A stretch of 64,000 nt of DNA from the NCBI RefSeq assembly GCF_004361855.1, contig NZ_SNWQ01000001.1, positions 124,001-188,000 on the forward strand, in the 5' to 3' direction. This document shows positions 1-64,000 of the stretch, one piece after another. The notes under the pieces are model-generated. The model had not been told where the DNA came from. It ran no database searches and saw only the letters and a list, made by a program, of their open reading frames with translations. This stretch comes from Kribbella caucasensis. GTDB lineage: Bacteria; Actinomycetota; Actinomycetes; Propionibacteriales; Kribbellaceae. The position numbers and the translations under genes were made by a program. Each line of letters opens with the position of its first letter. Position 1 is the stretch's first letter.

Positions 1-40
1 GTCCGGCGGCGGTGATTCGCGCTGCTGCCGGCTGAAGGAC

Positions 41-141
41 GTACCGATCGACAGGAGGTGGTCGCCTGTCAGGCTGCCTTGCTCGCGTCACGCAGGCGTA
101 ACCACCGTCCCGCGGCCCGGACACTACCTGTCGATCGGTAC
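41..141. repeat. Dispersed 101-bp palindromic element, copy A
   Basis: Begins GTACCGATCGACAGG and ends with the exact inverse, CCTGTCGATCGGTAC. The core differs from copies B (41356) and C (48150), but in reverse orientation it shares a GGT-x-ACGC block with them. It overlaps the 3' end of the aryl-AMP ligase gene, whose last residues (VPIDR) and TAG stop are read from the terminal repeat. It resembles a miniature inverted-repeat or REP-like element; it may also act as a terminator. Confidence 0.75.
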
Positions 142-1797
142 GCGTTCCTCCTCAAGCCGGGCCGCGATGTCCGTCCGCAGCGCCGACTTGTCGATCTTGC
201 CGACCTTGGTGGTCGGCAGCTCGGCACAGATCACCAGTCGTTCGGGCAACTTGTACGCGGCCACGCCCTTGTTCTCCATCGACTGGCGGACGTCGGCCAG
301 TGTGACGTCGGCGCCGGGCCGCGGTACGACATACAGGCAGACGCGTTCGCCCAGGCCCGGATCCGGCATCGCGATCGCGGCGACCTGCTGGACGCCGTCG
401 AGCATGTAGGTGAGGTTCTCGACCTCCTCGGCGGAGATCTTCTCGCCGCCGCGGTTGATCATGTCCTTGTCCCGGCCCTCGACGATCAGGTTGCCACCAG
501 CAACCAATCGGCAGATGTCACCGCTGCGGTACCAGCCGTCCGCGGTGAACGCCCGGGCGTTCTGCTGCTCGGCTTTGTAGTAGCCGCGCGGGGTGTACGG
601 CCCGCGGGTGAGCAGTGATCCGGGTTCGCCGGGCGGCACCGGGCGACCGAGCGGGTCGACCACCACGACCTCGTCGTCCGGGCACATCGGGCGGCCCTGG
701 GTGGTGACGATGATCTCGTCCGGGTCGTCCAGCCGGGTGTAGTTGAGCAGCCCCTCGGCCATCCCGAACACCTGTTGCAACGTGCAACCGAGTACCGGCT
801 TGATCTTCCGCGCGACCTCGTCCGCGAGCCTGGCACCGCCGACCTGCAGCACTCGCAGCGACGACAGGTCCCATCGGCCTTCGTCGTATGAGTCGAGCCA
901 GCGTTGTGCGACGGCGGGGACGACTGCGGTGTGCGTGACGCCTTCCTCGGCGATCGTCCGGAACGCCCGCTCGGGTTCGGGACTGGGCAGCATCACGACG
1001 CGGCCGCCCACGAGGAGTGCGCCGAGCAGCCCGGGACATGCGAGCGGGAAGTTGTGCCCGGCAGGCAGCGTCACCAGGTAGACGGTGTCCTCGTCCATAC
1101 CGGACGCCTCGCCGCTGCGCTTGGCGTTGTACGTGTAGTCGTCATGCGTCCGCGCGATCAGCTTCGGCAACCCCGTCGTCCCACCGGACAACAAGAACAC
1201 CGCCACACTCCGACTGTCCGGCTCAACCGCATCCCACCGCCCCCGGTCACTCCCACCCGAACCACCCGAGCAAAGTGCCCGTAGGTCGACGCTTGCTTTT
1301 TGCAAGTTTGGTCCGGAAACAAGAGCGTGCTGCAGCGTGGGGACCTCGCCGACCAGCCGGTGGGCGAGTTCCTGATGGTCGAAGCCGCGCAGTTCGTCCG
1401 GTACGGCGATGGCGGCCGCCTCGGCGTGTTCGGTCAGGTAGGAGAGCTCGTGATGCCGATGCCCCGGCAGCGCCATCACCGGCACGATCCCGGCGCGGAG
1501 ACACGCCAGCGTGAGGACGACGAACTCCCACCCGTTCGGCAGTTGCACGACGATCCGGTCGTCCGCCCGCAGGCCGAGCTCGACCAGCCGGGTCGCGGCC
1601 GTGTCCGCGCGCGCCACGAGTTCGGCGTAGGTGAGCCGGAGGTCGCCATCGACCAGCGCGACCTTGTCGGGGGTCCGGTCGGCCTGCTGCCAGATGTGGT
1701 GCGGCAGACTCCGGCCCTCCCAGTAGCCGGCCGCGACGTAGCGCTCGGCGTACTCGGCGGGCCAGGGCACGACGCCATCGGCGATCGGGGTGACCAT
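124..1797 (-). CDS. Aryl-AMP ligase (DhbE/salicylyl-AMP ligase type)
   Basis: Adenylate-forming enzyme of 557 residues, colinear with DhbE-type 2,3-dihydroxybenzoate/salicylate AMP ligases. Visible family motifs are the P-loop LSGGTTGLPKLIARTHDDY, the core QQVFGMAEGLLNYTRLDD and the hinge GRDKDMINRGGEKISAEEVE. It should activate an aromatic acid with ATP in the cytosol. DhbE homologues usually serve siderophores, but here the neighbours are a CoA ligase, a flavin hydroxylase and an aromatic-acid transporter, so a catabolic role like the salicylyl-AMP ligase of the Streptomyces gentisyl-CoA route fits better. I chose ATG at 1797 because GGAGGAG lies 5 nt upstream; a GTG at 1800 overlaps the preceding stop. 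The last codons come from repeat copy A. Confidence 0.85.
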   Translation of the reverse strand: MVTPIADGVVPWPAEYAERYVAAGYWEGRSLPHHIWQQADRTPDKVALVDGDLRLTYAELVARADTAATRLVELGLRADDRIVVQLPNGWEFVVLTLACLRAGIVPVMALPGHRHHELSYLTEHAEAAAIAVPDELRGFDHQELAHRLVGEVPTLQHALVSGPNLQKASVDLRALCSGGSGGSDRGRWDAVEPDSRSVAVFLLSGGTTGLPKLIARTHDDYTYNAKRSGEASGMDEDTVYLVTLPAGHNFPLACPGLLGALLVGGRVVMLPSPEPERAFRTIAEEGVTHTAVVPAVAQRWLDSYDEGRWDLSSLRVLQVGGARLADEVARKIKPVLGCTLQQVFGMAEGLLNYTRLDDPDEIIVTTQGRPMCPDDEVVVVDPLGRPVPPGEPGSLLTRGPYTPRGYYKAEQQNARAFTADGWYRSGDICRLVAGGNLIVEGRDKDMINRGGEKISAEEVENLTYMLDGVQQVAAIAMPDPGLGERVCLYVVPRPGADVTLADVRQSMENKGVAAYKLPERLVICAELPTTKVGKIDKSALRTDIAARLEEERVPIDR

Positions 1798-4097
1798 CAC
1801 ATCTCCTCCCGACCGGAGGCCCGGTCGTGGGCATCGTTGGCGGTGATCACGGCGTCCAGGGCGACGAGTCCGTCGCGGGTCAGCCGCAGGGGGTTGATCT
1901 CGATCTCGTCAACGTTCGGGGTATCGATCAGCACCTGACCGAGCGCACGTACCATGCGGGCAAGCTCGGAGCGGTCGAGCACGGGACCGTTGCGCCAGCC
2001 GTCGAGCAGCGCCCGCCCGAGCAGTTCGTCCGGCATCGACTCCGCTTCGGCCATCGACAGTGGTACGGCGCGAACCGCGACGTCGGCCAGCGCCTCGGCC
2101 GCCGCACCACCCAGTCCGACGAGCACCACCGGCCCGAAGACCGGATCGCGCCGCGCGCCGACGATGAGGTCGACGCCGGGTGCCGCCATCGCCTCCATCA
2201 GGAACCGTTGGGCGCCCGCTCGCTCGAGCTGCTCCAACGCGTCGGCCAGTTCGTCCCGGCTCTGGATCCCCAGGTGAACTCCACCGATCTCCGTCTTGTG
2301 CAGCACGCTTGCATCCAGCAACTTCACTGCAACCGGACCACCAAACTCCACCAACGCGTCGAACGCCGCATCAATGGACTCGCACCGCACCCGAGCAGGA
2401 GTACGAATCCCGAGCCCGTCGAGCACACCCTTCGCCTCATCCTCATCCCACGGCCCACCCACCAGACCCCGCGCGGGGTCCTGCGGCACCGCCGGCTGCG
2501 GGTCGTTGGGGGCTTGGGGAAGGCGGTGCGCGGTGCGGGCGTCTTCCAACCCCGCCCGGGCCTCCGCCCCCGCCGCCTCCGGCTCGCCGGGCACATAGGT
2601 ACGCCGGTGAGCGGTGCGGGCGTCTTCCGCCAGGGCGTGGACGTCGCCTTGGGTACGGCGGTGCGCGGTGCGGGCGTCATCCGCCAGGGCGTGGACGTCG
2701 CCTTGGGTACCGCGGTGCGCGGTGCGGGCGTCGTCTACGAGGGCGCGGACGGCGTTGGCTACCGCGGCCGGGCTGGTGCCGACCGCGTAGCCGCGGTCGC
2801 GAAGTCCGGCCCGGACCACGGCGACGTCCTCGCTGGAACCGCCCACGCCGACCACAGTAGGACCCGTGTCGCCGACTCGGGAGAGTTCGCTCACCAGATC
2901 GAGGTTGTCGGGCTCGGTCAACGCATAGACGGCAACCAACTCCACCGACTCGTCCGCAGCCACCGCCCCGACCACGTCGCCGAACTCGGGCCCCGGACGC
3001 CCCGTGTCGACCGGATTCTCCTGGTACGTCATCGGCGGAAGCAGTTCACCCAAGCGCTCCCGCGTCGACCCGGCCAGCATGGGAATCCGGATCTCGCCAT
3101 CGCGCAACCGATCCAGAAGCAGCAGACCAGGTCCTGCCTGAGCGGTCACGATCCCCACGCCAGGATCCGCGGACGGAGGCAGCCGTACGGTCGACAGCGC
3201 CCCGACGGCGTCGACCAGTTGACGCTCGTCATCGACCAGTACGGCACCCGCCTGCCGCAGCACCCCACGGGTCGTTCGCCAGGAGGTCGCGAGCGAACCG
3301 GTGTGGGAGCGGGCGAAGTCGCCCACATCGTTGCGGCCGACAACCAGTGCGACCACCGGGATTCGTACGGACAACCGCGCTACCGAATCAGCCAGCCGCG
3401 AACCATCGGCGACCGACTCGACGTGCAGCGCGACCGCCGTCGTGTCCGCGTGATCCAGCAGGTGATCCAAGATCTCCGCGGTACCGAGGTCGACGCTGTT
3501 GCCGAGGCCGACCGCGATACTCACGCCGTACCCGGCTTCGGCGAGCAGGAACGACACCGCATGGTTGACGCCCCCACTGGCCGCGACGACCGCGACCCCA
3601 CCGGCAGGCACCTGGGCAGCACTCGGTACGAAACTTGCAGTCAGCTTGCTTTTTGGAACCAGGAAGCCAGACGTGTTCGGTCCGAGCAGCCGGATGCCGT
3701 ACCGCTCGACCACATCGGCCAATGCCTGTTGGTGATCCTCATGACCGGACTCGGCGAATCCACCCGCGCAAACCAACGCTGCAGTCGCCCCGGCCTTGGC
3801 TGCCTCGGCGACCGCATCCGCACAGGCCGGCGCCGGCACGCACACCACGGCAAGGTCGATCGGCGCACCAAGTACGTCGACCGCCTCCGCCACGGACCCA
3901 TGCATCCCGGGATCGCGCGAGTTCACCAGCGCGAGCGGCCCGCCGTACGACGAGAGCGAGCGGGCCATCACCGACCCGAGCTTCACCGGATTCCGCGACG
4001 CCCCGATCACCGCAATCCCCCGCGGCGCAAACAACCCACCGAGACCCGTCATCCGCTCCACCCCACCAAATCCGCGCTGCGCCTCGAGACCCGTCAT
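1797..4097 (-). CDS. NDP-forming acyl-CoA ligase-like protein
   Basis: 766 residues with the acetyl-CoA synthetase (ADP-forming) fold: N-terminal CoA-binding Rossmann domain (GIAVIGASRNPVKLG), succinyl-CoA-ligase-like domain with the phospho-His motif ARSHTGSLAT, then a C-terminal ATP-grasp domain (GPVAVKLLDASVLHKTEIGG). Placed between an aryl-AMP ligase and an aromatic hydroxylase, it probably makes or exchanges the aryl-CoA thioester. The linker before the ATP-grasp domain carries tandem DDARTAHR repeats. ATG at 4097 overlaps the upstream stop (ATGA); a second Met, 15 codons later, sits in a 45-bp duplication of the start region. Substrate is inferred from context only. Confidence 0.8.
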   Translation of the reverse strand: MTGLEAQRGFGGVERMTGLGGLFAPRGIAVIGASRNPVKLGSVMARSLSSYGGPLALVNSRDPGMHGSVAEAVDVLGAPIDLAVVCVPAPACADAVAEAAKAGATAALVCAGGFAESGHEDHQQALADVVERYGIRLLGPNTSGFLVPKSKLTASFVPSAAQVPAGGVAVVAASGGVNHAVSFLLAEAGYGVSIAVGLGNSVDLGTAEILDHLLDHADTTAVALHVESVADGSRLADSVARLSVRIPVVALVVGRNDVGDFARSHTGSLATSWRTTRGVLRQAGAVLVDDERQLVDAVGALSTVRLPPSADPGVGIVTAQAGPGLLLLDRLRDGEIRIPMLAGSTRERLGELLPPMTYQENPVDTGRPGPEFGDVVGAVAADESVELVAVYALTEPDNLDLVSELSRVGDTGPTVVGVGGSSEDVAVVRAGLRDRGYAVGTSPAAVANAVRALVDDARTAHRGTQGDVHALADDARTAHRRTQGDVHALAEDARTAHRRTYVPGEPEAAGAEARAGLEDARTAHRLPQAPNDPQPAVPQDPARGLVGGPWDEDEAKGVLDGLGIRTPARVRCESIDAAFDALVEFGGPVAVKLLDASVLHKTEIGGVHLGIQSRDELADALEQLERAGAQRFLMEAMAAPGVDLIVGARRDPVFGPVVLVGLGGAAAEALADVAVRAVPLSMAEAESMPDELLGRALLDGWRNGPVLDRSELARMVRALGQVLIDTPNVDEIEINPLRLTRDGLVALDAVITANDAHDRASGREEM
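2523..2740 (-). repeat. In-gene 54-bp tandem repeat encoding a DDARTAHR linker
   Basis: Two near-identical 54-bp units (about 2605-2658 and 2659-2712) plus diverged flanking copies encode DDARTAHR(G/R)TQGDVHALA blocks in the interdomain linker of the acyl-CoA ligase. The 18-codon period keeps the frame. The motif recurs four to five times between residues of about 450 and 530. Confidence 0.85.
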
Positions 4098-4104
4098 CCG
4101 CTCC
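4041..4104 (-). repeat. 45-bp-spaced duplication of a translation start
   Basis: The 19-bp string GAGACCCGTCATCCGCTCC occurs at 4041-4059 and again at 4086-4104. On the coding strand each copy contains an in-frame ATG followed by Thr-Gly-Leu, giving the acyl-CoA ligase two possible starts 15 codons apart. Confidence 0.8.
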
Positions 4105-5695
4105 GCCCATCCAGGTCGGCGCCACCGGACAGACCGCCGGTCCGCCCCACCAGATCGGCGCGGCCGGACAGGACCAGGGTTTCGGCCTGGTCGAGGTCGA
4201 GATCGTCGTCGATCACCAGCGCCGACGTACCGGTCGCGAGCCGCGCCTCCTCCGCCAGCAACGTGCGCGTCAGCCGCGACCCACCATGGACGCCAACCAG
4301 AGCGGGACCAGCCGTCACACCCGCGTTCAGCGACGCCAACGCACCAGGCAACTCCGCTTCGGTCTGAGGTGCCTCCAACCACAGACCCCACGACCGCGCG
4401 CCCATCCCCTCCCGCGGCTCGGCAACCAGCGGAACCCCGCCAACTACCGCACCGTCGTCAGTCAGCGACACCTGCACCAGCCGCCCCGGCACCGCAACCC
4501 CACCGAACCGGAACGGCGTGCGCAACGGCCCACTCCCCTCCGCGGCAACCCACGCGGCACGAGTCCGCTCGACAAACCCGGGATCGCGCCGCGCCAGCTT
4601 CCCGCCGCTGATACTCCGGGTCAGGAAGTGAAACGCGAACTGCCAAGGCTCCAACGTGTCGTGGTACCGACCGAAGTGCTCCCACCAGGACAGACTCGGC
4701 CGCGCCGACCCCTGGATCTTCTCCACCGAAGGCCGCGCCGATTCCTCGTACGCCGTGAGCGCGGCACCGAGATCGTCCGGATGAGCAACCAATGCGGCGG
4801 CCAACGCGACCGCATCCTCCATCGCCATCTTCGTCCCCGAGCCGACCGAGAAGTGCGCGGTGTGGGCGGCATCCCCGAGCAGGACGACGTTGCCGGCGGA
4901 CCAACTCCCGGTCCGTCTGGTCCGGAAGTTTCCCCAGCGCGAGTTGTTCACCAGCAGGGGATGCCCGTCGATCTGCTCGGCGAACAGCTTCTCCAGGTAC
5001 TCCTTCGACTTCAGGTCGCTCGGCCCCGGCGGCTGGGCCACATCGAATTCGTCCAGCCGGGCCGCCCGCCATGAGTTCTGGTCCGTCTCCACGATGAACG
5101 TGCTCACGTCAGGGCTGATCGGATACCCGTGCACCGCGAACACCCCGTCCGGCCCGCGCTCGTGGACGAAGGTGAGCCCGTCGAACGCGTACGTCGTACC
5201 GAACCAGATGAACTTCGCCGTGGCGGTCTCCGCACTCGGTCCGAGCGCGCCCGCCAGCCGCTCCCGGATCCGCGAGTTCGCGCCGTCTGCGGCGACCACC
5301 AGGTCGTAGTCCCGCAGATCGTCGAGCTCGACCTCGCTTTCGAATCGCAAGTCCACTCCGACTTGTGAAGCGCGCTCCTGCAACACCCCAAGCAACGTCT
5401 TGCGGGCTATCGCCGCCATCCCGTTGCCGCCGCAGCGATACCGCTCACCCTTGAGCCGGACCTCGATCGCGTCCCAGTGCATGCCGTGCTCGCTCAGCGC
5501 GTCCCGGACCACGGGGTCCGCCGCGTGGATGGCGGCCAGCGTGGCGTCCGAGAAGACCACGCCGAAGCCGAAAGTGTCGTCCGCACGATTCCGTTCGAAC
5601 ACGGTCACCTCGGCCGACGGGTTCCCCGCCTTCACCAGAGTGGCGAGGAACAGGCCGCCGGGTCCGCCACCTACACAGGCGATCCTCATCGTCAT
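4094..5695 (-). CDS. FAD monooxygenase, salicylyl/anthraniloyl-CoA hydroxylase type
   Basis: 533 residues. N-terminal FAD-binding GxGxxG (CVGGGPGGLFLATL), central DG motif (VVAADGANSRIRERL) and GD motif (VVLLGDAAHTAHFSVGSGTK) define a group A flavoprotein hydroxylase. The GSGTKMAMEDA segment and overall form match salicylyl-CoA 5-hydroxylase and the N-terminal half of 2-aminobenzoyl-CoA monooxygenase. Together with the two ligases downstream it would hydroxylate an aryl-CoA, for example salicylyl-CoA to gentisyl-CoA. The last 150 residues resemble the NADH:flavin-oxidoreductase-like tail less clearly. Its stop overlaps the next start by 4 nt, so the genes are translationally coupled. Exact substrate is inferred. 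Confidence 0.8.
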   Translation of the reverse strand: MTMRIACVGGGPGGLFLATLVKAGNPSAEVTVFERNRADDTFGFGVVFSDATLAAIHAADPVVRDALSEHGMHWDAIEVRLKGERYRCGGNGMAAIARKTLLGVLQERASQVGVDLRFESEVELDDLRDYDLVVAADGANSRIRERLAGALGPSAETATAKFIWFGTTYAFDGLTFVHERGPDGVFAVHGYPISPDVSTFIVETDQNSWRAARLDEFDVAQPPGPSDLKSKEYLEKLFAEQIDGHPLLVNNSRWGNFRTRRTGSWSAGNVVLLGDAAHTAHFSVGSGTKMAMEDAVALAAALVAHPDDLGAALTAYEESARPSVEKIQGSARPSLSWWEHFGRYHDTLEPWQFAFHFLTRSISGGKLARRDPGFVERTRAAWVAAEGSGPLRTPFRFGGVAVPGRLVQVSLTDDGAVVGGVPLVAEPREGMGARSWGLWLEAPQTEAELPGALASLNAGVTAGPALVGVHGGSRLTRTLLAEEARLATGTSALVIDDDLDLDQAETLVLSGRADLVGRTGGLSGGADLDGRSG

Positions 5696-5730
5696 GTCGA
5701 TCCTTCGTCAGGCTTGGGTGATCTGGAGGC

Positions 5731-7056
5731 TCAGGCTTGGGTCGTCTGGGGAGTGGTACCCAGAACGGGCTCGGGGCGTGGTTCACGGTTGGTCCGGGGC
5801 ACCGCTGCGATCACCAGGGCACCGAGGACGGCGGGGACTGCGAAGCCGTAGAAGTTCCAGTCGAGACTGAGTTCGGAGTCGAGCACCCAGCCACCGAACA
5901 GCGGACCGACGATCGCGCCGAGCCGGCCGACCCCCAGCGACCAGCCGAGGGCGGTGGCACGACTGCTCGCCGGGTAGTGCGTCGCGACATATCCGTTGAC
6001 CAGGATCTGCGTTCCGACTGTACCGAGACCGGCGACCGCGATCAGCAGATACAGAGCGAACGCAGCCGGGCTGGCGCTGAGCAGGTAGATCGACACCGCG
6101 GCCAACGCGAAGGCCGTGGTGGTGACGACCTTGGAGCCGATCCGGTCGGCCACCGTCGACGCCACCAGGGCACCGACGATCGCGCCGACGTTCAGCACCA
6201 GGAGGAACCTCAGCGACGACCCCAACGGATAGCCGGCCTGACGCATGATCTGCGGCAGCCAGGTGTTCAGGCCATAGACGAGCAACAGGCCGAAGAAGCT
6301 CGCCACCCCGAACAGAATCGTCGCGGCCAGGTGGTTCTTGCCGAAAAGCAGGGCCAACGCACTCCATTTGCTGCTCTTCTCCAGCGCGACCGGTTCAGGC
6401 CGTACGCCGTACTTCGCGGCCAGTGTCGCGGCTTCGTCATGCCGGCCACGAGCCTGCAGGAAGCTCACCGACTCGGGCAGGAACTTCAGGGCGAGCGGCA
6501 GTACGAGGACGAGCGGCGCCATCCCGATCCAGAACATGATCCGGAAGCCGTTGGTCGGGACCAGGTTGATCGCCAGCACCGCGGCCAGCACGCCGCCGAG
6601 CGAGAACCCGGAGAACATCAGCGCGTTGTTGAAGTTCCGGCGGTGTGGCGGCGCGTACTCGACGGTGAGGGCGATCGCCGTCGGGACCACACCGCCGAGG
6701 CCGAGACCGGTGACGAACCGGAGGATGCCGAACACCTCGGCACTCGGCGCCATCGCGGTCGCTCCCATCGCGAGTGAGAACCAGATGATGCTGGCAACCA
6801 TGATCTTGCGCCGCCCGACGATGTCGGTGAGCGCGCCGACGCACAACGTCCCGATCACCATCCCGGTCAGCGCATAACTGCCGATCGCACCGGCCTGACC
6901 GGGAGTGAGGTCCCATTCAGGGTACTGCAGCAACGACGGCACCACTGCGCCGTACACGATCAGGTCGTAACCGTCGAAGACGATCGTGACAAAACAGATG
7001 GCCACCACCCACAGGCCGGTACGGGCGCCGGTGGTGGCATTGGACGGACTGGACAT
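5731..7056 (-). CDS. MFS aromatic acid:H+ symporter (AAHS family)
   Basis: 441 residues, twelve predicted membrane segments. The DGYDLIVYGAVVPSL motif in helix 1 and GRRKIMV in the loop between helices 2 and 3 are typical of BenK/PcaK-type aromatic acid transporters. It leads the operon, with the hydroxylase 35 nt downstream, and presumably imports the aromatic substrate. An inverted-repeat operator candidate sits 67-85 nt upstream of the start, overlapping a TTGACG -35-like hexamer. Confidence 0.85.
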   Translation of the reverse strand: MSSPSNATTGARTGLWVVAICFVTIVFDGYDLIVYGAVVPSLLQYPEWDLTPGQAGAIGSYALTGMVIGTLCVGALTDIVGRRKIMVASIIWFSLAMGATAMAPSAEVFGILRFVTGLGLGGVVPTAIALTVEYAPPHRRNFNNALMFSGFSLGGVLAAVLAINLVPTNGFRIMFWIGMAPLVLVLPLALKFLPESVSFLQARGRHDEAATLAAKYGVRPEPVALEKSSKWSALALLFGKNHLAATILFGVASFFGLLLVYGLNTWLPQIMRQAGYPLGSSLRFLLVLNVGAIVGALVASTVADRIGSKVVTTTAFALAAVSIYLLSASPAAFALYLLIAVAGLGTVGTQILVNGYVATHYPASSRATALGWSLGVGRLGAIVGPLFGGWVLDSELSLDWNFYGFAVPAVLGALVIAAVPRTNREPRPEPVLGTTPQTTQA

Positions 7057-7122
7057 CTGGGCCCTCGATTCCTGCCGGGCGAAACGTGGATGTCACAGAA
7101 GCTAGGACTAAACCGCGACGAC

Positions 7123-7141
7123 CGTCAAGAGTTTGACACAT
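7123..7141 (-). promoter_or_regulatory. Operator candidate upstream of the aromatic operon
   Basis: On the minus strand the block reads ATGTGTCAAACTCTTGACG and contains the perfect inverted repeat GTCAA-N4-TTGAC. A 19-nt block with 17 matches lies at 8138-8156 in the same orientation relative to its downstream gene. The right half doubles as a -35-like TTGACG, so a bound repressor would block the promoter. PaaX, encoded between the two sites, is the likely binder. Confidence 0.6.
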
Positions 7142-7293
7142 GTAAGCTGTTATCAGAGGCCGGGAAAACCCCTACCGTGGAGGAGGCCGACGTTGTCAGC
7201 CAGGGACCAGCGTCACCCACATGACGTCCGCGAGGCCGGTGTGATGCGAAAATGAGCACGCCGACCCGCTGGGACCGAATCCGAGGAGACGCC

Positions 7294-8106
7294 ATGAAGC
7301 CACGGTCGATCGTCTTCGACCTCTTCGGCGACTACATCCGCTACCGCGGCGGCGAGGTGCGGTTGCGCACCCTCACCGCACTGCTGGACTGCTTCGACAT
7401 CGGCGAGAGCACCGTCCGCGTGGTGATGGCCCGGTTGCGCCGGGAGGGCTGGTTCGACACCCGACGGGACGGGCGGGAGACGGTCTACGCGCTGAACGAT
7501 CGCAGCTGGCGACTCCTCGACGAAGGCCGGACCAGGATCTTCGAACGCTCCCGCGACCCGTGGAACCGGCAGTGGTCGATGGTGATCTACTCCGTTCCGG
7601 AGAGCGAACGCGCGCTTCGCGAGGAACTCCGCAAGGAGCTCGCCTGGCTGGGTTTCGGCCCGCTGGCATCGTCGACCTGGGTGAGCCCGCACGACCGGCT
7701 GACCGAGGTGCAGGAGCATTTCGCGGACCAGCCCGCAATCCAGCTGGACCTGTTGCAGTGTTCGTCATCCGGCCTGTCCCGCGACCGCGAGATGGCCGCG
7801 CGCTGCTGGGATCTCGGCTCGCTCGACGCCGACTACGCCGAGCTGCTCCGCTCGTACCGGCCGCGGATGAAGGCCTATCGGGCCGGGAGTGTGCCGGCCC
7901 AGCAGGCGCTCGTCGAGCGGATGCAACTCGTGCACGACTACCGGATGTTCCCGTTCCGCGATCCCGATCTGCCTGAGGAACTGCTGCCGGCGGGCTGGCA
8001 CGGCCGCGAGGCGCACGAGCTGTTCCTGCAGGCCCACGAGGCATTGAAGGAACCCGCCGACCGGTTCTTCAGCGAGGTCACCGCGAGCGCCGAGCGGGTT
8101 GCCTGA
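7294..8106 (+). CDS. PaaX-family transcriptional repressor
   Basis: 270 residues: N-terminal winged helix (residues about 10-70, with GESTVRVVMARLRREGW as recognition region), a central PaaX domain (WSMVIYSVPESER) and the C-terminal PaaX domain (MQLVHDYRMFPFRDPDLP). PaaX proteins are repressors released by aryl-CoA esters, which fits an operon that makes such thioesters. It is divergent from the transporter-led operon. I chose ATG at 7294, preceded by GAGGAGA; an upstream in-frame ATG at 7252 has a poor ribosome site. Confidence 0.85.
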   Translation: MKPRSIVFDLFGDYIRYRGGEVRLRTLTALLDCFDIGESTVRVVMARLRREGWFDTRRDGRETVYALNDRSWRLLDEGRTRIFERSRDPWNRQWSMVIYSVPESERALREELRKELAWLGFGPLASSTWVSPHDRLTEVQEHFADQPAIQLDLLQCSSSGLSRDREMAARCWDLGSLDADYAELLRSYRPRMKAYRAGSVPAQQALVERMQLVHDYRMFPFRDPDLPEELLPAGWHGREAHELFLQAHEALKEPADRFFSEVTASAERVA

Positions 8107-8137
8107 CCACTCAGCCAAACCGACTCGCCGCGCTTTA

Positions 8138-8156
8138 ATGTGTCAGATTCTTGACG
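8138..8156 (+). promoter_or_regulatory. Second copy of the operator block, upstream of the secreted hydrolase
   Basis: ATGTGTCAGATTCTTGACG, matching the block at 7123-7141 in 17 of 19 positions. The inverted repeat is GTCAG-N4-TTGAC with one mismatch. It lies 110 nt upstream of the hydrolase start, suggesting that this gene joins the PaaX regulon. Confidence 0.55.
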
Positions 8157-8265
8157 AGCGGCGTACAAATGGCGTTCAATCCAGAGGCTCGTAACGCTCG
8201 TGCGCTCGCCGGCCCCGGTCGCACGTGCGGCTGACTCGACCACGTGCTCTCTGGAGGCACAGCCG

Positions 8266-10617
8266 ATGAGACCTGTCCATTCGACCCTTGCCCTGCTGGC
8301 GGCCGGCGGCCTACTCGCCTGGCTCGCCCAACCCGCCTCAGGCGGTATTGGATTCCTTCCCCACCCCACCGCCCCGGTCGATCCCGCCGTCGCGGCCGTC
8401 CCGGTTGCCGCCGGACCCGCCGTACTGAACGCACCGGCGCCGGACGCACCCCAGTTGCAGAACACCGGCATCTGGCAGGCGAAACCCACGATGATCTGCC
8501 ACACCAGCGCCTACCGCGCCGGCGAGTACGTGCACCAGGGATGTGTGTACGACGACCAGGGCGCGCAACTGATCAAGACCAACTGGCCGGAACACTCGCT
8601 GACGTTCGCGTACACGTATCCGACCAACCCGGTGTACCGCGCGAACGCGGCGGACCTGGTCGAAGTACGGGTCAAGCCGCTCGCCGACGCGACGGCGTTC
8701 CGGATCACCTACAACACGATGATCGACCCGGAACTGGTCGGCACGACCATTGCCCTGGGCAACTCCCTGCTGCCACGCGAGGCGCCACACGGCGCGAACA
8801 CCAAGCTGCGCGGCGAGAAGTTCGTCACCGTGCACGGAAGCACCGCCGACGTGATCGACGGGGCGACCGGCGCGACCCTCCCCGCGACCCCCGCGGTGAC
8901 GGTCGACGTCGAACGCCGTCAGGTCGAGGTCCGCGTCCCGCACAGCGCCTTCGACCCCGGCACCCGAAGCGTCCGGGTGGCAGCGGCGACGGGGCTCTGG
9001 AACCGCGCGACCAACAAGTTCCTGTTGCCCCAGGCAATCGCAGATGCCGATACCCCGGGCGGCGCCCTGACCGCGGGACTACGGCCGTCGGCGTACTTCG
9101 ATGTCGCCTTCCGGCACGAGGAACCGTTCAACTCGCCGTGGCGGAACGACCTGCAGAAGACCACGCTGGCGAGCGGCGACATCAGCCGGTTCGCGGCGAC
9201 CGTCGACTTCGCCAAGCTCCAGCAGAAGACCAACGACGAGCTGACCGGCAACCCCGAGGGCGTGCCCACCTCCGGTTACATGAACCGGCTCTACGCGTCG
9301 CACAGCGAAGTGCGGCAAGGCCGTCGGCTGCCGACCGACCCGGGCCAGCCGCCGCTCGGATCCTTCACCCAGCAGAACGGCGCCACGACCATCGGCGAGG
9401 GCACACCGAGCGTCCAGTTCGGCTGGATCTGCCGGGACGACTGTGTTTCGGACCTGCCCGGCCGGCTGCAGCGGTACGTCGCCTACGTCCCGGCCCTGCC
9501 CAAACCGGCGAACGGTTACGCCAGCATGATCTGGACGCCCGGTTACGCGCAGAGCGCCAACGACCAGGTCGGCGACCCCGGCACACTCGAGCTGCTCCCT
9601 GCTGGTGACAGGGACCTCTTCCACCAGGTCGCGAACCGCACGTCGGCTCCGACCGTGGTGATCTCCGTCGACGGTCGCGGCAACGACAACTGGTACTACG
9701 GCCGTTCCGGCACATCGGTGTTCGAGGTGATCGCCGATGCGCGGCGTTCCATCGGACTGGATTCGGCGCGCACCGTGATGAGTGGTTTCTCCAGTGGCGC
9801 GTACGGCGCGAACAAGTTGTCGCTGCAGTTCCCGGACGTGTTCAGCAAGGCGTTCATCTGCGACGGGCTGAACATGGCGCCGTCGTTCCCAGGCATCAAC
9901 GGCATCGCCGACACGTTGCCGGTGGACACAGCGACCCAGCACGAACCGGGATCCCGGCTGACCCCGTTGCTCCCGTCCCGGCGGAACCAGCCGGTGCTGG
10001 AGTGGGCCGGTCTGCCCGACAACTACATCCCCTACAACATCCCGCGCGAACGGGCCACGGCGTACATCGCGGGTGGGCAGTACGACTTCAAGTTCGACAG
10101 CTGGCTCGGCGCTTCGTCGGATCACGTGGTGATGTGTGCCAACGCGACCTGGAAGGTGCTGACCGACTGGCTTGGCGACATGCGTGGGGTGCGCGATCTG
10201 TTCCACGTGACCTACGTACGGAACCCCGCGATGGACGATCCTGAGTCCGGGCTGGTCGGGGATCACGCGTACTGGCTCAGCGACATCCAGAACCGGACGG
10301 GTGAGCTCGGCACCATCGACGTGAAGTCGCACGGGTTCGGGCTGAAGGACGCGGCAGCCGCACCGGTCGTCACCGGGGTCGGGACAGCGACCGGGTCGAC
10401 GGTTCCGATCAACCTCTTCACGACCGAACACCGGACCAAGCCCGCGCCCGTCAGCGCACCGGTGCAGAACCGGCTCGACATCACCGCGCAGAACATCCGC
10501 ACGGTGACGATCGCCCCGCAGCAGGCCAAGGTCGACTGCGACGCCGAGCTGAATGTCACCACCGACGGACCCGTGACCGTCAAGGTGATCGGCTGCCCGG
10601 CCCGCACCTTCGGCTGA
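8266..10617 (+). CDS. Large secreted alpha/beta-hydrolase-like protein
   Basis: 783 residues beginning with a signal peptide (hydrophobic LALLAAGGLLAWLA then Ala-rich region). The N-terminal half (about 60-330) is a beta-rich region of unknown function; the second half resembles an esterase, with GFSSG (nucleophile Ser at about residue 509), LNMAPSFPGINGIADT, and a late GDHAYWLSD segment that may carry the His. Start ATG 8266 is preceded by GGAGG. It shares an operator-like block with the aromatic operon, hinting that it releases aromatic acids from an extracellular ester; that link is inference. No precise family name can be given. Confidence 0.7.
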   Translation: MRPVHSTLALLAAGGLLAWLAQPASGGIGFLPHPTAPVDPAVAAVPVAAGPAVLNAPAPDAPQLQNTGIWQAKPTMICHTSAYRAGEYVHQGCVYDDQGAQLIKTNWPEHSLTFAYTYPTNPVYRANAADLVEVRVKPLADATAFRITYNTMIDPELVGTTIALGNSLLPREAPHGANTKLRGEKFVTVHGSTADVIDGATGATLPATPAVTVDVERRQVEVRVPHSAFDPGTRSVRVAAATGLWNRATNKFLLPQAIADADTPGGALTAGLRPSAYFDVAFRHEEPFNSPWRNDLQKTTLASGDISRFAATVDFAKLQQKTNDELTGNPEGVPTSGYMNRLYASHSEVRQGRRLPTDPGQPPLGSFTQQNGATTIGEGTPSVQFGWICRDDCVSDLPGRLQRYVAYVPALPKPANGYASMIWTPGYAQSANDQVGDPGTLELLPAGDRDLFHQVANRTSAPTVVISVDGRGNDNWYYGRSGTSVFEVIADARRSIGLDSARTVMSGFSSGAYGANKLSLQFPDVFSKAFICDGLNMAPSFPGINGIADTLPVDTATQHEPGSRLTPLLPSRRNQPVLEWAGLPDNYIPYNIPRERATAYIAGGQYDFKFDSWLGASSDHVVMCANATWKVLTDWLGDMRGVRDLFHVTYVRNPAMDDPESGLVGDHAYWLSDIQNRTGELGTIDVKSHGFGLKDAAAAPVVTGVGTATGSTVPINLFTTEHRTKPAPVSAPVQNRLDITAQNIRTVTIAPQQAKVDCDAELNVTTDGPVTVKVIGCPARTFG

Positions 10618-10708
10618 GAAGCCGTCCTTCGGCTGAGAAACCGCTGCTGAGGCTGAGGAAGCGTTGCGCTTTCGACGCTGACGACAGGCGGAGGATGAGT
10701 CGCTGAGG

Positions 10709-10742
10709 ATCCCCTTGCCGCATAGGCTTGCGGCAAGGGGAT
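10709..10742 (+). terminator. 14-bp perfect hairpin
   Basis: ATCCCCTTGCCGCA pairs with TGCGGCAAGGGGAT around a 6-nt loop. It lies 90 nt after the secreted hydrolase stop and directly before the lipoprotein start, so it may terminate the former or shape the leader of the latter. No U-run follows. Confidence 0.65.
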
Positions 10743-10764
10743 TCTCATGACCTGGGGGGTTACT

Positions 10765-11718
10765 TTGCGCAAGATCCTGTCTTTCACCGTCAGCCTGGCC
10801 GTGATCGGTCTTGCGACCGGTTGCGGCGGTTCGGGCGACGACGCCGCACCATCGACCACGCAGTCGTCGACCACGCCGACTCAGACCACGCCGACTGCGT
10901 CAACCACCACCACGTCGGCTTCACCTCCGCCCACGACGACCGGCCCGCTGACCGGAGCGCAGTACCAGGCTGTCCTGAGCGATCTGGATCGCAAGATCGC
11001 CGCCGACGTCGCGCTGCTGACCTCGGCGAAGAGCGGCGAGAACCTGAACCAGGCGGTGGGAGCCCTCACCAGCACCCTGAGCGAGGAGTCGTTCGCGGTC
11101 GGCCAGCTCCGGCTGCAGGCCAATGTGATCCCGGCAAACAAGACTCTGCAAGCCCGCTTGCGGGCTGCGTCGGCCGCGCTGTCCGCCACCGACGGCATCG
11201 AAGGCGACGCGAAGTGCGGTGGGGTCGTCTACACGTCCCAGGCTGTGCAGCGGAAGCTCAAAGCCGACCTGGCCGCCGCGATCACGGCACTGCGCAGGTT
11301 CGGCCTGCGATTCGGTACGACGCTGCCGGACGTCGGCCCCGAACCGGCCGACCAGCGCCCGTCGAACGGCGACATCCTGGTCCGTTCCGGCTCCCGCGGC
11401 CTCGGTCGCCTGCAGGTGAAGAACGGCACCGACAAGGACGTCGCAGTCTCGATCGTCACCGACGGCAAGCCGCCCAGGACACCGCACGTGATGATGTACG
11501 TGCAGGCGAAGAAGACCGCCACCGTGAACCGGATCGGCGGCAAGTACCACATCTACTTCAAGGGCGGCACCGACTGGAACCCGAAGCGCCGCCAGTTCTC
11601 CTCCGACTGCTCCTTCCAGAAGTTCGACCAGGGCTTCAACCGCAACGAAGGCTGGCAGATCGACCTCCAGCCCACCTTCCTGGGCAACGCCTCGACCAGC
11701 GAGGTAGACGCCTACTGA
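10765..11718 (+). CDS. Putative lipoprotein, function unknown
   Basis: 317 residues from TTG at 10765, which has GGGGGG 6 nt upstream. It begins with MRKILSF, a hydrophobic stretch and the lipobox LATG-Cys20, so it should be lipid-anchored outside the membrane. A Ser/Thr/Pro linker (about 25-60) leads to a helical region with two conserved-looking Cys and a C-terminal domain rich in basic and aromatic residues (GGKYHIYFKGGTDWNPK). An alternative ATG at 10747 would add six residues. I do not recognise the family. Confidence 0.75.
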   Translation: MRKILSFTVSLAVIGLATGCGGSGDDAAPSTTQSSTTPTQTTPTASTTTTSASPPPTTTGPLTGAQYQAVLSDLDRKIAADVALLTSAKSGENLNQAVGALTSTLSEESFAVGQLRLQANVIPANKTLQARLRAASAALSATDGIEGDAKCGGVVYTSQAVQRKLKADLAAAITALRRFGLRFGTTLPDVGPEPADQRPSNGDILVRSGSRGLGRLQVKNGTDKDVAVSIVTDGKPPRTPHVMMYVQAKKTATVNRIGGKYHIYFKGGTDWNPKRRQFSSDCSFQKFDQGFNRNEGWQIDLQPTFLGNASTSEVDAY

Positions 11719-11796
11719 CGGGAAGTCACGGCTTGGCTTGCGGGAGCGGACCTTCAAGCCGCCGCGCCGCTCCACGCGTTGTCCCGATGCGGATCA

Positions 11797-12252
11797 TCAA
11801 TCGGTCCGGGTGCGGAGGCTCCGCGCCAGGGTGGGGATCATCACCGTCGCAGCGACGAGGTGTAGCCCGAGGAGGGCGGTGGTGGTGGCGGTGTTTGCCC
11901 CGGAGAGGAGGGGCGGGACCAACGAGATCGCGGTCAGCGACACTGCCGTCCACACGAATCGCTTGGCGGGGCGAGCGCTCCAACGACGAAGAGCGACGGC
12001 AATGACGATGCCCACGACCGAGAAGAAGCCGGTCACCACGGCGAACCCGGACAACGGGATCGTCTCGCCACCATCGGGGACCTCGAAGTCGACGCCAACG
12101 GCCTGGGCAAGCGCAGCGGCGAGGGTGGTGGCCACCATCGCTGCGAGCGTGGCAACGAGGCCGGTGCCGGCGAGCCCCCGGAGTCGGTGGGTGTGGCTGG
12201 TCTGGCCCGATGCCGGGCCCGCGACGACCCCGGTGTCATTCATGCTGCTCAT
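11797..12252 (-). CDS. Four-helix membrane protein (DUF6069-like)
   Basis: 151 residues with four hydrophobic segments separated by short loops, ending in a basic tail. It resembles the small actinobacterial DUF6069 membrane proteins. Its ATG overlaps the stop of the ECF sigma factor (ATGA), so the two are co-translated; the pairing suggests a membrane partner or an accessory of the sigma factor, though it lacks an obvious anti-sigma domain. Confidence 0.75.
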   Translation of the reverse strand: MSSMNDTGVVAGPASGQTSHTHRLRGLAGTGLVATLAAMVATTLAAALAQAVGVDFEVPDGGETIPLSGFAVVTGFFSVVGIVIAVALRRWSARPAKRFVWTAVSLTAISLVPPLLSGANTATTTALLGLHLVAATVMIPTLARSLRTRTD

Positions 12253-13244
12253 GTGCCGTCCGCCGGCAGGCGCTCCGGCAGCCCGAATCGCGGGAACTGG
12301 TCGGCGTGGAACGTGATGATCTCGGTGATCGCCCCGCCGGTGACGCGCAGGACGTCGATCGTCAGCGGCAGGTACGCGCCCTCCCGCTGCTGCCAGAGGT
12401 AGAAGGCGACGGCCGGCTGCCGGTTGGCGGAGGTGAGGACGCCGCGCAGGCCCGTCATGCCCTCGAACCCGTCCTCGACCCAGCTGTTCACCACCGCGTC
12501 GCGCCCGACGTACAGACCTGGCGTGGGCGGCATCGAGCAGCGGACGTCGTCCCGCAGCATGGCGGCGAGCCTGCCGATGTCCGTGGCCACACTGGCGTCG
12601 GTGAAGCGGCGCACCAGGTCGCGCGTCGCGGCGTCATCCTCGCCGCCGGTCCAGTCCTGCCGCTCGGCCGGCAGGTGCTCCCGCATGCCAGCGCGGGCCC
12701 GCTGCAGCGCGCTGTTCACGGAGTTGACGGAGTCCCCGAGGAGCTCGGCGACGTCCTTCGCCGGCCAGCCGAGCACGTCCCGCAGGATCAGCACGGCTCG
12801 CGGGCGCGGCGCGAGATGCTGGACGGCGACCACGTACGCGAGCTCGATCGTCTCCCGCGCGACGGCGACGGTCTCCGGCTCGTCCGCGTCGCCCGCGGGC
12901 AGCTCGTCGAGCAGCCGGTCCGGGTAGGGCTGCAGCCACAGCACCTCGCCGCCGGTCGCGGGCTCCGGGCGGCACTTGGCGAGCAGGTCCAGGCAGGCGT
13001 TGGTGGCGATCCGGTACAGCCAGGCCCGGAACGTCGACCGCCCCTCGAAGGTCTCCCGCCGCCGCCAGGCACGGAGGAAGGTCTCCTGCACGGTGTCCTC
13101 GGCGTCCTCGAACGACCCGAGCATCCGGTAGCAGTGCACGTGCAACTCCCGCCGGTGCCGCTCCGCCAGCCCCGAGAACGCCGGCTCGTCGACCTCGCCC
13201 AGACCGCTCACGCCCAGCTCCTCCAGCCACGTGTCCGCACTCAT
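12249..13244 (-). CDS. ECF RNA polymerase sigma factor with SnoaL-like tail (SigG/SigJ type)
   Basis: 331 residues. Region 2 (CYRMLGSFEDAEDTVQETFL, then FRAWLYRIATNACLDLL) and region 4 (RAVLILRDVLGWPAKDVAEL) are clear. The final 110 residues form a SnoaL-like domain (DIGRLAAMLRDDVRCSMPPT), as in ECF41/ECF56-like factors, where this tail replaces a classical anti-sigma. Start ATG 13244 follows GGAAGGA; the longer in-frame extension upstream reads into a transposase remnant and is not used. Confidence 0.85.
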   Translation of the reverse strand: MSADTWLEELGVSGLGEVDEPAFSGLAERHRRELHVHCYRMLGSFEDAEDTVQETFLRAWRRRETFEGRSTFRAWLYRIATNACLDLLAKCRPEPATGGEVLWLQPYPDRLLDELPAGDADEPETVAVARETIELAYVVAVQHLAPRPRAVLILRDVLGWPAKDVAELLGDSVNSVNSALQRARAGMREHLPAERQDWTGGEDDAATRDLVRRFTDASVATDIGRLAAMLRDDVRCSMPPTPGLYVGRDAVVNSWVEDGFEGMTGLRGVLTSANRQPAVAFYLWQQREGAYLPLTIDVLRVTGGAITEIITFHADQFPRFGLPERLPADGT

Positions 13245-13325
13245 CACGTCATCCTTCCGCCTCGTCGTGTCCCGTCGTAGGTATGACGGGTGCGGGCGCG
13301 ACAACTCATCACCAGGGTCGGTGGT

Positions 13326-13414
13326 CATCGCCTGGTGCAGGCGGGTGAGGGTGTCGCCGTTGCGCAGGTGGGCCAGGGCGAGCAGGGCCTGCCGGCCTGG
13401 GGTCGAGTTGGCCC
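13326..13414 (-). pseudogene. Remnant of an IS5-type transposase N-terminus
   Basis: The minus strand encodes PGRQALLALAHLRNGDTL followed by TRLHQA, typical of the N-terminal helix-turn-helix region of actinobacterial IS5-family transposases. It ends after about 30 codons, without catalytic domain or inverted repeats nearby. The remaining bases of the 250-bp gap (13415-13495) show nothing else recognisable. Confidence 0.5.
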
Positions 13415-13495
13415 CTGACTCGGCTACTGACCTTCACCACGCCACTGACCTGCACCATCAGGTTGGAAATGGCTCAATGGTGATACATGTGCGAG

Positions 13496-14128
13496 CTACG
13501 GGGTCAGGCCGCCCAGTAGTGCGCGGAGGACGTCGCCGAGGGTTGGGTCCTGGTGATCGGGGTCGCCCGTTGGCTGGGTGGGGGTGGGTGATGGCGTCCA
13601 CGGGGTGGTGGGCGGCTGGGTGGTGGTCGTGGTCGTCGGCCTGGTGGGCTGCGTTGTGCTCGGCGGGGTTCTGGTCGGCTGAGCAGTCGGCGGAACGGTT
13701 CGCTCGTCGGCCGGCACAGGGGTCGAACTGACGACCGTACGGCGGTCGTCGGCTCGCGTCGGGCGATCGGCGGAGCCGACCGTGACCGGGCCCGACGGGT
13801 CGCCGGTCGGTTGGCCGGTCGGCTCGTCGGTCGGCGTGGAGGTCGGGAGCGTCGTCGACGGGAGCGGGGTCTCGGCCGGGATGGGCGGGTAGACCCGGTC
13901 GGTGGAGCGGGACGGCGGCGGTCCGGCGACCGGGCTGATCACCTCGGCGCCACCCCGATCGGGCAGCGGGATCAGCGGCAGCGTCGGTCCGCCGAGCAAG
14001 CCGACAACGGCCAGCACGGCATAGGCACCCAACGGCACGGCGATGAACACCGCGATCCGGCGGCCCTTCTCGCTCCTCAGCCAGGGCCGGCGGTGTTCTG
14101 CCTGTTTTTCCTCGGAGAACAGCCTCAC
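13496..14128 (-). CDS. Membrane-anchored Thr/Pro-rich protein
   Basis: About 210 residues from GTG 14128 (an upstream GTG at 14200 would add 24). A basic cytoplasmic N-terminus (RRPWLRSEKGRR) precedes one membrane segment (IAVFIAVPLGAYAVLAVVGLL), then an extended Thr/Pro/Ser-rich extracellular region with PTxTP and TTTTT runs. Low-complexity exported tails like this are common in actinomycetes and usually span the wall. No enzymatic motif is visible. Confidence 0.6.
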   Translation of the reverse strand: MRLFSEEKQAEHRRPWLRSEKGRRIAVFIAVPLGAYAVLAVVGLLGGPTLPLIPLPDRGGAEVISPVAGPPPSRSTDRVYPPIPAETPLPSTTLPTSTPTDEPTGQPTGDPSGPVTVGSADRPTRADDRRTVVSSTPVPADERTVPPTAQPTRTPPSTTQPTRPTTTTTTQPPTTPWTPSPTPTQPTGDPDHQDPTLGDVLRALLGGLTP

Positions 14129-14297
14129 AAGTCGTGGACAGTAGCGCGAACCGAGCTGTTTCAAACAGTCCTTGGAACGATATTCACCAATTCGCCCCAC
14201 AGGCCGTCAGCAGGGTGCGACGCCGCCGATGCGATGAGTGATGAGCGGCTCGCCAGCCGAGCGAGCGACCGGGGTCGGGCTGTGCCAATCTGCTGCG

Positions 14298-14996
14298 ATG
14301 ACGACCTTGTTGCTGCATGGCCTCGGAGCGACCAACCGGGTGTGGGACGGCTGGCAGCGCGAGGACGTGATCGCCCCCGACCTCCCCGGCCACGGCACCG
14401 CCGAACCACTCCCCGCCTACTCCTTCGAGTCGATCGCCGCCGCCCTGGCCAAAACCCTGGCCGGAACCCTGCCCGACCGGCTCACGATCGTCGGCCACTC
14501 ACTCGGCGGGGTCATCGCACTCGAACTCGCCGGCGGCCGGTACGGCGTACAGGTGGATCGGGTGATCGCGTTGGGCGTGAAGGTGACCTGGTCCGACGAC
14601 GACCTGGCGAAGGCCGCCGCGTTGGCCGCCAAACCGGTCACGTACTTCGACACCCGCGACGACGCGGCCGCGCGGTACCTGCGCATCTCCGGGCTGCAGG
14701 ACCTCATCGACCCGCAAAGCGATACCGTCGACCACGGACTCAAACAAGAGGACGGTCGCTGGCGGCTGGCCCTCGACCCAAGAGCGTTCGGAGTTGGCGC
14801 GCCGAACATGTCCCGCCTGATCCGCGACGCCAAGGCGGACGTAGTACTCGCGCGAGGCGAACTCGACCCGATGAACACCGACGCCGAGCTCGCCGAACTG
14901 CACGATCGGGTGATCACGCTGCCCGGGCTCGGGCACAACGCGCACGTCGAGGATCCGTCAGCACTCGATCACGTTGACGGCCAGGCCACCGCGTGA
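14298..14996 (+). CDS. Alpha/beta hydrolase
   Basis: 232 residues. [16 protein letters not shown] carries the oxyanion loop, VGHSLGG the nucleophile Ser, LARGELDPM the acid and [10 protein letters not shown] the His, so the triad is complete. Small cytosolic esterase/lipase-like enzyme of unknown substrate. Its 3' end overlaps the 3' end of the convergent serine dehydratase gene by 39 bp. Confidence 0.8.
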
Positions 14997-16331
14997 CGTC
15001 TCCTTGTACTTGACCTTCATGTCCGCGCCGGTCTCGCGCATCGTCTTGATCACCTTGTCCAGCGTGACCACGTGGACGCCGTCGCCGTGCATCGCCATCC
15101 GGGCCGCGTTGATCGCCTTCACCGACGCCATCGCGTTCCGCTCGATACACGGGATCTGGACCAGCCCGCGGACCGGGTCGCAGGTCAGCCCGAGGTTGTG
15201 CTCCATCGCGATCTCGGCCGCGTTCTCCACCTGTTCCGGGGTCCCGCCGAGCACCTCGCACAGCCCGGCCGCCGCCATCGAGCAGGCCGACCCGACCTCG
15301 CCCTGGCAACCGACCTCGGCGCCGGAGATGGACGCGTTCTCCTTGTAGAGAACGCCGATCGCGCCGGCCGCCAGCAGGAACCGGACAGAGCCGTCATCCG
15401 TTGCCCCGGGCACGAATCGCCGGTAGTAGTGCAGCACCGCAGGAATGATGCCGGCGGCACCGTTCGTCGGCGCGGTGACGATCCGGCCGCCGGACGCGTT
15501 CTGCTCGTTCACCGCGAGCGCGAACAGGTTGACCCAGTCCATCACCTTGAGCGGATCCGTCGACCACGGATCGCGGATGAGCTTCTGGTGCAACGAGTAC
15601 GCCCGGCGCGGCACCTTCAACCCACCCGGCAGCACGCCCTCGGTTTCGCACCCCTCCTGCACGCAGTCCTGCATCACCTGCCAGATGTGCAGCAGACCTT
15701 CGTGGATCTCGGACTCGGTCCGCCAGGCCAGCTCGTTCGCCAGCATCACCTCGCTGATCGGCAACTGCGCCTCACGGCATCGGTCGAGCAGCTCGGCACC
15801 GGACAGGAACGGGTACTTCAACGGAGTCCGGTCCGGCACGATCCGGTCCCCGGCCGCGGCCTTCTCGTCGACCACGAACCCACCGCCGACCGAGTAGTAC
15901 GTCCGCTCGCGCAGCACCTCGCCGGCCGCATCCAGGGCCCGGAAGGTCATCCCGTTCGGGTGGTACGGCAACGTCTTGCGCCGATGCATCACCAGCTGGG
16001 TGTTCTCGTCGAACGCGATCTCGTGCTCGCCGGCGAGCTGGAGCCGGCCGGCGGACCGAATCCCTTCCACCCGGGCGTCGACCGCGCGGGTGTCGACGGT
16101 CTCCGGGTCCTCGCCTTCGAGACCGAGCAGGACCGCCTTGTTGCTGCCGTGACCGTGCCCGGTCGCGCCGAGTGAACCGAACAACTGGGACTCGACGGCC
16201 GTAGTACTGGTGATCAGACCGTCGCCGGCGAGGCCGAGGGCGAAGGTGCGGGCGGCTCGCATCGGGCCCACGGTGTGGGAGCTCGACGGGCCGATCCCGA
16301 TGCTGAACAGATCGAAAACGCTGATCGCCAT
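14958..16331 (-). CDS. sdaA: L-serine ammonia-lyase, single-chain iron-sulfur type
   Basis: 457 residues, the usual length of SdaA. It opens with [20 protein letters not shown], and the 4Fe-4S cysteines lie in [17 protein letters not shown] and [17 protein letters not shown]. It converts L-serine to pyruvate and ammonia in the cytosol. A glycine riboswitch lies in its leader, so expression should rise when glycine, interconvertible with serine, is abundant. Confidence 0.95.
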
Positions 16332-16354
16332 GTGGAGGGAACCCTTCCGGTCGT

Positions 16355-16496
16355 CGTTGACCGATTGGTGCCTCCCCGCTCTGTCAGGCGTGCGGCCTTC
16401 CAGAGGTGCCTCGCCCGTACGGTGAAGGTGCCTGAGAGATTCTTGGGGAGAGTTGCTCCTACGGCGCCCGGGTCAGGCCCGGGTCTCTCCCGCACG
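16355..16496 (-). ncRNA. Glycine riboswitch (gcvT motif) in the sdaA leader
   Basis: The minus strand reads GCGGGAGAGACC, a variable stem, GGCGCCGTAGGAGCAA, CTCTCC and finally TCTCTCAGGCACC, which are the conserved blocks of the glycine aptamer. A shorter second region with CCTCTGGAAGG and GGGGAGGCACC may be the partial second aptamer. It ends just upstream of sdaA. Confidence 0.9.
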
Positions 16497-16634
16497 GGTT
16501 CATGCGGCTGCTGTGCTGTTGTGTCGGACGCCGCGACCGTACGGCGGACCGGGCGCGCGCGTCAATCCGGCGATGGAGGCCGTTCCCTCCCGCGAGTGAT
16601 CCGCCGGACCTGCCTTGCGGACAAGGCTGTCCAC

Positions 16635-17564
16635 ATGACAACGATCGTGCGGACGGCGAACGTCGGACAGGTTGCCCCACGGTGGATGGAGTGGGCGCCC
16701 CGTCTCGCCGTCGGCTGGGCCGCGGCGTACGGCGGGGTGCGTCTGTGGTTCGCCGCGGGGCATGCGCCGGACTGGAAGCTTCCAGGTCGTGACCTGCTGA
16801 TTCCCGATTGGATCTCGGTGGCCGGTTGCGTCTTGAGCGTGGCCGGAGTCGTCGCGCTGGCGCGGTGGCCGCGTTCGCGGGTGCTGATCGGATTGTTGTG
16901 GGCGTTGGCCGCGGGCTGGGTCGCCGTGTCGGGGTTCGCGTTGCTGGACGTGGTCGGTGGGGTGCTGCCCGGTCTGGGGATCCCCTTCGATCTGTTCGGC
17001 ATGCTCAGCCGCTTCGGTGCGCTCGCCGGTGCCGCGTTGCTGGCCGGGACCGCATTGGCTCGACAACGCCGACTCGATCCGAGCTGCCTGCGCTGCACCG
17101 GACGGGCTCGCGTCAACTCAACGCCAGGTTGGGCAATGGCGGGCGCTTTGCTGGCTGTCGCGGGATGCCTCGCCCGACTTGCCGCGCAGGCCGTGGTCGG
17201 CTTCGACGCCATGCCGTACGACGCTGGGTTGGCCGTGGTCCTGTTCGAGGTCGGCTTCCTGCTCGCTGGTATCGCGCTGCCGCTTCTCCTGGTCCTCCGT
17301 CTCGGCAACGTCTTCCCGCGCTGGATGCTGCTGCTCCCAGGGGCCGGACTAGGCGCCGGGATCACGGCGTACTTCGGGGTCGGCCTGATCCAGATGATCG
17401 TGGCGGCCGTGCAGGGCAAGGCGGTCTACGGCGACATGGGACTGCCCGACAGCTTCTTCTGGGTGGCGGTCCCGTCGTACTTCGTCTGGGGTCTCGGGCT
17501 CGCGGCCGCGGCGTACGGGTACTACCTGCGGACCCGCAAGCCCTGCAAGGGATGCGGCCGTTAG
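16635..17564 (+). CDS. Polytopic membrane protein, unknown
   Basis: 309 residues from ATG 16635. Seven or so hydrophobic segments alternate with short loops, including WRFAAGHAPDWK-like periplasmic motifs near the first helix, and the protein ends with a small cysteine pair (KPCKGCGR). It resembles hypothetical actinobacterial integral membrane proteins; I see no transporter or enzyme signature. Its stop overlaps the stop of the convergent DUF3817 gene by 4 bp. Confidence 0.75.
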   Translation: MTTIVRTANVGQVAPRWMEWAPRLAVGWAAAYGGVRLWFAAGHAPDWKLPGRDLLIPDWISVAGCVLSVAGVVALARWPRSRVLIGLLWALAAGWVAVSGFALLDVVGGVLPGLGIPFDLFGMLSRFGALAGAALLAGTALARQRRLDPSCLRCTGRARVNSTPGWAMAGALLAVAGCLARLAAQAVVGFDAMPYDAGLAVVLFEVGFLLAGIALPLLLVLRLGNVFPRWMLLLPGAGLGAGITAYFGVGLIQMIVAAVQGKAVYGDMGLPDSFFWVAVPSYFVWGLGLAAAAYGYYLRTRKPCKGCGR

Positions 17565-17893
17565 CCGAGCCGGTTGGTGCGGTTCGCCCAGAGCTCGAAG
17601 AACCAGGTGAACAGGGGCGGGATGCTCGCGGCCAGGGCCAGCAACGTGGTCGGCCAGGTCCAGCGCAGCGGCTTGCGGACCACGGCCACGGTGAGCACGT
17701 AGGCGATGAAGATGCCGCCGTGGATCGGGCCGAAGATCTGCACCCCGATCTCGTTGTCGGACAGCACGTACTTGAACAGCATGCCGATCAGCAGGCCGGT
17801 CCAGGACACGGCTTCGGCGATGGCGACGATGCGGAACCAGGTCGCATGCCTGGATCCGGCCGGGGCTTCGACTACTGCGGCGGTCTCGGTCAT
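17561..17893 (-). CDS. DUF3817 small membrane protein
   Basis: 110 residues, three membrane segments, with the family-typical ATWFRIVAIAEAVSWTGLL, KYVLSDN and GPIHGGIFIAYV motifs. Function is unknown. The left end of the IS1341-type element begins about 9 bp upstream of its ATG, so the original ribosome site and promoter have been replaced; the element's own sequence now forms the 5' leader, and expression may be lost or altered. Confidence 0.85.
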   Translation of the reverse strand: MTETAAVVEAPAGSRHATWFRIVAIAEAVSWTGLLIGMLFKYVLSDNEIGVQIFGPIHGGIFIAYVLTVAVVRKPLRWTWPTTLLALAASIPPLFTWFFELWANRTNRLG

Positions 17894-17901
17894 CAGAAAT
17901 G

Positions 17902-19231
17902 GTCGCGGGGGAACCCCGTCCTTGAGAGGAGGACCGCGACTGTCTCCCTTCGGGGATCGGGGACTGTCGGTCCCGGCTGATTGGATTCGTGGCATGTCCC
18001 GATACCGGCTGTACCCGACTCCCACGCAGCAGGCCGCGTTGCTGGAACAGTGCAGGCAGGCCCGGTACGTGTACAACCTGGCTCTCGAGCAATGGTCCAT
18101 GTGGACCCCCGACAAGGGCGCGACACCCGGGTACGTGGAGCAGGCCCGGCAACTGACCGAGGCCAGGGCCGCGTCCGACTGGCTGCGGGCCGGATCGCAG
18201 ACCGTGCAACAACAGGCGCTGCGCGACTTCCACCAGGCCGTCACGAACTTCTACGCAGGCACCCACCAGCGGCCGACCTGGCGCAAGGCCGGGCGGCACG
18301 AGGGATTCCGGATCGTCGGCCAGCAGGCGTCCCGGATCGTCAGGCGGAACCGGAAGTGGGCCGTGGTGAACGTGCCGAAGGTCGGCCGAGTCCGGTTCCG
18401 GCTCTCCCGACCCGTTCCCGACGCGAAGTCGTACCGCGTCACCCGCGACCGAATCGGTCGCTGGCACATCGCCTTCGCCGCCATCCCGGAGCCGATCCCC
18501 GCACCCGGCACTGGGGAGGTCGTCGGGGTGGACCGCGGCGTCACCGTCTCGGCGGCCCTGTCCACCGGGGAACTCCTGACCTGCCCCGGGCTGACGGACC
18601 GCGAGCAGGCACGGCTCAAGCAGCTGCAACGTCGCCTGGCCCGCTGCCGGCGCGGCTCCAAGCGTCGTCGGCGGGTGAAGGCCGCGATCGCCAAGCTCCA
18701 CGCCCGGGCCGCCGACCGGCGCAAGGACTGGGTGGAGAAGACCAGCACCGACCTCGCCCGACGGTTCGACGTGATCCGCGTCGAGGACCTGCGGATCCCC
18801 CAGATGACCCGGCGACCCAAGCCCAAACCCGACCCCGGACGACCAGGGAGGTACCTGCCGAACCGTCGCCGGGCCAAAGCCGGACTCAACCGCGGCATCC
18901 TCGCCAACGGGTGGGGACTGCTCGTCCAGCGCCTGGAGCACAAGGCCGCCGGACGGGTCAAGAGAGTGAAACCTGCGTACACGTCGCAGACCTGTAGCGT
19001 TTGTGGGCACTGCGCACCGGAGAATCGCGAGAGCCAAGCGGTGTTCCGGTGCGCAGCCTGCGGACACCGGGCGAATGCGGATCTGAACGCGGCAGTGAAC
19101 ATCGCGGCCGGACGGGCCGTCAGCGCACGCCGAGAGACACCACCACGGGTCTCGCCGAAGCGTGAACCTCAACCCGCTACCTCCGCGTAGTGGCTGGAAT
19201 CCCCGTCCTTCAAGGGCGGGGAGGACGTCAA
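17902..19231 (+). mobile_element. IS200/IS605-family element with tnpB only (IS1341 group)
   Basis: The left end folds into nested stems (GTCGCGG at 17902 with CCGCGAC at 17934, inner GTCCT/AGGAC). The right end has the typical hairpin CCCCGTCCTT-CAAGGGCGGGG (19201-19221) followed by GAGGACGTCAA, the usual TCAA-type cleavage end. Both ends share CCCCGTCCTT. There is no tnpA, so mobility would need a transposase in trans. End positions are inferred. Confidence 0.75.
17994..19190 (+). CDS. tnpB: TnpB RNA-guided nuclease
   Basis: 398 residues. N-terminal helix-turn-helix/recognition region (YRLYPTPTQQAALLEQCRQA), OrfB core, then a RuvC-like nuclease with Asp in VGVDRGVTVSAAL, Glu in IRVEDLRIPQM, zinc ribbon (CSVCG and CAACGH) and final Asp in ANADLNAAVN. 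All catalytic residues look intact, so it should be active as an RNA-guided DNA nuclease using a right-end RNA. The ATG at 17994 is the first good start inside the element. Confidence 0.9.
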   Translation: MSRYRLYPTPTQQAALLEQCRQARYVYNLALEQWSMWTPDKGATPGYVEQARQLTEARAASDWLRAGSQTVQQQALRDFHQAVTNFYAGTHQRPTWRKAGRHEGFRIVGQQASRIVRRNRKWAVVNVPKVGRVRFRLSRPVPDAKSYRVTRDRIGRWHIAFAAIPEPIPAPGTGEVVGVDRGVTVSAALSTGELLTCPGLTDREQARLKQLQRRLARCRRGSKRRRRVKAAIAKLHARAADRRKDWVEKTSTDLARRFDVIRVEDLRIPQMTRRPKPKPDPGRPGRYLPNRRRAKAGLNRGILANGWGLLVQRLEHKAAGRVKRVKPAYTSQTCSVCGHCAPENRESQAVFRCAACGHRANADLNAAVNIAAGRAVSARRETPPRVSPKREPQPATSA

Positions 19232-19247
19232 CAGGACTGTGACCCTA
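19100..19247 (+). ncRNA. Predicted right-end guide RNA (omegaRNA/reRNA)
   Basis: In TnpB systems the 3' end of tnpB and the right end are kept as a scaffold, and the bases just outside the element act as guide. Here the scaffold would end at 19231 and the guide would be CAGGACTGTGACCCTA. The 5' boundary is approximate; prediction by analogy with studied elements. Confidence 0.5.
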
Positions 19248-19358
19248 ACAAGTCCCCCAAAGCGATCGGGGGTTCGGGCCCGGGTCACACCTGATGCCCG
19301 TCGGACAGCGGTTGCCGAAGGATCGGGGGCATTGCCTCTCAGACAGGAGATCCTTCGC

Positions 19359-20873
19359 GTGAGCACCCGAGTACGACGCCTGCGGACCACCACGTGGGGA
19401 GTGGTCCTGGGCGTCACCCTGGCCGGCGTCGCAGTACCGGCGACCGCCGCCCCGGGCCCGACCACCACCGCCACCACCTGGAGCGCACCGGCCGTGGCGT
19501 GGTCCCCCTGTGTTGCCGTGGGCAAGGAGAAGCCGGAGATCGTCGCGGGCTCGGAGTGCGCGACGCTGCAGGTGCCCGTCGACTGGAAGAACCCGGCCGG
19601 TCCCACCTTCGGTCTCGCCATCGCGCGCCGCCAGGCCAAGATGCCGGGCGAACGCATCGGGGTCCTCGTCTTCGGCCCCGGCGGACCGGGCGACTCCGGT
19701 GTCTCCCGGATCAAGACCGGGATGAGCCGGTTCAGCGCGAACCTGCAGGACAAGTTCGACATCGTCAGCCTCGACCCGCGCGGTATCGGTGCCAGCAATC
19801 CGGTGAAGTGCTCGGCCGCCCTGCTCGCGAAACAGCCGTCGCCGTTGGTCACCAGCCAGGCCGAGTTCGACCGGACCCTGCGCTACAACCGCGAACTGTC
19901 CGACGACTGCCGCGCCAACACCGGACCCGTGTACGACCACATCGACACCGGGCAGACCGTGCACGACGTCGATGCGATCCGGCAGGCGCTCGGCGAACAG
20001 CAGCTCACCTTCCACGGCAGCTCGTACGGCACGCTGCTGGGCGAGCAGTACGCCGAGGTGTTCCCGCGCAAGGTCCGCGCGATCGTGTTGGAGAGCGTCG
20101 TCGACCACAGCCTCGGTCCGAGGACCTTCATCGACACCCAGGCCGAGTCGGCCCAGGACTCGTTCGACGAGTTCGTGAAGTGGTGCGACGGCAGCACCGA
20201 GTGCGTCCTGCACGGCCGGGACATCCGCGGACTCTGGGCCGACCTGCTCGACCGGGCGGGCCGCGGCGAACTCCCCGATCCACAGAACCCGCAGGCGGCG
20301 CTGACACCGTTCACCCTGACCTACTCGGCGTTCCGCGGCTTCTACAACCCCGACTGGCGCATGCTGGCCACGAACCTGCAAAAGCTCGAGCAGAGCGAGC
20401 CGCCGATCGTCACCAAGCCGCCGACGCCGACCGGGCTGCGGTCCAACCCGTTCGCGGTCTTCTGCCAGGACTGGAAGCTCCCGATCCGCAACTATCAGCA
20501 GTACGCCGCCGAGCTGGACCGGCTGGCCTGGAAGTACCCGGAGATGAAGTACCCCGGTGCGTTGCTGGCCGTCAGCACCTGCCTTGGTTCGCCGACGAAA
20601 GTGGACAACCCGCAGGACCGACTGAAGGTCCGCGGCCTCGACCGGCCGCTCCTGCTGGTCAACAGCGTCCACGACCCCGCGGCGGGCTACAACTGGGCCA
20701 CCAACGTGGCCCGGCAGCTCGGCCGGTCCGGCGTACTGGTCACCTATCAGGGCTGGGGCCACGGCAACTACACGACCAGCCCGTGCATGCAGGCCGCGGT
20801 CGACGCCTACCTGGTGTCGCTGACCGTCCCCCGGCGAGGCACCTCCTGTCCCGCGATCGCGCCGGTCGGCTGA
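19359..20873 (+). CDS. Secreted tripeptidyl aminopeptidase-like alpha/beta hydrolase
   Basis: 504 residues from GTG 19359, preceded by AGGAGA. Signal peptide (RTTTWGVVLGVTLAGVAVPATAAP) then a TAP/SlpD-type fold: oxyanion FGPGGPG, nucleophile GSSYGT, acid in VNSVHDPAAGYNWA and His in GWGHGNY, with the C-terminal TAP-like domain. Exported peptidase cleaving short peptides from N-termini is the family role. The TnpB element ends 128 bp upstream, so its promoter region is probably the native one after 19232. Confidence 0.85.
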   Translation: MSTRVRRLRTTTWGVVLGVTLAGVAVPATAAPGPTTTATTWSAPAVAWSPCVAVGKEKPEIVAGSECATLQVPVDWKNPAGPTFGLAIARRQAKMPGERIGVLVFGPGGPGDSGVSRIKTGMSRFSANLQDKFDIVSLDPRGIGASNPVKCSAALLAKQPSPLVTSQAEFDRTLRYNRELSDDCRANTGPVYDHIDTGQTVHDVDAIRQALGEQQLTFHGSSYGTLLGEQYAEVFPRKVRAIVLESVVDHSLGPRTFIDTQAESAQDSFDEFVKWCDGSTECVLHGRDIRGLWADLLDRAGRGELPDPQNPQAALTPFTLTYSAFRGFYNPDWRMLATNLQKLEQSEPPIVTKPPTPTGLRSNPFAVFCQDWKLPIRNYQQYAAELDRLAWKYPEMKYPGALLAVSTCLGSPTKVDNPQDRLKVRGLDRPLLLVNSVHDPAAGYNWATNVARQLGRSGVLVTYQGWGHGNYTTSPCMQAAVDAYLVSLTVPRRGTSCPAIAPVG

Positions 20874-21057
20874 AACGAATGATCACCCTCGGTCGAGTGC
20901 TCGCCGACCGAGGGTGATCGCCTGCGTCTCGAATGCTTTCCCTTGACGGGAGCGGTCGCACCCAACCATCACCCTCCGTTCACTTGTGGTCATCGTCCGT
21001 AGCGCGAACGCTTCTCCCACCGTGGCCTTTGAGGCAGGCCACCAGAAGAGACCGGAT

Positions 21058-22299
21058 GTGACTGTGTCCTATCTACGCCCACCCCACCGCCCCGGACAGG
21101 GGTCTTACCGCCCCAGTAGATCCATCGCAGGTGCCGCTCTCGTACTCGGACTCGGCGCCGCCGCCCTGGCGCCGATGCCGACCGCGACCGGCGCTCCCGT
21201 CCCCACCCCCGGGGTGTACGACGTCCTCGGCAAGAGCTGGGGTGTCTCCCCGGCCGAGGCCAAGGTCCGCCTGGACGCCGAACACAGCAAGGCGGACGCA
21301 CTCGAGACCGCCAAGGCCGGCACCGCCAACCTGGACGGCGCGTTCTTCGACGCGTCCCGCCGGCTGGTCGTCAACGTGCACTCCGCCAAGGCCGCCGAGG
21401 TCGCCCGCGAACACGGCCTGACCCCGCGGACCGTGGCCCGCGGCGAGAAGGCGCTCGCGAAACTGCAGGCCCAGGTGCAGGCGCTGGCCGACAGGTCCGG
21501 TTCGGCCCAGGTCCAGAGCATCGGCGCGGACCTGCCGACCGACCGTCTGCAGGTCGTCCTGCAGCCCGGCAAACAGTCCGCCAAGACCGTTGCCCTGGTC
21601 AACCAACTGAAGGCGATCCCCGGGGTCGGCGTGTCCACCAACTCGGCCACCCTGGCGATGACCGCGGACGTCATCGGCGGCCAGATCATGGACGTCGTGC
21701 CCGGCACCTGGTGCTCGCTCGGCTACCCGGGCACCACCAGCGACGGCAACAATGTGCTGCTCACCGCCGGCCACTGCGTCGAGGGCCTCCCGGACGTCCT
21801 GAATGCGGCCGGAACCCATATCGGCAAGGGCATCGCGACCCGGTTCCAGACCGGCCGGCGCAGTGTCGACATGGGCCTGATGGACATCGACGCCGAGGAC
21901 GTCGGCCGCGGCTACATCGACAACCGCAACGGCAGCACCACGACGATCACCGGTTCCTCCAAGGCGCCGGTCGGCTCGACCATCTGCAAGGCGGGGAACA
22001 CCACCGGCTGGACCTGCGGCACGATCACGCAGTACAACCTGACCGTCAACTACGGCGGCGCCGGCGGCAGCATCACCCGGACCAGCGGGCTGGCCCGGTC
22101 GACCGTCTGCACCGAGGGCGGCGACTCCGGCGGCGCCTACATCTCCGGCACGATCGCCCAGGGCATGACGTCCGGCGGCCCGAACGACGGGCACGACTGC
22201 GGCTTCAACCAGGGCGGTAACGCCACCGGCTCGTACTCCTTCTACCAGCCGGTCGTCGACGCCGCGAACTACTACGGCGTCACCCTGACCCGCGGCTGA
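21058..22299 (+). CDS. Secreted S1 protease with propeptide (streptogrisin/alpha-lytic type)
   Basis: About 413 residues. Signal peptide (SIAGAALVLGLGAAALAPM), an alpha-lytic-type propeptide (about 45-215, KVRLDAEHSKADALE), then the chymotrypsin-fold domain with His in LLTAGHC, Asp in RRSVDMGLMDI and Ser in TEGGDSGGAYISG, plus Cys pairs as in streptogrisins. Made as a self-folding zymogen and exported. Start is uncertain between GTG 21058 and GTG 21064. Confidence 0.85.
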   Translation: MTVSYLRPPHRPGQGSYRPSRSIAGAALVLGLGAAALAPMPTATGAPVPTPGVYDVLGKSWGVSPAEAKVRLDAEHSKADALETAKAGTANLDGAFFDASRRLVVNVHSAKAAEVAREHGLTPRTVARGEKALAKLQAQVQALADRSGSAQVQSIGADLPTDRLQVVLQPGKQSAKTVALVNQLKAIPGVGVSTNSATLAMTADVIGGQIMDVVPGTWCSLGYPGTTSDGNNVLLTAGHCVEGLPDVLNAAGTHIGKGIATRFQTGRRSVDMGLMDIDAEDVGRGYIDNRNGSTTTITGSSKAPVGSTICKAGNTTGWTCGTITQYNLTVNYGGAGGSITRTSGLARSTVCTEGGDSGGAYISGTIAQGMTSGGPNDGHDCGFNQGGNATGSYSFYQPVVDAANYYGVTLTRG

Positions 22300-22395
22300 C
22301 CGACACGTAGTACCGAGGAGGGCCCCATCGCCTGATGGCGGTGGGGCCCCACCTTCGCCCACCCCGCGCCGGACCGCGCGGGAGTGCTCGCCCGG

Positions 22396-22620
22396 TCAGA
22401 CGGACTCGAGCACCCTGGGCAGATAGTCCCCTCGGTAGACCTTGCTGGACAGGACCAGCAGTTCGCCACAGGCGACTTCGAGCGCCCTGGCCTGGGATTC
22501 GCAACCGTCGACGTACCAGAACGGGTCGTCCGGCTGCGGATCGTCCACGTCGTCGATATCGGCGTACCAGTGCCGACCGCCGGCGCACCCGCAATGCACG
22601 ATTCGCACCTTCAGATTCAT
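22396..22620 (-). CDS. Small acidic hypothetical protein
   Basis: 74 residues with a good ribosome site (GGGGGAAG). It has a Cys-rich start (VHCGCAGGRHWY), an Asp/Pro-rich middle (DIDDVDDPQPDDPFWYVDG) and a helical end. Codon use and third-position G+C look native. I do not recognise it; the HCGC and DGC cysteines could bind a metal. Confidence 0.6.
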   Translation of the reverse strand: MNLKVRIVHCGCAGGRHWYADIDDVDDPQPDDPFWYVDGCESQARALEVACGELLVLSSKVYRGDYLPRVLESV

Positions 22621-22674
22621 GGAACTTCCCCCGTGCAACTCAAACCACTGGGTTTCCCCAGACCCAAGTGACCC

Positions 22675-22726
22675 ACTCGGCCGGCGCGTGGTACGCGGCC
22701 CCCCACTACCACGCGCCGGCCCGAGT
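22675..22726. terminator. Strong 20-bp inverted repeat
   Basis: ACTCGGCCGGCGCGTGGTA pairs with TACCACGCGCCGGCCCGAGT except for one bulged base, around a 13-nt loop. It lies between the aminopeptidase P gene and the small hypothetical gene, both reading left, and would stop transcription from the former. Confidence 0.65.
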
Positions 22727-22808
22727 TGGACCCTCCCCGCTCGATACATCGTGTGACGACCGGCGAGTGTTACTGCTTGTGACCAGGTTTTTTTAAGTGA
22801 TTGATTCA

Positions 22809-24239
22809 CTACCCAGCGTGCCGGTGCGACTGCACCCACTGCTCGAGTCCGTCCGGCGTGATCGGCAGCGATTCGGTCAGGATCTCCAGCCGGTCGGCGT
22901 GCACGACGACGTTGTCCTCGATCCGGATCCCGACCCCGCGCAACTCCGGCGGCACGGTCTCGTCGTGCGGGTGGAAGTACAGCCCCGGCTCGACGGCCAG
23001 CGCCATCCCGACCTCCAGATCCGCGGCGAAGTACGTCTCCGGCCGGGCCGCGTCGCAGTCGTGCACGTCCAGCCCGATGAAGTGGCCGAGCCCGCACACG
23101 ACGTACCGGCGGTGCTGCTGGCCGTCCGGCCCGAGCGCCTCGTCCAGGGACACGTCGAGCACACCCCAGTCGCGGAGTCCCTCGACCAGCACGCGCATCG
23201 CCTCGTACTGGAAGGCCCGGTACGGCGAGCCGGGGCGGACCACTTCGAGCGCGGCCAGGTGAGCCTTGTGGACCAGGTCGTACACCTGTCGCTGGGCCAC
23301 TGTGAACTCGCCGGTCGCCGGGAACGTGCGGGTGACGTCGGCCGTGTAGAGCGTCCGGGTCTCGACACCCGCGTCCAGCAGGATCACGTCGCCTTCGCGG
23401 ACGGCGCCGTCGTTCCGGACCCAGTGCAGCACCGGCGCATGGGGGCCCGCGGCAACGATCGAGGCGTACCCGACGCCGTTCCCCGCCGTACGGGCGCGTC
23501 GGTCGAAGGTGCCCTCCAGCCAGCGTTCGCCGCCGCCCCGGATCGCCTCCGGCAACTCGCGCGCCACATCCGCGAAGCCCTGCACACTCGCGTCGACCGC
23601 CTCGCGCAACTGGTCGAGCTCCCAGTCGTCCTTGATCCGGCGCAACTCGGCGAGGGTCTGCCGCAGGACTCCGCCGTCCGCGGCCGACGTCCGGACCAGC
23701 GCGTCGAGCATCGGCTCGACATCCGGCGTCGTCAGCATGAACGGCACGGCACCCCGTACCGCGGACGGCAGCTCCTCGATCGGGCGGCAGGCGATCTGCA
23801 ACGCCTCGGACCAGTCCTTCAGCCCCGGCACCGGACCGACCCACAACTCACCGTCACGGGCGTTCGCGAAGTAGTCGGCCTCGTCCGGCCCGGCCGTCTC
23901 GCGCAGGTAGAGCGTGGTGTCGCCGTCGGCGGAGAGCACCAGCACGGCACCCTCGGCCTGGCACCCGGTCAGCCAGACGAAATCGCTGTCCGCCCGGAAC
24001 CGGAAGTCGGTGTCGTTCGACCGGACCGGAGCCCGCCCGGCAGCGAGCGCGATCCGCCGGCCCGGCAACGCCGTACTCAACTTCCGCCGGTGTTCGGCGG
24101 CCGCCTCGGCCAGACCTTCGGGCAGCACCACCGTCCGATCCACCGGTCCCCAGTTCCGGCCAATCTCGGCCCGGAAGCCCTCTGCGTCGATGGGCCGGTA
24201 GGACTTGCGCTGCTCTTCGGTCCGGTCTTCATCCGCCAT
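22809..24239 (-). CDS. pepP: Aminopeptidase P family protein (Xaa-Pro aminopeptidase)
   Basis: 476 residues. N-terminal AMP_N domain (about 30-170) and creatinase-fold catalytic domain with the five metal ligands in LLDAGVE, YTADVTRTFP, GLGHFIGLDVHD, AVEPGLYF and GIRIEDNV. It removes N-terminal residues before proline, in the cytosol with two Mn or similar ions. CAGGGGAGC precedes the ATG. Length and motifs are ordinary. Confidence 0.9.
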   Translation of the reverse strand: MADEDRTEEQRKSYRPIDAEGFRAEIGRNWGPVDRTVVLPEGLAEAAAEHRRKLSTALPGRRIALAAGRAPVRSNDTDFRFRADSDFVWLTGCQAEGAVLVLSADGDTTLYLRETAGPDEADYFANARDGELWVGPVPGLKDWSEALQIACRPIEELPSAVRGAVPFMLTTPDVEPMLDALVRTSAADGGVLRQTLAELRRIKDDWELDQLREAVDASVQGFADVARELPEAIRGGGERWLEGTFDRRARTAGNGVGYASIVAAGPHAPVLHWVRNDGAVREGDVILLDAGVETRTLYTADVTRTFPATGEFTVAQRQVYDLVHKAHLAALEVVRPGSPYRAFQYEAMRVLVEGLRDWGVLDVSLDEALGPDGQQHRRYVVCGLGHFIGLDVHDCDAARPETYFAADLEVGMALAVEPGLYFHPHDETVPPELRGVGIRIEDNVVVHADRLEILTESLPITPDGLEQWVQSHRHAG

Positions 24240-24356
24240 GCTTGCTCCCCTGAAGCTGGTGAGATTTCGTGTCGGGCAATGACATCAACTCAGCTCAAGG
24301 CTCCCCACCGCAAGCCCAATTAACCGCTCCGCGAGACCACCGCCGTACCAACCCGG

Positions 24357-25085
24357 TCAGCGGGCTTTGAAGGCCTCGAGCAGCCCTCGCTCAGAGTCCA
24401 GCAGGTACTGGTGCAGGTCGTCAGCGGCCTGCTGGTAGTTTCGCGCCTCGAGCAACTCGAACAGGCGGCGGTTGCGGGCGATGTAAGGCTCGTGGAGCTC
24501 TCGTGGCGTCGCGATGACGTGGAAGAGCAGCCGCAGCTCGGCGACCAGCCGGCCGGTGATCTCGTCCAGCCGGGCGCTGTCGGCGAGGCCGATGAGATGA
24601 CGGTGGAACCGCAGGTCCGCCGTACCGACCGCGGGCCAGCGGCCTGCCAGCGCCGCGGCCTCGGCCGCCTCGATGTCGTCCTGCAGCGGTTCGAGCCGGC
24701 TCGCGGGGAGCTCGGGAACCCGATCGGCCAGACCACGGACCACGTCGACCTCGAGGACGCGCCGCAGCCGGTAGATGTCGACCACGTCCCGCTCGTCCAA
24801 CTCAGGGACGAACACGCCCCGATGCAGTTTGTAGACCAGCAGTCCTTCGTGGGTGAGCAGCCGGAAGGCCTCACGCAGAGTGTTCCGGCTGACCTCGAGG
24901 ACCTCGGTGAGCTCGATTTCGGACAGCTGGGCACCGGGCGGCAGCGCACCGTCGGTGATGCTGCGGCGCAACACATCGGCGGCCCGCTCGGCGGAGCTAC
25001 TGCGATCCAGCCGCGCGACATCGGCGGCGACACCCCGCAGCCACGCCTGCCGGCCGTCGTCTTCGGCGGGCTGACTGATGACCAT
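24357..25085 (-). CDS. GntR-family regulator, FCD subfamily
   Basis: 242 residues: winged helix (about 30-95, LSEIELTEVLEVSRNTLREAF) and an all-helical FCD effector domain with metal-type histidines (DLRFHRHLIGLAD, LFHVIAT). It is divergent from the oxoprolinase gene, which it probably controls through the TTGTT-G-AACAA palindrome at 25150. Start ATG 25085 chosen on domain fit; a GTG at 25103 is possible. Confidence 0.85.
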   Translation of the reverse strand: MVISQPAEDDGRQAWLRGVAADVARLDRSSSAERAADVLRRSITDGALPPGAQLSEIELTEVLEVSRNTLREAFRLLTHEGLLVYKLHRGVFVPELDERDVVDIYRLRRVLEVDVVRGLADRVPELPASRLEPLQDDIEAAEAAALAGRWPAVGTADLRFHRHLIGLADSARLDEITGRLVAELRLLFHVIATPRELHEPYIARNRRLFELLEARNYQQAADDLHQYLLDSERGLLEAFKAR

Positions 25086-25149
25086 CTCTGCATCATCGCT
25101 CACCCGCGGCCACGGACGAAGGATTTGATGGAGCAAGAGCCTTGCAGGA

Positions 25150-25160
25150 TTGTTGAACAA
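25150..25160. promoter_or_regulatory. Operator candidate for the GntR regulator
   Basis: TTGTTGAACAA, a 5-bp inverted repeat with a single central base, in the 145-bp divergent gap between the GntR gene and the oxoprolinase gene. FCD-type GntR proteins bind similar short palindromes. Confidence 0.5.
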
Positions 25161-25230
25161 ATCTCTAGTCTCGAAGACCACACGACGCGATGGCCCGTCT
25201 ACAGACGGCCGCGGAGGAAGGCGGGAAGAC

Positions 25231-28814
<3,584 letters not shown>

Positions 28815-28818
<4 letters not shown>

Positions 28819-29816
28819 AGCACGAAGCCGGTGGGGAAGGGGTCGGTGGGGTCGAGGAGGTAGTTGGCCATGCCGGTGATCCAGGCTCGGCCGGTGACGG
28901 TGGGGATGACGGCCGGCCGGTCGCCGACCGAGGTCTCGGAGAGCAGGCGGCCCGTGAAGCTGGTACCGATGAAGGACTCGTTGACGAAGTCGTGGTTCAA
29001 CGCAAGCTCCCCACGGGCGTGCAACTGCGCCATCCGCGCACACGTCCCAGTCCCGCACGGCGACCGGTCGAACCAGCCCGGGTGGATCGCCATCGCGTTG
29101 CGCGAGTCGCTCCCATCCCGCCCAGGCGCGGTGAACTGCACGTGCTTGCAACTGTGGATCCCCGGATCCAGCGGATGCACCGGCCGGTCGGTCGCGTTGA
29201 TCGCGTCCATGATGTCGAGCCCGGCCTGCAGGATCCGATCCTTCTCCGACCGATCGAACGGAATCCCGAGCTGCTCCAACGGCAGGATCGCGTAGAAGTT
29301 CCCGCCGTACGCGAGGTCGTAGGTGACCGTCCCCAGCCCTTTCACCTCGACCGTCGCATCCAGCGCATGCGAGTACGCCGGGACGTTCTGCAGCGTCACG
29401 TGTTCGGCCCGTCCGTTGCTCACGGCAACGTCCACCACGACGAGGCCGGCCGGGGTGTCCAGCCGCACCTTCGTCACCGGTTCGGTCACCGGCACCATCC
29501 CGGACTCCACCAGCACCGTCGCGACCCCGATCGTCCCGTGCCCGCACATCGGCAGGCATCCGGACACCTCGATGTAGAGGACGCCCCAGTCCGCATCCGG
29601 GCGGGTCGGCGGTTGCAGGATCGCACCGCTCATCGCCGAATGGCCGCGCGGCTCGTTCATCAGGAACAACCTGAGGTCGTCGTCGTGCGCCATGAAGTAC
29701 TCGCGCCGCTCGGCCATCGTCGTACCGGGGATGACGCCGACACCGCCGGTGATCACCCGGGTCGACATCCCCTCGGTGTGCGAGTCGATCGCGGTCAGGG
29801 TGCGGACGGACCTCAT
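28815..29816 (-). CDS. 4-hydroxyproline epimerase (proline racemase family)
   Basis: 333 residues. Both catalytic cysteines are present, in MCGHGTIG and SPCGTGT, and the form matches 4-hydroxyproline 2-epimerases more than proline racemase. It turns trans-4-hydroxy-L-proline into cis-4-hydroxy-D-proline. It is the last gene of a five-gene set with the deaminase and two oxidoreductases for the following steps. ATG overlaps the DapA-like stop by 4 nt. Its 3' end overlaps that of the oxoprolinase gene by 4 bp. Confidence 0.85.
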
Positions 29817-30715
29817 ACCAGTGACTCCACAGCCTTCTTCATGTCCTGCTCCAGTTGCGCCAGGTGCTCCGGAACCAGTGGACCACGCGGCGGCCGGCAC
29901 GGACCGCCGTACCGGCCGACGTAGTCCATCCCGTACTTGATCGCCTGGACGAACTCGACCCGCGAATCCCACCGGAACGCGGCGACCAGCGGTTCGTAAA
30001 GCTTCCTTGCTTCTTGCAAGTTCCCTTGCATGGCGAGATCGAAGAGCTGGACGGATTCCTTCGGGAACACGTTCGGGAAGCCCGCGAACCACCCGGTCGC
30101 ACCCATCAGCAACGCCTCGAGCGTGAGGTCGTCGGCGCCGGCAATGACGGCGAGCGTCGGCGCCAGTTCGCGGATCTCCAGGATCCGGCGGACGTCACCG
30201 GAGAACTCCTTCACGGCGACGACGTTCTCGATCTGCGCGATCTCGGCGATCAGGTCCGGGGTCAGGTCGACCTTGGTGTCGATCGGGTTGTTGTAGACCA
30301 TCACCGGCAGCCCGACCGCCGCGACCTCGGTGAAGTGGTGGATCACCTCGCCCCGGTTCGCGCGGTACATGGTCGGCGGCAGGCACAGTACGCCGTGTGC
30401 TCCGTCCTCGGCCGCCTTCTCGGCCCAGCTCCGCGCCTGGTGCGCGCCGACGCCGTGCACGCCGACCACCACGATCCCGTCGTCGCCGACCGCCTCGATC
30501 GCGGTCTTCGCGACCTGCCGTCGCTCGTCATCGGTGAGCGACGAGTACTCCCCCAGCGACCCGTTCGGGCCGACGCCGCGACAGCCGTTGTCGACCAACC
30601 AGCGGCAGTGCTCGGCATACCGATCGAGGTCGGGCCGCAACCCGGCGGGCGCGGCCGCGTCCTCGGCGTACGGCAAGGCGGTGGCGACGATCACGCCATC
30701 CAGCTTCTCGGTCAC
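29813..30715 (-). CDS. DapA-family lyase, probable pyrroline-4-hydroxy-2-carboxylate deaminase
   Basis: 300 residues of the class I aldolase (NAL/DapA) fold. Schiff-base Lys lies in NVVAVKEFSGD and the Tyr in VMVYNNP. In a hydroxyproline operon this family deaminates 1-pyrroline-4-hydroxy-2-carboxylate to 2-oxoglutarate semialdehyde. Both ends overlap its neighbours by 4 nt. The specific substrate is taken from operon context, as motifs alone do not separate it from dihydrodipicolinate synthase. Confidence 0.75.
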   Translation of the reverse strand: MTEKLDGVIVATALPYAEDAAAPAGLRPDLDRYAEHCRWLVDNGCRGVGPNGSLGEYSSLTDDERRQVAKTAIEAVGDDGIVVVGVHGVGAHQARSWAEKAAEDGAHGVLCLPPTMYRANRGEVIHHFTEVAAVGLPVMVYNNPIDTKVDLTPDLIAEIAQIENVVAVKEFSGDVRRILEIRELAPTLAVIAGADDLTLEALLMGATGWFAGFPNVFPKESVQLFDLAMQGNLQEARKLYEPLVAAFRWDSRVEFVQAIKYGMDYVGRYGGPCRPPRGPLVPEHLAQLEQDMKKAVESLV

Positions 30716-32526
30716 AGGTCCTCCTGGATTTCCGCTAGATCTCCGAGCCGTACGGGGACGGCGATCGGACGATTGTGTTCAGCTTTCAAAGCAGGTTGAG
30801 CTTGTACTGCGGGTCGCTGGGCGGCGGCGAGATCGGCAACGGTGCGGGCGCAGACTCGACCTTGGCAGAGCCCGAGTCCGGCCCGACTGGTCAACTTCAC
30901 ACTCCGCGAGACCGTGACATCCCGATCGGCCAGGGCCGTCGTCAGATCGCCCTTGGTGACTTCCTCACACCGGCAGACCAACGTCTCCTGGTCACTCCAG
31001 CCGACCCACCCGGATCTCACCGGATACGCCTTCGACAACGCAGCCGCAAACCGCTTGCCCATAGCAACTTTCTGTTGAGCAGCCGTCGCCGAGCCGCCAG
31101 ACCGTCGTACCGGCCCGGCTGTCGATCGGCCGTCTGCGCGGACGAGCAGGGCCGCGGTATCGCCGGCCACTTCGCCTTCCGCAGCAGCCAGGGCTGCGCC
31201 GCCGATACCGGTGAGCTCACCTGCGGCGAGTACGCCGGGAGTGGTGGTCTGCTGGTACTCGTCGACGATGACAACCGGTCCACCGTCGGGCCCGGTACCG
31301 AGCTCACATCGAGCAGAGACGGCCAACTCGAGCTGCAGAGTGAACCCGAATCCCAGGCACACCGCATCGACCTCGATCTGCTCCTCGGTCCCGGGAATCG
31401 GCTGCCAGTCGTCCGTGAGCTTGGCGACGGTGACGGCTTCCACGCGCTGCTCGCCATGCGCGGCGATCACCGTCCTGCTGTGCCGCAAGGGAATCCGATG
31501 CCGCGCCAGCAATCCGGCGTACCCGATCGCCTCACCAAACTTGCTCCTGGCAACCAACGGATCGCCGGCCCAGCCGCGGACGATGGTCGGCAAGCTGTTC
31601 GCCTCCAGCAACCCCGCGATCTCAGCGCCGACCCCGATCAGCGACTCGGCCACCGGCAGCAAGAACGGCCCGGTCCCCGCCAGCATCACCCGCTGGCCGA
31701 CCGCAACCCGTTGCCCCTTGGCCAACGCCTGCGCCGCACCCGCGCTGTAAACCCCCGGCAGATCCCATCCCTTGAACGGCAGTACCCGGTCGTAAGCCCC
31801 CGACGCCAGCACCAGCGCCTTCGCCTCCACTGCCCGAACCCGTCGACCCCTGGCATCCGCCGCGCCCGTCTGCAACCACAACCGCTGCCCGCCCGCGATC
31901 GACTCGATCGCCCAGACCGACGTCTCCGCCAGATGCCTGATTCGCTCGTGCCTCGCGACCCGATCCCGCAGCCGGACAAAGCTCTTCCACCCGTGCTGCA
32001 ACTTCCCGGGCCGCCGAGCATTGAACTCCTCCGGCAACTGCCGATGGAACTGCCCACCCACAGCCCGCCCCGCATCAACCAGCAACACCCCCACCCCACC
32101 CTCAGCCGCAGCCAACGCCGCACTCATCCCCGCCGGCCCCGCCCCCACAACCACCACATCCCACCGCCGCCCCAACTCCTCATCCAGCACCTCGCCAGGC
32201 GGAGTGCTGTTGGTGGGCAGTGCGGCGCCGGGTTGGGCGGTGATTGCGTCGCCTGGGTGGATCGTGCGTTGGCAGGCTCGGACGTCGGGCGTGCCGTTGA
32301 CGATGACGAGGCAGTCGAAGCACGCGCCGATACCGCAGAAGACACCTCGGGGACTACCTGCAGTCCGGGTCGTTCGCCACGAGTCCCGCCCGGCAGCCAT
32401 CAGCGCAGCGGCAACGGTTTGGCCGGGCAACGCATTGAGCGGTTGACCATCGACAGTGATCTGGACGGGAGCCTGCGGACGCGGCTCGGCGGGATCCCCT
32501 GCGACCGGGCGGAGGTACGGGCTCAC
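30712..32526 (-). CDS. 2Fe-2S/FAD oxidoreductase, D-hydroxyproline dehydrogenase-type subunit
   Basis: 604 residues fuse three modules: N-terminal 2Fe-2S Fer2_4 domain (FCGIGACFDCLV with a further Cys in VRACQ), an FAD/NAD pyridine nucleotide-disulfide domain (VVVVGAGPAGMSAALAAAEG), and a C-terminal BFD-like 2Fe-2S domain (CRCEE with LCQGRVC). In other organisms these modules are the separate alpha and gamma chains of D-hydroxyproline or cyanide-forming glycine dehydrogenases. With the FAD oxidase gene just upstream (4-nt overlap) it likely forms a heteromeric dehydrogenase feeding electrons to the chain. Confidence 0.8.
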   Translation of the reverse strand: MSPYLRPVAGDPAEPRPQAPVQITVDGQPLNALPGQTVAAALMAAGRDSWRTTRTAGSPRGVFCGIGACFDCLVIVNGTPDVRACQRTIHPGDAITAQPGAALPTNSTPPGEVLDEELGRRWDVVVVGAGPAGMSAALAAAEGGVGVLLVDAGRAVGGQFHRQLPEEFNARRPGKLQHGWKSFVRLRDRVARHERIRHLAETSVWAIESIAGGQRLWLQTGAADARGRRVRAVEAKALVLASGAYDRVLPFKGWDLPGVYSAGAAQALAKGQRVAVGQRVMLAGTGPFLLPVAESLIGVGAEIAGLLEANSLPTIVRGWAGDPLVARSKFGEAIGYAGLLARHRIPLRHSRTVIAAHGEQRVEAVTVAKLTDDWQPIPGTEEQIEVDAVCLGFGFTLQLELAVSARCELGTGPDGGPVVIVDEYQQTTTPGVLAAGELTGIGGAALAAAEGEVAGDTAALLVRADGRSTAGPVRRSGGSATAAQQKVAMGKRFAAALSKAYPVRSGWVGWSDQETLVCRCEEVTKGDLTTALADRDVTVSRSVKLTSRAGLGLCQGRVCARTVADLAAAQRPAVQAQPALKAEHNRPIAVPVRLGDLAEIQEDL

Positions 32527-33683
32527 GACGCCACCACAGTACTGATGACAGCAGGACGATCAACCCGGAACGGCTCCGGAGCAACGTGTGGTTCGAGGCC
32601 GACGAACAGCTCGGTGATGAGGCGACCGGTCGACGCGGCGAGCCCGATACCAGCGCCTTCATGCCCGGTCGCGTGCCACAGTCCGGGCACGCGCGGATCC
32701 GGACCGATAACCGGCAAGTGGTCCGGCGCGTAGGGACGGAAGCCGCCGTACGCCCGCATCACCGGTACGTCCGCGAGGAACGGGAACAGGCCGGCCGCCT
32801 TACGAGCGAGCTCGCGGAGTACACGGACCCGGATGGTGTCGTCGAACCCGATCCGTTCCCGGCTGGATCCGATCAGGACCGTCCCGCCCCGCGTCGACTC
32901 CACCACGGTCGACGTCTGCAGATCGGCATCACCACTCCCGACCGCGCCGACGTAGTCCGCGTCGTACACCTTGTGCCGCACGCATTCGGGCAGCGGCGCG
33001 GTCACCAGGATCATGCCGCGCCTCGGTAGTACCTCGATCGGTCCACCTGCGGCAGCGCCGAACGACCCGGCCCACGGTCCGCACGCGTTCAACACCGCAC
33101 CGCACGGAATCTGGCCCGCATCCGTCTCCAGCCCGATCACGCGCCCACCGGCGGAGCGTCGTACGGACAGGGCCGTGACACCGGCGCGCACCTCACCCCC
33201 ACGAGACCGTACGGCGGCGAGCAGCGCGGTGGTGGCGAGAACCGGTTGGAGCTGAGCGTCCTCGGGGTAGTAGGCGCCAGTGGTCACCCTGCGAGTGAGC
33301 AGCGGCTCCAACTCAAAGGCATCAGCGGGCGTGATCGGCTGAGCATCCACACCTGCCTCGCGCTGCGCGGCCGCGAACTTCCCCAGCGGCTCGGGATCAG
33401 TGGTCGCAACCACCAACCCGCCCTTCGCCTCCCACTCCACGTCGGCGACGTTGGCGGGCAGCCGATCCAATACGACAGGCCACTCGCTGCGGGACGCGAT
33501 CGCGAGGTCGAGCTCGGGCCCTGGTTCCTTGTCGGACACCAGTACGTTGCCCTCGCCGGCCGCGGTCGTCCCAGCCGCCGGCGAACCGCGGTCGATCACC
33601 AGCACGTCGACACCGGCCGCCGCCAGCGCCTCGGCGCAGGCAGCACCCACCATCCCCGCGCCGACCACGACCACGTCCGGCAT
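32523..33683 (-). CDS. FAD-dependent D-amino acid oxidase-like subunit
   Basis: 386 residues of the DAO/glycine oxidase fold. N-terminal VVVVGAGMVGAACAEALAAA binds FAD, and the C-terminal WHATGHEGAGIGLAASTG is the second FAD loop. As the partner of the fused 2Fe-2S protein downstream, it would oxidise cis-4-hydroxy-D-proline to the pyrroline. First structural gene of the operon; a CGTTCA-N6-TGAACG palindrome lies just upstream. Confidence 0.8.
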   Translation of the reverse strand: MPDVVVVGAGMVGAACAEALAAAGVDVLVIDRGSPAAGTTAAGEGNVLVSDKEPGPELDLAIASRSEWPVVLDRLPANVADVEWEAKGGLVVATTDPEPLGKFAAAQREAGVDAQPITPADAFELEPLLTRRVTTGAYYPEDAQLQPVLATTALLAAVRSRGGEVRAGVTALSVRRSAGGRVIGLETDAGQIPCGAVLNACGPWAGSFGAAAGGPIEVLPRRGMILVTAPLPECVRHKVYDADYVGAVGSGDADLQTSTVVESTRGGTVLIGSSRERIGFDDTIRVRVLRELARKAAGLFPFLADVPVMRAYGGFRPYAPDHLPVIGPDPRVPGLWHATGHEGAGIGLAASTGRLITELFVGLEPHVAPEPFRVDRPAVISTVVAS

Positions 33684-33696
33684 CCATCACTCCGAT

Positions 33697-33714
33697 CGTT
33701 CACTTTAATGAACG
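33697..33714. promoter_or_regulatory. Palindrome upstream of the hydroxyproline operon
   Basis: CGTTCACTTTAATGAACG: 6-bp arms CGTTCA/TGAACG around CTTTAA, 14 nt before the oxidase ATG. It is A/T-rich in a G+C-rich setting and is the best operator candidate, perhaps for the XRE-cupin protein encoded upstream. Confidence 0.6.
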
Positions 33715-33767
33715 CTTCGAGCGTACGACCCGCACCCGGCCGAGGTCAACGTCTCTACCCGACCCCG

Positions 33768-33848
33768 GCTCCCCGGCCCGGATCCGCACTGCCAGCTCCC
33801 CGGAGCGGATCCGCACCGCCGGCTCACCAGCCCGGATCCCTGATCCCG
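33768..33848. repeat. 27-bp tandem repeat in the 339-bp intergenic gap
   Basis: Three adjacent 27-bp units start with GCTC(C/A)CC and contain CCCGGATCC or GCGGATCC; diverged GGATCC-containing pieces continue to about 33900. The rest of the gap 33684-34022 holds the operator at 33697 and the hairpin at 33911. No coding signal is seen. Confidence 0.7.
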
Positions 33849-33910
33849 GATCCCGGATGCCCGCCCCGCCGGATCCCCGGCCTCGGATCCGCAGGCCCCG
33901 GATCTCCAGC

Positions 33911-33977
33911 CCATCACAATGCCTCGTCGGCCGACCGCCTGAGCGGGGACCCACCCGACCGGCCGCGATTGTGATGG
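33911..33977 (-). terminator. Inverted repeat downstream of the XRE-cupin gene
   Basis: CCATCACAAT (33911) pairs with ATTGTGATGG (33968), with further GGCC complementarity inside the 47-nt spacer. It lies 46 bp past the stop of the XRE-cupin gene and could terminate it or hold a paired operator. Confidence 0.45.
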
Positions 33978-34022
33978 CCTGGCGGTCCGGTCCCCCGGCC
34001 CGCCGGCGGGACGGGCGTCGCG

Positions 34023-34625
34023 TCAGGTCAGGTGGAGGGAGTCGAGGGTGGCGGGGTGGACGTCCGGTGGGTACTCGAGCAGCAGGACCGACTTCACCTC
34101 GTTGGTGAGGGCCTCGTACTCGTGCGGGACGTTGGCGCGGAAGGCCAGGTAGTCGCCGGCGGCCAGTTCCTGGGTTTGATCGCGGGCGGTGATCCGGAGG
34201 CGGCCGGACAAGACGACGTGGTGTTCGGTGCCGGGGTGGCCGCTCGACTGCTGGACCTTGCCTTGGCGGATCCGCTGGTCGTAGATCTCGAACAGGCTGC
34301 CGGGGCTCTCCAGCCGCCGGAGCATCCGGAGTTCGACCGCGTCACCGGTCAGGACGTCGACGTCGGCCGAGCGGACCACGACCAGGTCGGACGTCGGGGG
34401 TTCGCTCAGCAGCGCCGACACCGGCACTCCGAGAGCGTTCGACAGACTGAACACCGTCTCGATGGTCGGATTCCCCGCACCCGACTCCAACTGCGACAGC
34501 GTGCCCTTCGCGATCCCGGACCGCCGCGCCAGCTCCGACAACGAGATGCCCTGCTCGTCCCGGCGAGTGCGCAGGTTCATCCCCAGCACCCGCCCCGCTC
34601 CCTGACCAGCCACAGCCCGGAGCAT
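34023..34625 (-). CDS. XRE-family regulator with C-terminal cupin
   Basis: 200 residues: XRE helix-turn-helix (about 18-75, ISLSELARRSGIAKGTLSQL) and a small cupin (about 110-190, HPGTEHHVVLSGRLRI, PHEYEAL). Such proteins often govern amino acid or amine catabolism upstream of which they sit; here it precedes the hydroxyproline operon on the same strand, separated by 339 bp. The cupin probably senses the inducer. Confidence 0.85.
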   Translation of the reverse strand: MLRAVAGQGAGRVLGMNLRTRRDEQGISLSELARRSGIAKGTLSQLESGAGNPTIETVFSLSNALGVPVSALLSEPPTSDLVVVRSADVDVLTGDAVELRMLRRLESPGSLFEIYDQRIRQGKVQQSSGHPGTEHHVVLSGRLRITARDQTQELAAGDYLAFRANVPHEYEALTNEVKSVLLLEYPPDVHPATLDSLHLT

Positions 34626-34815
34626 GCCACAACCCCCGGCCGATCCATCGTGACGCTCGGCCCGGGCGGTGCCGTGGGGCGTACCTGCAGCACTCAGTAA
34701 CCTCTGCGGATCCGTGTTCCTGGACCTGCTTCAGGCGTGGGGTTCTGGCGCTCCGGTTCGTTGGTGAGTGCTGGGAGTACGGCCTACCGTTGAGAACGAG
34801 CGGGAGGAGGTCCTC

Positions 34816-34995
34816 ATGCGCCGCCTCGACAACCGGAAGGCCTACATCTGGCTGATGTCGACCTGCCTGGCCCTCATCGGTCTCGCCTGGTTCGTGGTCC
34901 GGTTCTTCTCCATCCCGGCCGCCATCGGCATGAGTGCGGTCGCCGCCGTCATCCCCCCGATCGCCGTAATCGTCGCCAACAACCACCGCGACTGA
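34816..34995 (+). CDS. DUF3099 small membrane protein
   Basis: 59 residues from ATG 34816 with GGAGGAGG upstream. NRKAYIWLMSTCLALIGLAW and IGMSAVAAVIPPIAVIVANN are its two membrane segments, as in the actinobacterial DUF3099 family. Function unknown; a longer upstream ATG lacks a ribosome site. Confidence 0.8.
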   Translation: MRRLDNRKAYIWLMSTCLALIGLAWFVVRFFSIPAAIGMSAVAAVIPPIAVIVANNHRD

Positions 34996-35009
34996 TGCGC
35001 GCCCAGCGC

Positions 35010-35465
35010 CTAGACCTTGGCGGGGAGGCTGAGGCGGGCCAGGGCGTCGACCAGGGGTGCGAGCTCGGGCAGTTCGGCGGCCTTCTCCAGGGCGGCCGTC
35101 AGGACTGCGTCGTGCGTCGGTTGGGCCTGCTCGAGGAGTTCCCGGCCGGCCAGCGTGACCTCGGTGTAGATGCCGCGCCGGTCGTCCGGGCACAGGTACC
35201 GCTCCAGCAGCTTGCGGTCCTCCAGCCGGTTCACCAGTCGCGTGGTCGCCGACTGGCTGAGCACGACCGCGTTCGACAACTGGTTCATCCGCAGGTGGTA
35301 GTCGTCCTGCCGGGCCAGCACATCGAGCACGCTGTACTCGCTCACCGACAGGTTGTGCTGCTTCTGCAGAGAACGCTCCAGCTCGTCCTCGATCCGGGCA
35401 TGCAGAGCGGCCAGCGTCCGCCAGCCCTGGGCCCGCGCCTCCGCGGCGTCGTCAGGCAGCCCCAT
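35010..35465 (-). CDS. MarR-family transcriptional regulator
   Basis: 151 residues; winged helix with LSVSEYSVLDVLARQDDY and LVNRLEDRKLLERYLCPDDR, the wing typical of MarR repressors. It ends 14 bp from the convergent DUF3099 gene. A likely self-operator, ATAGT-N11-ACTAT, lies at 35487-35507, 21 nt before its ATG. Confidence 0.85.
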   Translation of the reverse strand: MGLPDDAAEARAQGWRTLAALHARIEDELERSLQKQHNLSVSEYSVLDVLARQDDYHLRMNQLSNAVVLSQSATTRLVNRLEDRKLLERYLCPDDRRGIYTEVTLAGRELLEQAQPTHDAVLTAALEKAAELPELAPLVDALARLSLPAKV

Positions 35466-35486
35466 AGCTCCTCCTCGTGGTGAGCA

Positions 35487-35507
35487 ATAGTCCGCGTAGA
35501 CAACTAT
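35487..35507. promoter_or_regulatory. Operator candidate for the MarR regulator
   Basis: ATAGT and ACTAT arms separated by 11 nt, within 45 bp upstream of the MarR start and overlapping a TAGTTGTC-like sequence; the size and place fit an autoregulatory MarR site. Confidence 0.45.
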
Positions 35508-35538
35508 CGCGCACGCGGGTTACCTGCTCAAGGATACG

Positions 35539-36138
35539 TCAGCAGCTCCGATAGAACCCGGACACCGCATGGAAGCTCTTCTTGGGTTCCCACCGGTACG
35601 GCGATGCCGGGTCCCAGGTGTTCTTGCGGATCACCTTGCACAGGCCGTACCCCGCGATGTCTTCGTCGTGCAAGGGATCGTCGGCACGGTGCGGCGCATC
35701 GGGTGAGATGAACGTGTACGGCGACGCGCCCAGGAACCCATCGGCGGTGAAGACCTCGAGCATCGTCCGCACGTGGTCCGCCTGTTCTTGTTCAGGCGGC
35801 GTACGTCGCTGCCGTAGATGCTGACCCAGCTCACATGCAGCCGGTCGCGGATCGCATGCAACTCCCCGCGCATCAGGTCGCGCCGCCACAACACCCGGCT
35901 CTGGTCGCCGACGAACCCGGTTCCGGTGTCATAGGCAACACCCTTGAAGTCCAGCCCTTTCGGACCGGCGTACGGCGAACCGGAGGACAGCGGGTCGGGG
36001 GACGGCTGCTGACCGGCGTACGGCGTGGCGGCGGCCGGCGATTCGGTTGCCCTGAGCGTCGATCCGGCGGCGGCTGCGAACAGTCCGAGCGCGGCGGCGT
36101 GGTGCAGAAAACTTGGCCCTGCTGAGTTGTCTGGTCAT
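35539..36138 (-). pseudogene. Decayed secreted glycosidase-like protein gene
   Basis: Start and end of one protein survive, in shifted frames. From ATG 36138 MTRQLSRAKF reads into a TTTT run; one base out of frame, the sequence continues as a signal peptide (LHHAAALGLFAAAAGSTLRA), then GLDFKGVAYDTGTGFVG and IRDRLHVSWVSIYGSDVRRL. The next matching piece, DHVRTMLEVFTADGFLGASP to WEPKKSFHAVSGFYRSC, is the C-terminus of the same family. The middle, some 200 or more residues, is missing at about 35800 and the frame changes there. Two lesions make this a true pseudogene, not a sequencing slip. Confidence 0.75.
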
Positions 36139-36350
36139 GCTGTCGAGTCTTCGGCGCGGAGCCCTCGGATACGTCCGCCGGAGGTTTTCCCTTGCCCGAC
36201 TTAGGTCGCCTCGCCAGGTCGCGTGACACTGCGATGACCAGACACCGATGTGCCTGAGTGTTTGCTTGCGCTACCGAGGGTGTCCAGGCAACTCTCCTCC
36301 GTCAGAGGCTGCTACGCCCCAGCAGCCCGCTGATCCCTGGAGTGTGAGGC

Positions 36351-37148
36351 ATGACAGGAAAGCTCAAGTACGCCCGTGCGGCACTGGTCGCCGCGGTCGT
36401 CGCCGTCGCATCGGCAGGCGCCGTCGGTTCGGCCGAGGCCCGGACCCCACCGCCGACCACGAACATCGTCGGCGGCAGCCTGGCCAGCACCGCGCAGGCG
36501 CCCTGGGCGATCGCGCTGAACAACAGCCGATCCCCTGCCGCGGGCGGCCAGTACTGCGGCGCGACGCTGGTGAAGGCGAACAAGATCGTCACCGCGGCGC
36601 ACTGTGTCACCCAGCCGATCAGCACCTACACGGCGATCCAGGGCCGGGACAACCTGAACACTACGACCGGCGAGACCTCGAAGATCTCCAAGATCTGGAA
36701 GGACCCGCAGTACGGCCGGGTGGCGGGTCACGACGTCGCGGTGCTCACCCTGAGCACGCCGTTCACCGGGATCGCCACGCTGCCGTTGGAGACCAGCCGC
36801 TCCGCGGATGCGGTCGGTGCGCGGCCTACCGTGTACGGCTGGGGCGAGACCGAGGGCACCGGCCCCTACGACCGGTTCCAGAAGGTGATCGTCCCGGTGC
36901 TCGGCGACTCGTACTGCGGTGACGTGTACGCCGACTACGACTACGTGGCGAACGGGGAGATCTGCGCCGGCTACAAGGCAGGCGGCCAGGACTCCTGCCA
37001 GGGCGACTCCGGCGGTCCGCTGGTCCTCAACGGGCGCCTCTTCGGTGTCGTCTCGTGGGGCATCGGCTGCGCGGACGCCGGCAACCCCGGTGTGTACGCC
37101 GAGGTCGCCAGCTACGCGTCGGCGTTGACCACCCAGATCAACAACTAG
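36351..37148 (+). CDS. Secreted trypsin-like serine protease
   Basis: 265 residues. Signal peptide (AALVAAVVAVASAGAVGSAEA), short propeptide ending before IVGG, then S1A domain with His in VTAAHC, Asp in GHDVAVLTL and Ser in DSCQGDSGGPL. The Asp six residues before the Ser gives trypsin specificity for Lys/Arg. Close to Streptomyces trypsins in length. A hairpin with a U-rich tail follows. Confidence 0.9.
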   Translation: MTGKLKYARAALVAAVVAVASAGAVGSAEARTPPPTTNIVGGSLASTAQAPWAIALNNSRSPAAGGQYCGATLVKANKIVTAAHCVTQPISTYTAIQGRDNLNTTTGETSKISKIWKDPQYGRVAGHDVAVLTLSTPFTGIATLPLETSRSADAVGARPTVYGWGETEGTGPYDRFQKVIVPVLGDSYCGDVYADYDYVANGEICAGYKAGGQDSCQGDSGGPLVLNGRLFGVVSWGIGCADAGNPGVYAEVASYASALTTQINN

Positions 37149-37164
37149 CCGCGGGGCGCTAAGT

Positions 37165-37202
37165 GTTGGCCGGTCCCATGGGGGCCGGCCAACTTCTCTT
37201 TT
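37165..37202 (+). terminator. Rho-independent terminator after the trypsin gene
   Basis: GTTGGCCGG pairs with CCGGCCAAC around a 10-11-nt loop and is followed by TTCTCTTTT. Confidence 0.85.
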
Positions 37203-37203
37203 G

Positions 37204-37247
37204 CAAGCCAGCTTCTTCTTACAGACAAGCCAGCTTCTTCTTACAGA
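37204..37247. repeat. Perfect 22-bp tandem duplication
   Basis: Two exact copies (37204-37225 and 37226-37247) starting CAAGCCAGCTTC. The second contains the stop codon of the dehydrogenase E2 gene, so the duplication copied the stop and 3' untranslated bases, suggesting a recent slip. Confidence 0.9.
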
Positions 37248-38638
37248 TCAGCGAAGACTGAAGCAGGTCGTTCGAAAGCGTCGGCGACGAAGCGGAGGAA
37301 GCCGGCCGCGGTCCCGCCGTCGCAGACCCGGTGGTCGAAGACGAGGGAGAGCTGGGTCAGCTTGCGGATCGCGAGTTCGCCGTCGACCACCCAGGGCCGG
37401 TCGATGATCCGGCCGACGCCGAGAATCGCCACCTGCGGGTGGTTGATGATCGCCGCGCTGCCGTCGACACCGAAACTGCCGTAGTTGTTCAGCGTGAACG
37501 TCCCACAGGACAACTCCCGCTGCGTCAGCCGCCCGTCCCGCGCCGACTCGGTCAACCGCCGGATCTCCGCGTCCAGTTGCCGCGTGGTCAACGTATGCGC
37601 CGAAGCGACAGCCGGTACGACGAGCCCCCGATCGGTCTGCGCCGCCAGCCCGAGGTTCACCCCGTCGTACTGGACCAGGTCCTCGCCATCGACGAAACCG
37701 TTCAGCTCCGGGTACTTCCGCAGTCCCGCGATCACGAAGCGCGCCATCAACGCGAGCAGGCCCGGACCGGGATCAGTTGCCGTGCGCAAGGATTCCCGCA
37801 GTTCGACAAGTGCGGTCGCGTCCACGTCGACCCAGGTGGTCGCCTCGGGGATCTCGGCCCGGCTCCGGCTCAACGTCGCCGCAACCGCCTTCCGGAACCC
37901 ACTCATCCCCGTACGCCGCAACTCCGGCAACCCCGTCCGCGCATCGGCCCCGCCGGCGCTCTCAGCTCGTGGGTCGACCGCGCCGGCGCTCTCCACTCGT
38001 GGGTCGAACCCGTCGGCCGTGCTCGCATGCGGGCCGACTACGGCCAACTTCTCCGCCTCAGCGCCCACCCGCTGCGCAATCGCCAACTCCACATCACGCC
38101 GGACGATCAACCCACCAGCACCGGAACCGCTCAGCTTCCGCAAATCCACCTGGGCATCTCGTGCCAACCGCCGAACCAGCGGCGAGATCACCAACGGCAC
38201 CCGCGACTTCGACGCCACGACCGCGCCGTCCTGCCCGGCACCAGCAGGGCTCACCCCGGCGGTGCTGCCAATCCGCGCCCCGACCATGCGCGGCTTCCGT
38301 CGCCGGGCCGACCCAGCACCTTCAGCCGTGCCGTATCCGATCAGCACGTTGCCGGATCCGGCCTTCTCTTCCTCGCGATACACCTCCGCCGCGACCGGAA
38401 CCCCGATCGTGATCAGCGGCGTGCCCACGTCGATCGTGCTGCCCTCGTCGCCGTGCAACTGCTCGACCACCCCGGCGTACGGCGTCGGCACCTCGACGAG
38501 CGACTTCGCCGTCTCCACCTCCGCGATCGGCATGTCCACGGTCACCACATCACCGACCGACACCAGCCAGCGCACCACCTCCGCCTCGGTCAGCCCTTCA
38601 CCGAGATCCGGCAGCAGGAAGGTCTGCGTGGTCGTCAC
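37241..38638 (-). CDS. bkdC: Branched-chain 2-oxoacid dehydrogenase E2 (dihydrolipoamide acyltransferase)
   Basis: 465 residues from GTG 38638 (GGGAGGA upstream, 4-nt overlap with E1 beta). Lipoyl domain with lipoylated Lys in EVETAKSLVEVP, a flexible linker, E1/E3-binding domain (SPLVRRLARDAQVDL), and the catalytic domain ending with FDHRVCDGG, whose His and Asp are intact. A 30-bp tandem repeat in the linker encodes DPR(V/A)ESAG(A/G). Transfers the acyl group to CoA in the BCKDH complex supplying branched-chain fatty-acid primers. Confidence 0.9.
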   Translation of the reverse strand: MTTTQTFLLPDLGEGLTEAEVVRWLVSVGDVVTVDMPIAEVETAKSLVEVPTPYAGVVEQLHGDEGSTIDVGTPLITIGVPVAAEVYREEEKAGSGNVLIGYGTAEGAGSARRRKPRMVGARIGSTAGVSPAGAGQDGAVVASKSRVPLVISPLVRRLARDAQVDLRKLSGSGAGGLIVRRDVELAIAQRVGAEAEKLAVVGPHASTADGFDPRVESAGAVDPRAESAGGADARTGLPELRRTGMSGFRKAVAATLSRSRAEIPEATTWVDVDATALVELRESLRTATDPGPGLLALMARFVIAGLRKYPELNGFVDGEDLVQYDGVNLGLAAQTDRGLVVPAVASAHTLTTRQLDAEIRRLTESARDGRLTQRELSCGTFTLNNYGSFGVDGSAAIINHPQVAILGVGRIIDRPWVVDGELAIRKLTQLSLVFDHRVCDGGTAAGFLRFVADAFERPASVFADL

Positions 38639-39621
38639 GAGTCCTCCCACTGCAGGTCGTCCACCGCATCGAGGATCCGGTCGACGCTCGGCAGGTGGTA
38701 CCGCTCCAGCATCGGCGGCGGGTACGGGATGTCGAACCCGGTCACCCGCCGGATCGGCGCCGCGAGCGAGTGGAAGCACCGCTCGGTCACCCGCGCGACG
38801 ATCTCCGACGACACACTCGCGAACCCGCTCGCCTCCGCGACCACCACCGCCCGCCCCGTACTGCGAACCGCCGCGCACACCGCCTCGTCATCGAACGGCA
38901 CCAGCGACCGCAGATCGACCACCTGCAACTGACGCCCCTCGGCTGCGGCCACGTGCGCCGCCTCCATCGCGACCGGCACCGTCGGGCCGTACGCGATCAG
39001 CGTCGCGTCCGCGCCCTCCCGCCGGACCACGGCCTGCCCGATCCCCGGCTGGTCCTCGGTCAGGTCGACCTCCTCCTTGGCCCAGTACAGCTTCTTCGGC
39101 TCCAGGAAGATCACCGGGTCAGGGAACTCGATTGCCCTGCGCAACAACGTGTACGCGTCGGCCACCGTCGCGGGGGCGACCACGGTCAACCCCGGGGTGT
39201 GCGCGTAGTAGCTCTCGGACGAGTCGCAGTGATGCTCGACGCCACCGATCCCACCGGCGTACGGAGTCCGGATCACGATCGGCAGCCGCACCTTGCCGCG
39301 GGTCCGGTTCCGCATCTTCGCGACATGGCTCACCACCTGCTCGAACGCCGGGTACCCGAACGCGTCGAACTGCATCTCCACGACCGGCCGCATCCCGTTC
39401 ATCGCCAGCCCGACCGCCATCCCGACGATGCCGGACTCGGCCAGCGGCGTGTCGAAACACCGGTCCTCGCCGAACTCCGCGGTCAGCCCGTCGGTGATCC
39501 GGAACACCCCGCCGAGCGCGCCGACATCCTCGCCGAACATCAGCACGGTCTCGTCGGCCCGCATCGCGTCGCGCAGGGCCTGGTTCAGCGCTTGCGCCAT
39601 CGTCAACTTCACGTGCGTCAT
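38635..39621 (-). CDS. bkdB: Branched-chain 2-oxoacid dehydrogenase E1 beta
   Basis: 328 residues, typical E1 beta: LTMAQALNQALRDAMRADE, FGEDVGALGGVFRIT and HHCDSSESYYAHTPGLTVVA. It pairs with the E1 alpha encoded 1 bp upstream and gives the thiamine-diphosphate active centre. The tight order alpha-beta-E2 matches bkd operons of streptomycetes. Confidence 0.92.
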   Translation of the reverse strand: MTHVKLTMAQALNQALRDAMRADETVLMFGEDVGALGGVFRITDGLTAEFGEDRCFDTPLAESGIVGMAVGLAMNGMRPVVEMQFDAFGYPAFEQVVSHVAKMRNRTRGKVRLPIVIRTPYAGGIGGVEHHCDSSESYYAHTPGLTVVAPATVADAYTLLRRAIEFPDPVIFLEPKKLYWAKEEVDLTEDQPGIGQAVVRREGADATLIAYGPTVPVAMEAAHVAAAEGRQLQVVDLRSLVPFDDEAVCAAVRSTGRAVVVAEASGFASVSSEIVARVTERCFHSLAAPIRRVTGFDIPYPPPMLERYHLPSVDRILDAVDDLQWEDS

Positions 39622-39622
39622 C

Positions 39623-40711
39623 TCAGGCCTCCTCTCGCGCCAATTCGTCCTGCAGGAACGCGGCCTGCTCCTTGATCTGCGAGGTCTGGGTGGTGTGGAG
39701 ATACCGGAACAGGTCGGCCGGATCCGGCGACACGTCCTCCATCAGTCCCACCCGCAATTCGTCCGCGGCCTGTTCGGCAGCCGACTCGGCCGCCTGCTTG
39801 GCGTTGTCGTCCAGCAGGCCTTGCTCGCTGAGATAGGCGTCGAGCCGCTTGATCGGATCCCGTTCGAGCCACGGAGTCACCTCCGCCTCGTTGCGATACC
39901 GGGTCGCGTCGTCGGCGTTGGTGTGCGCCTGCACGCGATACGTGTGCGCCTCGACGAGTTGCGGTCCCTCGCCGGCCCGTGCCTTCGCGACCGCCTGACC
40001 GAGTACGGCGAGGAGGCCGGCCAGATCGTTGCCGTCGGCCCGTTCCCCCGGTACGCCGTACCCGATGCCCTTGTGTGCGAGGGACGGCGCCACAGTCTGA
40101 CGGGCGAGCGGGACGGAGATCGCGTACTCGTTGTTCTGGATGAAGAAGACGACGGGCGCCTTGAAGACGGCGGCGAAGTTGAGCGCCTCGTGGAAGTCGC
40201 CCTCGCTGGTCCCCCCGTCGCCGCAGAGCGCCATCACGACGGTGTCCTCACCCTTGAGTCGCGCGGCATGTGCGACCCCGACGGCGTGAACGAGCTGAGT
40301 GGCCAGCGGCGTGGCCTGCGGGGCGACCTTGTGCTCGTACGGGTCGTAGCCGGAGTGCCAGTCGCCTCGGAGCAGGGTGAGGGTCTCGATCGGGTCGACG
40401 CCGCGGCTGATGATCGACACGGTGTCGCGGTACGTCGGGAACAGCCAGTCGTCCTCCCGGAGCACCATCGTGGCCGCGACCTGGCAGGCCTCCTGACCGT
40501 GCGACGACGGGTAGACCGCGAGCCGCCCCTGCCGGACGAGTGCGCCGGCCTGGTCGTTGATCCGGCGACCCTTGACCAACTGTGCGTAGCCGTCGACGAG
40601 CACTTCGTCGGCCGGCAGCCGGTACTGCGGATGCTCGTGGCGGACGCCGTTCTGATCGATCAGCTGGACTGGTTCAGCGGAGGGGAGCAGGCGCTCCTCG
40701 ACGGTGGTCAT
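39623..40711 (-). CDS. bkdA: Branched-chain 2-oxoacid dehydrogenase E1 alpha
   Basis: 362 residues. The thiamine diphosphate motif GDGGTSEGDFHEALNFAA runs to NNEYAI, and the phosphorylation-loop-like YRVQAHTNADDATRYR is present. AGGAGGG precedes the ATG. First gene of the bkd operon, with a divergent Lrp-type regulator 120 bp upstream. Confidence 0.92.
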   Translation of the reverse strand: MTTVEERLLPSAEPVQLIDQNGVRHEHPQYRLPADEVLVDGYAQLVKGRRINDQAGALVRQGRLAVYPSSHGQEACQVAATMVLREDDWLFPTYRDTVSIISRGVDPIETLTLLRGDWHSGYDPYEHKVAPQATPLATQLVHAVGVAHAARLKGEDTVVMALCGDGGTSEGDFHEALNFAAVFKAPVVFFIQNNEYAISVPLARQTVAPSLAHKGIGYGVPGERADGNDLAGLLAVLGQAVAKARAGEGPQLVEAHTYRVQAHTNADDATRYRNEAEVTPWLERDPIKRLDAYLSEQGLLDDNAKQAAESAAEQAADELRVGLMEDVSPDPADLFRYLHTTQTSQIKEQAAFLQDELAREEA

Positions 40712-40831
40712 GAACCCTCCTGCGCAGGGAGACGGACGGTGGCCTCATCGTCATACTTCTGGCCATTCGGATCCATAGGCTGCAGAATTGCGAGACGATC
40801 GGACCGCGGTCGCCGCTTGGAGAGGAGCAGA

Positions 40832-41320
40832 ATGTCCGAGGAACTCTTGGTCGGGGAGCCGTCACGTGGACAGATGGTCGAGGCACCGGCCCTGGACGAG
40901 ATCGACCGGCAGATCGTCGAGGCCCTGACCCGCGACGGCCGGCTGTCGATCCGGGCTCTCGCGGACCAGGTGCACATCTCCCGCGCGAACGCCTACGCGC
41001 GGGTCGAACGCCTCACCACGACGGGCGTGATCACCGGTTTCACCGCGACCGTGGACCCGCTCAAACTCGGCCTGGCCACCTCGGCGTACGTCACCCTCAG
41101 TCTCCGGCAGAGCTCCTGGCGGACCCTGCGCGAACAACTCCAGGCGATCCCCGAGGTGAAGCACATCGCCCTGGTCGGCGGCGACTTCGACGCCATCCTG
41201 CTGGTCCGCGCCGCCGACAACGCCGGCCTCCGCCGAGTGGTCCTGGAAAAGCTCCAAGCCATCCCCGAAGTCCTCGCCACCCGCACCGCCCTCATCTTCG
41301 AAGACCTCGGCACGCTCTGA
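40832..41320 (+). CDS. Lrp/AsnC-family regulator (BkdR-like)
   Basis: 162 residues: N-terminal helix-turn-helix (LSIRALADQVHISRANAYAR) and C-terminal RAM ligand domain (VKHIALVGGDFDAILLVRA). Divergent to bkdABC, as BkdR is in other bacteria, so it probably senses branched-chain amino acids. GGAGAGGAG precedes ATG 40832. Confidence 0.88.
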   Translation: MSEELLVGEPSRGQMVEAPALDEIDRQIVEALTRDGRLSIRALADQVHISRANAYARVERLTTTGVITGFTATVDPLKLGLATSAYVTLSLRQSSWRTLREQLQAIPEVKHIALVGGDFDAILLVRAADNAGLRRVVLEKLQAIPEVLATRTALIFEDLGTL

Positions 41321-41355
41321 TCCCCGCCGACCGACGGCTCGGCGTGCTGTGATCT

Positions 41356-41455
41356 GTGCCGATCGACATGAGGTAGTCGCCTCGGCCCGGACCGGTCACG
41401 CTCAGCCGAGCGACGGCGCGCCAGTCTGCGGGCACTACCTCATGTCGAAATGCAC
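41356..41455. repeat. Dispersed palindromic element, copy B
   Basis: 100 bp between the Lrp gene and the convergent cis-prenyltransferase gene. Starts GTGCCGATCGACATGAGGTA and ends CACTACCTCATGTCGAAATG-CAC. The core matches copies A and C only around GGTCACGC. Sited where a bidirectional terminator would be expected. Confidence 0.75.
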
Positions 41456-41470
41456 GGATCGTGGTCGCGG

Positions 41471-42241
41471 TCAGGCGGCGGTGCGGCGGGCGGTGTAGGC
41501 GCGGAGGGCGCGGAGGAAGTCGATCTCGCGGAAGGCGGGCCAGTAGGCGTCACAGAAGTAGAGCTCGGAGTGGGCGCTCTGCCAGAGCAGGAAGTTCGAC
41601 ATCCGCTGCTCGCCACTGGTGCGGATGATCAGATCGGGGTCGGGCTGCCCAGTCGTGTAGAGGTGGTTGCTGAGGTCGGCCGCGGTGAGCTTGGCGGCCA
41701 GGCCGTCGAGATCGTTGCCGGCCGCGGCCTCCGACTCGAGGAGTGAACGGACAGCCTCCACGACCTCCTGACGGCCGCCGTATCCGATCGCGAGCGTGAT
41801 GTGATTGCCGGTCACCACATCCTCGGTCGCCTCGACCGCTTCCTTCAGCGCGCGGGCCGTGCTGTCGGGAAGGAGGTCGAGCATGCCGGCGACGTGCACC
41901 TGCCACCGCCCACCGGGTCGGCCGAGCTGCTGAGCGACGATGTCCTCGGTCACCTGCATCAAGTACGCGACCTCGGCTTCAGGCCGCTTCACCAGATTCT
42001 CGGTCGAGCAGACGAACACCGTGACGTGCTGAACCCCGACGGACTCGCACCACCCGAGCGCCTTCTCGACATGCAGCGCGCCGTACCGGTGTCCGATGCT
42101 CGGGTTCGCATGCCCCTGACCACGCGCCCAACGGCGGTTGCCGTCCATCACCATCCCGACGTGCTGGGGCATCGGCTTGCCGTCGAGTTGCTTGCGCAGA
42201 CGCCGCTTGTACGCCGCATACGCCAGATCTTGGAGACCCAT
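41471..42241 (-). CDS. cis-prenyltransferase (isoprenyl diphosphate synthase)
   Basis: 256 residues from ATG 42241. HVGMVMDGNRRWARGQG carries the catalytic Asp, then FVCSTENLVKRP, and DLIIRTSGEQRMSNFLLWQS closes the fold; all are hallmarks of the UppS family. The short N-terminus and GMGLQDLAYAAYKRRL-like start resemble the short-chain Rv1086 group, which makes Z-farnesyl diphosphate, as much as undecaprenyl synthases. Product chain length cannot be set by eye. Confidence 0.88.
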   Translation of the reverse strand: MGLQDLAYAAYKRRLRKQLDGKPMPQHVGMVMDGNRRWARGQGHANPSIGHRYGALHVEKALGWCESVGVQHVTVFVCSTENLVKRPEAEVAYLMQVTEDIVAQQLGRPGGRWQVHVAGMLDLLPDSTARALKEAVEATEDVVTGNHITLAIGYGGRQEVVEAVRSLLESEAAAGNDLDGLAAKLTAADLSNHLYTTGQPDPDLIIRTSGEQRMSNFLLWQSAHSELYFCDAYWPAFREIDFLRALRAYTARRTAA

Positions 42242-42251
42242 GCCGGGCAAC

Positions 42252-42773
42252 CTACCCGGCCTTCGCCTCGGCAAGTCCCGTGTCAGCCAGAATCCGGTCA
42301 ACGGTCGCCTCGAGCGAACTGGTGTGGTCGATGATCGTCTCGCGCGGCCGATCGAGCAGATCCCGCTCGCGGTACCACGCGCTCATCTCCTCGGCCGAGA
42401 ACGCGGTCGCCTTGTCCCGCATCGCATGTCTGCGCACGGTCTCCTCGAGCGGAATGTCGAGGTAGTAGAAGTACGAAGAACCCGGGTGGTCCCGAGCCAG
42501 TCGCGCCAGCATCTCGCCGTACACGACGGTGTGGAAGATGCCGTCCAGCACGGCGTGGAAGCCCTGCTGCAACGCGGTCCGGGCGATCACCTCGATCATC
42601 TCGATGTTGTTCGCCTCCGGCGGCTCCAACTCGTTCAGGACGATCCGCCGCACGTAGTCCTGCTCGACCCACGCGACTTCCTGCCCGCACGCCCGCCTGA
42701 TCCCCTGAGCCGTCGAGCTTTTCCCCGCCCCGGAGTTCCCCCGCAGAACGATCAACCGCGCATCCTCAGCCAC
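42252..42773 (-). CDS. P-loop kinase, AAA/zeta-toxin-like
   Basis: 173 residues. Walker A LRGNSGAGKSSTAQGI at the N-terminus, Asp in WVEQDYVRRI, and a lid-like region with basic residues (ETVRRHAMRDKATAFS). Small nucleotide or antibiotic-type kinases have this form. Substrate unknown; single gene, 10 bp from the prenyltransferase. Confidence 0.75.
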   Translation of the reverse strand: MAEDARLIVLRGNSGAGKSSTAQGIRRACGQEVAWVEQDYVRRIVLNELEPPEANNIEMIEVIARTALQQGFHAVLDGIFHTVVYGEMLARLARDHPGSSYFYYLDIPLEETVRRHAMRDKATAFSAEEMSAWYRERDLLDRPRETIIDHTSSLEATVDRILADTGLAEAKAG

Positions 42774-42825
42774 CCCGGCAGCCTAGGCACGAGCCCGGTC
42801 AACGACGGGCTCGCGCTTGGGCCGT

Positions 42826-43261
42826 TCACCAGCTCTGCGGCTGCCCGGGGATGTGGGTGCCGAAGGTCCACTCGTAGCCCTCGGGGTCGGCGACGCGGCA
42901 GCGGTAGTTGCCCCACTCGGTGCTGTCGGGCGTCCAGATCGACTCGGCTCCGGCGCTCACCGCGGACGCGTGGATCGCCCGCACCTCGTCCTCGGTCCCC
43001 AGCGCGATGTACGCCCCATGCCCAACCGTGTCGCCCTTCCGCACCGGGCCGGTCGTACCCCTCCTCGTCCGTGAACAAGGTGAACGCCACGTCCCCGAAC
43101 CGCATCTCGGCGTGCATGATCCCGCCCTTGTCGTCGGGAGCCTCCATCGTCGTCTCGAACCCGAACGCCTTCTCCAGCCACCGCAACGCCCCCACGGCGT
43201 TCCGGTACCCGAAGTACGCGTGCAAACTGGCGGCCCGGCTGCTGCTCTTGTTCTCGGTCAT
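42826..43261 (-). pseudogene. VOC-family protein gene with one frameshift
   Basis: The first part, LHAYFGYRNAVGALRWLEKA to FTLFTDEEGYDRP, and the second, RKGDTVGHGAYIALGTEDEV to FGTHIPGQPQSW, are halves of one glyoxalase-fold (PhnB-like) protein of about 145 residues. They lie in different frames; one extra C in the GGGCC run at about 43046-43050 would explain this. Either a recent lesion or a sequencing error. Confidence 0.75.
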
Positions 43262-43325
43262 GTCTCCAGCATGAACCGAGTAGCGGCCAAGTTCTGACCG
43301 CTACTCGATCGGTTTGCTCCGAAGT

Positions 43326-44000
43326 TCAGCGGCGGAAGGAACCAGGGCCGTTGACCTGCCAGCCGGGGGTGGTGGGGTCGGTGATTGAGGACAGCGGCAC
43401 GGTGAAGGTGCGGACCTGGCGGGCGGGGCGGCTGATGGCCCAGAAGGTGGGGGTCGTCGGGGAAGAGCGATCCCAGGCGATGCCCTGGCCTTGGACGTCG
43501 GCGAGGTGGACGGTGGCGATCCATCGCAGTTCCGAGCCGGCGACGGGGAGCTTCATCACGTAGGCCTCACCGAGGTCGTGGCCGGTCAGGTAGAGGCGGC
43601 CGTCGGGTCCCCACGAACCACCTGAGTTGCTCATCGGCTTGAACCTGTCCAGGATCGGCTTCGGGATCGTCCACGACGCGGTCTCCTCGAACCGGTCGTT
43701 CAGCTTCACGATCTGGGTGTTGTAGGTCTGCCCGTACGGCTCGGTCATGCCGTCCTGGATCACGTCGTAGTTCGCGAACCCGGCCCACCACGCCCCGTCG
43801 TACCAGTCCAGCCAGGTGATCGAACCGCGGTGGATCCCGAAGCTGTGCGAACCGAGGTGCCGCATCGTCCGGGTGTCGAAGACCTCGATCGAGCTCTCCA
43901 TCGGCCATTCCGGGTAGTTCGAGTGGACGGCGTAAAGTTTGCTGCCGACAACCACTCCGCTGTCCAGGTGCTTGACCGTGCGTGCCTGGGCGCCGCCCAC
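43326..44000 (-). CDS. Beta-propeller-like protein, probably 5'-truncated
   Basis: 224 residues from GTG 44000. WD-like segments (SGVVVGSKLYAVHSNYPEWP, WYDGAWWAGFANYD, WGPDGRLYLTGHDLGEAYV) resemble exported cycloisomerase-like or propeller proteins. It lacks the signal peptide and first blades such proteins have, and CorA ends only 25 bp upstream, so I think the 5' part was lost. No ribosome site is clear. Confidence 0.55.
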   Translation of the reverse strand: MGGAQARTVKHLDSGVVVGSKLYAVHSNYPEWPMESSIEVFDTRTMRHLGSHSFGIHRGSITWLDWYDGAWWAGFANYDVIQDGMTEPYGQTYNTQIVKLNDRFEETASWTIPKPILDRFKPMSNSGGSWGPDGRLYLTGHDLGEAYVMKLPVAGSELRWIATVHLADVQGQGIAWDRSSPTTPTFWAISRPARQVRTFTVPLSSITDPTTPGWQVNGPGSFRR

Positions 44001-44025
44001 GTCAAGGAATCTCCGACACAGGACA

Positions 44026-45024
44026 CTAGGGTTGCCGTGCGTTCTGGTCCCGCCGGAACCAGAAGAACAGCGCGATACATGGGATCAACAGCCCACCCAG
44101 CCCGAGGGCGACGAAATCCCCGAGCCCGTCGACGTGATCGACCAGCCAGCCGAAGTTCTGCCCGAAGAAGCCCGTCACGAACGTCAGCGGCAGGAACACC
44201 GTCGACAGCACCGTGAGCCGCTGGATCGTCGCGTTCTGCCGGACACTGACCTTGGTCTGCTCGACCGAGATCACGGCCATGTTCGCCTCCAGCACGGTGG
44301 CCAGCAGATCGCGCTGCGCGGCGACCTCCTCGTTCACCAGGACGAGGTGGTCGTGCACATCCCGGAAATACGGCAGCAAGTCGGTACTGCGAGCACCCCG
44401 CTCGACCGTCGCCAGTACGGCCAGGAGCGGGTGCACCGCGCGGTAGAAGTCGGTCACCTCGCGGCGGAGGAAGTAGATCCGCTCGGTCGGCGCCATCTCG
44501 CCGGCGAACACGGTGTGCTCGACCTGCTCGATGTCGCGCTCGAGTTCGGCGACGACCGGGCCGTAGTCGTCGACCACCTGGTCCAGGATCGCCCAGAGGA
44601 CCGCGTTCGTCCCGTTCTCCAGCAGCTCGGGCCGCTGCTCCAACCGGGTCCGCGCCCCGTGCAGATCGCTCGCGACCCCTTGCCGGACCGTGATCACGAA
44701 CGCGGGCCCGACGAACACGCTCACCTCGCCGAACTCGACTTCCTCCCGCTGGTCGTCGTACCGGGCGGTGCGCAGGATGACGAGGCGGATGTCGCCCTCG
44801 TACGGCTCGACCTTGGGGCGGAGGTGGAACGTCTGGGCGTCCTCGACGGCCAGTTCGTGCAGGCCGAAGTTCTCGCTGGCATCGCGAAGTTCGTCCGCGG
44901 TCGGCTCGAACAGGCCAAGCCAGACGAACCCGCCCTTGCGGACCTGTTCGGCTGCGTCCGCGACCGACATCGCGCCGACGTGCTGGCGATGTCCGTCCCG
45001 GTAGTAGGCGCAGTCCACGATCAT
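44026..45024 (-). CDS. corA: CorA-family divalent cation transporter with GQN motif
   Basis: 332 residues: large acidic cytoplasmic domain, long stalk helix, two C-terminal membrane helices (LTVLSTVFLPLTFVTGFFG, FVALGLGGLLIPCIALFFWF) and a basic tail. The signature loop reads FGQN where the canonical CorA has GMN. Family members import Mg2+ or export Zn2+; the altered motif leaves the ion uncertain. Confidence 0.88.
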   Translation of the reverse strand: MIVDCAYYRDGHRQHVGAMSVADAAEQVRKGGFVWLGLFEPTADELRDASENFGLHELAVEDAQTFHLRPKVEPYEGDIRLVILRTARYDDQREEVEFGEVSVFVGPAFVITVRQGVASDLHGARTRLEQRPELLENGTNAVLWAILDQVVDDYGPVVAELERDIEQVEHTVFAGEMAPTERIYFLRREVTDFYRAVHPLLAVLATVERGARSTDLLPYFRDVHDHLVLVNEEVAAQRDLLATVLEANMAVISVEQTKVSVRQNATIQRLTVLSTVFLPLTFVTGFFGQNFGWLVDHVDGLGDFVALGLGGLLIPCIALFFWFRRDQNARQP

Positions 45025-45176
45025 GGTGACTCCTCCCCGGCCGTCCGGTCACGGCCCCACTCGGTCCGGCACTTCTCGTCCGGGTACCGGTTCCGCTCAC
45101 CCTGATCCTGACCCCGCGGACGGCTGGCACATAGCCTTGACCGGACAAAGTGCCGATGAACTTCAGGGAGAAGCGC

Positions 45177-46148
45177 ATGAGCCGCCCGCTCGTTTTGATG
45201 CCCGGTCCGATGAATCGTTCGGTGCAGGAAGGGTTGGCCGAGGGGTTCGAGGTGATCCGGCTCTGGGAGGCGGAGAACCCGGACGCCTTGCTGGCTGAGC
45301 GGGCGCGCGACATCGTCGGGGCCGCCGTGGGCGGTACGACGGTCGACGCGGCGTTCCTCGATCAGTTCCCGAAGCTGCAGATCGTGTCCAGCTTCGGCGT
45401 CGGGTACGACAAGATCGACGCGACCGCGGCCGCCGAACGTGGCGTCGTGGTGACGAACACGCCCGGCGTCCTGGATGACGAGGTCGCCGACACCGCGCTC
45501 GGGTTGCTGCTGATGACCGCGCGCGAACTCCCCCAGGCCGAGCGTTACCTGCGGGCCGGCAAGTGGCACGAGCGGCCGTATCCGTTGACGCCGGCAACGT
45601 TGAAGGGCCGGAGGATGGGGATCCTCGGCCTCGGCCGGATCGGTGAGGCGATCGCGCACCGGGCCGCGGCGTTCGGGATCTCTGTTGCCTACCACAACCG
45701 TCGGCGCAAGGACGTGGACTTCCCGTACTACGAGTCGCTGGTCGAGCTGGCCCGCGACGTGGACATCCTGACGATCGTGATCCCAGGCGGCGACGGGACC
45801 CGTCAGCTGGTGAACGCGGAAGTCCTGGCAGCCCTTGGCCCGGACGGGATCCTCATCAACGTGGCCCGTGGAACCGTGGTCGACGAGGCCGCCCTGGTCG
45901 ACGCGTTGCGGTCTCGGACGATCCTGGCTGCGGGGCTGGACGTGTTCGAGCACGAGCCCGATGTTCATCCGGGATTGCTGGAGCTCGACAACGCCGTACT
46001 GCTGCCCCACGTCGGTTCGGCGTCGGTGCCGACTCGGGACGCGATGGGGCGGCTCGTGGTGGAGAACCTGGTGAGCTGGTTCGGTACCGGCGTACCGGTG
46101 ACGCCTGTGCAGGAGTCGGCGGATCTGGTACGACGGTTGGGTGGCTGA
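45177..46148 (+). CDS. D-isomer 2-hydroxyacid dehydrogenase
   Basis: 323 residues from ATG 45177 (AGGGAG upstream). NAD-binding GILGLGRIGEAIAHRAAAFG, catalytic Arg in INVARGTVVDE, Glu in DVFEHEPDVH and His in LPHVGSAS are all in place, as in glyoxylate/hydroxypyruvate reductases. Overlaps the next gene by 8 bp. Confidence 0.88.
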   Translation: MSRPLVLMPGPMNRSVQEGLAEGFEVIRLWEAENPDALLAERARDIVGAAVGGTTVDAAFLDQFPKLQIVSSFGVGYDKIDATAAAERGVVVTNTPGVLDDEVADTALGLLLMTARELPQAERYLRAGKWHERPYPLTPATLKGRRMGILGLGRIGEAIAHRAAAFGISVAYHNRRRKDVDFPYYESLVELARDVDILTIVIPGGDGTRQLVNAEVLAALGPDGILINVARGTVVDEAALVDALRSRTILAAGLDVFEHEPDVHPGLLELDNAVLLPHVGSASVPTRDAMGRLVVENLVSWFGTGVPVTPVQESADLVRRLGG

Positions 46149-46509
46149 TCAGGAGGACGTCCGGCAGATCGCGCTGTCCTTGCCGTCGGTGGTCGAAGGC
46201 GAGGACGGATTCGCGTTCTCCGTTGAGAAGAAGGCGATCGCCTGGGTCTGGATGGAACGGCCGGTACCGAAGAAGGCTCGGATCCCGAACGCCGACGTAC
46301 TGGCCGTCCGGGTCGGCGGGGAGGCCGCGAAACAGGAACTGCTTGCCGCGGACCCGGTGAAGTTCTTCACCGAGGCGCACTACAACGGCTACCCCGCGAT
46401 CCTCGTCCGCCTACCCGAGATCGAGCCGGACGAACTACGCGAACTCCTCACCGAGGCCTGGCGCCTCCAGGCCCCGAAAGCCCTGGTCAAGCAACACACA
46501 GACCTCTGA
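46141..46509 (+). CDS. MmcQ/YjbR-family protein
   Basis: 122 residues from GTG 46141. Contains VRQIALSLPSVVEG and FFTEAHYNGYPAILVRLPEI, typical of the small MmcQ/YjbR fold with a DNA-binding-like surface. Function unknown; co-translated with the dehydrogenase. Confidence 0.8.
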   Translation: MADQEDVRQIALSLPSVVEGEDGFAFSVEKKAIAWVWMERPVPKKARIPNADVLAVRVGGEAAKQELLAADPVKFFTEAHYNGYPAILVRLPEIEPDELRELLTEAWRLQAPKALVKQHTDL

Positions 46510-46638
46510 GCCCGCCAGCACCCCGCAGTACTGGTTTATCGCCCGAGCGAAAGCGCCAAGGAGCGCAGGCCAGTGGCAGTGGAGCGCACTGAGGTGAGAC
46601 GCGTGAAGTGAGTCAGCCGTGCGGCTGCGGGACGTGAA

Positions 46639-47040
46639 TCAGACCTGCGTGATGTTCACCATCCAGGAGATCCCGAACTTGTCCACCACCATGCCGAACT
46701 CGTCGCCCCACATCTGCTTCTCCAGCGGCATCGCCACGATGCCGCCGTCGGTCAGCTTCTCCCAGTACCCCTTCAGCTCGTCGCCGTCGTCACCGCTGAG
46801 GCTGACCGCGATGTTGGTGCCCGGGTTGTACTCCATCCCCGGTGGGGTGTCGGACGCCATCAGGGTGAACCCGTTGTCGGACTCGAGTTGGCTGTGCATG
46901 ATCCCGTCCGGAGCGTCCGGCTGCCCGAACTCCGCGAACGTGTTCATGTCCAGCGTGCCGCCGAACACGGTCTGGTAGAACTCCATCGCCTGCTTCGCGT
47001 CACCGTTGAAGCTGATGTACGGATTGAGTCGAGACGCCAT
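46639..47040 (-). CDS. VOC-family protein (PhnB-like)
   Basis: 133 residues from ATG 47040 (AAGGGGAG upstream). NPYISFNGDAKQAMEFYQTV and WGDEFGMVVDKFGISWMVN are the classic DUF1338/PhnB-like 3-demethylubiquinone-type motifs. Metal-binding glyoxalase fold; reaction unknown. Confidence 0.85.
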   Translation of the reverse strand: MASRLNPYISFNGDAKQAMEFYQTVFGGTLDMNTFAEFGQPDAPDGIMHSQLESDNGFTLMASDTPPGMEYNPGTNIAVSLSGDDGDELKGYWEKLTDGGIVAMPLEKQMWGDEFGMVVDKFGISWMVNITQV

Positions 47041-47230
47041 CACACACTCCCCTTGCCGAGACGACCGCCAGTTGTTTCGAACCCTAGACCGGCCCGCCGA
47101 CAATTCGCGACGCCTCAACCCCACAGTTCCCCCACAACCTCATCACGTCACCACCCCCACCCCCTCGGTAACCACCCCTTCGGCCAAAAACTCACCAAGC
47201 TCTGGGGGAGCTGTGGCTTATGGTGACCCG

Positions 47231-47605
47231 ATGATCCTGCGCCACGTGACGTTCGATGCCGGAAATCCCTACGACCTCGCGGTTTTCTGGAGTCAGGCAA
47301 CCGGTTGGCCGGTGGCCGATGGCGACGTGCCCGGCGACAACGAGGTACTGGTCGAGGCCCCGTCCCCAGTCCCCGGGATGCTGTTCATCGGCGTACCGGA
47401 GGGCAAGGCCGTCAAGAACCGCATCCACATCGACTGGCAACCCGACGAGCGCTCCCGCGACGAAGAGGTCGAGCGCCTCCTCACCCTCGGCGCCACCATC
47501 TTCGAAGACCACCGCACCCCCGAGGGCACCGGCTGGGTCACCATGCAAGACCCCGAAGGCAACGAATTCTGCATAGAACGAAGCACCGCCGAACGCACCC
47601 AATAA
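47231..47605 (+). CDS. VOC-family protein
   Basis: 124 residues. LRHVTFDAGNPYDLAVFWSQ and GWVTMQDPEGNEFCIER are typical of the small glyoxalase-like enzymes frequent in actinomycetes. Independent gene with no clear partner. Confidence 0.83.
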   Translation: MILRHVTFDAGNPYDLAVFWSQATGWPVADGDVPGDNEVLVEAPSPVPGMLFIGVPEGKAVKNRIHIDWQPDERSRDEEVERLLTLGATIFEDHRTPEGTGWVTMQDPEGNEFCIERSTAERTQ

Positions 47606-47677
47606 CCACCCACCCCCTCGAACACCGTCGGCCTCGGGTCGGCACACCAGCCATCCGCGTCCGCGGTACGGGAGGGT

Positions 47678-48019
47678 CTAGAGGGCCTGCTGCTCGGGTG
47701 GGTCGTCCCAGTCGGTGAGGCGGTGCCATTCGTGCTGGTCAGCGAACGAACGCTCACCCCGCACCCACTGCTCGAACAGTTCGGCGACGTCGTCCAACCC
47801 CACATCCCACGCCTGGAAGTGCCGCTGCGGCGACCCGTCGCGGTACTCCATCACCAGTACGCCGGCCCCGTAGTTCCGCGCCTGCACATACGAGTGGTCC
47901 GCCTCGGAGTCGACCACCACAAACCCCTCGGCCACCCCCAACTCCCGAGCGAGAAACGGCAACCACCGCTCCGGCTCCCCCACCGACCCCGCCGCCGTCG
48001 TCACCACGAATCTCCCCAT
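47678..48019 (-). CDS. Hypothetical protein
   Basis: 113 residues from ATG 48019. Contains FVVTTAAGSVGEPERWLPFL and a conserved-looking aromatic centre (YVQARNYGAGVLVMEYRDGS, FQAWDVGLDDVAELFEQW). It may belong to an immunity-protein-like or SMI1-like small fold, but I cannot name it. The next 478 bp upstream hold repeat copy C and no clear gene. Confidence 0.6.
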   Translation of the reverse strand: MGRFVVTTAAGSVGEPERWLPFLARELGVAEGFVVVDSEADHSYVQARNYGAGVLVMEYRDGSPQRHFQAWDVGLDDVAELFEQWVRGERSFADQHEWHRLTDWDDPPEQQAL

Positions 48020-48149
48020 CCCCCCATCCTGACCACCAATCAGCCCATCCCGCCGCCCACCTTCCACCCATCGGACTCCGGGAACTGCCAGCGGCCGGAT
48101 TCACGCGTACTGCCGACCCTCCGCCAGCGACGATCGGTCGCCCTCTTCC

Positions 48150-48250
48150 GTACCGATCGACATGAGGTAGTCCCCCCACCGGCGGGTCACCACGCCTGAT
48201 CCCGACCGATCCAACACCCCAGCAACCGACTACGTCATGTCCATCCGTAC
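48150..48250. repeat. Dispersed palindromic element, copy C
   Basis: 101 bp starting GTACCGATCGACATGAGGTA-GTC and ending GACTACGTCATGTCCATCC-GTAC. The right arm has drifted from the inverse of the left at four positions. It lies in the 478-bp gap 48020-48497, of which the rest shows nothing supported. Confidence 0.72.
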
Positions 48251-48497
48251 GCCAGCAGCAGCCGGAACCCGAAAGACCAGATACTGGTCGGTCCCGCGGT
48301 CTAGGATCGGGGCCGTGCCGGATCGGGGCGTTGTACGGAAGGTGCGGTTCGCGGTCGAGCCATGGGGGAGCTTCGGTCCGTTCGGCTTCCGTCGCTCCCA
48401 GTACGAACACGCAGTACGAGAGGCGGTACAGGACGCGACCGCCGGATGAGTGTGTCGACGGGGCACAAACGGCGTATGTGCTGAGTAATCTGGTCGG

Positions 48498-48911
48498 GTG
48501 GCGGTCAACCGTAGTCGGAAGGCCAGAGCCGCTCGCCGGCGCAAACGTCGCGTGGATCTCGCCGACAACGACCTGACCGAGGAGCAGTGGACCGCGCTCC
48601 AGGCCGCCTGGAACGGGTGCGCGTACTGCGGCGCGGCCGACCAGGCCCTGCAGCGTGACTGCGTACTCCCCATCTCGCGCGGCGGGCGATACACCCTCGA
48701 CAACGTCGTACCGGCCTGCCGCTCCTGCAACACCAGCAAGTGCAACGACGAGGTCACCGCCTGGCTCCGCCGGAAGCGCCTCGACGAACAGGCCTTCCTG
48801 CTCCGCCACTTCGTAGTCCGCAAGGCCCTCAGTCCGCAACCTCTCGCAGAACCGACCGCCGCACCGGAGCCGACCCTATCGTTGGGGCCGGAGTATGGCG
48901 GTCAGCCGTAG
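48498..48911 (+). CDS. HNH endonuclease domain protein
   Basis: 137 residues from GTG. Basic N-terminus (RKARAARRRKRR), then CAYCG, CVLPISRGGRYTLDNVVPAC and CRSCN form a zinc-supported HNH-type centre (the canonical first His is replaced by the VLP segment, weakening it). Free-standing HNH; its 3' end overlaps the convergent gene. Confidence 0.75.
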   Translation: MAVNRSRKARAARRRKRRVDLADNDLTEEQWTALQAAWNGCAYCGAADQALQRDCVLPISRGGRYTLDNVVPACRSCNTSKCNDEVTAWLRRKRLDEQAFLLRHFVVRKALSPQPLAEPTAAPEPTLSLGPEYGGQP

Positions 48912-49330
48912 AGGTGGTTGCGTACCAGCGGATCGTGTTCCAGGACGTGGTCGACCAAGTGCCAGAAGTCGGGTAGCCGGGGGTTGGTCAACGCGGCTTC
49001 GCGGGTGAGCTTTCGACCGTAGATGGGCTCGTCGGGGGCGACCTCGCCGCCGTTCACGAGGGTGGCCGCCGGGTCCGGCGAGTTGGAGACGGGGCCGACT
49101 CGGCAGCCGAAGGTCAAGTGGTCGGTGAAGTCGTCCTGGCCCCAGGTGCCGAGGATGGCGTCGATCCAGGTCTCGTGGACGCCGTCGTGGTGATAACAGC
49201 TCGCGAAGTAGACGCCGTACGGGGTGCCGGCGGTGTTGACGAACGCCCAGGAGCGCTCCGCCTTGGTGTCACAGCACTCGCAGACGAACTGCGTGACCTG
49301 CCGAGTGCTCTCGTCGATGCTGAGTTCCAC
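48902..49330 (-). CDS. Hypothetical protein with CxCC motif
   Basis: 142 residues. An early cysteine cluster (FVCECCDTKAERSWAF) followed by YHHDGVHETWIDAILGTWGQ suggests metal binding. I know related hypothetical proteins in actinomycetes but no function. Its 3' end overlaps the HNH gene by 10 bp. Confidence 0.65.
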   Translation of the reverse strand: MELSIDESTRQVTQFVCECCDTKAERSWAFVNTAGTPYGVYFASCYHHDGVHETWIDAILGTWGQDDFTDHLTFGCRVGPVSNSPDPAATLVNGGEVAPDEPIYGRKLTREAALTNPRLPDFWHLVDHVLEHDPLVRNHLYG

Positions 49331-49390
49331 GCCGCTCCTGCCGTCGTACCGGGCCTGAACACCGTACCCCGCTGAGAGGTTGGCAACTGA

Positions 49391-49627
49391 TCAGCCGCAG
49401 ATGGCCTTGTCCACGAACGCGTCAACGGCCTTGTCGGCGTCACCGCGGAGGAGGTCGGGCGTGACCGCGACCGTGACCTGGCGGCGTCCGTCCTCCGTGG
49501 CGAACGACCAGGCCTGGTACGCCAGGGCATCGCCGTCGTTTCCGTAGATACGGATCCCACACGGGGTATCCCGCCAGGCCAACCCGAGCCCGTACTTCTT
49601 CCCGCCCTCGATCCCCTGCGTCTTCAT
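49391..49627 (-). pseudogene. C-terminal remnant of a class C beta-lactamase-like serine hydrolase
   Basis: 78 codons resembling only the end of a serine hydrolase: YGLGLAWRDTPCG, then GNDGDALAYQAWSFATEDGR and RQVTVAV. The SxxK and YxN parts are missing, and a VOC fragment of opposite strand starts 20 bp away. Confidence 0.6.
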
Positions 49628-49647
49628 CTCGTCTAGCAGGTGCCGCG

Positions 49648-49833
49648 GTGATGGAGGCTGAGGGCCGTGGTGGGCGCTTCAACTTCACTGTCGACGACCC
49701 GGACGCCTTGTGGAACGAGGTCAAAGACCTGGCCGTCATCGTCGAGCCGCTGTTCGACACGCCCTACGGAACCCGGAAGTTCACGATCGCAGATCCCGAC
49801 GGCAACGAGCGCGGCTTCGTCCGCAACGGCTGA
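49648..49833 (+). pseudogene. C-terminal remnant of a VOC-family protein
   Basis: 61 codons, FNFTVDDPDALWNEVKDLAV through YGTRKFTIADPDGNERGFVR, equal to the second half of a glyoxalase-fold protein. It abuts the truncated hydrolase fragment near 49630, suggesting a deletion or recombination joint. Confidence 0.6.
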
Positions 49834-49923
49834 CACCGACGAGACGGCTTCGGACGACGGGAGTCCGGCCCCCAGAAGCACGGAACCCCAGGTCAAGTGG
49901 TGCGTGACCTGGGGATTTGGTGG

Positions 49924-49996
49924 AGCCGCCTGTCGGAATCGAACCGACGACCTTCTCATTACGAGTGAGACGCTCTGCCGACTGAGCTAAGGCGGC
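49924..49996 (-). tRNA. tRNA-Thr (CGT)
   Basis: Complete cloverleaf: acceptor GCCGCCT/AGGCGGC, D arm GCTC/GAGC, anticodon stem TCTCA/TGAGA with loop CTCGTAA, T arm GTCGG-TTCGATT-CCGAC. CCA is not encoded. A canonical gene next to several gene remnants. Confidence 0.97.
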
Positions 49997-50415
49997 GGGT
50001 GCCGAGGCAAGAGTGTAGCGGGAAGGGCGGGTGGTTTCCGAATTGGATGTTCGGGACCGGCTCCTGGGGAGGTTCGGTACGAGGCCCGGGCCGGCGCGAG
50101 AGAGCGGTGCGGGGGTGGCGTGGATCACGTGGGGTGGGTGGCGCGGGGTAGGGGTGCGGGGGTGAATGGCGTGGGAGTGCGGCATGGGTGGCATGGGGGT
50201 GGTCAGGGAGGTGGACGTGGGATTGGAGGTGGGTGAGGACAATCGCCGGAACCGGATGGCCGGCGTGCCCGTCGGACCGGGCGGAGAGACCACCGGAAAT
50301 ACCACCGGGAATAAAAGATGCGGGAAATGCATTGACTTCGGTTGTGGCGGTAGGTGAAACTATTGCCCGGAACGACTCGACAGAGCATCCGATCAGATCA
50401 GCTAGGGGAGACACC
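49997..50415 (+). other. G-rich intergenic stretch before the tRNA/RtcB island
   Basis: About 420 bp. 50100-50230 is strongly G-biased on the plus strand with many GGGTGG and GGGGTG runs, able to form G-quadruplexes. No gene is supported. A promoter candidate, TTGACT (50332) with an 18-nt spacer to GAAACT, precedes the small ORF at 50416. Confidence 0.5.
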
Positions 50416-50565
50416 GTGTTCGGCAAATCGCAGAACGAGCAGCGGGCGTGGCGCTTGATGCGCGCCGACGCCTCAGCCGCGTGCCTGCGATCCGTGCCCG
50501 GATACAACCACGCCTATGAGCTTATCGGCAGACTGAGCCCGAGCCATGGCGGCCCGCCTGCGTGA
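50416..50565 (+). CDS. Small ORF leading the tRNA/RtcB island
   Basis: 49 residues from GTG with the strong ribosome site AGGGGAGA. N-terminal half is basic and helical (NEQRAWRLMRADASAACL), the end is Pro/Gly-rich. Its TGA stop lies inside a perfect 7-bp hairpin (GTGATCC/GGATCAC, 50562-50578), followed at once by a rho-independent terminator. It could be a leader peptide whose translation sets readthrough into the island, or a free small protein. Confidence 0.5.
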   Translation: MFGKSQNEQRAWRLMRADASAACLRSVPGYNHAYELIGRLSPSHGGPPA

Positions 50566-50582
50566 TCCCCAGGATCACCAGC

Positions 50583-50624
50583 AGCCGCCCGTCGGGATCG
50601 ACCGACCAGGGCGGCTTTTTCTTT
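50583..50624 (+). terminator. Rho-independent terminator, possible attenuator
   Basis: AGCCGCCC pairs with GGGCGGCT, with an inner GTCGG/CCGAC stem, then TTTTTCTTT. A perfect 7-bp hairpin lies 4 nt upstream. It opens the island on the left. Confidence 0.85.
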
Positions 50625-50637
50625 GCGTTCATCCCAC

Positions 50638-50706
50638 GTCGGTGCGCAATGGTTGCGAACCGGATTCCAAACCCGCGTTCCGAGGGTTCGATTCCTTCCA
50701 CCGATG
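50638..50706 (+). tRNA. Non-canonical tRNA-Trp-like gene (CCA)
   Basis: Acceptor GTCGGTG/CACCGAT (first pair G-U) and T arm GAGGG-TTCGATT-CCTTC are sound. The loop TTCCAAA holds anticodon CCA. The D arm is only GCAA-TGG-TTGC, and the anticodon stem has mismatches but can extend through GAAC/GTTC. Total 68-69 nt. No encoded CCA. Confidence 0.65.
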
Positions 50707-50740
50707 CTATTTCCCTGCCCACGGACAGGGAATCGAAGAA

Positions 50741-50769
50741 TTGACAACTGGATATGCCATTTGCAATTT
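50741..50769 (+). promoter_or_regulatory. Promoter candidate inside the island
   Basis: Perfect -35 TTGACA, 17-nt spacer, CAATTT as -10. Preceded by hairpin TTCCCTG/CAGGGAA (50710-50733) and followed by CCCGGGCCT/AGGTCCGGG with one mismatch (50771-50792), then tRNA-Pro. Confidence 0.55.
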
Positions 50770-50796
50770 CCCGGGCCTACGCAGGTCCGGGAGGTA

Positions 50797-50872
50797 CGAG
50801 CTGTGGGCCAGCGGCAAGGCCACCTCATTTGGGATGAGGGAATCGGGGGTTCGAGTCCCTCCAGCTCGACCA
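50797..50872 (+). tRNA. tRNA-Pro (TGG)
   Basis: Canonical: acceptor CGAGCTG/CAGCTCG, D arm GGCC/GGCC, anticodon stem CCTCA/TGAGG with loop TTTGGGA, T arm GGGGG-TTCGAGT-CCCTC, and an encoded CCA end. Confidence 0.95.
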
Positions 50873-50958
50873 GGCGCCCGCAGGATGCTAGCTACCGGCC
50901 GAGCGGGCGCCGGCAACGTGCCCTGCGCCGGAAATCCGCAGCACATCCGGTGCAGGGC
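50873..50958 (+). other. Two strong spacer hairpins between tRNA-Pro and tRNA-Arg
   Basis: GGCGCCCGC (50873) pairs perfectly with GCGGGCGCC (50903); GCCCTGCGCCGG (50920) pairs with CCGGTGCAGGGC (50947) with one mismatch. The first begins right at the CCA end of tRNA-Pro, leaving no linker. Likely RNA processing signals. Confidence 0.75.
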
Positions 50959-50963
50959 GCCGA

Positions 50964-51037
50964 ACGCCCGTGGCTCAACCGGAGAGAGCACCTGTTTACG
51001 AAGCAGGGGGTTGCAGGTTCAAGTCCTGCCGGGCGTG
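50964..51037 (+). tRNA. tRNA-Arg (ACG)
   Basis: Acceptor ACGCCCG/CGGGCGT, D arm GCTC/GAGC, anticodon stem CCTGT/GCAGG with loop TTACGAA, T arm GCAGG-TTCAAGT-CCTGC. No CCA. Only 2 nt separate it from the next tRNA. Confidence 0.95.
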
Positions 51038-51039
51038 CT

Positions 51040-51116
51040 GTGTCCGAAGCAGAAGTGGGCGATGCACCGGGACGTGGCCCCGGCGGAAGCGGGTTCGAGT
51101 CCCGCCGGACACCCCA
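51040..51116 (+). tRNA. tRNA-His-like (GTG) with A8 and C33
   Basis: Acceptor GTGTCCG/CGGACAC, anticodon stem CCGGG/CCCGG, T arm GCGGG-TTCGAGT-CCCGC and encoded CCA are intact. The anticodon loop is ACGTGGC, so position 33 is C not U; position 8 is A; the D stem has three pairs; and the base before position 1 is T, so the G-1 of histidine tRNAs is not encoded. Confidence 0.8.
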
Positions 51117-51122
51117 GTACAG

Positions 51123-51196
51123 GCGGCTCTGGCCCAATTGGAAGAGGCAGCCGGTTCAGGACCGGAAGGTTCGGGGTTCGAGTCCCTGGAGCCGCA
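51123..51196 (+). tRNA. tRNA-Leu-like (CAG) with a class I body
   Basis: Acceptor GCGGCTC/GAGCCGC, T arm CGGGG-TTCGAGT-CCCTG, anticodon loop TTCAGGA on a four-pair CCGG/CCGG stem. The variable region is 5-6 nt, whereas bacterial tRNA-Leu has a long arm. Identity by anticodon only. Confidence 0.75.
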
Positions 51197-51297
51197 CGAA
51201 CAGACAGCAGCAACCACGCGCACCGGCGTACGGGCGCACCGGAAAGGACGACCCGGCAAACAGGTGTCGGGCACACTTGAGGAGAGGAGGAACCACC

Positions 51298-51744
51298 ATG
51301 AGCGGTGTGATCGTGCTCAACGCCTCGTACGAGCAACTGCATGTCGTGTCGGTCCAGCACGCCATCCGGATGCTCGTCCGCGAGGTCGCCGTCGTCGAGG
51401 AAGCGCACGACGGCGCCAGCATCGGACCGTTCCCCTTTCCACGCGTGCTGCGCCTGGTCCGGTATGTGGTGACCAAGTGGCGCTACAAGACCGGCCGGAT
51501 CCAGTACACCCGGGTCGGCGTGCTGAAGCGGGACAAGTACACCTGCGCGTACTGCGGCAAGTCCGGCGCGAACACGATGGACCACGTCGTACCCCGGTCC
51601 CGTGGTGGCCGTGGTGAGTGGCTGAACGCCGTCGCCGCGCACGCGTCCTGCAACGAGAAGAAGGGCTCCCGCACGCCCGAGGAAGCCGGTATGCCGCTGC
51701 TGTGGCAGCCGTGGATTCCCTCACGTGCGGAGATAGCACTCTGA
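51298..51744 (+). CDS. HNH endonuclease of the tRNA/RtcB island
   Basis: 148 residues from ATG with GAGGAGAGGAGG upstream. N-terminal family motif VLNASYEQLHVVSVQHAIRM, then YTCAYCG, MDHVVPRSRGGRGEWLN, CNEKKG and the RTPEEAGM tail, a full zinc-supported HNH. Related proteins are chromosomal in many actinomycetes, normally without tRNAs alongside. Here it lies between tRNA-Leu-like and tRNA-Gln genes on one strand and is probably co-transcribed. Target (DNA or RNA) unknown. Confidence 0.85.
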   Translation: MSGVIVLNASYEQLHVVSVQHAIRMLVREVAVVEEAHDGASIGPFPFPRVLRLVRYVVTKWRYKTGRIQYTRVGVLKRDKYTCAYCGKSGANTMDHVVPRSRGGRGEWLNAVAAHASCNEKKGSRTPEEAGMPLLWQPWIPSRAEIAL

Positions 51745-51767
51745 CGCGGCGCTCACCGGTGCCGCGT
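51744..51767 (+). other. Hairpin at the HNH stop codon
   Basis: ACGCGGC pairs with GCCGCGT around a 10-nt loop, beginning on the last base of the stop codon and ending 10 nt before tRNA-Gln. Confidence 0.6.
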
Positions 51768-51777
51768 TGGAGCGCGG

Positions 51778-51850
51778 TGCCAGGTGGGCGACGGTGACCC
51801 ACCCTCGGTTCTGACCCGAGGCCCCGCAGGTTCGACCCCTGCCCTGGCAG
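51778..51850 (+). tRNA. tRNA-Gln-like (CTG) with six-pair anticodon stem
   Basis: Acceptor TGCCAGG/CCTGGCA, T arm GCAGG-TTCGACC-CCTGC, loop TTCTGAC on a CCTCGG/CCGAGG stem of six pairs; D stem short (GGG/CCC). No proper CCA (GCCCA follows). Confidence 0.85.
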
Positions 51851-51853
51851 CCC

Positions 51854-51905
51854 AGCACCGCATGACCGTGGGCTCAACCGTGATCGCGGCCGACCGTGCG
51901 GTGCT
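51854..51905 (+). other. 9-bp terminal-stem RNA element between tRNA-Gln and tRNA-Ser
   Basis: AGCACCGCA pairs with TGCGGTGCT, enclosing 34 nt that include a D-arm-like GGCTCAACC. There is no T arm, so it is not called a tRNA. It fills the spacer entirely (3 nt to each neighbour). Confidence 0.55.
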
Positions 51906-51907
51906 CC

Positions 51908-52000
51908 GGCAGAGTAAGCCGAGTTTCGGCCTATCGGCAGCCGTCCCGAAAACGGCCTGCCCCTCAGCGGGGCGTCAGGGTTCGAGACCCTGCTCTGCCG
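51908..52000 (+). tRNA. tRNA-Ser (CGA) with C33
   Basis: Class II body: acceptor GGCAGAG/CTCTGCC (extendable by C-G), D arm GCCG/CGGC, anticodon stem GCCGT/ACGGC, long variable arm GCCCC-TCAGC-GGGGC, T arm CAGGG-TTCGAGA-CCCTG. The loop is CCCGAAA, so C replaces U33. Ends 28 nt before rtcB. Confidence 0.85.
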
Positions 52001-52028
52001 CATGTACGACAACCAGAGGGGTGAGGAG

Positions 52029-53222
52029 ATGGACGTGGAGTTCCCGGTGGCGCTCAGTGGGGCGAAGAGTTCCACGTTGATGTGGGCCCCGGAGCATGAG
52101 GTGGGCGCGCAGGCGCTGCAGCAGTTGCGGAACATCGCCGCACTGCCGTGGGTGCACGGTGTTCGGGTGATGCCGGACGTGCACCTCGGTAAGGGCGCGA
52201 CGGTCGGGTCCGTGATCGCGATGAAGCAGGCGGTCTCGCCGGCGGCCGTCGGTGTCGACATCGGTTGCGGGATGGAAGGTGTGCTCACGTCGCTCACCGC
52301 CACGGATCTGCCGGATGACCTGTCGGTGATCCGGTCGCGTATCGAGGCCGCCGTACCGGTGGGCTTCCGGGCGCACGAGGATCCGGTGAGTGTGCGGAAG
52401 CTCGGGCTGGACCGTGGTTGGGAACGGTTCTGGGGTTCGTTCTCCAGCCTGCACGACGGGGTGCAGGACCGGGAGAAGAAGGCGCACCAGCAGATGGGGT
52501 CGCTCGGCGGCGGCAACCACTTTATCGAGGTGTGCCTGGACGACGAGGACCGGGTCTGGCTGATGCTGCACTCGGGCAGCCGCAACATCGGCAAGGAACT
52601 CGCTGAGCGTCACATGCGGATCGCCCGGCAGTTGCCGCACAACGCGGATCTGCCGGACCGCGATCTGGCTGTGTTCCTGGCCGGCACGGCGGAGATGGAC
52701 GCGTACCGGCGTGATCTGACCTGGGCGCAGGAGTACGCGGCTCGGAACCGTGCGGTGATGCTCGCCCTGGTGATGCAGGCGGTGCGGGAGTCGTTCGCGC
52801 AGCCGGTCGGCTTCGAGCAGCCGATCTCGTGCCACCACAACTACGTGGCGGAGGAGACGATCGACGGACTCGACCTGCTGGTCACCCGGAAGGGCGCGAT
52901 CCGGGCGGGACTCGGCGATCTCGGGCTGATCCCGGGTTCGATGGGCACCGGCTCGTACGTCGTCCGTGGGCTCGGCTCGGAGCGCTCGTTCTACTCGGCC
53001 TCACACGGGGCGGGCCGGCGGATGAGTCGCAACGAAGCCAAGCGCCGGTACACGGTCGACGACCTGATCGCGCAGACAGCCGGGGTCGAGTCGCGCAAGG
53101 ACGCCGGGGTGCTGGACGAGATTCCGGCGGCGTACAAGGACATCGAGTCCGTGATCGCAGCGCAGGCGGATCTGGTCGAGGTGGTCGCCCACCTCAAGCA
53201 GATCATCTGCGTCAAGGGCTAG
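52029..53222 (+). CDS. rtcB: RtcB RNA ligase
   Basis: 397 residues from ATG 52029. Metal and guanylylation residues are all in place: MPDVHLGKG, GVDIGCGM, GGGNHFIE, LHSGSRNIG, HHNYVAEE, SASHGAGR (the guanylylated His) and the C-terminal KG. RtcB joins 2',3'-cyclic phosphate to 5'-OH RNA ends using GTP and Mn2+, and so repairs cut tRNAs. It is embedded between tRNA-Ser genes, one 28 nt upstream and one 114 nt downstream. No archease or PrfH gene is nearby. Confidence 0.95.
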   Translation: MDVEFPVALSGAKSSTLMWAPEHEVGAQALQQLRNIAALPWVHGVRVMPDVHLGKGATVGSVIAMKQAVSPAAVGVDIGCGMEGVLTSLTATDLPDDLSVIRSRIEAAVPVGFRAHEDPVSVRKLGLDRGWERFWGSFSSLHDGVQDREKKAHQQMGSLGGGNHFIEVCLDDEDRVWLMLHSGSRNIGKELAERHMRIARQLPHNADLPDRDLAVFLAGTAEMDAYRRDLTWAQEYAARNRAVMLALVMQAVRESFAQPVGFEQPISCHHNYVAEETIDGLDLLVTRKGAIRAGLGDLGLIPGSMGTGSYVVRGLGSERSFYSASHGAGRRMSRNEAKRRYTVDDLIAQTAGVESRKDAGVLDEIPAAYKDIESVIAAQADLVEVVAHLKQIICVKG

Positions 53223-53226
53223 CTCA

Positions 53227-53295
53227 CACCGGCAGCTCCCGTACTACGGGGGTGCCGGGCGGGCGCCGCCGTCCGCAGGGGAGGCGGCGGCGCCC
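53227..53295 (+). other. Two strong hairpins after rtcB
   Basis: CCGGCA/TGCCGG (53229-53258), with an inner CCCGT-ACT-ACGGG stem, and GGGCGCCGCC/GGCGGCGCCC (53261-53295). They lie between the rtcB stop and tRNA-Ser (GCT), as with the other spacer hairpins of the island. Confidence 0.75.
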
Positions 53296-53336
53296 GGGAT
53301 GAACTGCCGTTCGGAGGGCGATCTCCGGGCGGTGTT

Positions 53337-53425
53337 GGTGAGGTCCGCCTGTCGGCAGAGGCAGCGGTTTGCTAAACCGTCGGCCGGGTTCGCCCGGTCC
53401 GCGAGTTCGACTCTCGCTCTCACCG
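53337..53425 (+). tRNA. tRNA-Ser (GCT)
   Basis: Class II: acceptor GGTGAGG/TCTCACC, D arm GCC/GGC, anticodon stem GCGGT/ACCGT with loop TTGCTAA, variable arm CCGGG-TTCG-CCCGG, T arm GCGAG-TTCGACT-CTCGC. No CCA. Normal U33. Confidence 0.95.
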
Positions 53426-53466
53426 CTGGGACGGCCGGGGCAAACCGGCCGGCCCTGCCAAATCTC

Positions 53467-53549
53467 GCAGGAGCGCCACCGTCGGAGAGGTGGGGCGGGC
53501 TGTAAACCCGTTGCTTCGCGCTGAGCAGGTTCGACTCCTGTCTCCTGCA
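53467..53549 (+). tRNA. tRNA-Tyr (GTA)
   Basis: Acceptor GCAGGAG/CTCCTGC, D arm CCACC/GGTGG, anticodon stem GCGGG/CCCGT with loop CTGTAAA, longer variable region, T arm GCAGG-TTCGACT-CCTGT. The 41-nt gap before it holds a CGGCCGG/CCGGCCG hairpin. Confidence 0.93.
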
Positions 53550-53591
53550 CCCCGAATTGGGACATCAACACGAAAGAGAGGAGGACCGGCC

Positions 53592-53789
53592 ATGGCCGAC
53601 CTCAAGAACGCACGAAAGAAGATCCCTGGCGGCAGGACCGGTGCTCCGGTCAAACAGGGTCACGCGCTGCGCCGGGTGATGCTCGCCTGCGGGCACGTCC
53701 AGCGCGACCGGATCGCCCACCCGGGCGATCACGTCTGGTGCGAGTCCGACTGTTCCGACTGGGTCCGCGTCGTCTCCGTCGAGGAGTAG
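53592..53789 (+). CDS. Small basic Cys/His protein of the island
   Basis: 65 residues with GAGAGGAGG upstream of ATG 53592. Basic N-terminus (ADLKNARKKIPGGRTG), then LACGHVQRDRIAHPGDHVWC and ESDCSDW: Cys, His, Cys, Cys spaced as in a small zinc ribbon, suited to RNA binding. Not recognised; conserved position in the island would be the best clue. Confidence 0.7.
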   Translation: MADLKNARKKIPGGRTGAPVKQGHALRRVMLACGHVQRDRIAHPGDHVWCESDCSDWVRVVSVEE

Positions 53790-53800
53790 ACCCGTACCCC

Positions 53801-53897
53801 CACCACTCACCAAACCCGCGCCGCCGCAACGGCCGCGGGTGAACCGAGCGTGCAACGGCGGCCGGCCTCCGTGTCGGCCGCCGCTTGCTGAGTGGTG
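53801..53897 (+). ncRNA. Three-way-junction RNA element
   Basis: Outer stem CACCACTCA (53801) with TGAGTGGTG (53889), 9 perfect pairs. Two inner hairpins: ACCCGCG/CGCGGGT (53814-53840, with CCG/CGG above a bulge) and GCAA-CGGCGGCCG with CGGCCGCCG-C-TTGC (53852-53888). A closed, fully paired structure of 97 nt between the small protein and the last tRNA. New sRNA or processing scaffold. Confidence 0.7.
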
Positions 53898-53908
53898 CAG
53901 GTACACAA

Positions 53909-53977
53909 CTCTCTGGTGACGGATGCACGCCTGGCCCTCCGAAGGCCGGGTCCCTGGTTCGACTCCAGGCAGAGAGA
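53909..53977 (+). tRNA. Non-canonical tRNA-Arg-like gene (CCG)
   Basis: Acceptor CTCTCTG/CAGAGAG, T arm CCTGG-TTCGACT-CCAGG, loop CTCCGAA on a stem that extends to seven pairs (CCTGGCC/GGCCGGG). Only 16 nt lie between acceptor and anticodon stems, enough for a GTG-ACGGATG-CAC mini D arm without positions 8-9. 69 nt in all, like the first gene of the island. Confidence 0.65.
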
Positions 53978-53980
53978 CAA

Positions 53981-54022
53981 CGTCCGAAGAACCGAGGGCT
54001 ATAGGCCAAGGTTCTTCGGACG
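53981..54022. terminator. 13-bp perfect hairpin closing the island
   Basis: CGTCCGAAGAACC pairs with GGTTCTTCGGACG around 16 nt. It lies 3 nt after the last tRNA and 9 nt before the convergent oxidase gene's stop, so it may serve both strands. Confidence 0.85.
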
Positions 54023-54030
54023 CAAGCGCT

Positions 54031-55446
54031 TTAGAGGAAGACCTTGTCCGGGTTGAGGAGGCCGGCGGGGTCGAAGACTGACTTGATCTCGCGTTGTAGC
54101 CGCAACCCCACGGGACCCAGCTCGGCCTCGAGCCATTGGCGTTTGAGTTTGCCGATGCCGTGTTCGCCGGTGATCGTGCCGCCCAGTGCCAGGCCGAGGT
54201 TCATCACCGCACCGAAGGCCTCCAACGCGCGCGCCTCGGCCGCCGGGTCGTCGCGGTCGAACACGACCGTCGGATGCATGTTCCCGTCACCTACATGCCC
54301 AGGGCAACAAATCAGTACGTCGTACTTCGCGCCGATCTCCGCGATCCCGTGCAACAGCGCGACCAAACGGCTTCGCGGCACGGCGACGTCGTCGATCAAC
54401 GTCGTCCCGAGCGGCTCCAGCGCCGCGTGCACCAGACGACGAGCCTCCAGCAGCATCGCCGACTCCTCGGCATCCGACGCCTCGGCGACCTCGACGGCCC
54501 CGTGCGCAGTACAGATCGCCGCGATCGCCGCCACGTCCTCGGCCGCGCGCGGACCACGATCCGACTGCGCGAGCAGCAGCGATCCGACGTCGGCCGGCAG
54601 CCCCATGTCCCGGTAGTTCTGGATCGCCCGAGCCGTCGGCCCGTCCAGGAACTCCAGTAGCGAGGGCCGCAACCCCGACGCCATCACAGCCGCCGCGGCC
54701 GCGATCCCGTCCTCGATCGACAGGAAAGTCGCCGCCGCGGTCAAGGCAGCCTCGGGCGCGGGAAGCAACGCCAGCGTCGCCTCCGTGACGACACCGAGCG
54801 TCCCCTCCGAGCCCACGATCAACCGCGTGAGGTCATACCCCGCGACACCCTTCACCGTCCGCCGGCCGGTCCGCACGACCTCGCCGGATGCCAGCACCAC
54901 CTCCAGACCGCGAACGAAGTCACCCGTCACGCCGTACTTCACACAACACAGCCCGCCCGCGTTGGTCGCGATGTTCCCACCGACCGTGGACATTTCCCAC
55001 GACGACGGATCCGGCGGGTAGAAGAGCCCGGCCTCCCCCACCGCATGGGAGAGGTCAGCGTTCACCACCCCCGGCTGCACCACGGCGACCTGGTCCTCGG
55101 CCGAGATCTCCAGCACCTTGTTCATCCGCGCGGTCGACAGCAGGATGCACCCGTCGATCGCGTTCGCCGCCCCCGACAACCCGGTCCGCGCGCCCTGCGT
55201 CACCACCGGTACGCCGTACTCCCCGGCTGCCCGCAGCACTTCGGCAACCTCGGCCGTCGAGCCGGGACGTACCAGAACGGCAGGCACCCCGGCGGCGCAG
55301 AACGTCGCCTCGTCATTGCGATGGCTGTCCAGTACGTCGGGATCGGTGACGACCGCCTTCTCCCCGAGCGCAGACCGAAGTCGCGCGATCAACCGCTCCG
55401 AGCCGATCCGCTGCTCGGGGCCAGTCGGCGAATCCGAAGAGATCAC
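54031..55446 (-). CDS. FAD-linked 2-hydroxyacid oxidase (GlcD-like)
   Basis: 471 residues from GTG 55446 (overlaps the upstream stop by 4 nt). N-terminal FAD-binding PCMH domain (TQGARTGLSGAANA, MSTVGGNIATNAGGLCCVKY) and C-terminal FAD-oxidase domain with the metal site region CCPGHVGDGNMH and TGEHGIGKLKR. Oxidises a 2-hydroxy acid, glycolate, lactate or a sugar acid. Last gene of the sugar-acid operon. Confidence 0.88.
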   Translation of the reverse strand: MISSDSPTGPEQRIGSERLIARLRSALGEKAVVTDPDVLDSHRNDEATFCAAGVPAVLVRPGSTAEVAEVLRAAGEYGVPVVTQGARTGLSGAANAIDGCILLSTARMNKVLEISAEDQVAVVQPGVVNADLSHAVGEAGLFYPPDPSSWEMSTVGGNIATNAGGLCCVKYGVTGDFVRGLEVVLASGEVVRTGRRTVKGVAGYDLTRLIVGSEGTLGVVTEATLALLPAPEAALTAAATFLSIEDGIAAAAAVMASGLRPSLLEFLDGPTARAIQNYRDMGLPADVGSLLLAQSDRGPRAAEDVAAIAAICTAHGAVEVAEASDAEESAMLLEARRLVHAALEPLGTTLIDDVAVPRSRLVALLHGIAEIGAKYDVLICCPGHVGDGNMHPTVVFDRDDPAAEARALEAFGAVMNLGLALGGTITGEHGIGKLKRQWLEAELGPVGLRLQREIKSVFDPAGLLNPDKVFL

Positions 55447-56309
55447 TCTTCGTCCTGCTCGGCCAGCAGCCGCAGGATCAGCGAAGCCCGCCGGACCCGT
55501 TCCCGCCCGAGCGCCTCGGCGGTCGCGGCCAGGTGCATCCCGACCGGGTAGATGTTCGGCGCGTTCCGCAACCCCATCTTCAGGTACACCGGCGCCGCCA
55601 CCCGCACCACCTCGGGTACGTCGTAGAAGCGCACATGCCCACCCTGGTCGTCCGGCACCTCGATGTACATGTCGATCGGTACCGATGTCACAGACCGGAT
55701 CTCGGCCAGCACCGGCAGCGGCAGATCCGTCGACACGTTCAGACTCGTCGCGCCCAACCGCTCGTAGAGCGCCGCAGTAGGTGCGTTGGGCAACGGCATC
55801 AATACCGACGTCTTCAGCACCAGATCCGCCGGCAGCACGCCTTCCTTCTTCAACGTGCCGAGCAGTTCCAGTACGCCGAGGTCGCCGACCAGCAGACTCC
55901 GTACCCCGAGCTCCACCGCCCGGAACGCGTCGGACAGCGAGGCGGCCACCATCTCGTTGCCCCGGGCAACACCACCGACGGCGGCCGACACCTTCGCCTG
56001 CCCACCGATGTCCCACGCGCCCCGCGGCCCGAGGAACAGACACACCTCGATGTGGTTCTCGACCCCGAGCTCGAGCATCTCCTCGATCTCGCCGTCGGTC
56101 AGCATCATCACGCCGCTGCCCTGCGAAATCCGGTGCACGGTGATCCCGCGCGACCCGGCCTCGTCGAGCACGGCCCGCATCACACCAGGGCCCTCGCAGC
56201 TCGGGATCTCGATCTTGTACTGCGACCCGTCGCCGAACTGCCCGTTGGATTCCCCGCCCGGACCGAATCCCCGATCGGCCAGCAACGCCCGCGCTTCCCG
56301 CAGATTCAT
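55443..56309 (-). CDS. U32-like TIM-barrel protein
   Basis: 288 residues. Alternating beta/alpha elements with EIPSCEGPGVMRAVLDEA, HRISQGSGVMMLTDGEIEEM, GPRGAWDIGGQAKVS and VPIDMYIEVPDDQGGHVRFY. It resembles proteins annotated as U32-family peptidases, but the U32 cysteine signature is absent, so a metabolic (lyase or isomerase) role is more likely. Overlaps both neighbours by 4 nt. Confidence 0.6.
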   Translation of the reverse strand: MNLREARALLADRGFGPGGESNGQFGDGSQYKIEIPSCEGPGVMRAVLDEAGSRGITVHRISQGSGVMMLTDGEIEEMLELGVENHIEVCLFLGPRGAWDIGGQAKVSAAVGGVARGNEMVAASLSDAFRAVELGVRSLLVGDLGVLELLGTLKKEGVLPADLVLKTSVLMPLPNAPTAALYERLGATSLNVSTDLPLPVLAEIRSVTSVPIDMYIEVPDDQGGHVRFYDVPEVVRVAAPVYLKMGLRNAPNIYPVGMHLAATAEALGRERVRRASLILRLLAEQDEE

Positions 56310-57612
56310 GCCTCTCCCCAGCTCCCGAGCGACCCTGTCGCGTCCGTCAGATCCCTCGCCGTCCCGGTGATCTCCAGGTCGAACCGATCCCCCGCTTCCA
56401 CCAGCAGCGCGGGCGAGACCATCAACTCATGCGGCGACAGCGTGTCCCGGATCCGCGCCAGCCGCAACGCCGACCAGTCCCGCCGCCCACTCATCGCACA
56501 CGCCGCCGTCACGGCCGCCGCGTCGTCCTCCATCACCATCGGCAGCCGCGAACGCCGCGCTCCCCCGGCACCCGAGGTCAACGCGTTCACGTAACTCGCG
56601 CGCAGGTCGATCTGCTCCAGGATCCGGGCCGGGATCACGTCGGCGAGCCCCAGACCGGACGCGTTCCCGTGCGACGCCTTCGAGATCCGGTGCACCGTGA
56701 TCGCCGCGATCGACGGCGACTCGAACTCCGGAATCCCGTGCACCCAGCATCGCCCGATCACGTTCGTGTCCATCCCGGCACCGGACTTGTCCTTGCCCAA
56801 TTCGTCGATCACCAGGACGTCGAGCTCGTCGAACGGCAGCCGCCCCATCAGACTCCCGGCCCGCTGGAGCAACGCGGTCTCGGCCACGCCGGCGATCCCG
56901 TCCACCGTGACCAGCTCGACCGAAGCCGTTTGCTCCAAGGCGTTCTCAAGAATCGCGAGACCGCCCAAGATCTTGCCTTGGGCAATAACAAGCCGGGCGG
57001 CCGCCTCGATCGCGGCCCCGAGCGACGGGATCCCTCCGGCGTGCAGTGAAGCCGCGCCCTCGTGGTTGCCCAGCCCGATCGCGAGGATCTTGGCCAGCCC
57101 GCTCTCCACCGGACCACGGAAGTCCGTGTGCGGCTTGACCCGATTGACCAGCAGTACGCCGTCCGCCTTGGCCGCGATCGCGTCGTGGTGCACGACCGTC
57201 CCGTCGGGCAGGGTCCCGATGACCACGGTCTCCATCGTCGCCTCGATCGGACAGCCGACCGAGTCCGGCGTGACGCCCAGCCCGGCCAGCATCTCGACCT
57301 GCCCTTCGGCCGTCGCAGCACCGTGTGACCCCATTGCGGGGACGACGAACGGCTCGGCGCCAACCGTACGAAGCCAGTCGACCGCCGCCCGGACAACCAC
57401 TACCAGATCGTGGATCCCACGACTCCCGGCCGTCACCGCGACCCGATCGCCCGGCCGGACCACAGCCGCCAACGGAGCCAGGGCAGCCTGCGCAGCGGCG
57501 TACGGATCCTCCTCCACCGGCAGGTCAGGCAGCAGCCGCCGAATCGGGGTCACCTGCGGCAGTACACCGTCCGGCCGCAGGCCTCGAATCGCCTCAAAGG
57601 GTCCCCAGGACA

Positions 57613-57613
<1 letters not shown>
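56306..57613 (-). CDS. LarA-like nickel-pincer isomerase homologue
   Basis: 435 residues. LarA-type N-terminal domain with VPAMGSHGAATAEGQ (His of the HYH-like site) and NRVKPHTDFRGPVESGLAKI (His and cofactor Lys region). Known members racemise lactate or epimerise C2 of hydroxy or sugar acids with a nickel-pincer cofactor. In this operon a sugar-acid 2-epimerase is plausible. The LarBCE maturation genes are not in the window. Confidence 0.7.
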
Positions 57614-59447
<1,834 letters not shown>

Positions 59448-59451
<4 letters not shown>

Positions 59452-60902
59452 CGAGACACCTCACTGGTTGTCACAGTGCCGTTCACCCGGCGGCTGATCC
59501 CGGCCGGGTTCGAGTCCTTCAGTACGGCGGGCAGCACCGCGTCGGGCGTGTCCTGATACGCCACGGGCCGCTGGAACCGGCGGGCGGCGGTGACGCCCAC
59601 GCTGGTGAAGATCGACCCGACCGTCGACGGGGACGGGCCGCCGTGGTGTTGCGCCCAGGAGACCGCGACCCCGGTCGGCCAGCCGTTCCAGAGCACCCGG
59701 CCGGCCCTTGCCGTGAGCAACGGAAGCAACCGGCCCGCGAGCTCCGCGTCAACCGCCTCCTCGGCGTGCACGGTCGCCGTCAGGTTCCCCTCGAACGCCT
59801 CGACCGCGGCGGCGAGCTCATCGACCGACGAGTACTCGACCACGACCGACACCGGCCCGAAGCACTCCTCGAGGATCTCCTCCCGGCGCGCGAGCAACTC
59901 GGCCACTGTCGTCTGCAGTAACGTCGCACCACCCTCGCTCCAGACCCGGATCCCGTCGACCTTCCGCAGCCGGTCCAGCCCCGAGGAGAAGCCCTCCGCG
60001 ATCCGGTCGTTCAGCATCTGAGCCGCGGGAACCCCACCGGCCGCCTCGACCAACTTGTCCTGCAACCCATGCCCGGCCGGCAGGAAGAGCAGCCCCGGCT
60101 TGGTACAGAACTGACCGACGCCCAGTGTGAACGAGCCGACGTATCCGGTCGCAATGTCATTGCCCCGGGCATCGACGGCGGCCTGGGTGACGAACACCGG
60201 GTTGAGGCTGCCGAGCTCGCCGTAGAACGGGATCGGCTCCGGCCGCGTCACCGCGATCTCGTGCAACGCCTTCCCCGCCGGCACCGATCCGGTGAACCCG
60301 GCCGCCGTGATCCGCGGATCCTTCAGCGCGATCACGCCGACGTCGAACCCCTGGATCAACCCGATCGTCCCGGCCGGCGCCCCCGCGACCCGGAGCGCCT
60401 CGATCATCACCTCGGCCGTCTTCACCGACAACTCGGGATGTCCCGGATGTGCCTTGACGATCACCGGGCATCCGGCCGCGAGCGCCGACGCGGTGTCCCC
60501 ACCGCAGACGCTGAAGGCGAACGGGAAGTTGCTGGCGGCAAACACCAACACCGGTCCGAGCGGCACCAGCACGCGGCGGAGGTCCGGTCGGGGTACGGGT
60601 TTGGCCTGCGGATCGGCCGTGTCGATGGTGACCTCGAGCAGCGCCCCCTCCTCCAGCGCGTCCGCGAACATCCGCAGCTGCCCAGTACTGCGGGCGACCT
60701 CACCGCGCAGGCGGGCCTCCGGCAACGACGTCTCCCGCATCGCGATCGGCACCAACTCATCAGCCGCGGCATCCAGCGCATCCGCCGCGGCACGTATCCA
60801 CCCAGCCCGTACTGCGGGCGCCGAAGCGGCAAGCGGTCCCGCAGCCGAAGTGGCGACGGCGAGAGCCTGCTCGAGCTCGGCAGGGGTGGTGTCCGGAATC
60901 AT
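59448..60902 (-). CDS. 2-Oxoglutarate semialdehyde dehydrogenase (NADP aldehyde dehydrogenase)
   Basis: 484 residues. VFAASNFPFAFSVCGGDTAS, GFTGSVPAGKALHEIA, ELGSLNPVFVT, catalytic Cys in GVGQFCTKPGLLFLP; the loop FGPVSVVVEY follows. This is the form called KGSADH (type II/III), finishing pentonate and hydroxyproline pathways to 2-oxoglutarate. It may serve both this operon and the hydroxyproline operon at 28.8-33.7 kb. Confidence 0.88.
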
Positions 60903-61789
60903 CGGGTCTCCTCAAGGGTCTCGGCGGCCAGGTAGGCGAAGGGATCCCGGCCGACAGCCACGGTATTCGTCAAAGTGCCGACCTCGCCGATCGCGATGTC
61001 GACCACGTCGCCGGCCTGCAACGCGAAGTCGAGTTCCGGCACGATGCCGGTGCCGGTCGCCAGGATCACGCCGTCCGGGAAGTCGTTCGGCGCGAACAGC
61101 ACGTCGATCAGGTCCTGCAGTTCGCGGACCAGCTTCGCCGTCGACGTCGTGCCGGTGAACACCTCGTCGTCGCCGCGCCGGATCACCAGGTCGATGGTCA
61201 GATCCTTCGGGTTCGCCACCTCCCAGGCGGGGCGGATCCCGGTCGCCAGCGCGCAGCCCCCGGCGAACACCTTCGCCTGCGGGATGTAGAGCGGGTTCTC
61301 GCCCTCGATCGAGCGCGAGCTGACGTCGTTGCAGATGGTGAAGCCGGCGATCTCGCCGTGGGCGTTGGCGACCACGGCCAGTTCGGGTTCGGGGACGTCG
61401 TGGCCGGAGTCGGCCCGGATCCCGATCGCCTCGCCGTCGGTGACCAGCCGCCAGGCCGGTGACTTGAGGAACAGCTCCGGCCGCGGCGCGGAGTACACCC
61501 GGTCGTACACGTCCTGCTGGCTGCTCTCCTCCATCCGGGCGCCGCGGGACCGCTCGTACGTGACGCCGGCACACCACACCTCGCCGCGACCGTCCAGCGG
61601 CGGCAGCAACCGGACGTCCTGGACCGGTACCGCGTCACCGAGCTTGCCGACCGCCCCACGCAGCTCGTCGACTGTCAGCCGCAGCAGCTCGGCCAGCCCG
61701 GTGACGCCGAGAACCGGCGCGACCGTGTCGCCGGTTCTGACCCCGGCCTGCGGTTGGCCGCCGGGGAGTCGGTATCGGACCAGATGCAT
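60899..61789 (-). CDS. FAH-fold 2-keto-3-deoxy-acid dehydratase
   Basis: 296 residues from ATG 61789 (AAAGGTGGG upstream). C-terminal fumarylacetoacetate-hydrolase fold with metal ligands in GHDVPEPELAVV and CNDVSSRSIEGENPLYIPQA. It resembles AraD1/KdaD-type 2-keto-3-deoxypentonate dehydratases yielding 2-oxoglutarate semialdehyde, the substrate of the next enzyme. ATGA overlap with it. Confidence 0.82.
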   Translation of the reverse strand: MHLVRYRLPGGQPQAGVRTGDTVAPVLGVTGLAELLRLTVDELRGAVGKLGDAVPVQDVRLLPPLDGRGEVWCAGVTYERSRGARMEESSQQDVYDRVYSAPRPELFLKSPAWRLVTDGEAIGIRADSGHDVPEPELAVVANAHGEIAGFTICNDVSSRSIEGENPLYIPQAKVFAGGCALATGIRPAWEVANPKDLTIDLVIRRGDDEVFTGTTSTAKLVRELQDLIDVLFAPNDFPDGVILATGTGIVPELDFALQAGDVVDIAIGEVGTLTNTVAVGRDPFAYLAAETLEETR

Positions 61790-61826
61790 GTGCCCACCTT
61801 TCGCTGATGTCATTCGCCAACGTCAA

Positions 61827-64000
61827 TCACATGGAAGTTCCGAGCAGGCCGCGGGTGATCTGGAAACCGACGTTGCCGGATGCAACCGCCTTCGGGACCT
61901 GCAGCCGGCTCGCGACCGCGGCGATCACGTCCAGCCCGGTCCGGGCCTGGTCGGCCGCGTCGCCGGCCGCCGCCGTGTCCAGGTCGTCGCCGTACTTCGC
62001 GACCGTCTCCGGGTCGTGGCTGAACTCGACCACCGGCACGAACCGCTGTGCCGGCAAGGTTCCGCCCGCGACGTGCGCGAGGATCTGCTGAACCCCACCC
62101 GCACCGAACCCGGTCGCGGTCTCCATCCAGTCCGTCCCCGGCATCCGCATCACGTGCCAGCCCGGTACGGCGAACCGCTGGCCGTGCGCGATCGTCGGGC
62201 CAACCACGTCGGCTGATCCGAAAGCCGTCGTACGGAACGTGTCGTGGGCGAGGAGGACGCCGCGGGAGGAGAGCACGACCGATCCACCTGAGCCGACGAT
62301 CTCGCGGCCGATCAACGCCATCGCTTCGGCGGTCTCATCGGTCAGCGGCCCGCGGGCTTCGAGGGCGACGGTGAGTTCGCCGACCGTGCCTTCGACCTCC
62401 TGCGGTGCGGCCAGGTCGAAGGTGCTGAACCACTCGCGGACCCGGCCTGTGACAGCCTCGATCCCGCCGTCGGCCTGGATGCTCGCCCAACCGAAGCGAG
62501 ACGGGTCGGCACCTGCCTCGACCAACCGAGAGCGGAAGTAGTCGTTGTGGGTCTTCTCGCAGCCGTGTTCGAGCAGCAGGGCCATCCGGGTATTGGGGTG
62601 CAGGAGATAGCCGAGCATGGTCCGGGCGAAGGTCTCCTCGGAGGCGCCGCTGCTGCTGCCGCAGCCCTCTGTGTGCGGCAGAGCGACCATCCGGGTGACG
62701 GCGTCACCGGCCCACCTCTCCAGCTCGGCCTGGGCCGCGATCCGCAGCGCGATCTGCCCGGAACACAGGCTGGTCGGCAGGATCAGGCCGACCTGCTCCG
62801 GGGTCCGCCGCCCATCCGCTTCGAGCAACCAAACCGGCTGTGAGGTTGCCGGCGGTGTACTGACCTGCAGAGGAGCTCCGTCCAGCGGGGCGTCGCGGTC
62901 CTCGGCGGGGAGTTCGAGGAGATCGCGCTTGGTGCGGCCGTCGGTGCTGACCGAGATGCCCTCGCGCGGTCCACTCTGTCGCCAGTTGCGCCAGATCGAC
63001 ACCTGACTGTGGCCCGCCCGTTCACCCGCACTCGGCTGGCCCGACGCGACCCGGACCGCGAGGTCGAACGTCGACGCGGTCAGCTCGTCCATCGGCGTAC
63101 CGGTCAGGTACGGGCCGGCGTTGACGTCCATCTCCGCCTGCAGCAGCTCGTACCGCGCGGTGGTGGTGACGAACTTGAGCGTCGGGACGAACGGGAAGTT
63201 GGTGATCGACCCGTTCCCGGTGGTGAAGAAGATCAGGTTGCAGCCGCTGGCGACCTGGCCGGCGACCGATTCCAGGTCGTTGCCAGGGCTGTCCATGAAG
63301 ATGTAGCCGTTGCAGCGCCCTGCCTTCGGCCCCGCCCCATCCCACCCAGGCAGCGGTTCGCCGTACTTGATCACGTGGTCCAGCCGGACCTCGCGCGGCA
63401 GCTTGCGGGCGGCGCCGATCGACTTGAGCACGACGTTGTAGAGGCCGCGGTAGATGTTGCCGCCCGACGGGTTGCCCTCAGCGGTGTGCCCGTGCCAGCC
63501 GACCCGGTCCTTGAACGATCGCACGATCTCCAGGAAGCGTTCGGCGGTGGCGAGGTCGCGGACGTTCTGCAGCACGTACCGCTCGGCGCCGATCAGCTCG
63601 TCGGTCTCCGCGAGGACGGCGGCCCCGCCGTGCCGGATCACCTCGCGGCCGACGGCGCCGGCCAGCGGGTTGGCCGAGATCCCGGAGAACGCGTCGGACC
63701 CGCCACACTGCAAGGCGATCCGGAGGTCGGCCAACGGGACCTCTTCGCGCCGCTGGGCAGCCACGATCGGCAGCCAGGGCTCGATCAACGCGCCCGCCTC
63801 GGTGAGGTCCCGCTCGAACCCGCCGCGCCGGGTGAAGTACGCGTGCGGAACCCGGATCGGCGGATAACCCTGCTCGGCCATGAAGTCCTGGATCGCCTGA
63901 CCCGAGACGAGATCGGCCTCGCTGTCGACGATGAGGACGGCGCCGACGTTCGGGTTCAACGCGAACCCGGCCAAGGTGGCGAGCAGGAAACCCAGGTTGT
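61827..64000 (-). CDS. UxaA/GarD-type dehydratase, two tandem modules, 5' end outside the window
   Basis: At least 724 codons, open at the right edge. The visible start is GFALNPNVGAVLIVDSEADL, followed by the complete C-terminal domain (LQCGGSDAFSGISANPLAG, SPGNDLESVAGQVASGCNLI). A second module begins at about codon 430 of the visible part: VGLILPTSLCSGQIA, LPHTEGCGSSSG, LLHPNTRMALLLEHGCEK, MPGTDWMETATGFGAGGVQQ. So two altronate-dehydratase-like units are fused. Dehydrates a hexonate/aldarate. First known gene of the operon; 37 bp before the FAH gene. Confidence 0.82.
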   Translation of the reverse strand, partial: NLGFLLATLAGFALNPNVGAVLIVDSEADLVSGQAIQDFMAEQGYPPIRVPHAYFTRRGGFERDLTEAGALIEPWLPIVAAQRREEVPLADLRIALQCGGSDAFSGISANPLAGAVGREVIRHGGAAVLAETDELIGAERYVLQNVRDLATAERFLEIVRSFKDRVGWHGHTAEGNPSGGNIYRGLYNVVLKSIGAARKLPREVRLDHVIKYGEPLPGWDGAGPKAGRCNGYIFMDSPGNDLESVAGQVASGCNLIFFTTGNGSITNFPFVPTLKFVTTTARYELLQAEMDVNAGPYLTGTPMDELTASTFDLAVRVASGQPSAGERAGHSQVSIWRNWRQSGPREGISVSTDGRTKRDLLELPAEDRDAPLDGAPLQVSTPPATSQPVWLLEADGRRTPEQVGLILPTSLCSGQIALRIAAQAELERWAGDAVTRMVALPHTEGCGSSSGASEETFARTMLGYLLHPNTRMALLLEHGCEKTHNDYFRSRLVEAGADPSRFGWASIQADGGIEAVTGRVREWFSTFDLAAPQEVEGTVGELTVALEARGPLTDETAEAMALIGREIVGSGGSVVLSSRGVLLAHDTFRTTAFGSADVVGPTIAHGQRFAVPGWHVMRMPGTDWMETATGFGAGGVQQILAHVAGGTLPAQRFVPVVEFSHDPETVAKYGDDLDTAAAGDAADQARTGLDVIAAVASRLQVPKAVASGNVGFQITRGLLGTSM

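Follow-up and report, generated by a model that had tools for sequence, protein, structure and literature searches.

A conserved tRNA and RtcB island in Kribbella as a candidate tRNA-damage response operon behind a predicted leader attenuator

A close described case of rtcB control is rtcBA of Salmonella, where the CARF domain of RtcR binds 5' tRNA halves (PMC7790460). The island described here lies in a 64,000-nucleotide stretch (the window) of the Kribbella caucasensis contig NZ_SNWQ01000001.1, and is similar in that its rtcB is predicted to answer to broken tRNA. Unlike the Salmonella system, the Kribbella genome contains neither RtcR nor RtcA (zero matches for each in the host genome, with the E. 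coli controls matched), the sensing is predicted to proceed through translation of a leader ORF, and tRNA genes would be part of the operon. Leader ORF, terminator and alternative pairing also make up the actinobacterial trp, trpS, leuS and ilvB attenuators (PMC1262725). However, each of these leaders is tied to a single amino acid and to its metabolism, whereas the Kribbella leader mixes scarce residues ahead of tRNA genes and rtcB; the available text of PMC1262725 does not contain rtcB.

Dense, redundant tRNAs with an embedded HNH gene and with bodies unlike the chromosomal ones are also found in the tRNA arrays of mycobacterial chromosomes, plasmids and phages (PMC5966550, PMC12803027). The Kribbella island differs from the mycobacterial arrays in being fixed in one chromosomal place, with RtcB inside and a predicted attenuator in front, and with 10 tRNA or tRNA-like genes in 3.3 kb it reaches the density but not the number in the definition of an array unit (at least 20 tRNAs at at least 2 per kb; PMC5966550). 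In Anabaena, TrcR keeps a silent tRNA operon, trn, and rtcB repressed, and antibiotics that cause translational stress release the two together (PMC10272220); there the genes occupy separate loci under one repressor protein, whereas Kribbella has a single locus behind a predicted RNA switch. The extra tRNAs of phages, many of which have altered anticodon loops, are predicted to evade host anticodon nucleases through loop mutations (PMC10264068, PMC11555353). Phage tRNAs are used against the host, whereas the Kribbella set is chromosomal and the bacterium's own, and some of its loops are unchanged.

We think it probable, judging from sequence comparisons, that the island is a tRNA-damage response operon behind a leader-translation attenuator that would be opened by a lack of intact tRNA. 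A literature search mostly outside subscription journals returned, among the matches listed, no report linking RtcB to a leader peptide or an attenuator. The attenuator-like leaders of ilvB and leuA in Streptomyces coelicolor count against our reading; when mutated, they did not act as attenuators (PMC1262725).

Composition and conservation of the island

The sequence-only reading had placed ten tRNA or tRNA-like genes, an HNH endonuclease, RtcB and a 65-residue Cys/His protein on one strand, and this holds: eight tRNAs are called by ARAGORN at default settings, a Trp-like gene is called at a relaxed threshold, a Ser(CGA)-like gene is recognized by its fold, and the three protein ORFs lie on the same + strand, with Pfam matches for HNH and RtcB. 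From the 5' end, the island comprises the tRNA-Trp(CCA)-like gene (50638..50707; its slot is occupied in 26 of 38 loci), tRNA-Pro(TGG) (50797..50872), tRNA-Arg(ACG) (50964..51038), tRNA-His(GTG) with C at position 33 and no G at -1 (51040..51116), tRNA-Leu(CAG) with a class I body (51123..51197), the HNH gene, tRNA-Gln(CTG) (51778..51852), the Ser(CGA)-like gene, RtcB, tRNA-Ser(GCT) (53337..53426), tRNA-Tyr(GTA) (53467..53551), the gene for the 65-residue protein and tRNA-Arg(CCG) with a reduced D arm (53909..53978). The Ser(CGA)-like gene (51907..52000) folds as a class II tRNA, by eye has C at position 33, and was not called by ARAGORN even at the relaxed threshold; in the equivalent slot ARAGORN called Ser(cga) in 19 of 38 loci. 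The 65-residue protein (53592..53789) was modeled with low confidence (mean pLDDT 69) as a disordered tail and a small beta domain; it had no match in Pfam, NCBIfam, PHROG or PADLOC, and the model matched nothing at E 0.001.

All 38 Kribbella genomes examined have the island in synteny (HNH in 38, the small protein in 38, an uninterrupted RtcB in 36), and in every one the parts present keep their order and strand, which exceeds chance. Identity across the genus is 86-95% in six tRNA slots compared to 21-68% in four spacers. The island adjoins a housekeeping tRNA-Thr at the same chromosomal site in 36 of the 38 loci, the remaining two being on short contigs. A recent insertion was ruled out, given that the site is constant throughout Kribbella.

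Strong hairpins had been proposed to bound the island at both ends. Both do fold stably, the left one (50583-50616) at -25.9 kcal/mol (z -4.3) with a U-run, and the right one, a 13-bp inverted repeat at the 3' end (53981..54022, + strand; the 13 bp form the outer stem), at -29.9 kcal/mol (z -5.7); however, the latter lacks a U-run, and the former is not a plain boundary, because leader, terminator and alternative pairing recur together. Neither hairpin was in the output of a consensus terminator scan, and an Rfam search of 49500-54500 at E 0.1 matched only tRNA genes. Upstream of the leader, a promoter-like block, TTGACT ... GAAACTATTG (50332..50365, + strand), is seen by eye to be conserved in almost every one of the 38 loci; a sigma-70 consensus scan missed it. 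The span first drawn for the island leaves out this block and the leader ORF (50332-50565).

Leader ORF and predicted attenuator

All 38 Kribbella loci have a short leader ORF preceded by a Shine-Dalgarno sequence; in the window it has a GTG start and 49 codons and reads VFGKSQNEQRAWRLMRADASAACLRSVPGYNHAYELIGRLSPSHGGPPA up to its stop codon (50416..50565, + strand). It appears to be under coding constraint: pN/pS, computed from 37 of the 38 loci, is 0.57 in frame, and in the two shifted forward frames it is 0.94 and 1.41 (the locus left out is L062, whose called start is probably internal; its longer reading was used for the comparison of Kribbella with Micromonospora). The scoring by which the ORF was chosen favored CLR, WR and GGP; without that bonus, the identical ORF was obtained in the 27 pattern-matching loci. 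Relative to background, the leaders are enriched in Cys (3.0-fold), Ser (1.9), Trp (1.8), Tyr (1.7), Arg (1.6) and His (1.45), with Val at 0.4, and CGA accounts for 45 of 183 leader Arg codons compared to 6% in the background. At least 10 of the 11 isotypes encoded by the Kribbella islands collectively occur in 36 of 38 leaders, compared to 15.6% of background windows. Several observations on composition weigh against the attenuator reading. All enrichments other than Cys are below two-fold, Gln and Leu are barely enriched, and Pro, Glu and Asp not at all. The fraction of Trp, Cys, His, Tyr and Gln in the leader region is 0.171 in frame and 0.113-0.150 in the other frames, and that of the island isotypes is 0.636 in frame with other frames reaching 0.621. 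The contrast between Kribbella and Micromonospora leaders is confounded, as they differ also in Phe, Ile and Lys, which are read by no island tRNA.

Between the leader and the first gene, an intrinsic terminator is predicted from folding and pair counts (50583..50624, + strand; stem 50583-50616, U-run to 50624). The leader stop codon lies 58-70 nt before the end of the U-run across the 38 Kribbella loci, and where the Trp slot is retained (26 loci), the U-run precedes it by 10-43 nt. A mutually exclusive antiterminator extending into the leader ORF is predicted on the same grounds (50548..50589, + strand); it would pair the Gly-Gly codons GGCGGC with GCCGCC of the terminator arm and has the stop codon inside. 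With pair counts depending on MAFFT alignments and on a structure taken from a single member, 90.8% of alignment cells are paired in the antiterminator (39-52% in slid controls; covariation score matched by 3 of 500 shuffles) and 91.5% in the terminator (34-54% in slid controls; 8 cells changed on both sides, matched by 0 of 500 shuffles). Double changes are few: pairs with both sides changed number 4 of 19 in the antiterminator (reached by 58 of 500 shuffles) and 2 of 15 in the terminator (142 of 500), and this little variation counts against the predicted switch. The same is true of the number of pair types in both structures, which is not above that of shuffled alignments, and of the antiterminator fold in the window (z -2.1; 6 of 200 shuffles equally good). 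A further point against the attenuator is a conserved element recognized by eye, AATTGACAACTGG..CAATT (50739..50768, + strand), a possible promoter from which transcription would bypass the switch.

If the predicted structures form, a ribosome at the leader stop codon would cover the GGCGG arm, and formation of the terminator would keep the operon off; a ribosome stalled upstream would leave this arm free, the antiterminator would form, and the operon would be on. What stalls the ribosome could be something other than damaged tRNA. The leader may be a general sensor of translation stress or starvation, its attenuator opened by ribosome-targeting drugs or a shortage of amino acids, with the extra tRNAs raising translation capacity. 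The leader's mixture of many scarce residues without a repeat of any single one would suit such a sensor. A uORF in E. coli reportedly responds to several classes of ribosome-targeting antibiotics, and the release of trn and rtcB in Anabaena by antibiotic stress points the same way. Nevertheless, we regard this explanation as unlikely: RtcB, encoded downstream, joins broken RNA, which suits damage better than starvation, and the island tRNAs have a uniform change at position 37 within the Arg(ACG) slot (38 of 38 copies), the Gln slot (38 of 38) and the Arg(CCG) slot (23 of 24).

The island tRNAs, RtcB and HNH

Each of the ten anticodons in the island is duplicated elsewhere in the host genome; therefore, none is a sole copy, and the possibility that the island tRNAs are the only housekeeping genes of their kind, which would have undercut the sequence-only reading, was discarded. 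The tRNA slots compared across the genus were chosen by place, anticodon and a length window, and copies with changed anticodons were therefore missed. The length of the Leu copies, 75-77 nt, is not an artefact of the 73-78 limit, because default ARAGORN without a limit gives only that length.

The damage-response reading, in which the extra tRNAs act in translation, has to be weighed against the notion that they are decoys, which would draw the binding or cutting of an anticodon nuclease away from the housekeeping tRNAs and would not need to be charged. Several bodies are odd enough for decoys, and most of these features also count against our reading: the Leu slot has a class I, Lys-like body, the His slot lacks G-1 in 29 of 29 copies and U33 in 16 of 29, the Arg(CCG) tRNA has its reduced D arm, and in most copies of the two Arg slots the discriminator differs from that of the corresponding housekeeping tRNA. 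In addition, the anticodon loop is identical to the housekeeping loop in part of the Pro (16 of 35), Ser(CGA) (12 of 19) and Tyr (12 of 23) copies. However, the discriminator and first pair of the isotype, for which a decoy has no need, are retained in all Pro (C1-G72/A73, 35 of 35) and Gln (U1-A72/G73, 38 of 38) copies and in nearly all Ser and Asp copies, and the loops of the Arg, Gln, Trp, Ser(GCT) and Glu tRNAs differ from those of the host beside the anticodon, precisely where a decoy should match. We therefore consider decoys decidedly improbable.

RtcB (406-aa ORF, 52002..53222, + strand; Pfam RtcB E 6.4e-123) is the only copy in the host genome and had no match among PADLOC models. Its metal and guanylate residues are kept in an alignment with 1uc2 read by eye, where we take the site residues of the P. 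horikoshii enzyme to be D95, C98, H203, H234, H329 and H404. An ATG at 52029 has, by eye, the better Shine-Dalgarno sequence. RtcB is absent from one of the 38 Kribbella genomes and fragmented in another, which counts against our reading.

The HNH protein (148 aa, 51298..51744, + strand; Pfam HNH E 2.7e-11) had been proposed as an active nuclease directed at an invader or at RNAs of the island itself. It is retained in 38 of 38 Kribbella loci and in an island of Rhizocola (56% over 142 aa). In PADLOC it gave weak PtuB matches over the HNH core only, and beyond the core no match to an anti-phage defence system. PtuB is an HNH protein. In retron-Eco7, PtuA and PtuB degrade tRNA-Tyr (PMC11555353). 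However, the family is common, with members in 224 of 345 genomes, and outside Kribbella mostly solitary (among the matches listed, 28 of 29 other loci have no tRNA within 1.5 kb), and the host encodes a paralog with 76% identity elsewhere in its genome. Among 70 Micromonospora RtcB loci, none had a flagged HNH. On the strength of this and of its mostly solitary occurrence, we discarded HNH as a core part of a wider system, and its proposed active role seems very improbable. Of the reserve-and-repair module in the sequence-only reading, the spare tRNAs and the ligase fit (duplicated anticodons, retention throughout the genus, RtcB active site), and the HNH falls outside the wider core.

Distribution outside Kribbella and the proposed response

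Leader and terminator also occur upstream of RtcB/tRNA islands in Rhizocola, a Pseudonocardiaceae bacterium and Micromonospora, and sometimes before RtcB alone; in a scan of genome contigs, they precede the first tRNA in seven of seven non-Kribbella islands. Among 70 Micromonospora RtcB loci, 34 bear a tRNA, 32 of them with a related leader, and 24 have neither tRNA nor leader, which counts against our reading. From 44 Micromonospora leaders found (L277 is spurious, and L232 overruns the usual stop), three longer than 50 aa were removed; of the 41 used, 30 have a hairpin with a U-run. By pattern the other 11 lack a U-run, again a point against, and in 10 of these a hairpin with a poorer T-run is seen by eye. 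That the proteins might stand without tRNAs in relatives, which would weaken the module, proved half true: besides the solitary HNH, ARAGORN called no tRNA around 67 of 80 RtcB relatives in the available sequence, up to 5 kb per side. A leader-terminator pair before every actinobacterial RtcB is unsupported, since the tRNA-poor loci gave only L143, L136 and L140 in scans that were insensitive (one missed known Micromonospora leaders) and L135 by eye.

This distribution also bears on the possibility that a mobile or phage-type tRNA array was domesticated to give the island, which would be transcribed constitutively, with the leader ORF and terminator forming a separate small gene that lies upstream by chance. 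The HNH-containing arrays and nuclease-dodging phage tRNAs cited above would fit such an origin, as would matches to RtcB in 653 phage records. Against it stand the constant site beside tRNA-Thr, the short distance from the U-run to the Trp slot, and the recurrence of leader and terminator with tRNA/RtcB islands in other families and also with RtcB alone. We find this explanation quite improbable.

Under the tRNA-damage response that we favor, the natural trigger would be cut tRNA: scarcity of intact tRNA would stall translation of the leader, and read-through would release RtcB and the extra tRNAs. RtcB would then rejoin the broken tRNAs, and the extra tRNAs from the island would take their place in translation; in several of the extra tRNAs the anticodon loop may have been altered to escape the cutting enzyme. 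Whether the island represents a second, RtcR-independent way of sensing broken tRNA in Actinobacteria, with a leader of scarce residues gauging many tRNAs and freeing RtcB along with nuclease-resistant spares, we consider evenly balanced. If this is true, the ribosome itself would be the gauge of tRNA cutting in bacteria without RtcR, and one RNA switch would govern an RNA ligase and tRNA genes simultaneously. This single leader RNA, taken from harmless soil bacteria, would then be a ready reporter for attack by anticodon nucleases, for phage defence and for toxin warfare. A chromosomal tRNA cluster would gain a role in the stress response instead of codon supply, and RtcB and spare tRNAs would be joined as one module for repair or replacement.

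Composition and conservation of the island

The cluster that the sequence-only reading had described, in which ten tRNA or tRNA-like genes are interleaved with an HNH endonuclease (51298-51744), RtcB (52002-53222) and a 65-residue Cys/His protein (the small protein, 53592-53789), was confirmed, with all parts on the + strand of the window at about 50.6-54.0 kb. ARAGORN calls eight of the tRNAs by default and the Trp-like gene at a relaxed threshold; it misses the Ser(CGA)-like gene, perhaps because of a C, read by eye, at position 33. A second HNH gene lies at 48498-48911, about 2.4 kb ahead of the island HNH, and a paralog of the latter, 76% identical, is found on the same contig (G000:C1:275928-276362) of the host genome (9.46 Mb in 89 contigs).

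The small protein was detected in 38 of the 147 genomes searched: in all 38 Kribbella and in none of the 109 others. Synteny was read in 19 kb stretches (14 kb for two short contigs), and the order Trp-Pro-Arg-His-Leu-HNH-Gln-Ser-RtcB-Ser-(Asp, Glu, Glu)-Tyr-(Cys)-small protein-Arg can be traced, with gaps, in 38/38 Kribbella. HNH and the small protein are both present at every one of these loci, an opposite-strand tRNA-Thr(CGT) adjoins the island in 36, and the RtcB match is one uninterrupted segment in 36; locus L036 lacks RtcB and L061 carries it as three pieces, and both retain the leader ORF discussed below and the tRNAs. The island is a fixed component of the Kribbella chromosome. Its tRNA slots, scored by place, anticodon and length at a relaxed ARAGORN threshold, are filled to different extents across the 38 loci: Arg(ACG) and Gln in 38 each, Pro in 35, Ser(GCT) in 31, His in 29, Leu in 27, Trp in 26, Arg(CCG) in 24, Tyr in 23, Ser(CGA) in 19, Glu(CTC) in 15, Glu(TTC) in 4 and Asp in 3.

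Eight loci (L038, L039, L042, L048, L051, L054, L057, L059) carry extra segments of 1.3-1.4 kb ahead of the Tyr slot, with ORFs that by eye resemble an alpha/beta hydrolase and a small membrane protein. Between Gln and RtcB, L048, L049, L057 and L063 hold additional stretches of 0.9-1.1 kb in which no ORF looks coding. An element conserved at most loci of the genus (AATTGACAACTGG...CAATT, 50739-50768) lies between the Trp and Pro slots; it may serve as a promoter inside the island, as an operator or as a site of RNA processing.

The island tRNAs

All ten island anticodons recur elsewhere in the genome on different bodies; the island tRNAs are extra. Across the genus six tRNA slots are 86-95% identical, whereas four spacers reach only 21-68%; the Trp, both Ser and the Arg(CCG) slots are less conserved (78-87%). 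Standard acceptor pairs occupy from 119/133 cells (Ser CGA) up to all cells (Pro, Arg ACG, Glu, Tyr). The Pro slot keeps C1-G72 and A73 (35/35), the Gln slot U1-A72 and G73 (38/38), and position 73 is likewise kept as G in Ser(GCT) (31/31), A in Tyr (23/23) and C in His (29/29). Both Arg slots mostly differ from their housekeeping counterparts at position 73, with G in place of A in 35/38 Arg(ACG) and A in place of G in 16/24 Arg(CCG). Position 37 is A, not G, in Arg(ACG) (38/38), Gln (38/38) and Arg(CCG) (23/24); the anticodon loop is identical to the housekeeping loop in 16/35 Pro, 12/19 Ser(CGA) and 12/23 Tyr slots. The His slot has T instead of G at -1 (29/29) and C at 33 in 16/29. The Leu slot is 75-77 nt long and lacks the long variable arm (27/27), compared to 85 nt for the housekeeping Leu(CAG); its body in the window is nearest to tRNA-Lys(CTT), and Leu tRNAs of 74-76 nt also occur in the Rhizocola island and in two Micromonospora islands. 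The set is therefore a mixture: some members look chargeable with a changed loop, others look unchanged, and a further part looks doubtful as tRNAs.

A tRNA of one Micromonospora island (L148:4615-4692, same genome as locus L225), Trp-like in place and body, is assigned a four-base anticodon (ccaa) by ARAGORN, which amounts to an enlarged anticodon loop. Elsewhere in the host genome (L077, G000:C8:87100-92050) a tRNA-Gly-Cys-Val block is duplicated, the copies being 2.35 kb apart.

The leader and its predicted attenuator

A leader ORF on the + strand (50416-50565; 49 codons, GTG start, Shine-Dalgarno-like AGGGGAG) precedes the left hairpin, a predicted terminator (50583-50624) whose U-run stops 13 nt upstream of the Trp slot. 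An equivalent ORF is present in 38/38 Kribbella loci (37 detected by script, L048 identified separately), with the pattern V.G....AWR....(A)CLRSV....YHQLS.E.SP..GGPP. Over 37 loci pN/pS is 0.57 in frame (0.59 minus the last eight codons) compared to 0.94 and 1.41 for the two frame-shifted readings; the leader is constrained as a reading frame. A promoter-like block is seen by eye upstream of it in nearly all Kribbella loci; in the window a consensus promoter scan did not call this block.

Compared to 27 window genes the leader has more Cys, Ser, Trp, Tyr, Arg and His and less Val, Ile, Asp and Gly. Of the 11 isotypes that the Kribbella islands collectively encode, 10 or more occur in 36/38 leaders versus 15.6% of background windows of similar length, and CGA makes up 45/183 leader Arg codons versus 6% in the background; these counts are not independent because the leaders are related to each other. 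The fraction of island isotypes (0.636 in frame) is nearly matched by other frames of the same DNA (up to 0.621). In the L033 leader (L033:6021-6200) a Ser-Leu-Arg repeat run appears as though sensor codons had multiplied.

In the RNA from 50545-50600 GGCGGC, the Gly-Gly codons, pairs with GCCGCC in a predicted antiterminator (50548-50589; -25.7 kcal/mol, z -2.1, equalled by 6/200 shuffles). Once its 3' arm is included the terminator captures GCCGCC; alone it folds at -25.9 kcal/mol (z -4.3). Across the 38 loci 90.8% of antiterminator cells are paired versus 39-52% after a shift of 1-3 columns, and 91.5% of terminator cells versus 34-54%. Double changes are few, in 4/19 antiterminator pairs (58/500 shuffles reach the same count) and 2/15 terminator pairs (142/500); the covariation score is attained by 3/500 and 0/500 shuffles, respectively. 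At the level of sequence, the anatomy of the predicted attenuator, its conservation and its pairing on paper are shown.

RtcB loci outside Kribbella and a proposed mechanism

A scan of genome contigs confirmed 587 RtcB relatives, and 80 were retained for analysis. tRNA islands surround 12 of these (five Kribbella, five Micromonospora, Rhizocola hellebori, whose island includes an HNH at 56%, and one Pseudonocardiaceae); 67 have no tRNA within the stretch examined around RtcB. In 7/7 non-Kribbella islands a terminator lies 15 to 157 nt ahead of the first called tRNA and a short leader ORF precedes it (in L146 a 15-codon ORF was preferred by eye to the scored one). Leader and terminator also precede RtcB without an island in L143, L135 (by eye), L140 and L136. 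The last, from Arthrobacter, has a lone tRNA-Thr 1.3 kb from RtcB; its leader ends NKPCYQQDEPTWHRRTGS, and behind it stands a strong terminator, 240 nt ahead of RtcB (L136:4560-4760). In the loci and genomes searched, relatives of the small protein turned up solely in Kribbella and in a single actinomycete MAG, where the relative (53% over 62 aa; L140:6190-6375) lies directly behind an RtcB itself preceded by leader and terminator.

RtcB is present in 113/121 Micromonospora genomes (E 1e-100), and 70 of these loci were examined: the 30 best plus about every second one (40) of the other 83. A + strand tRNA is found in the stretch examined in 34/70 and a related leader in 44/70, one of them spurious; 32 loci have both, 12 the leader only, 2 the tRNA only and 24 neither. 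These leaders typically terminate in GRCRRQRWQPGWWRD, and their Gly-Trp-Trp codons GGGUGGUGG are complementary to the terminator arm; a hairpin with U-run follows 30/41 leaders, and 11/41 fail the U-run hairpin pattern used. His and Tyr make up 7.1% of Kribbella leaders versus 1.5% in Micromonospora, and Gly 5.7% versus 12.2%. These differences parallel the island contents, but this is a hint only, because Phe, Ile, Lys and Asp also differ.

RtcB ligates 2',3'-cyclic phosphate or 3'-phosphate ends to 5'-OH, and in Salmonella 5' tRNA halves are sensed by RtcR, which activates the operon (PMC7790460). In contrast to that RtcR-controlled operon, the island lies in a genome in which searches for RtcR and RtcA found neither. 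This genome has one RtcB copy and 12 PIN-domain (VapC fold) matches. Since VapC cleavage leaves ends that RtcB is not known to seal, the more probable cutter is an enzyme of the colicin, PrrC, HEPN or MazF type.

Individual precedents exist for attenuators, RtcB repair operons, HNH-containing tRNA arrays and phage tRNAs that evade nucleases; in the collection of papers searched, none was found that links a leader peptide to RtcB. We propose, on the basis of sequence, that the leader regulates the island, with cut tRNA as the trigger. At rest, the leader would be translated through to its stop, the terminator would form and the island would be off; because the stop codon sits within the predicted antiterminator, a ribosome that terminates there would be expected to mask the GGCGG arm, as in the classic off configuration. 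Under attack, cleavage of tRNAs for Trp, Arg, Cys, Leu, Ser, Tyr, His or Gln would make ribosomes stall in the leader before they reach GGCGG; the antiterminator would then form, and RNA polymerase would read on into the island, whose RtcB would mend the cut tRNAs while its spare tRNAs would substitute for them.
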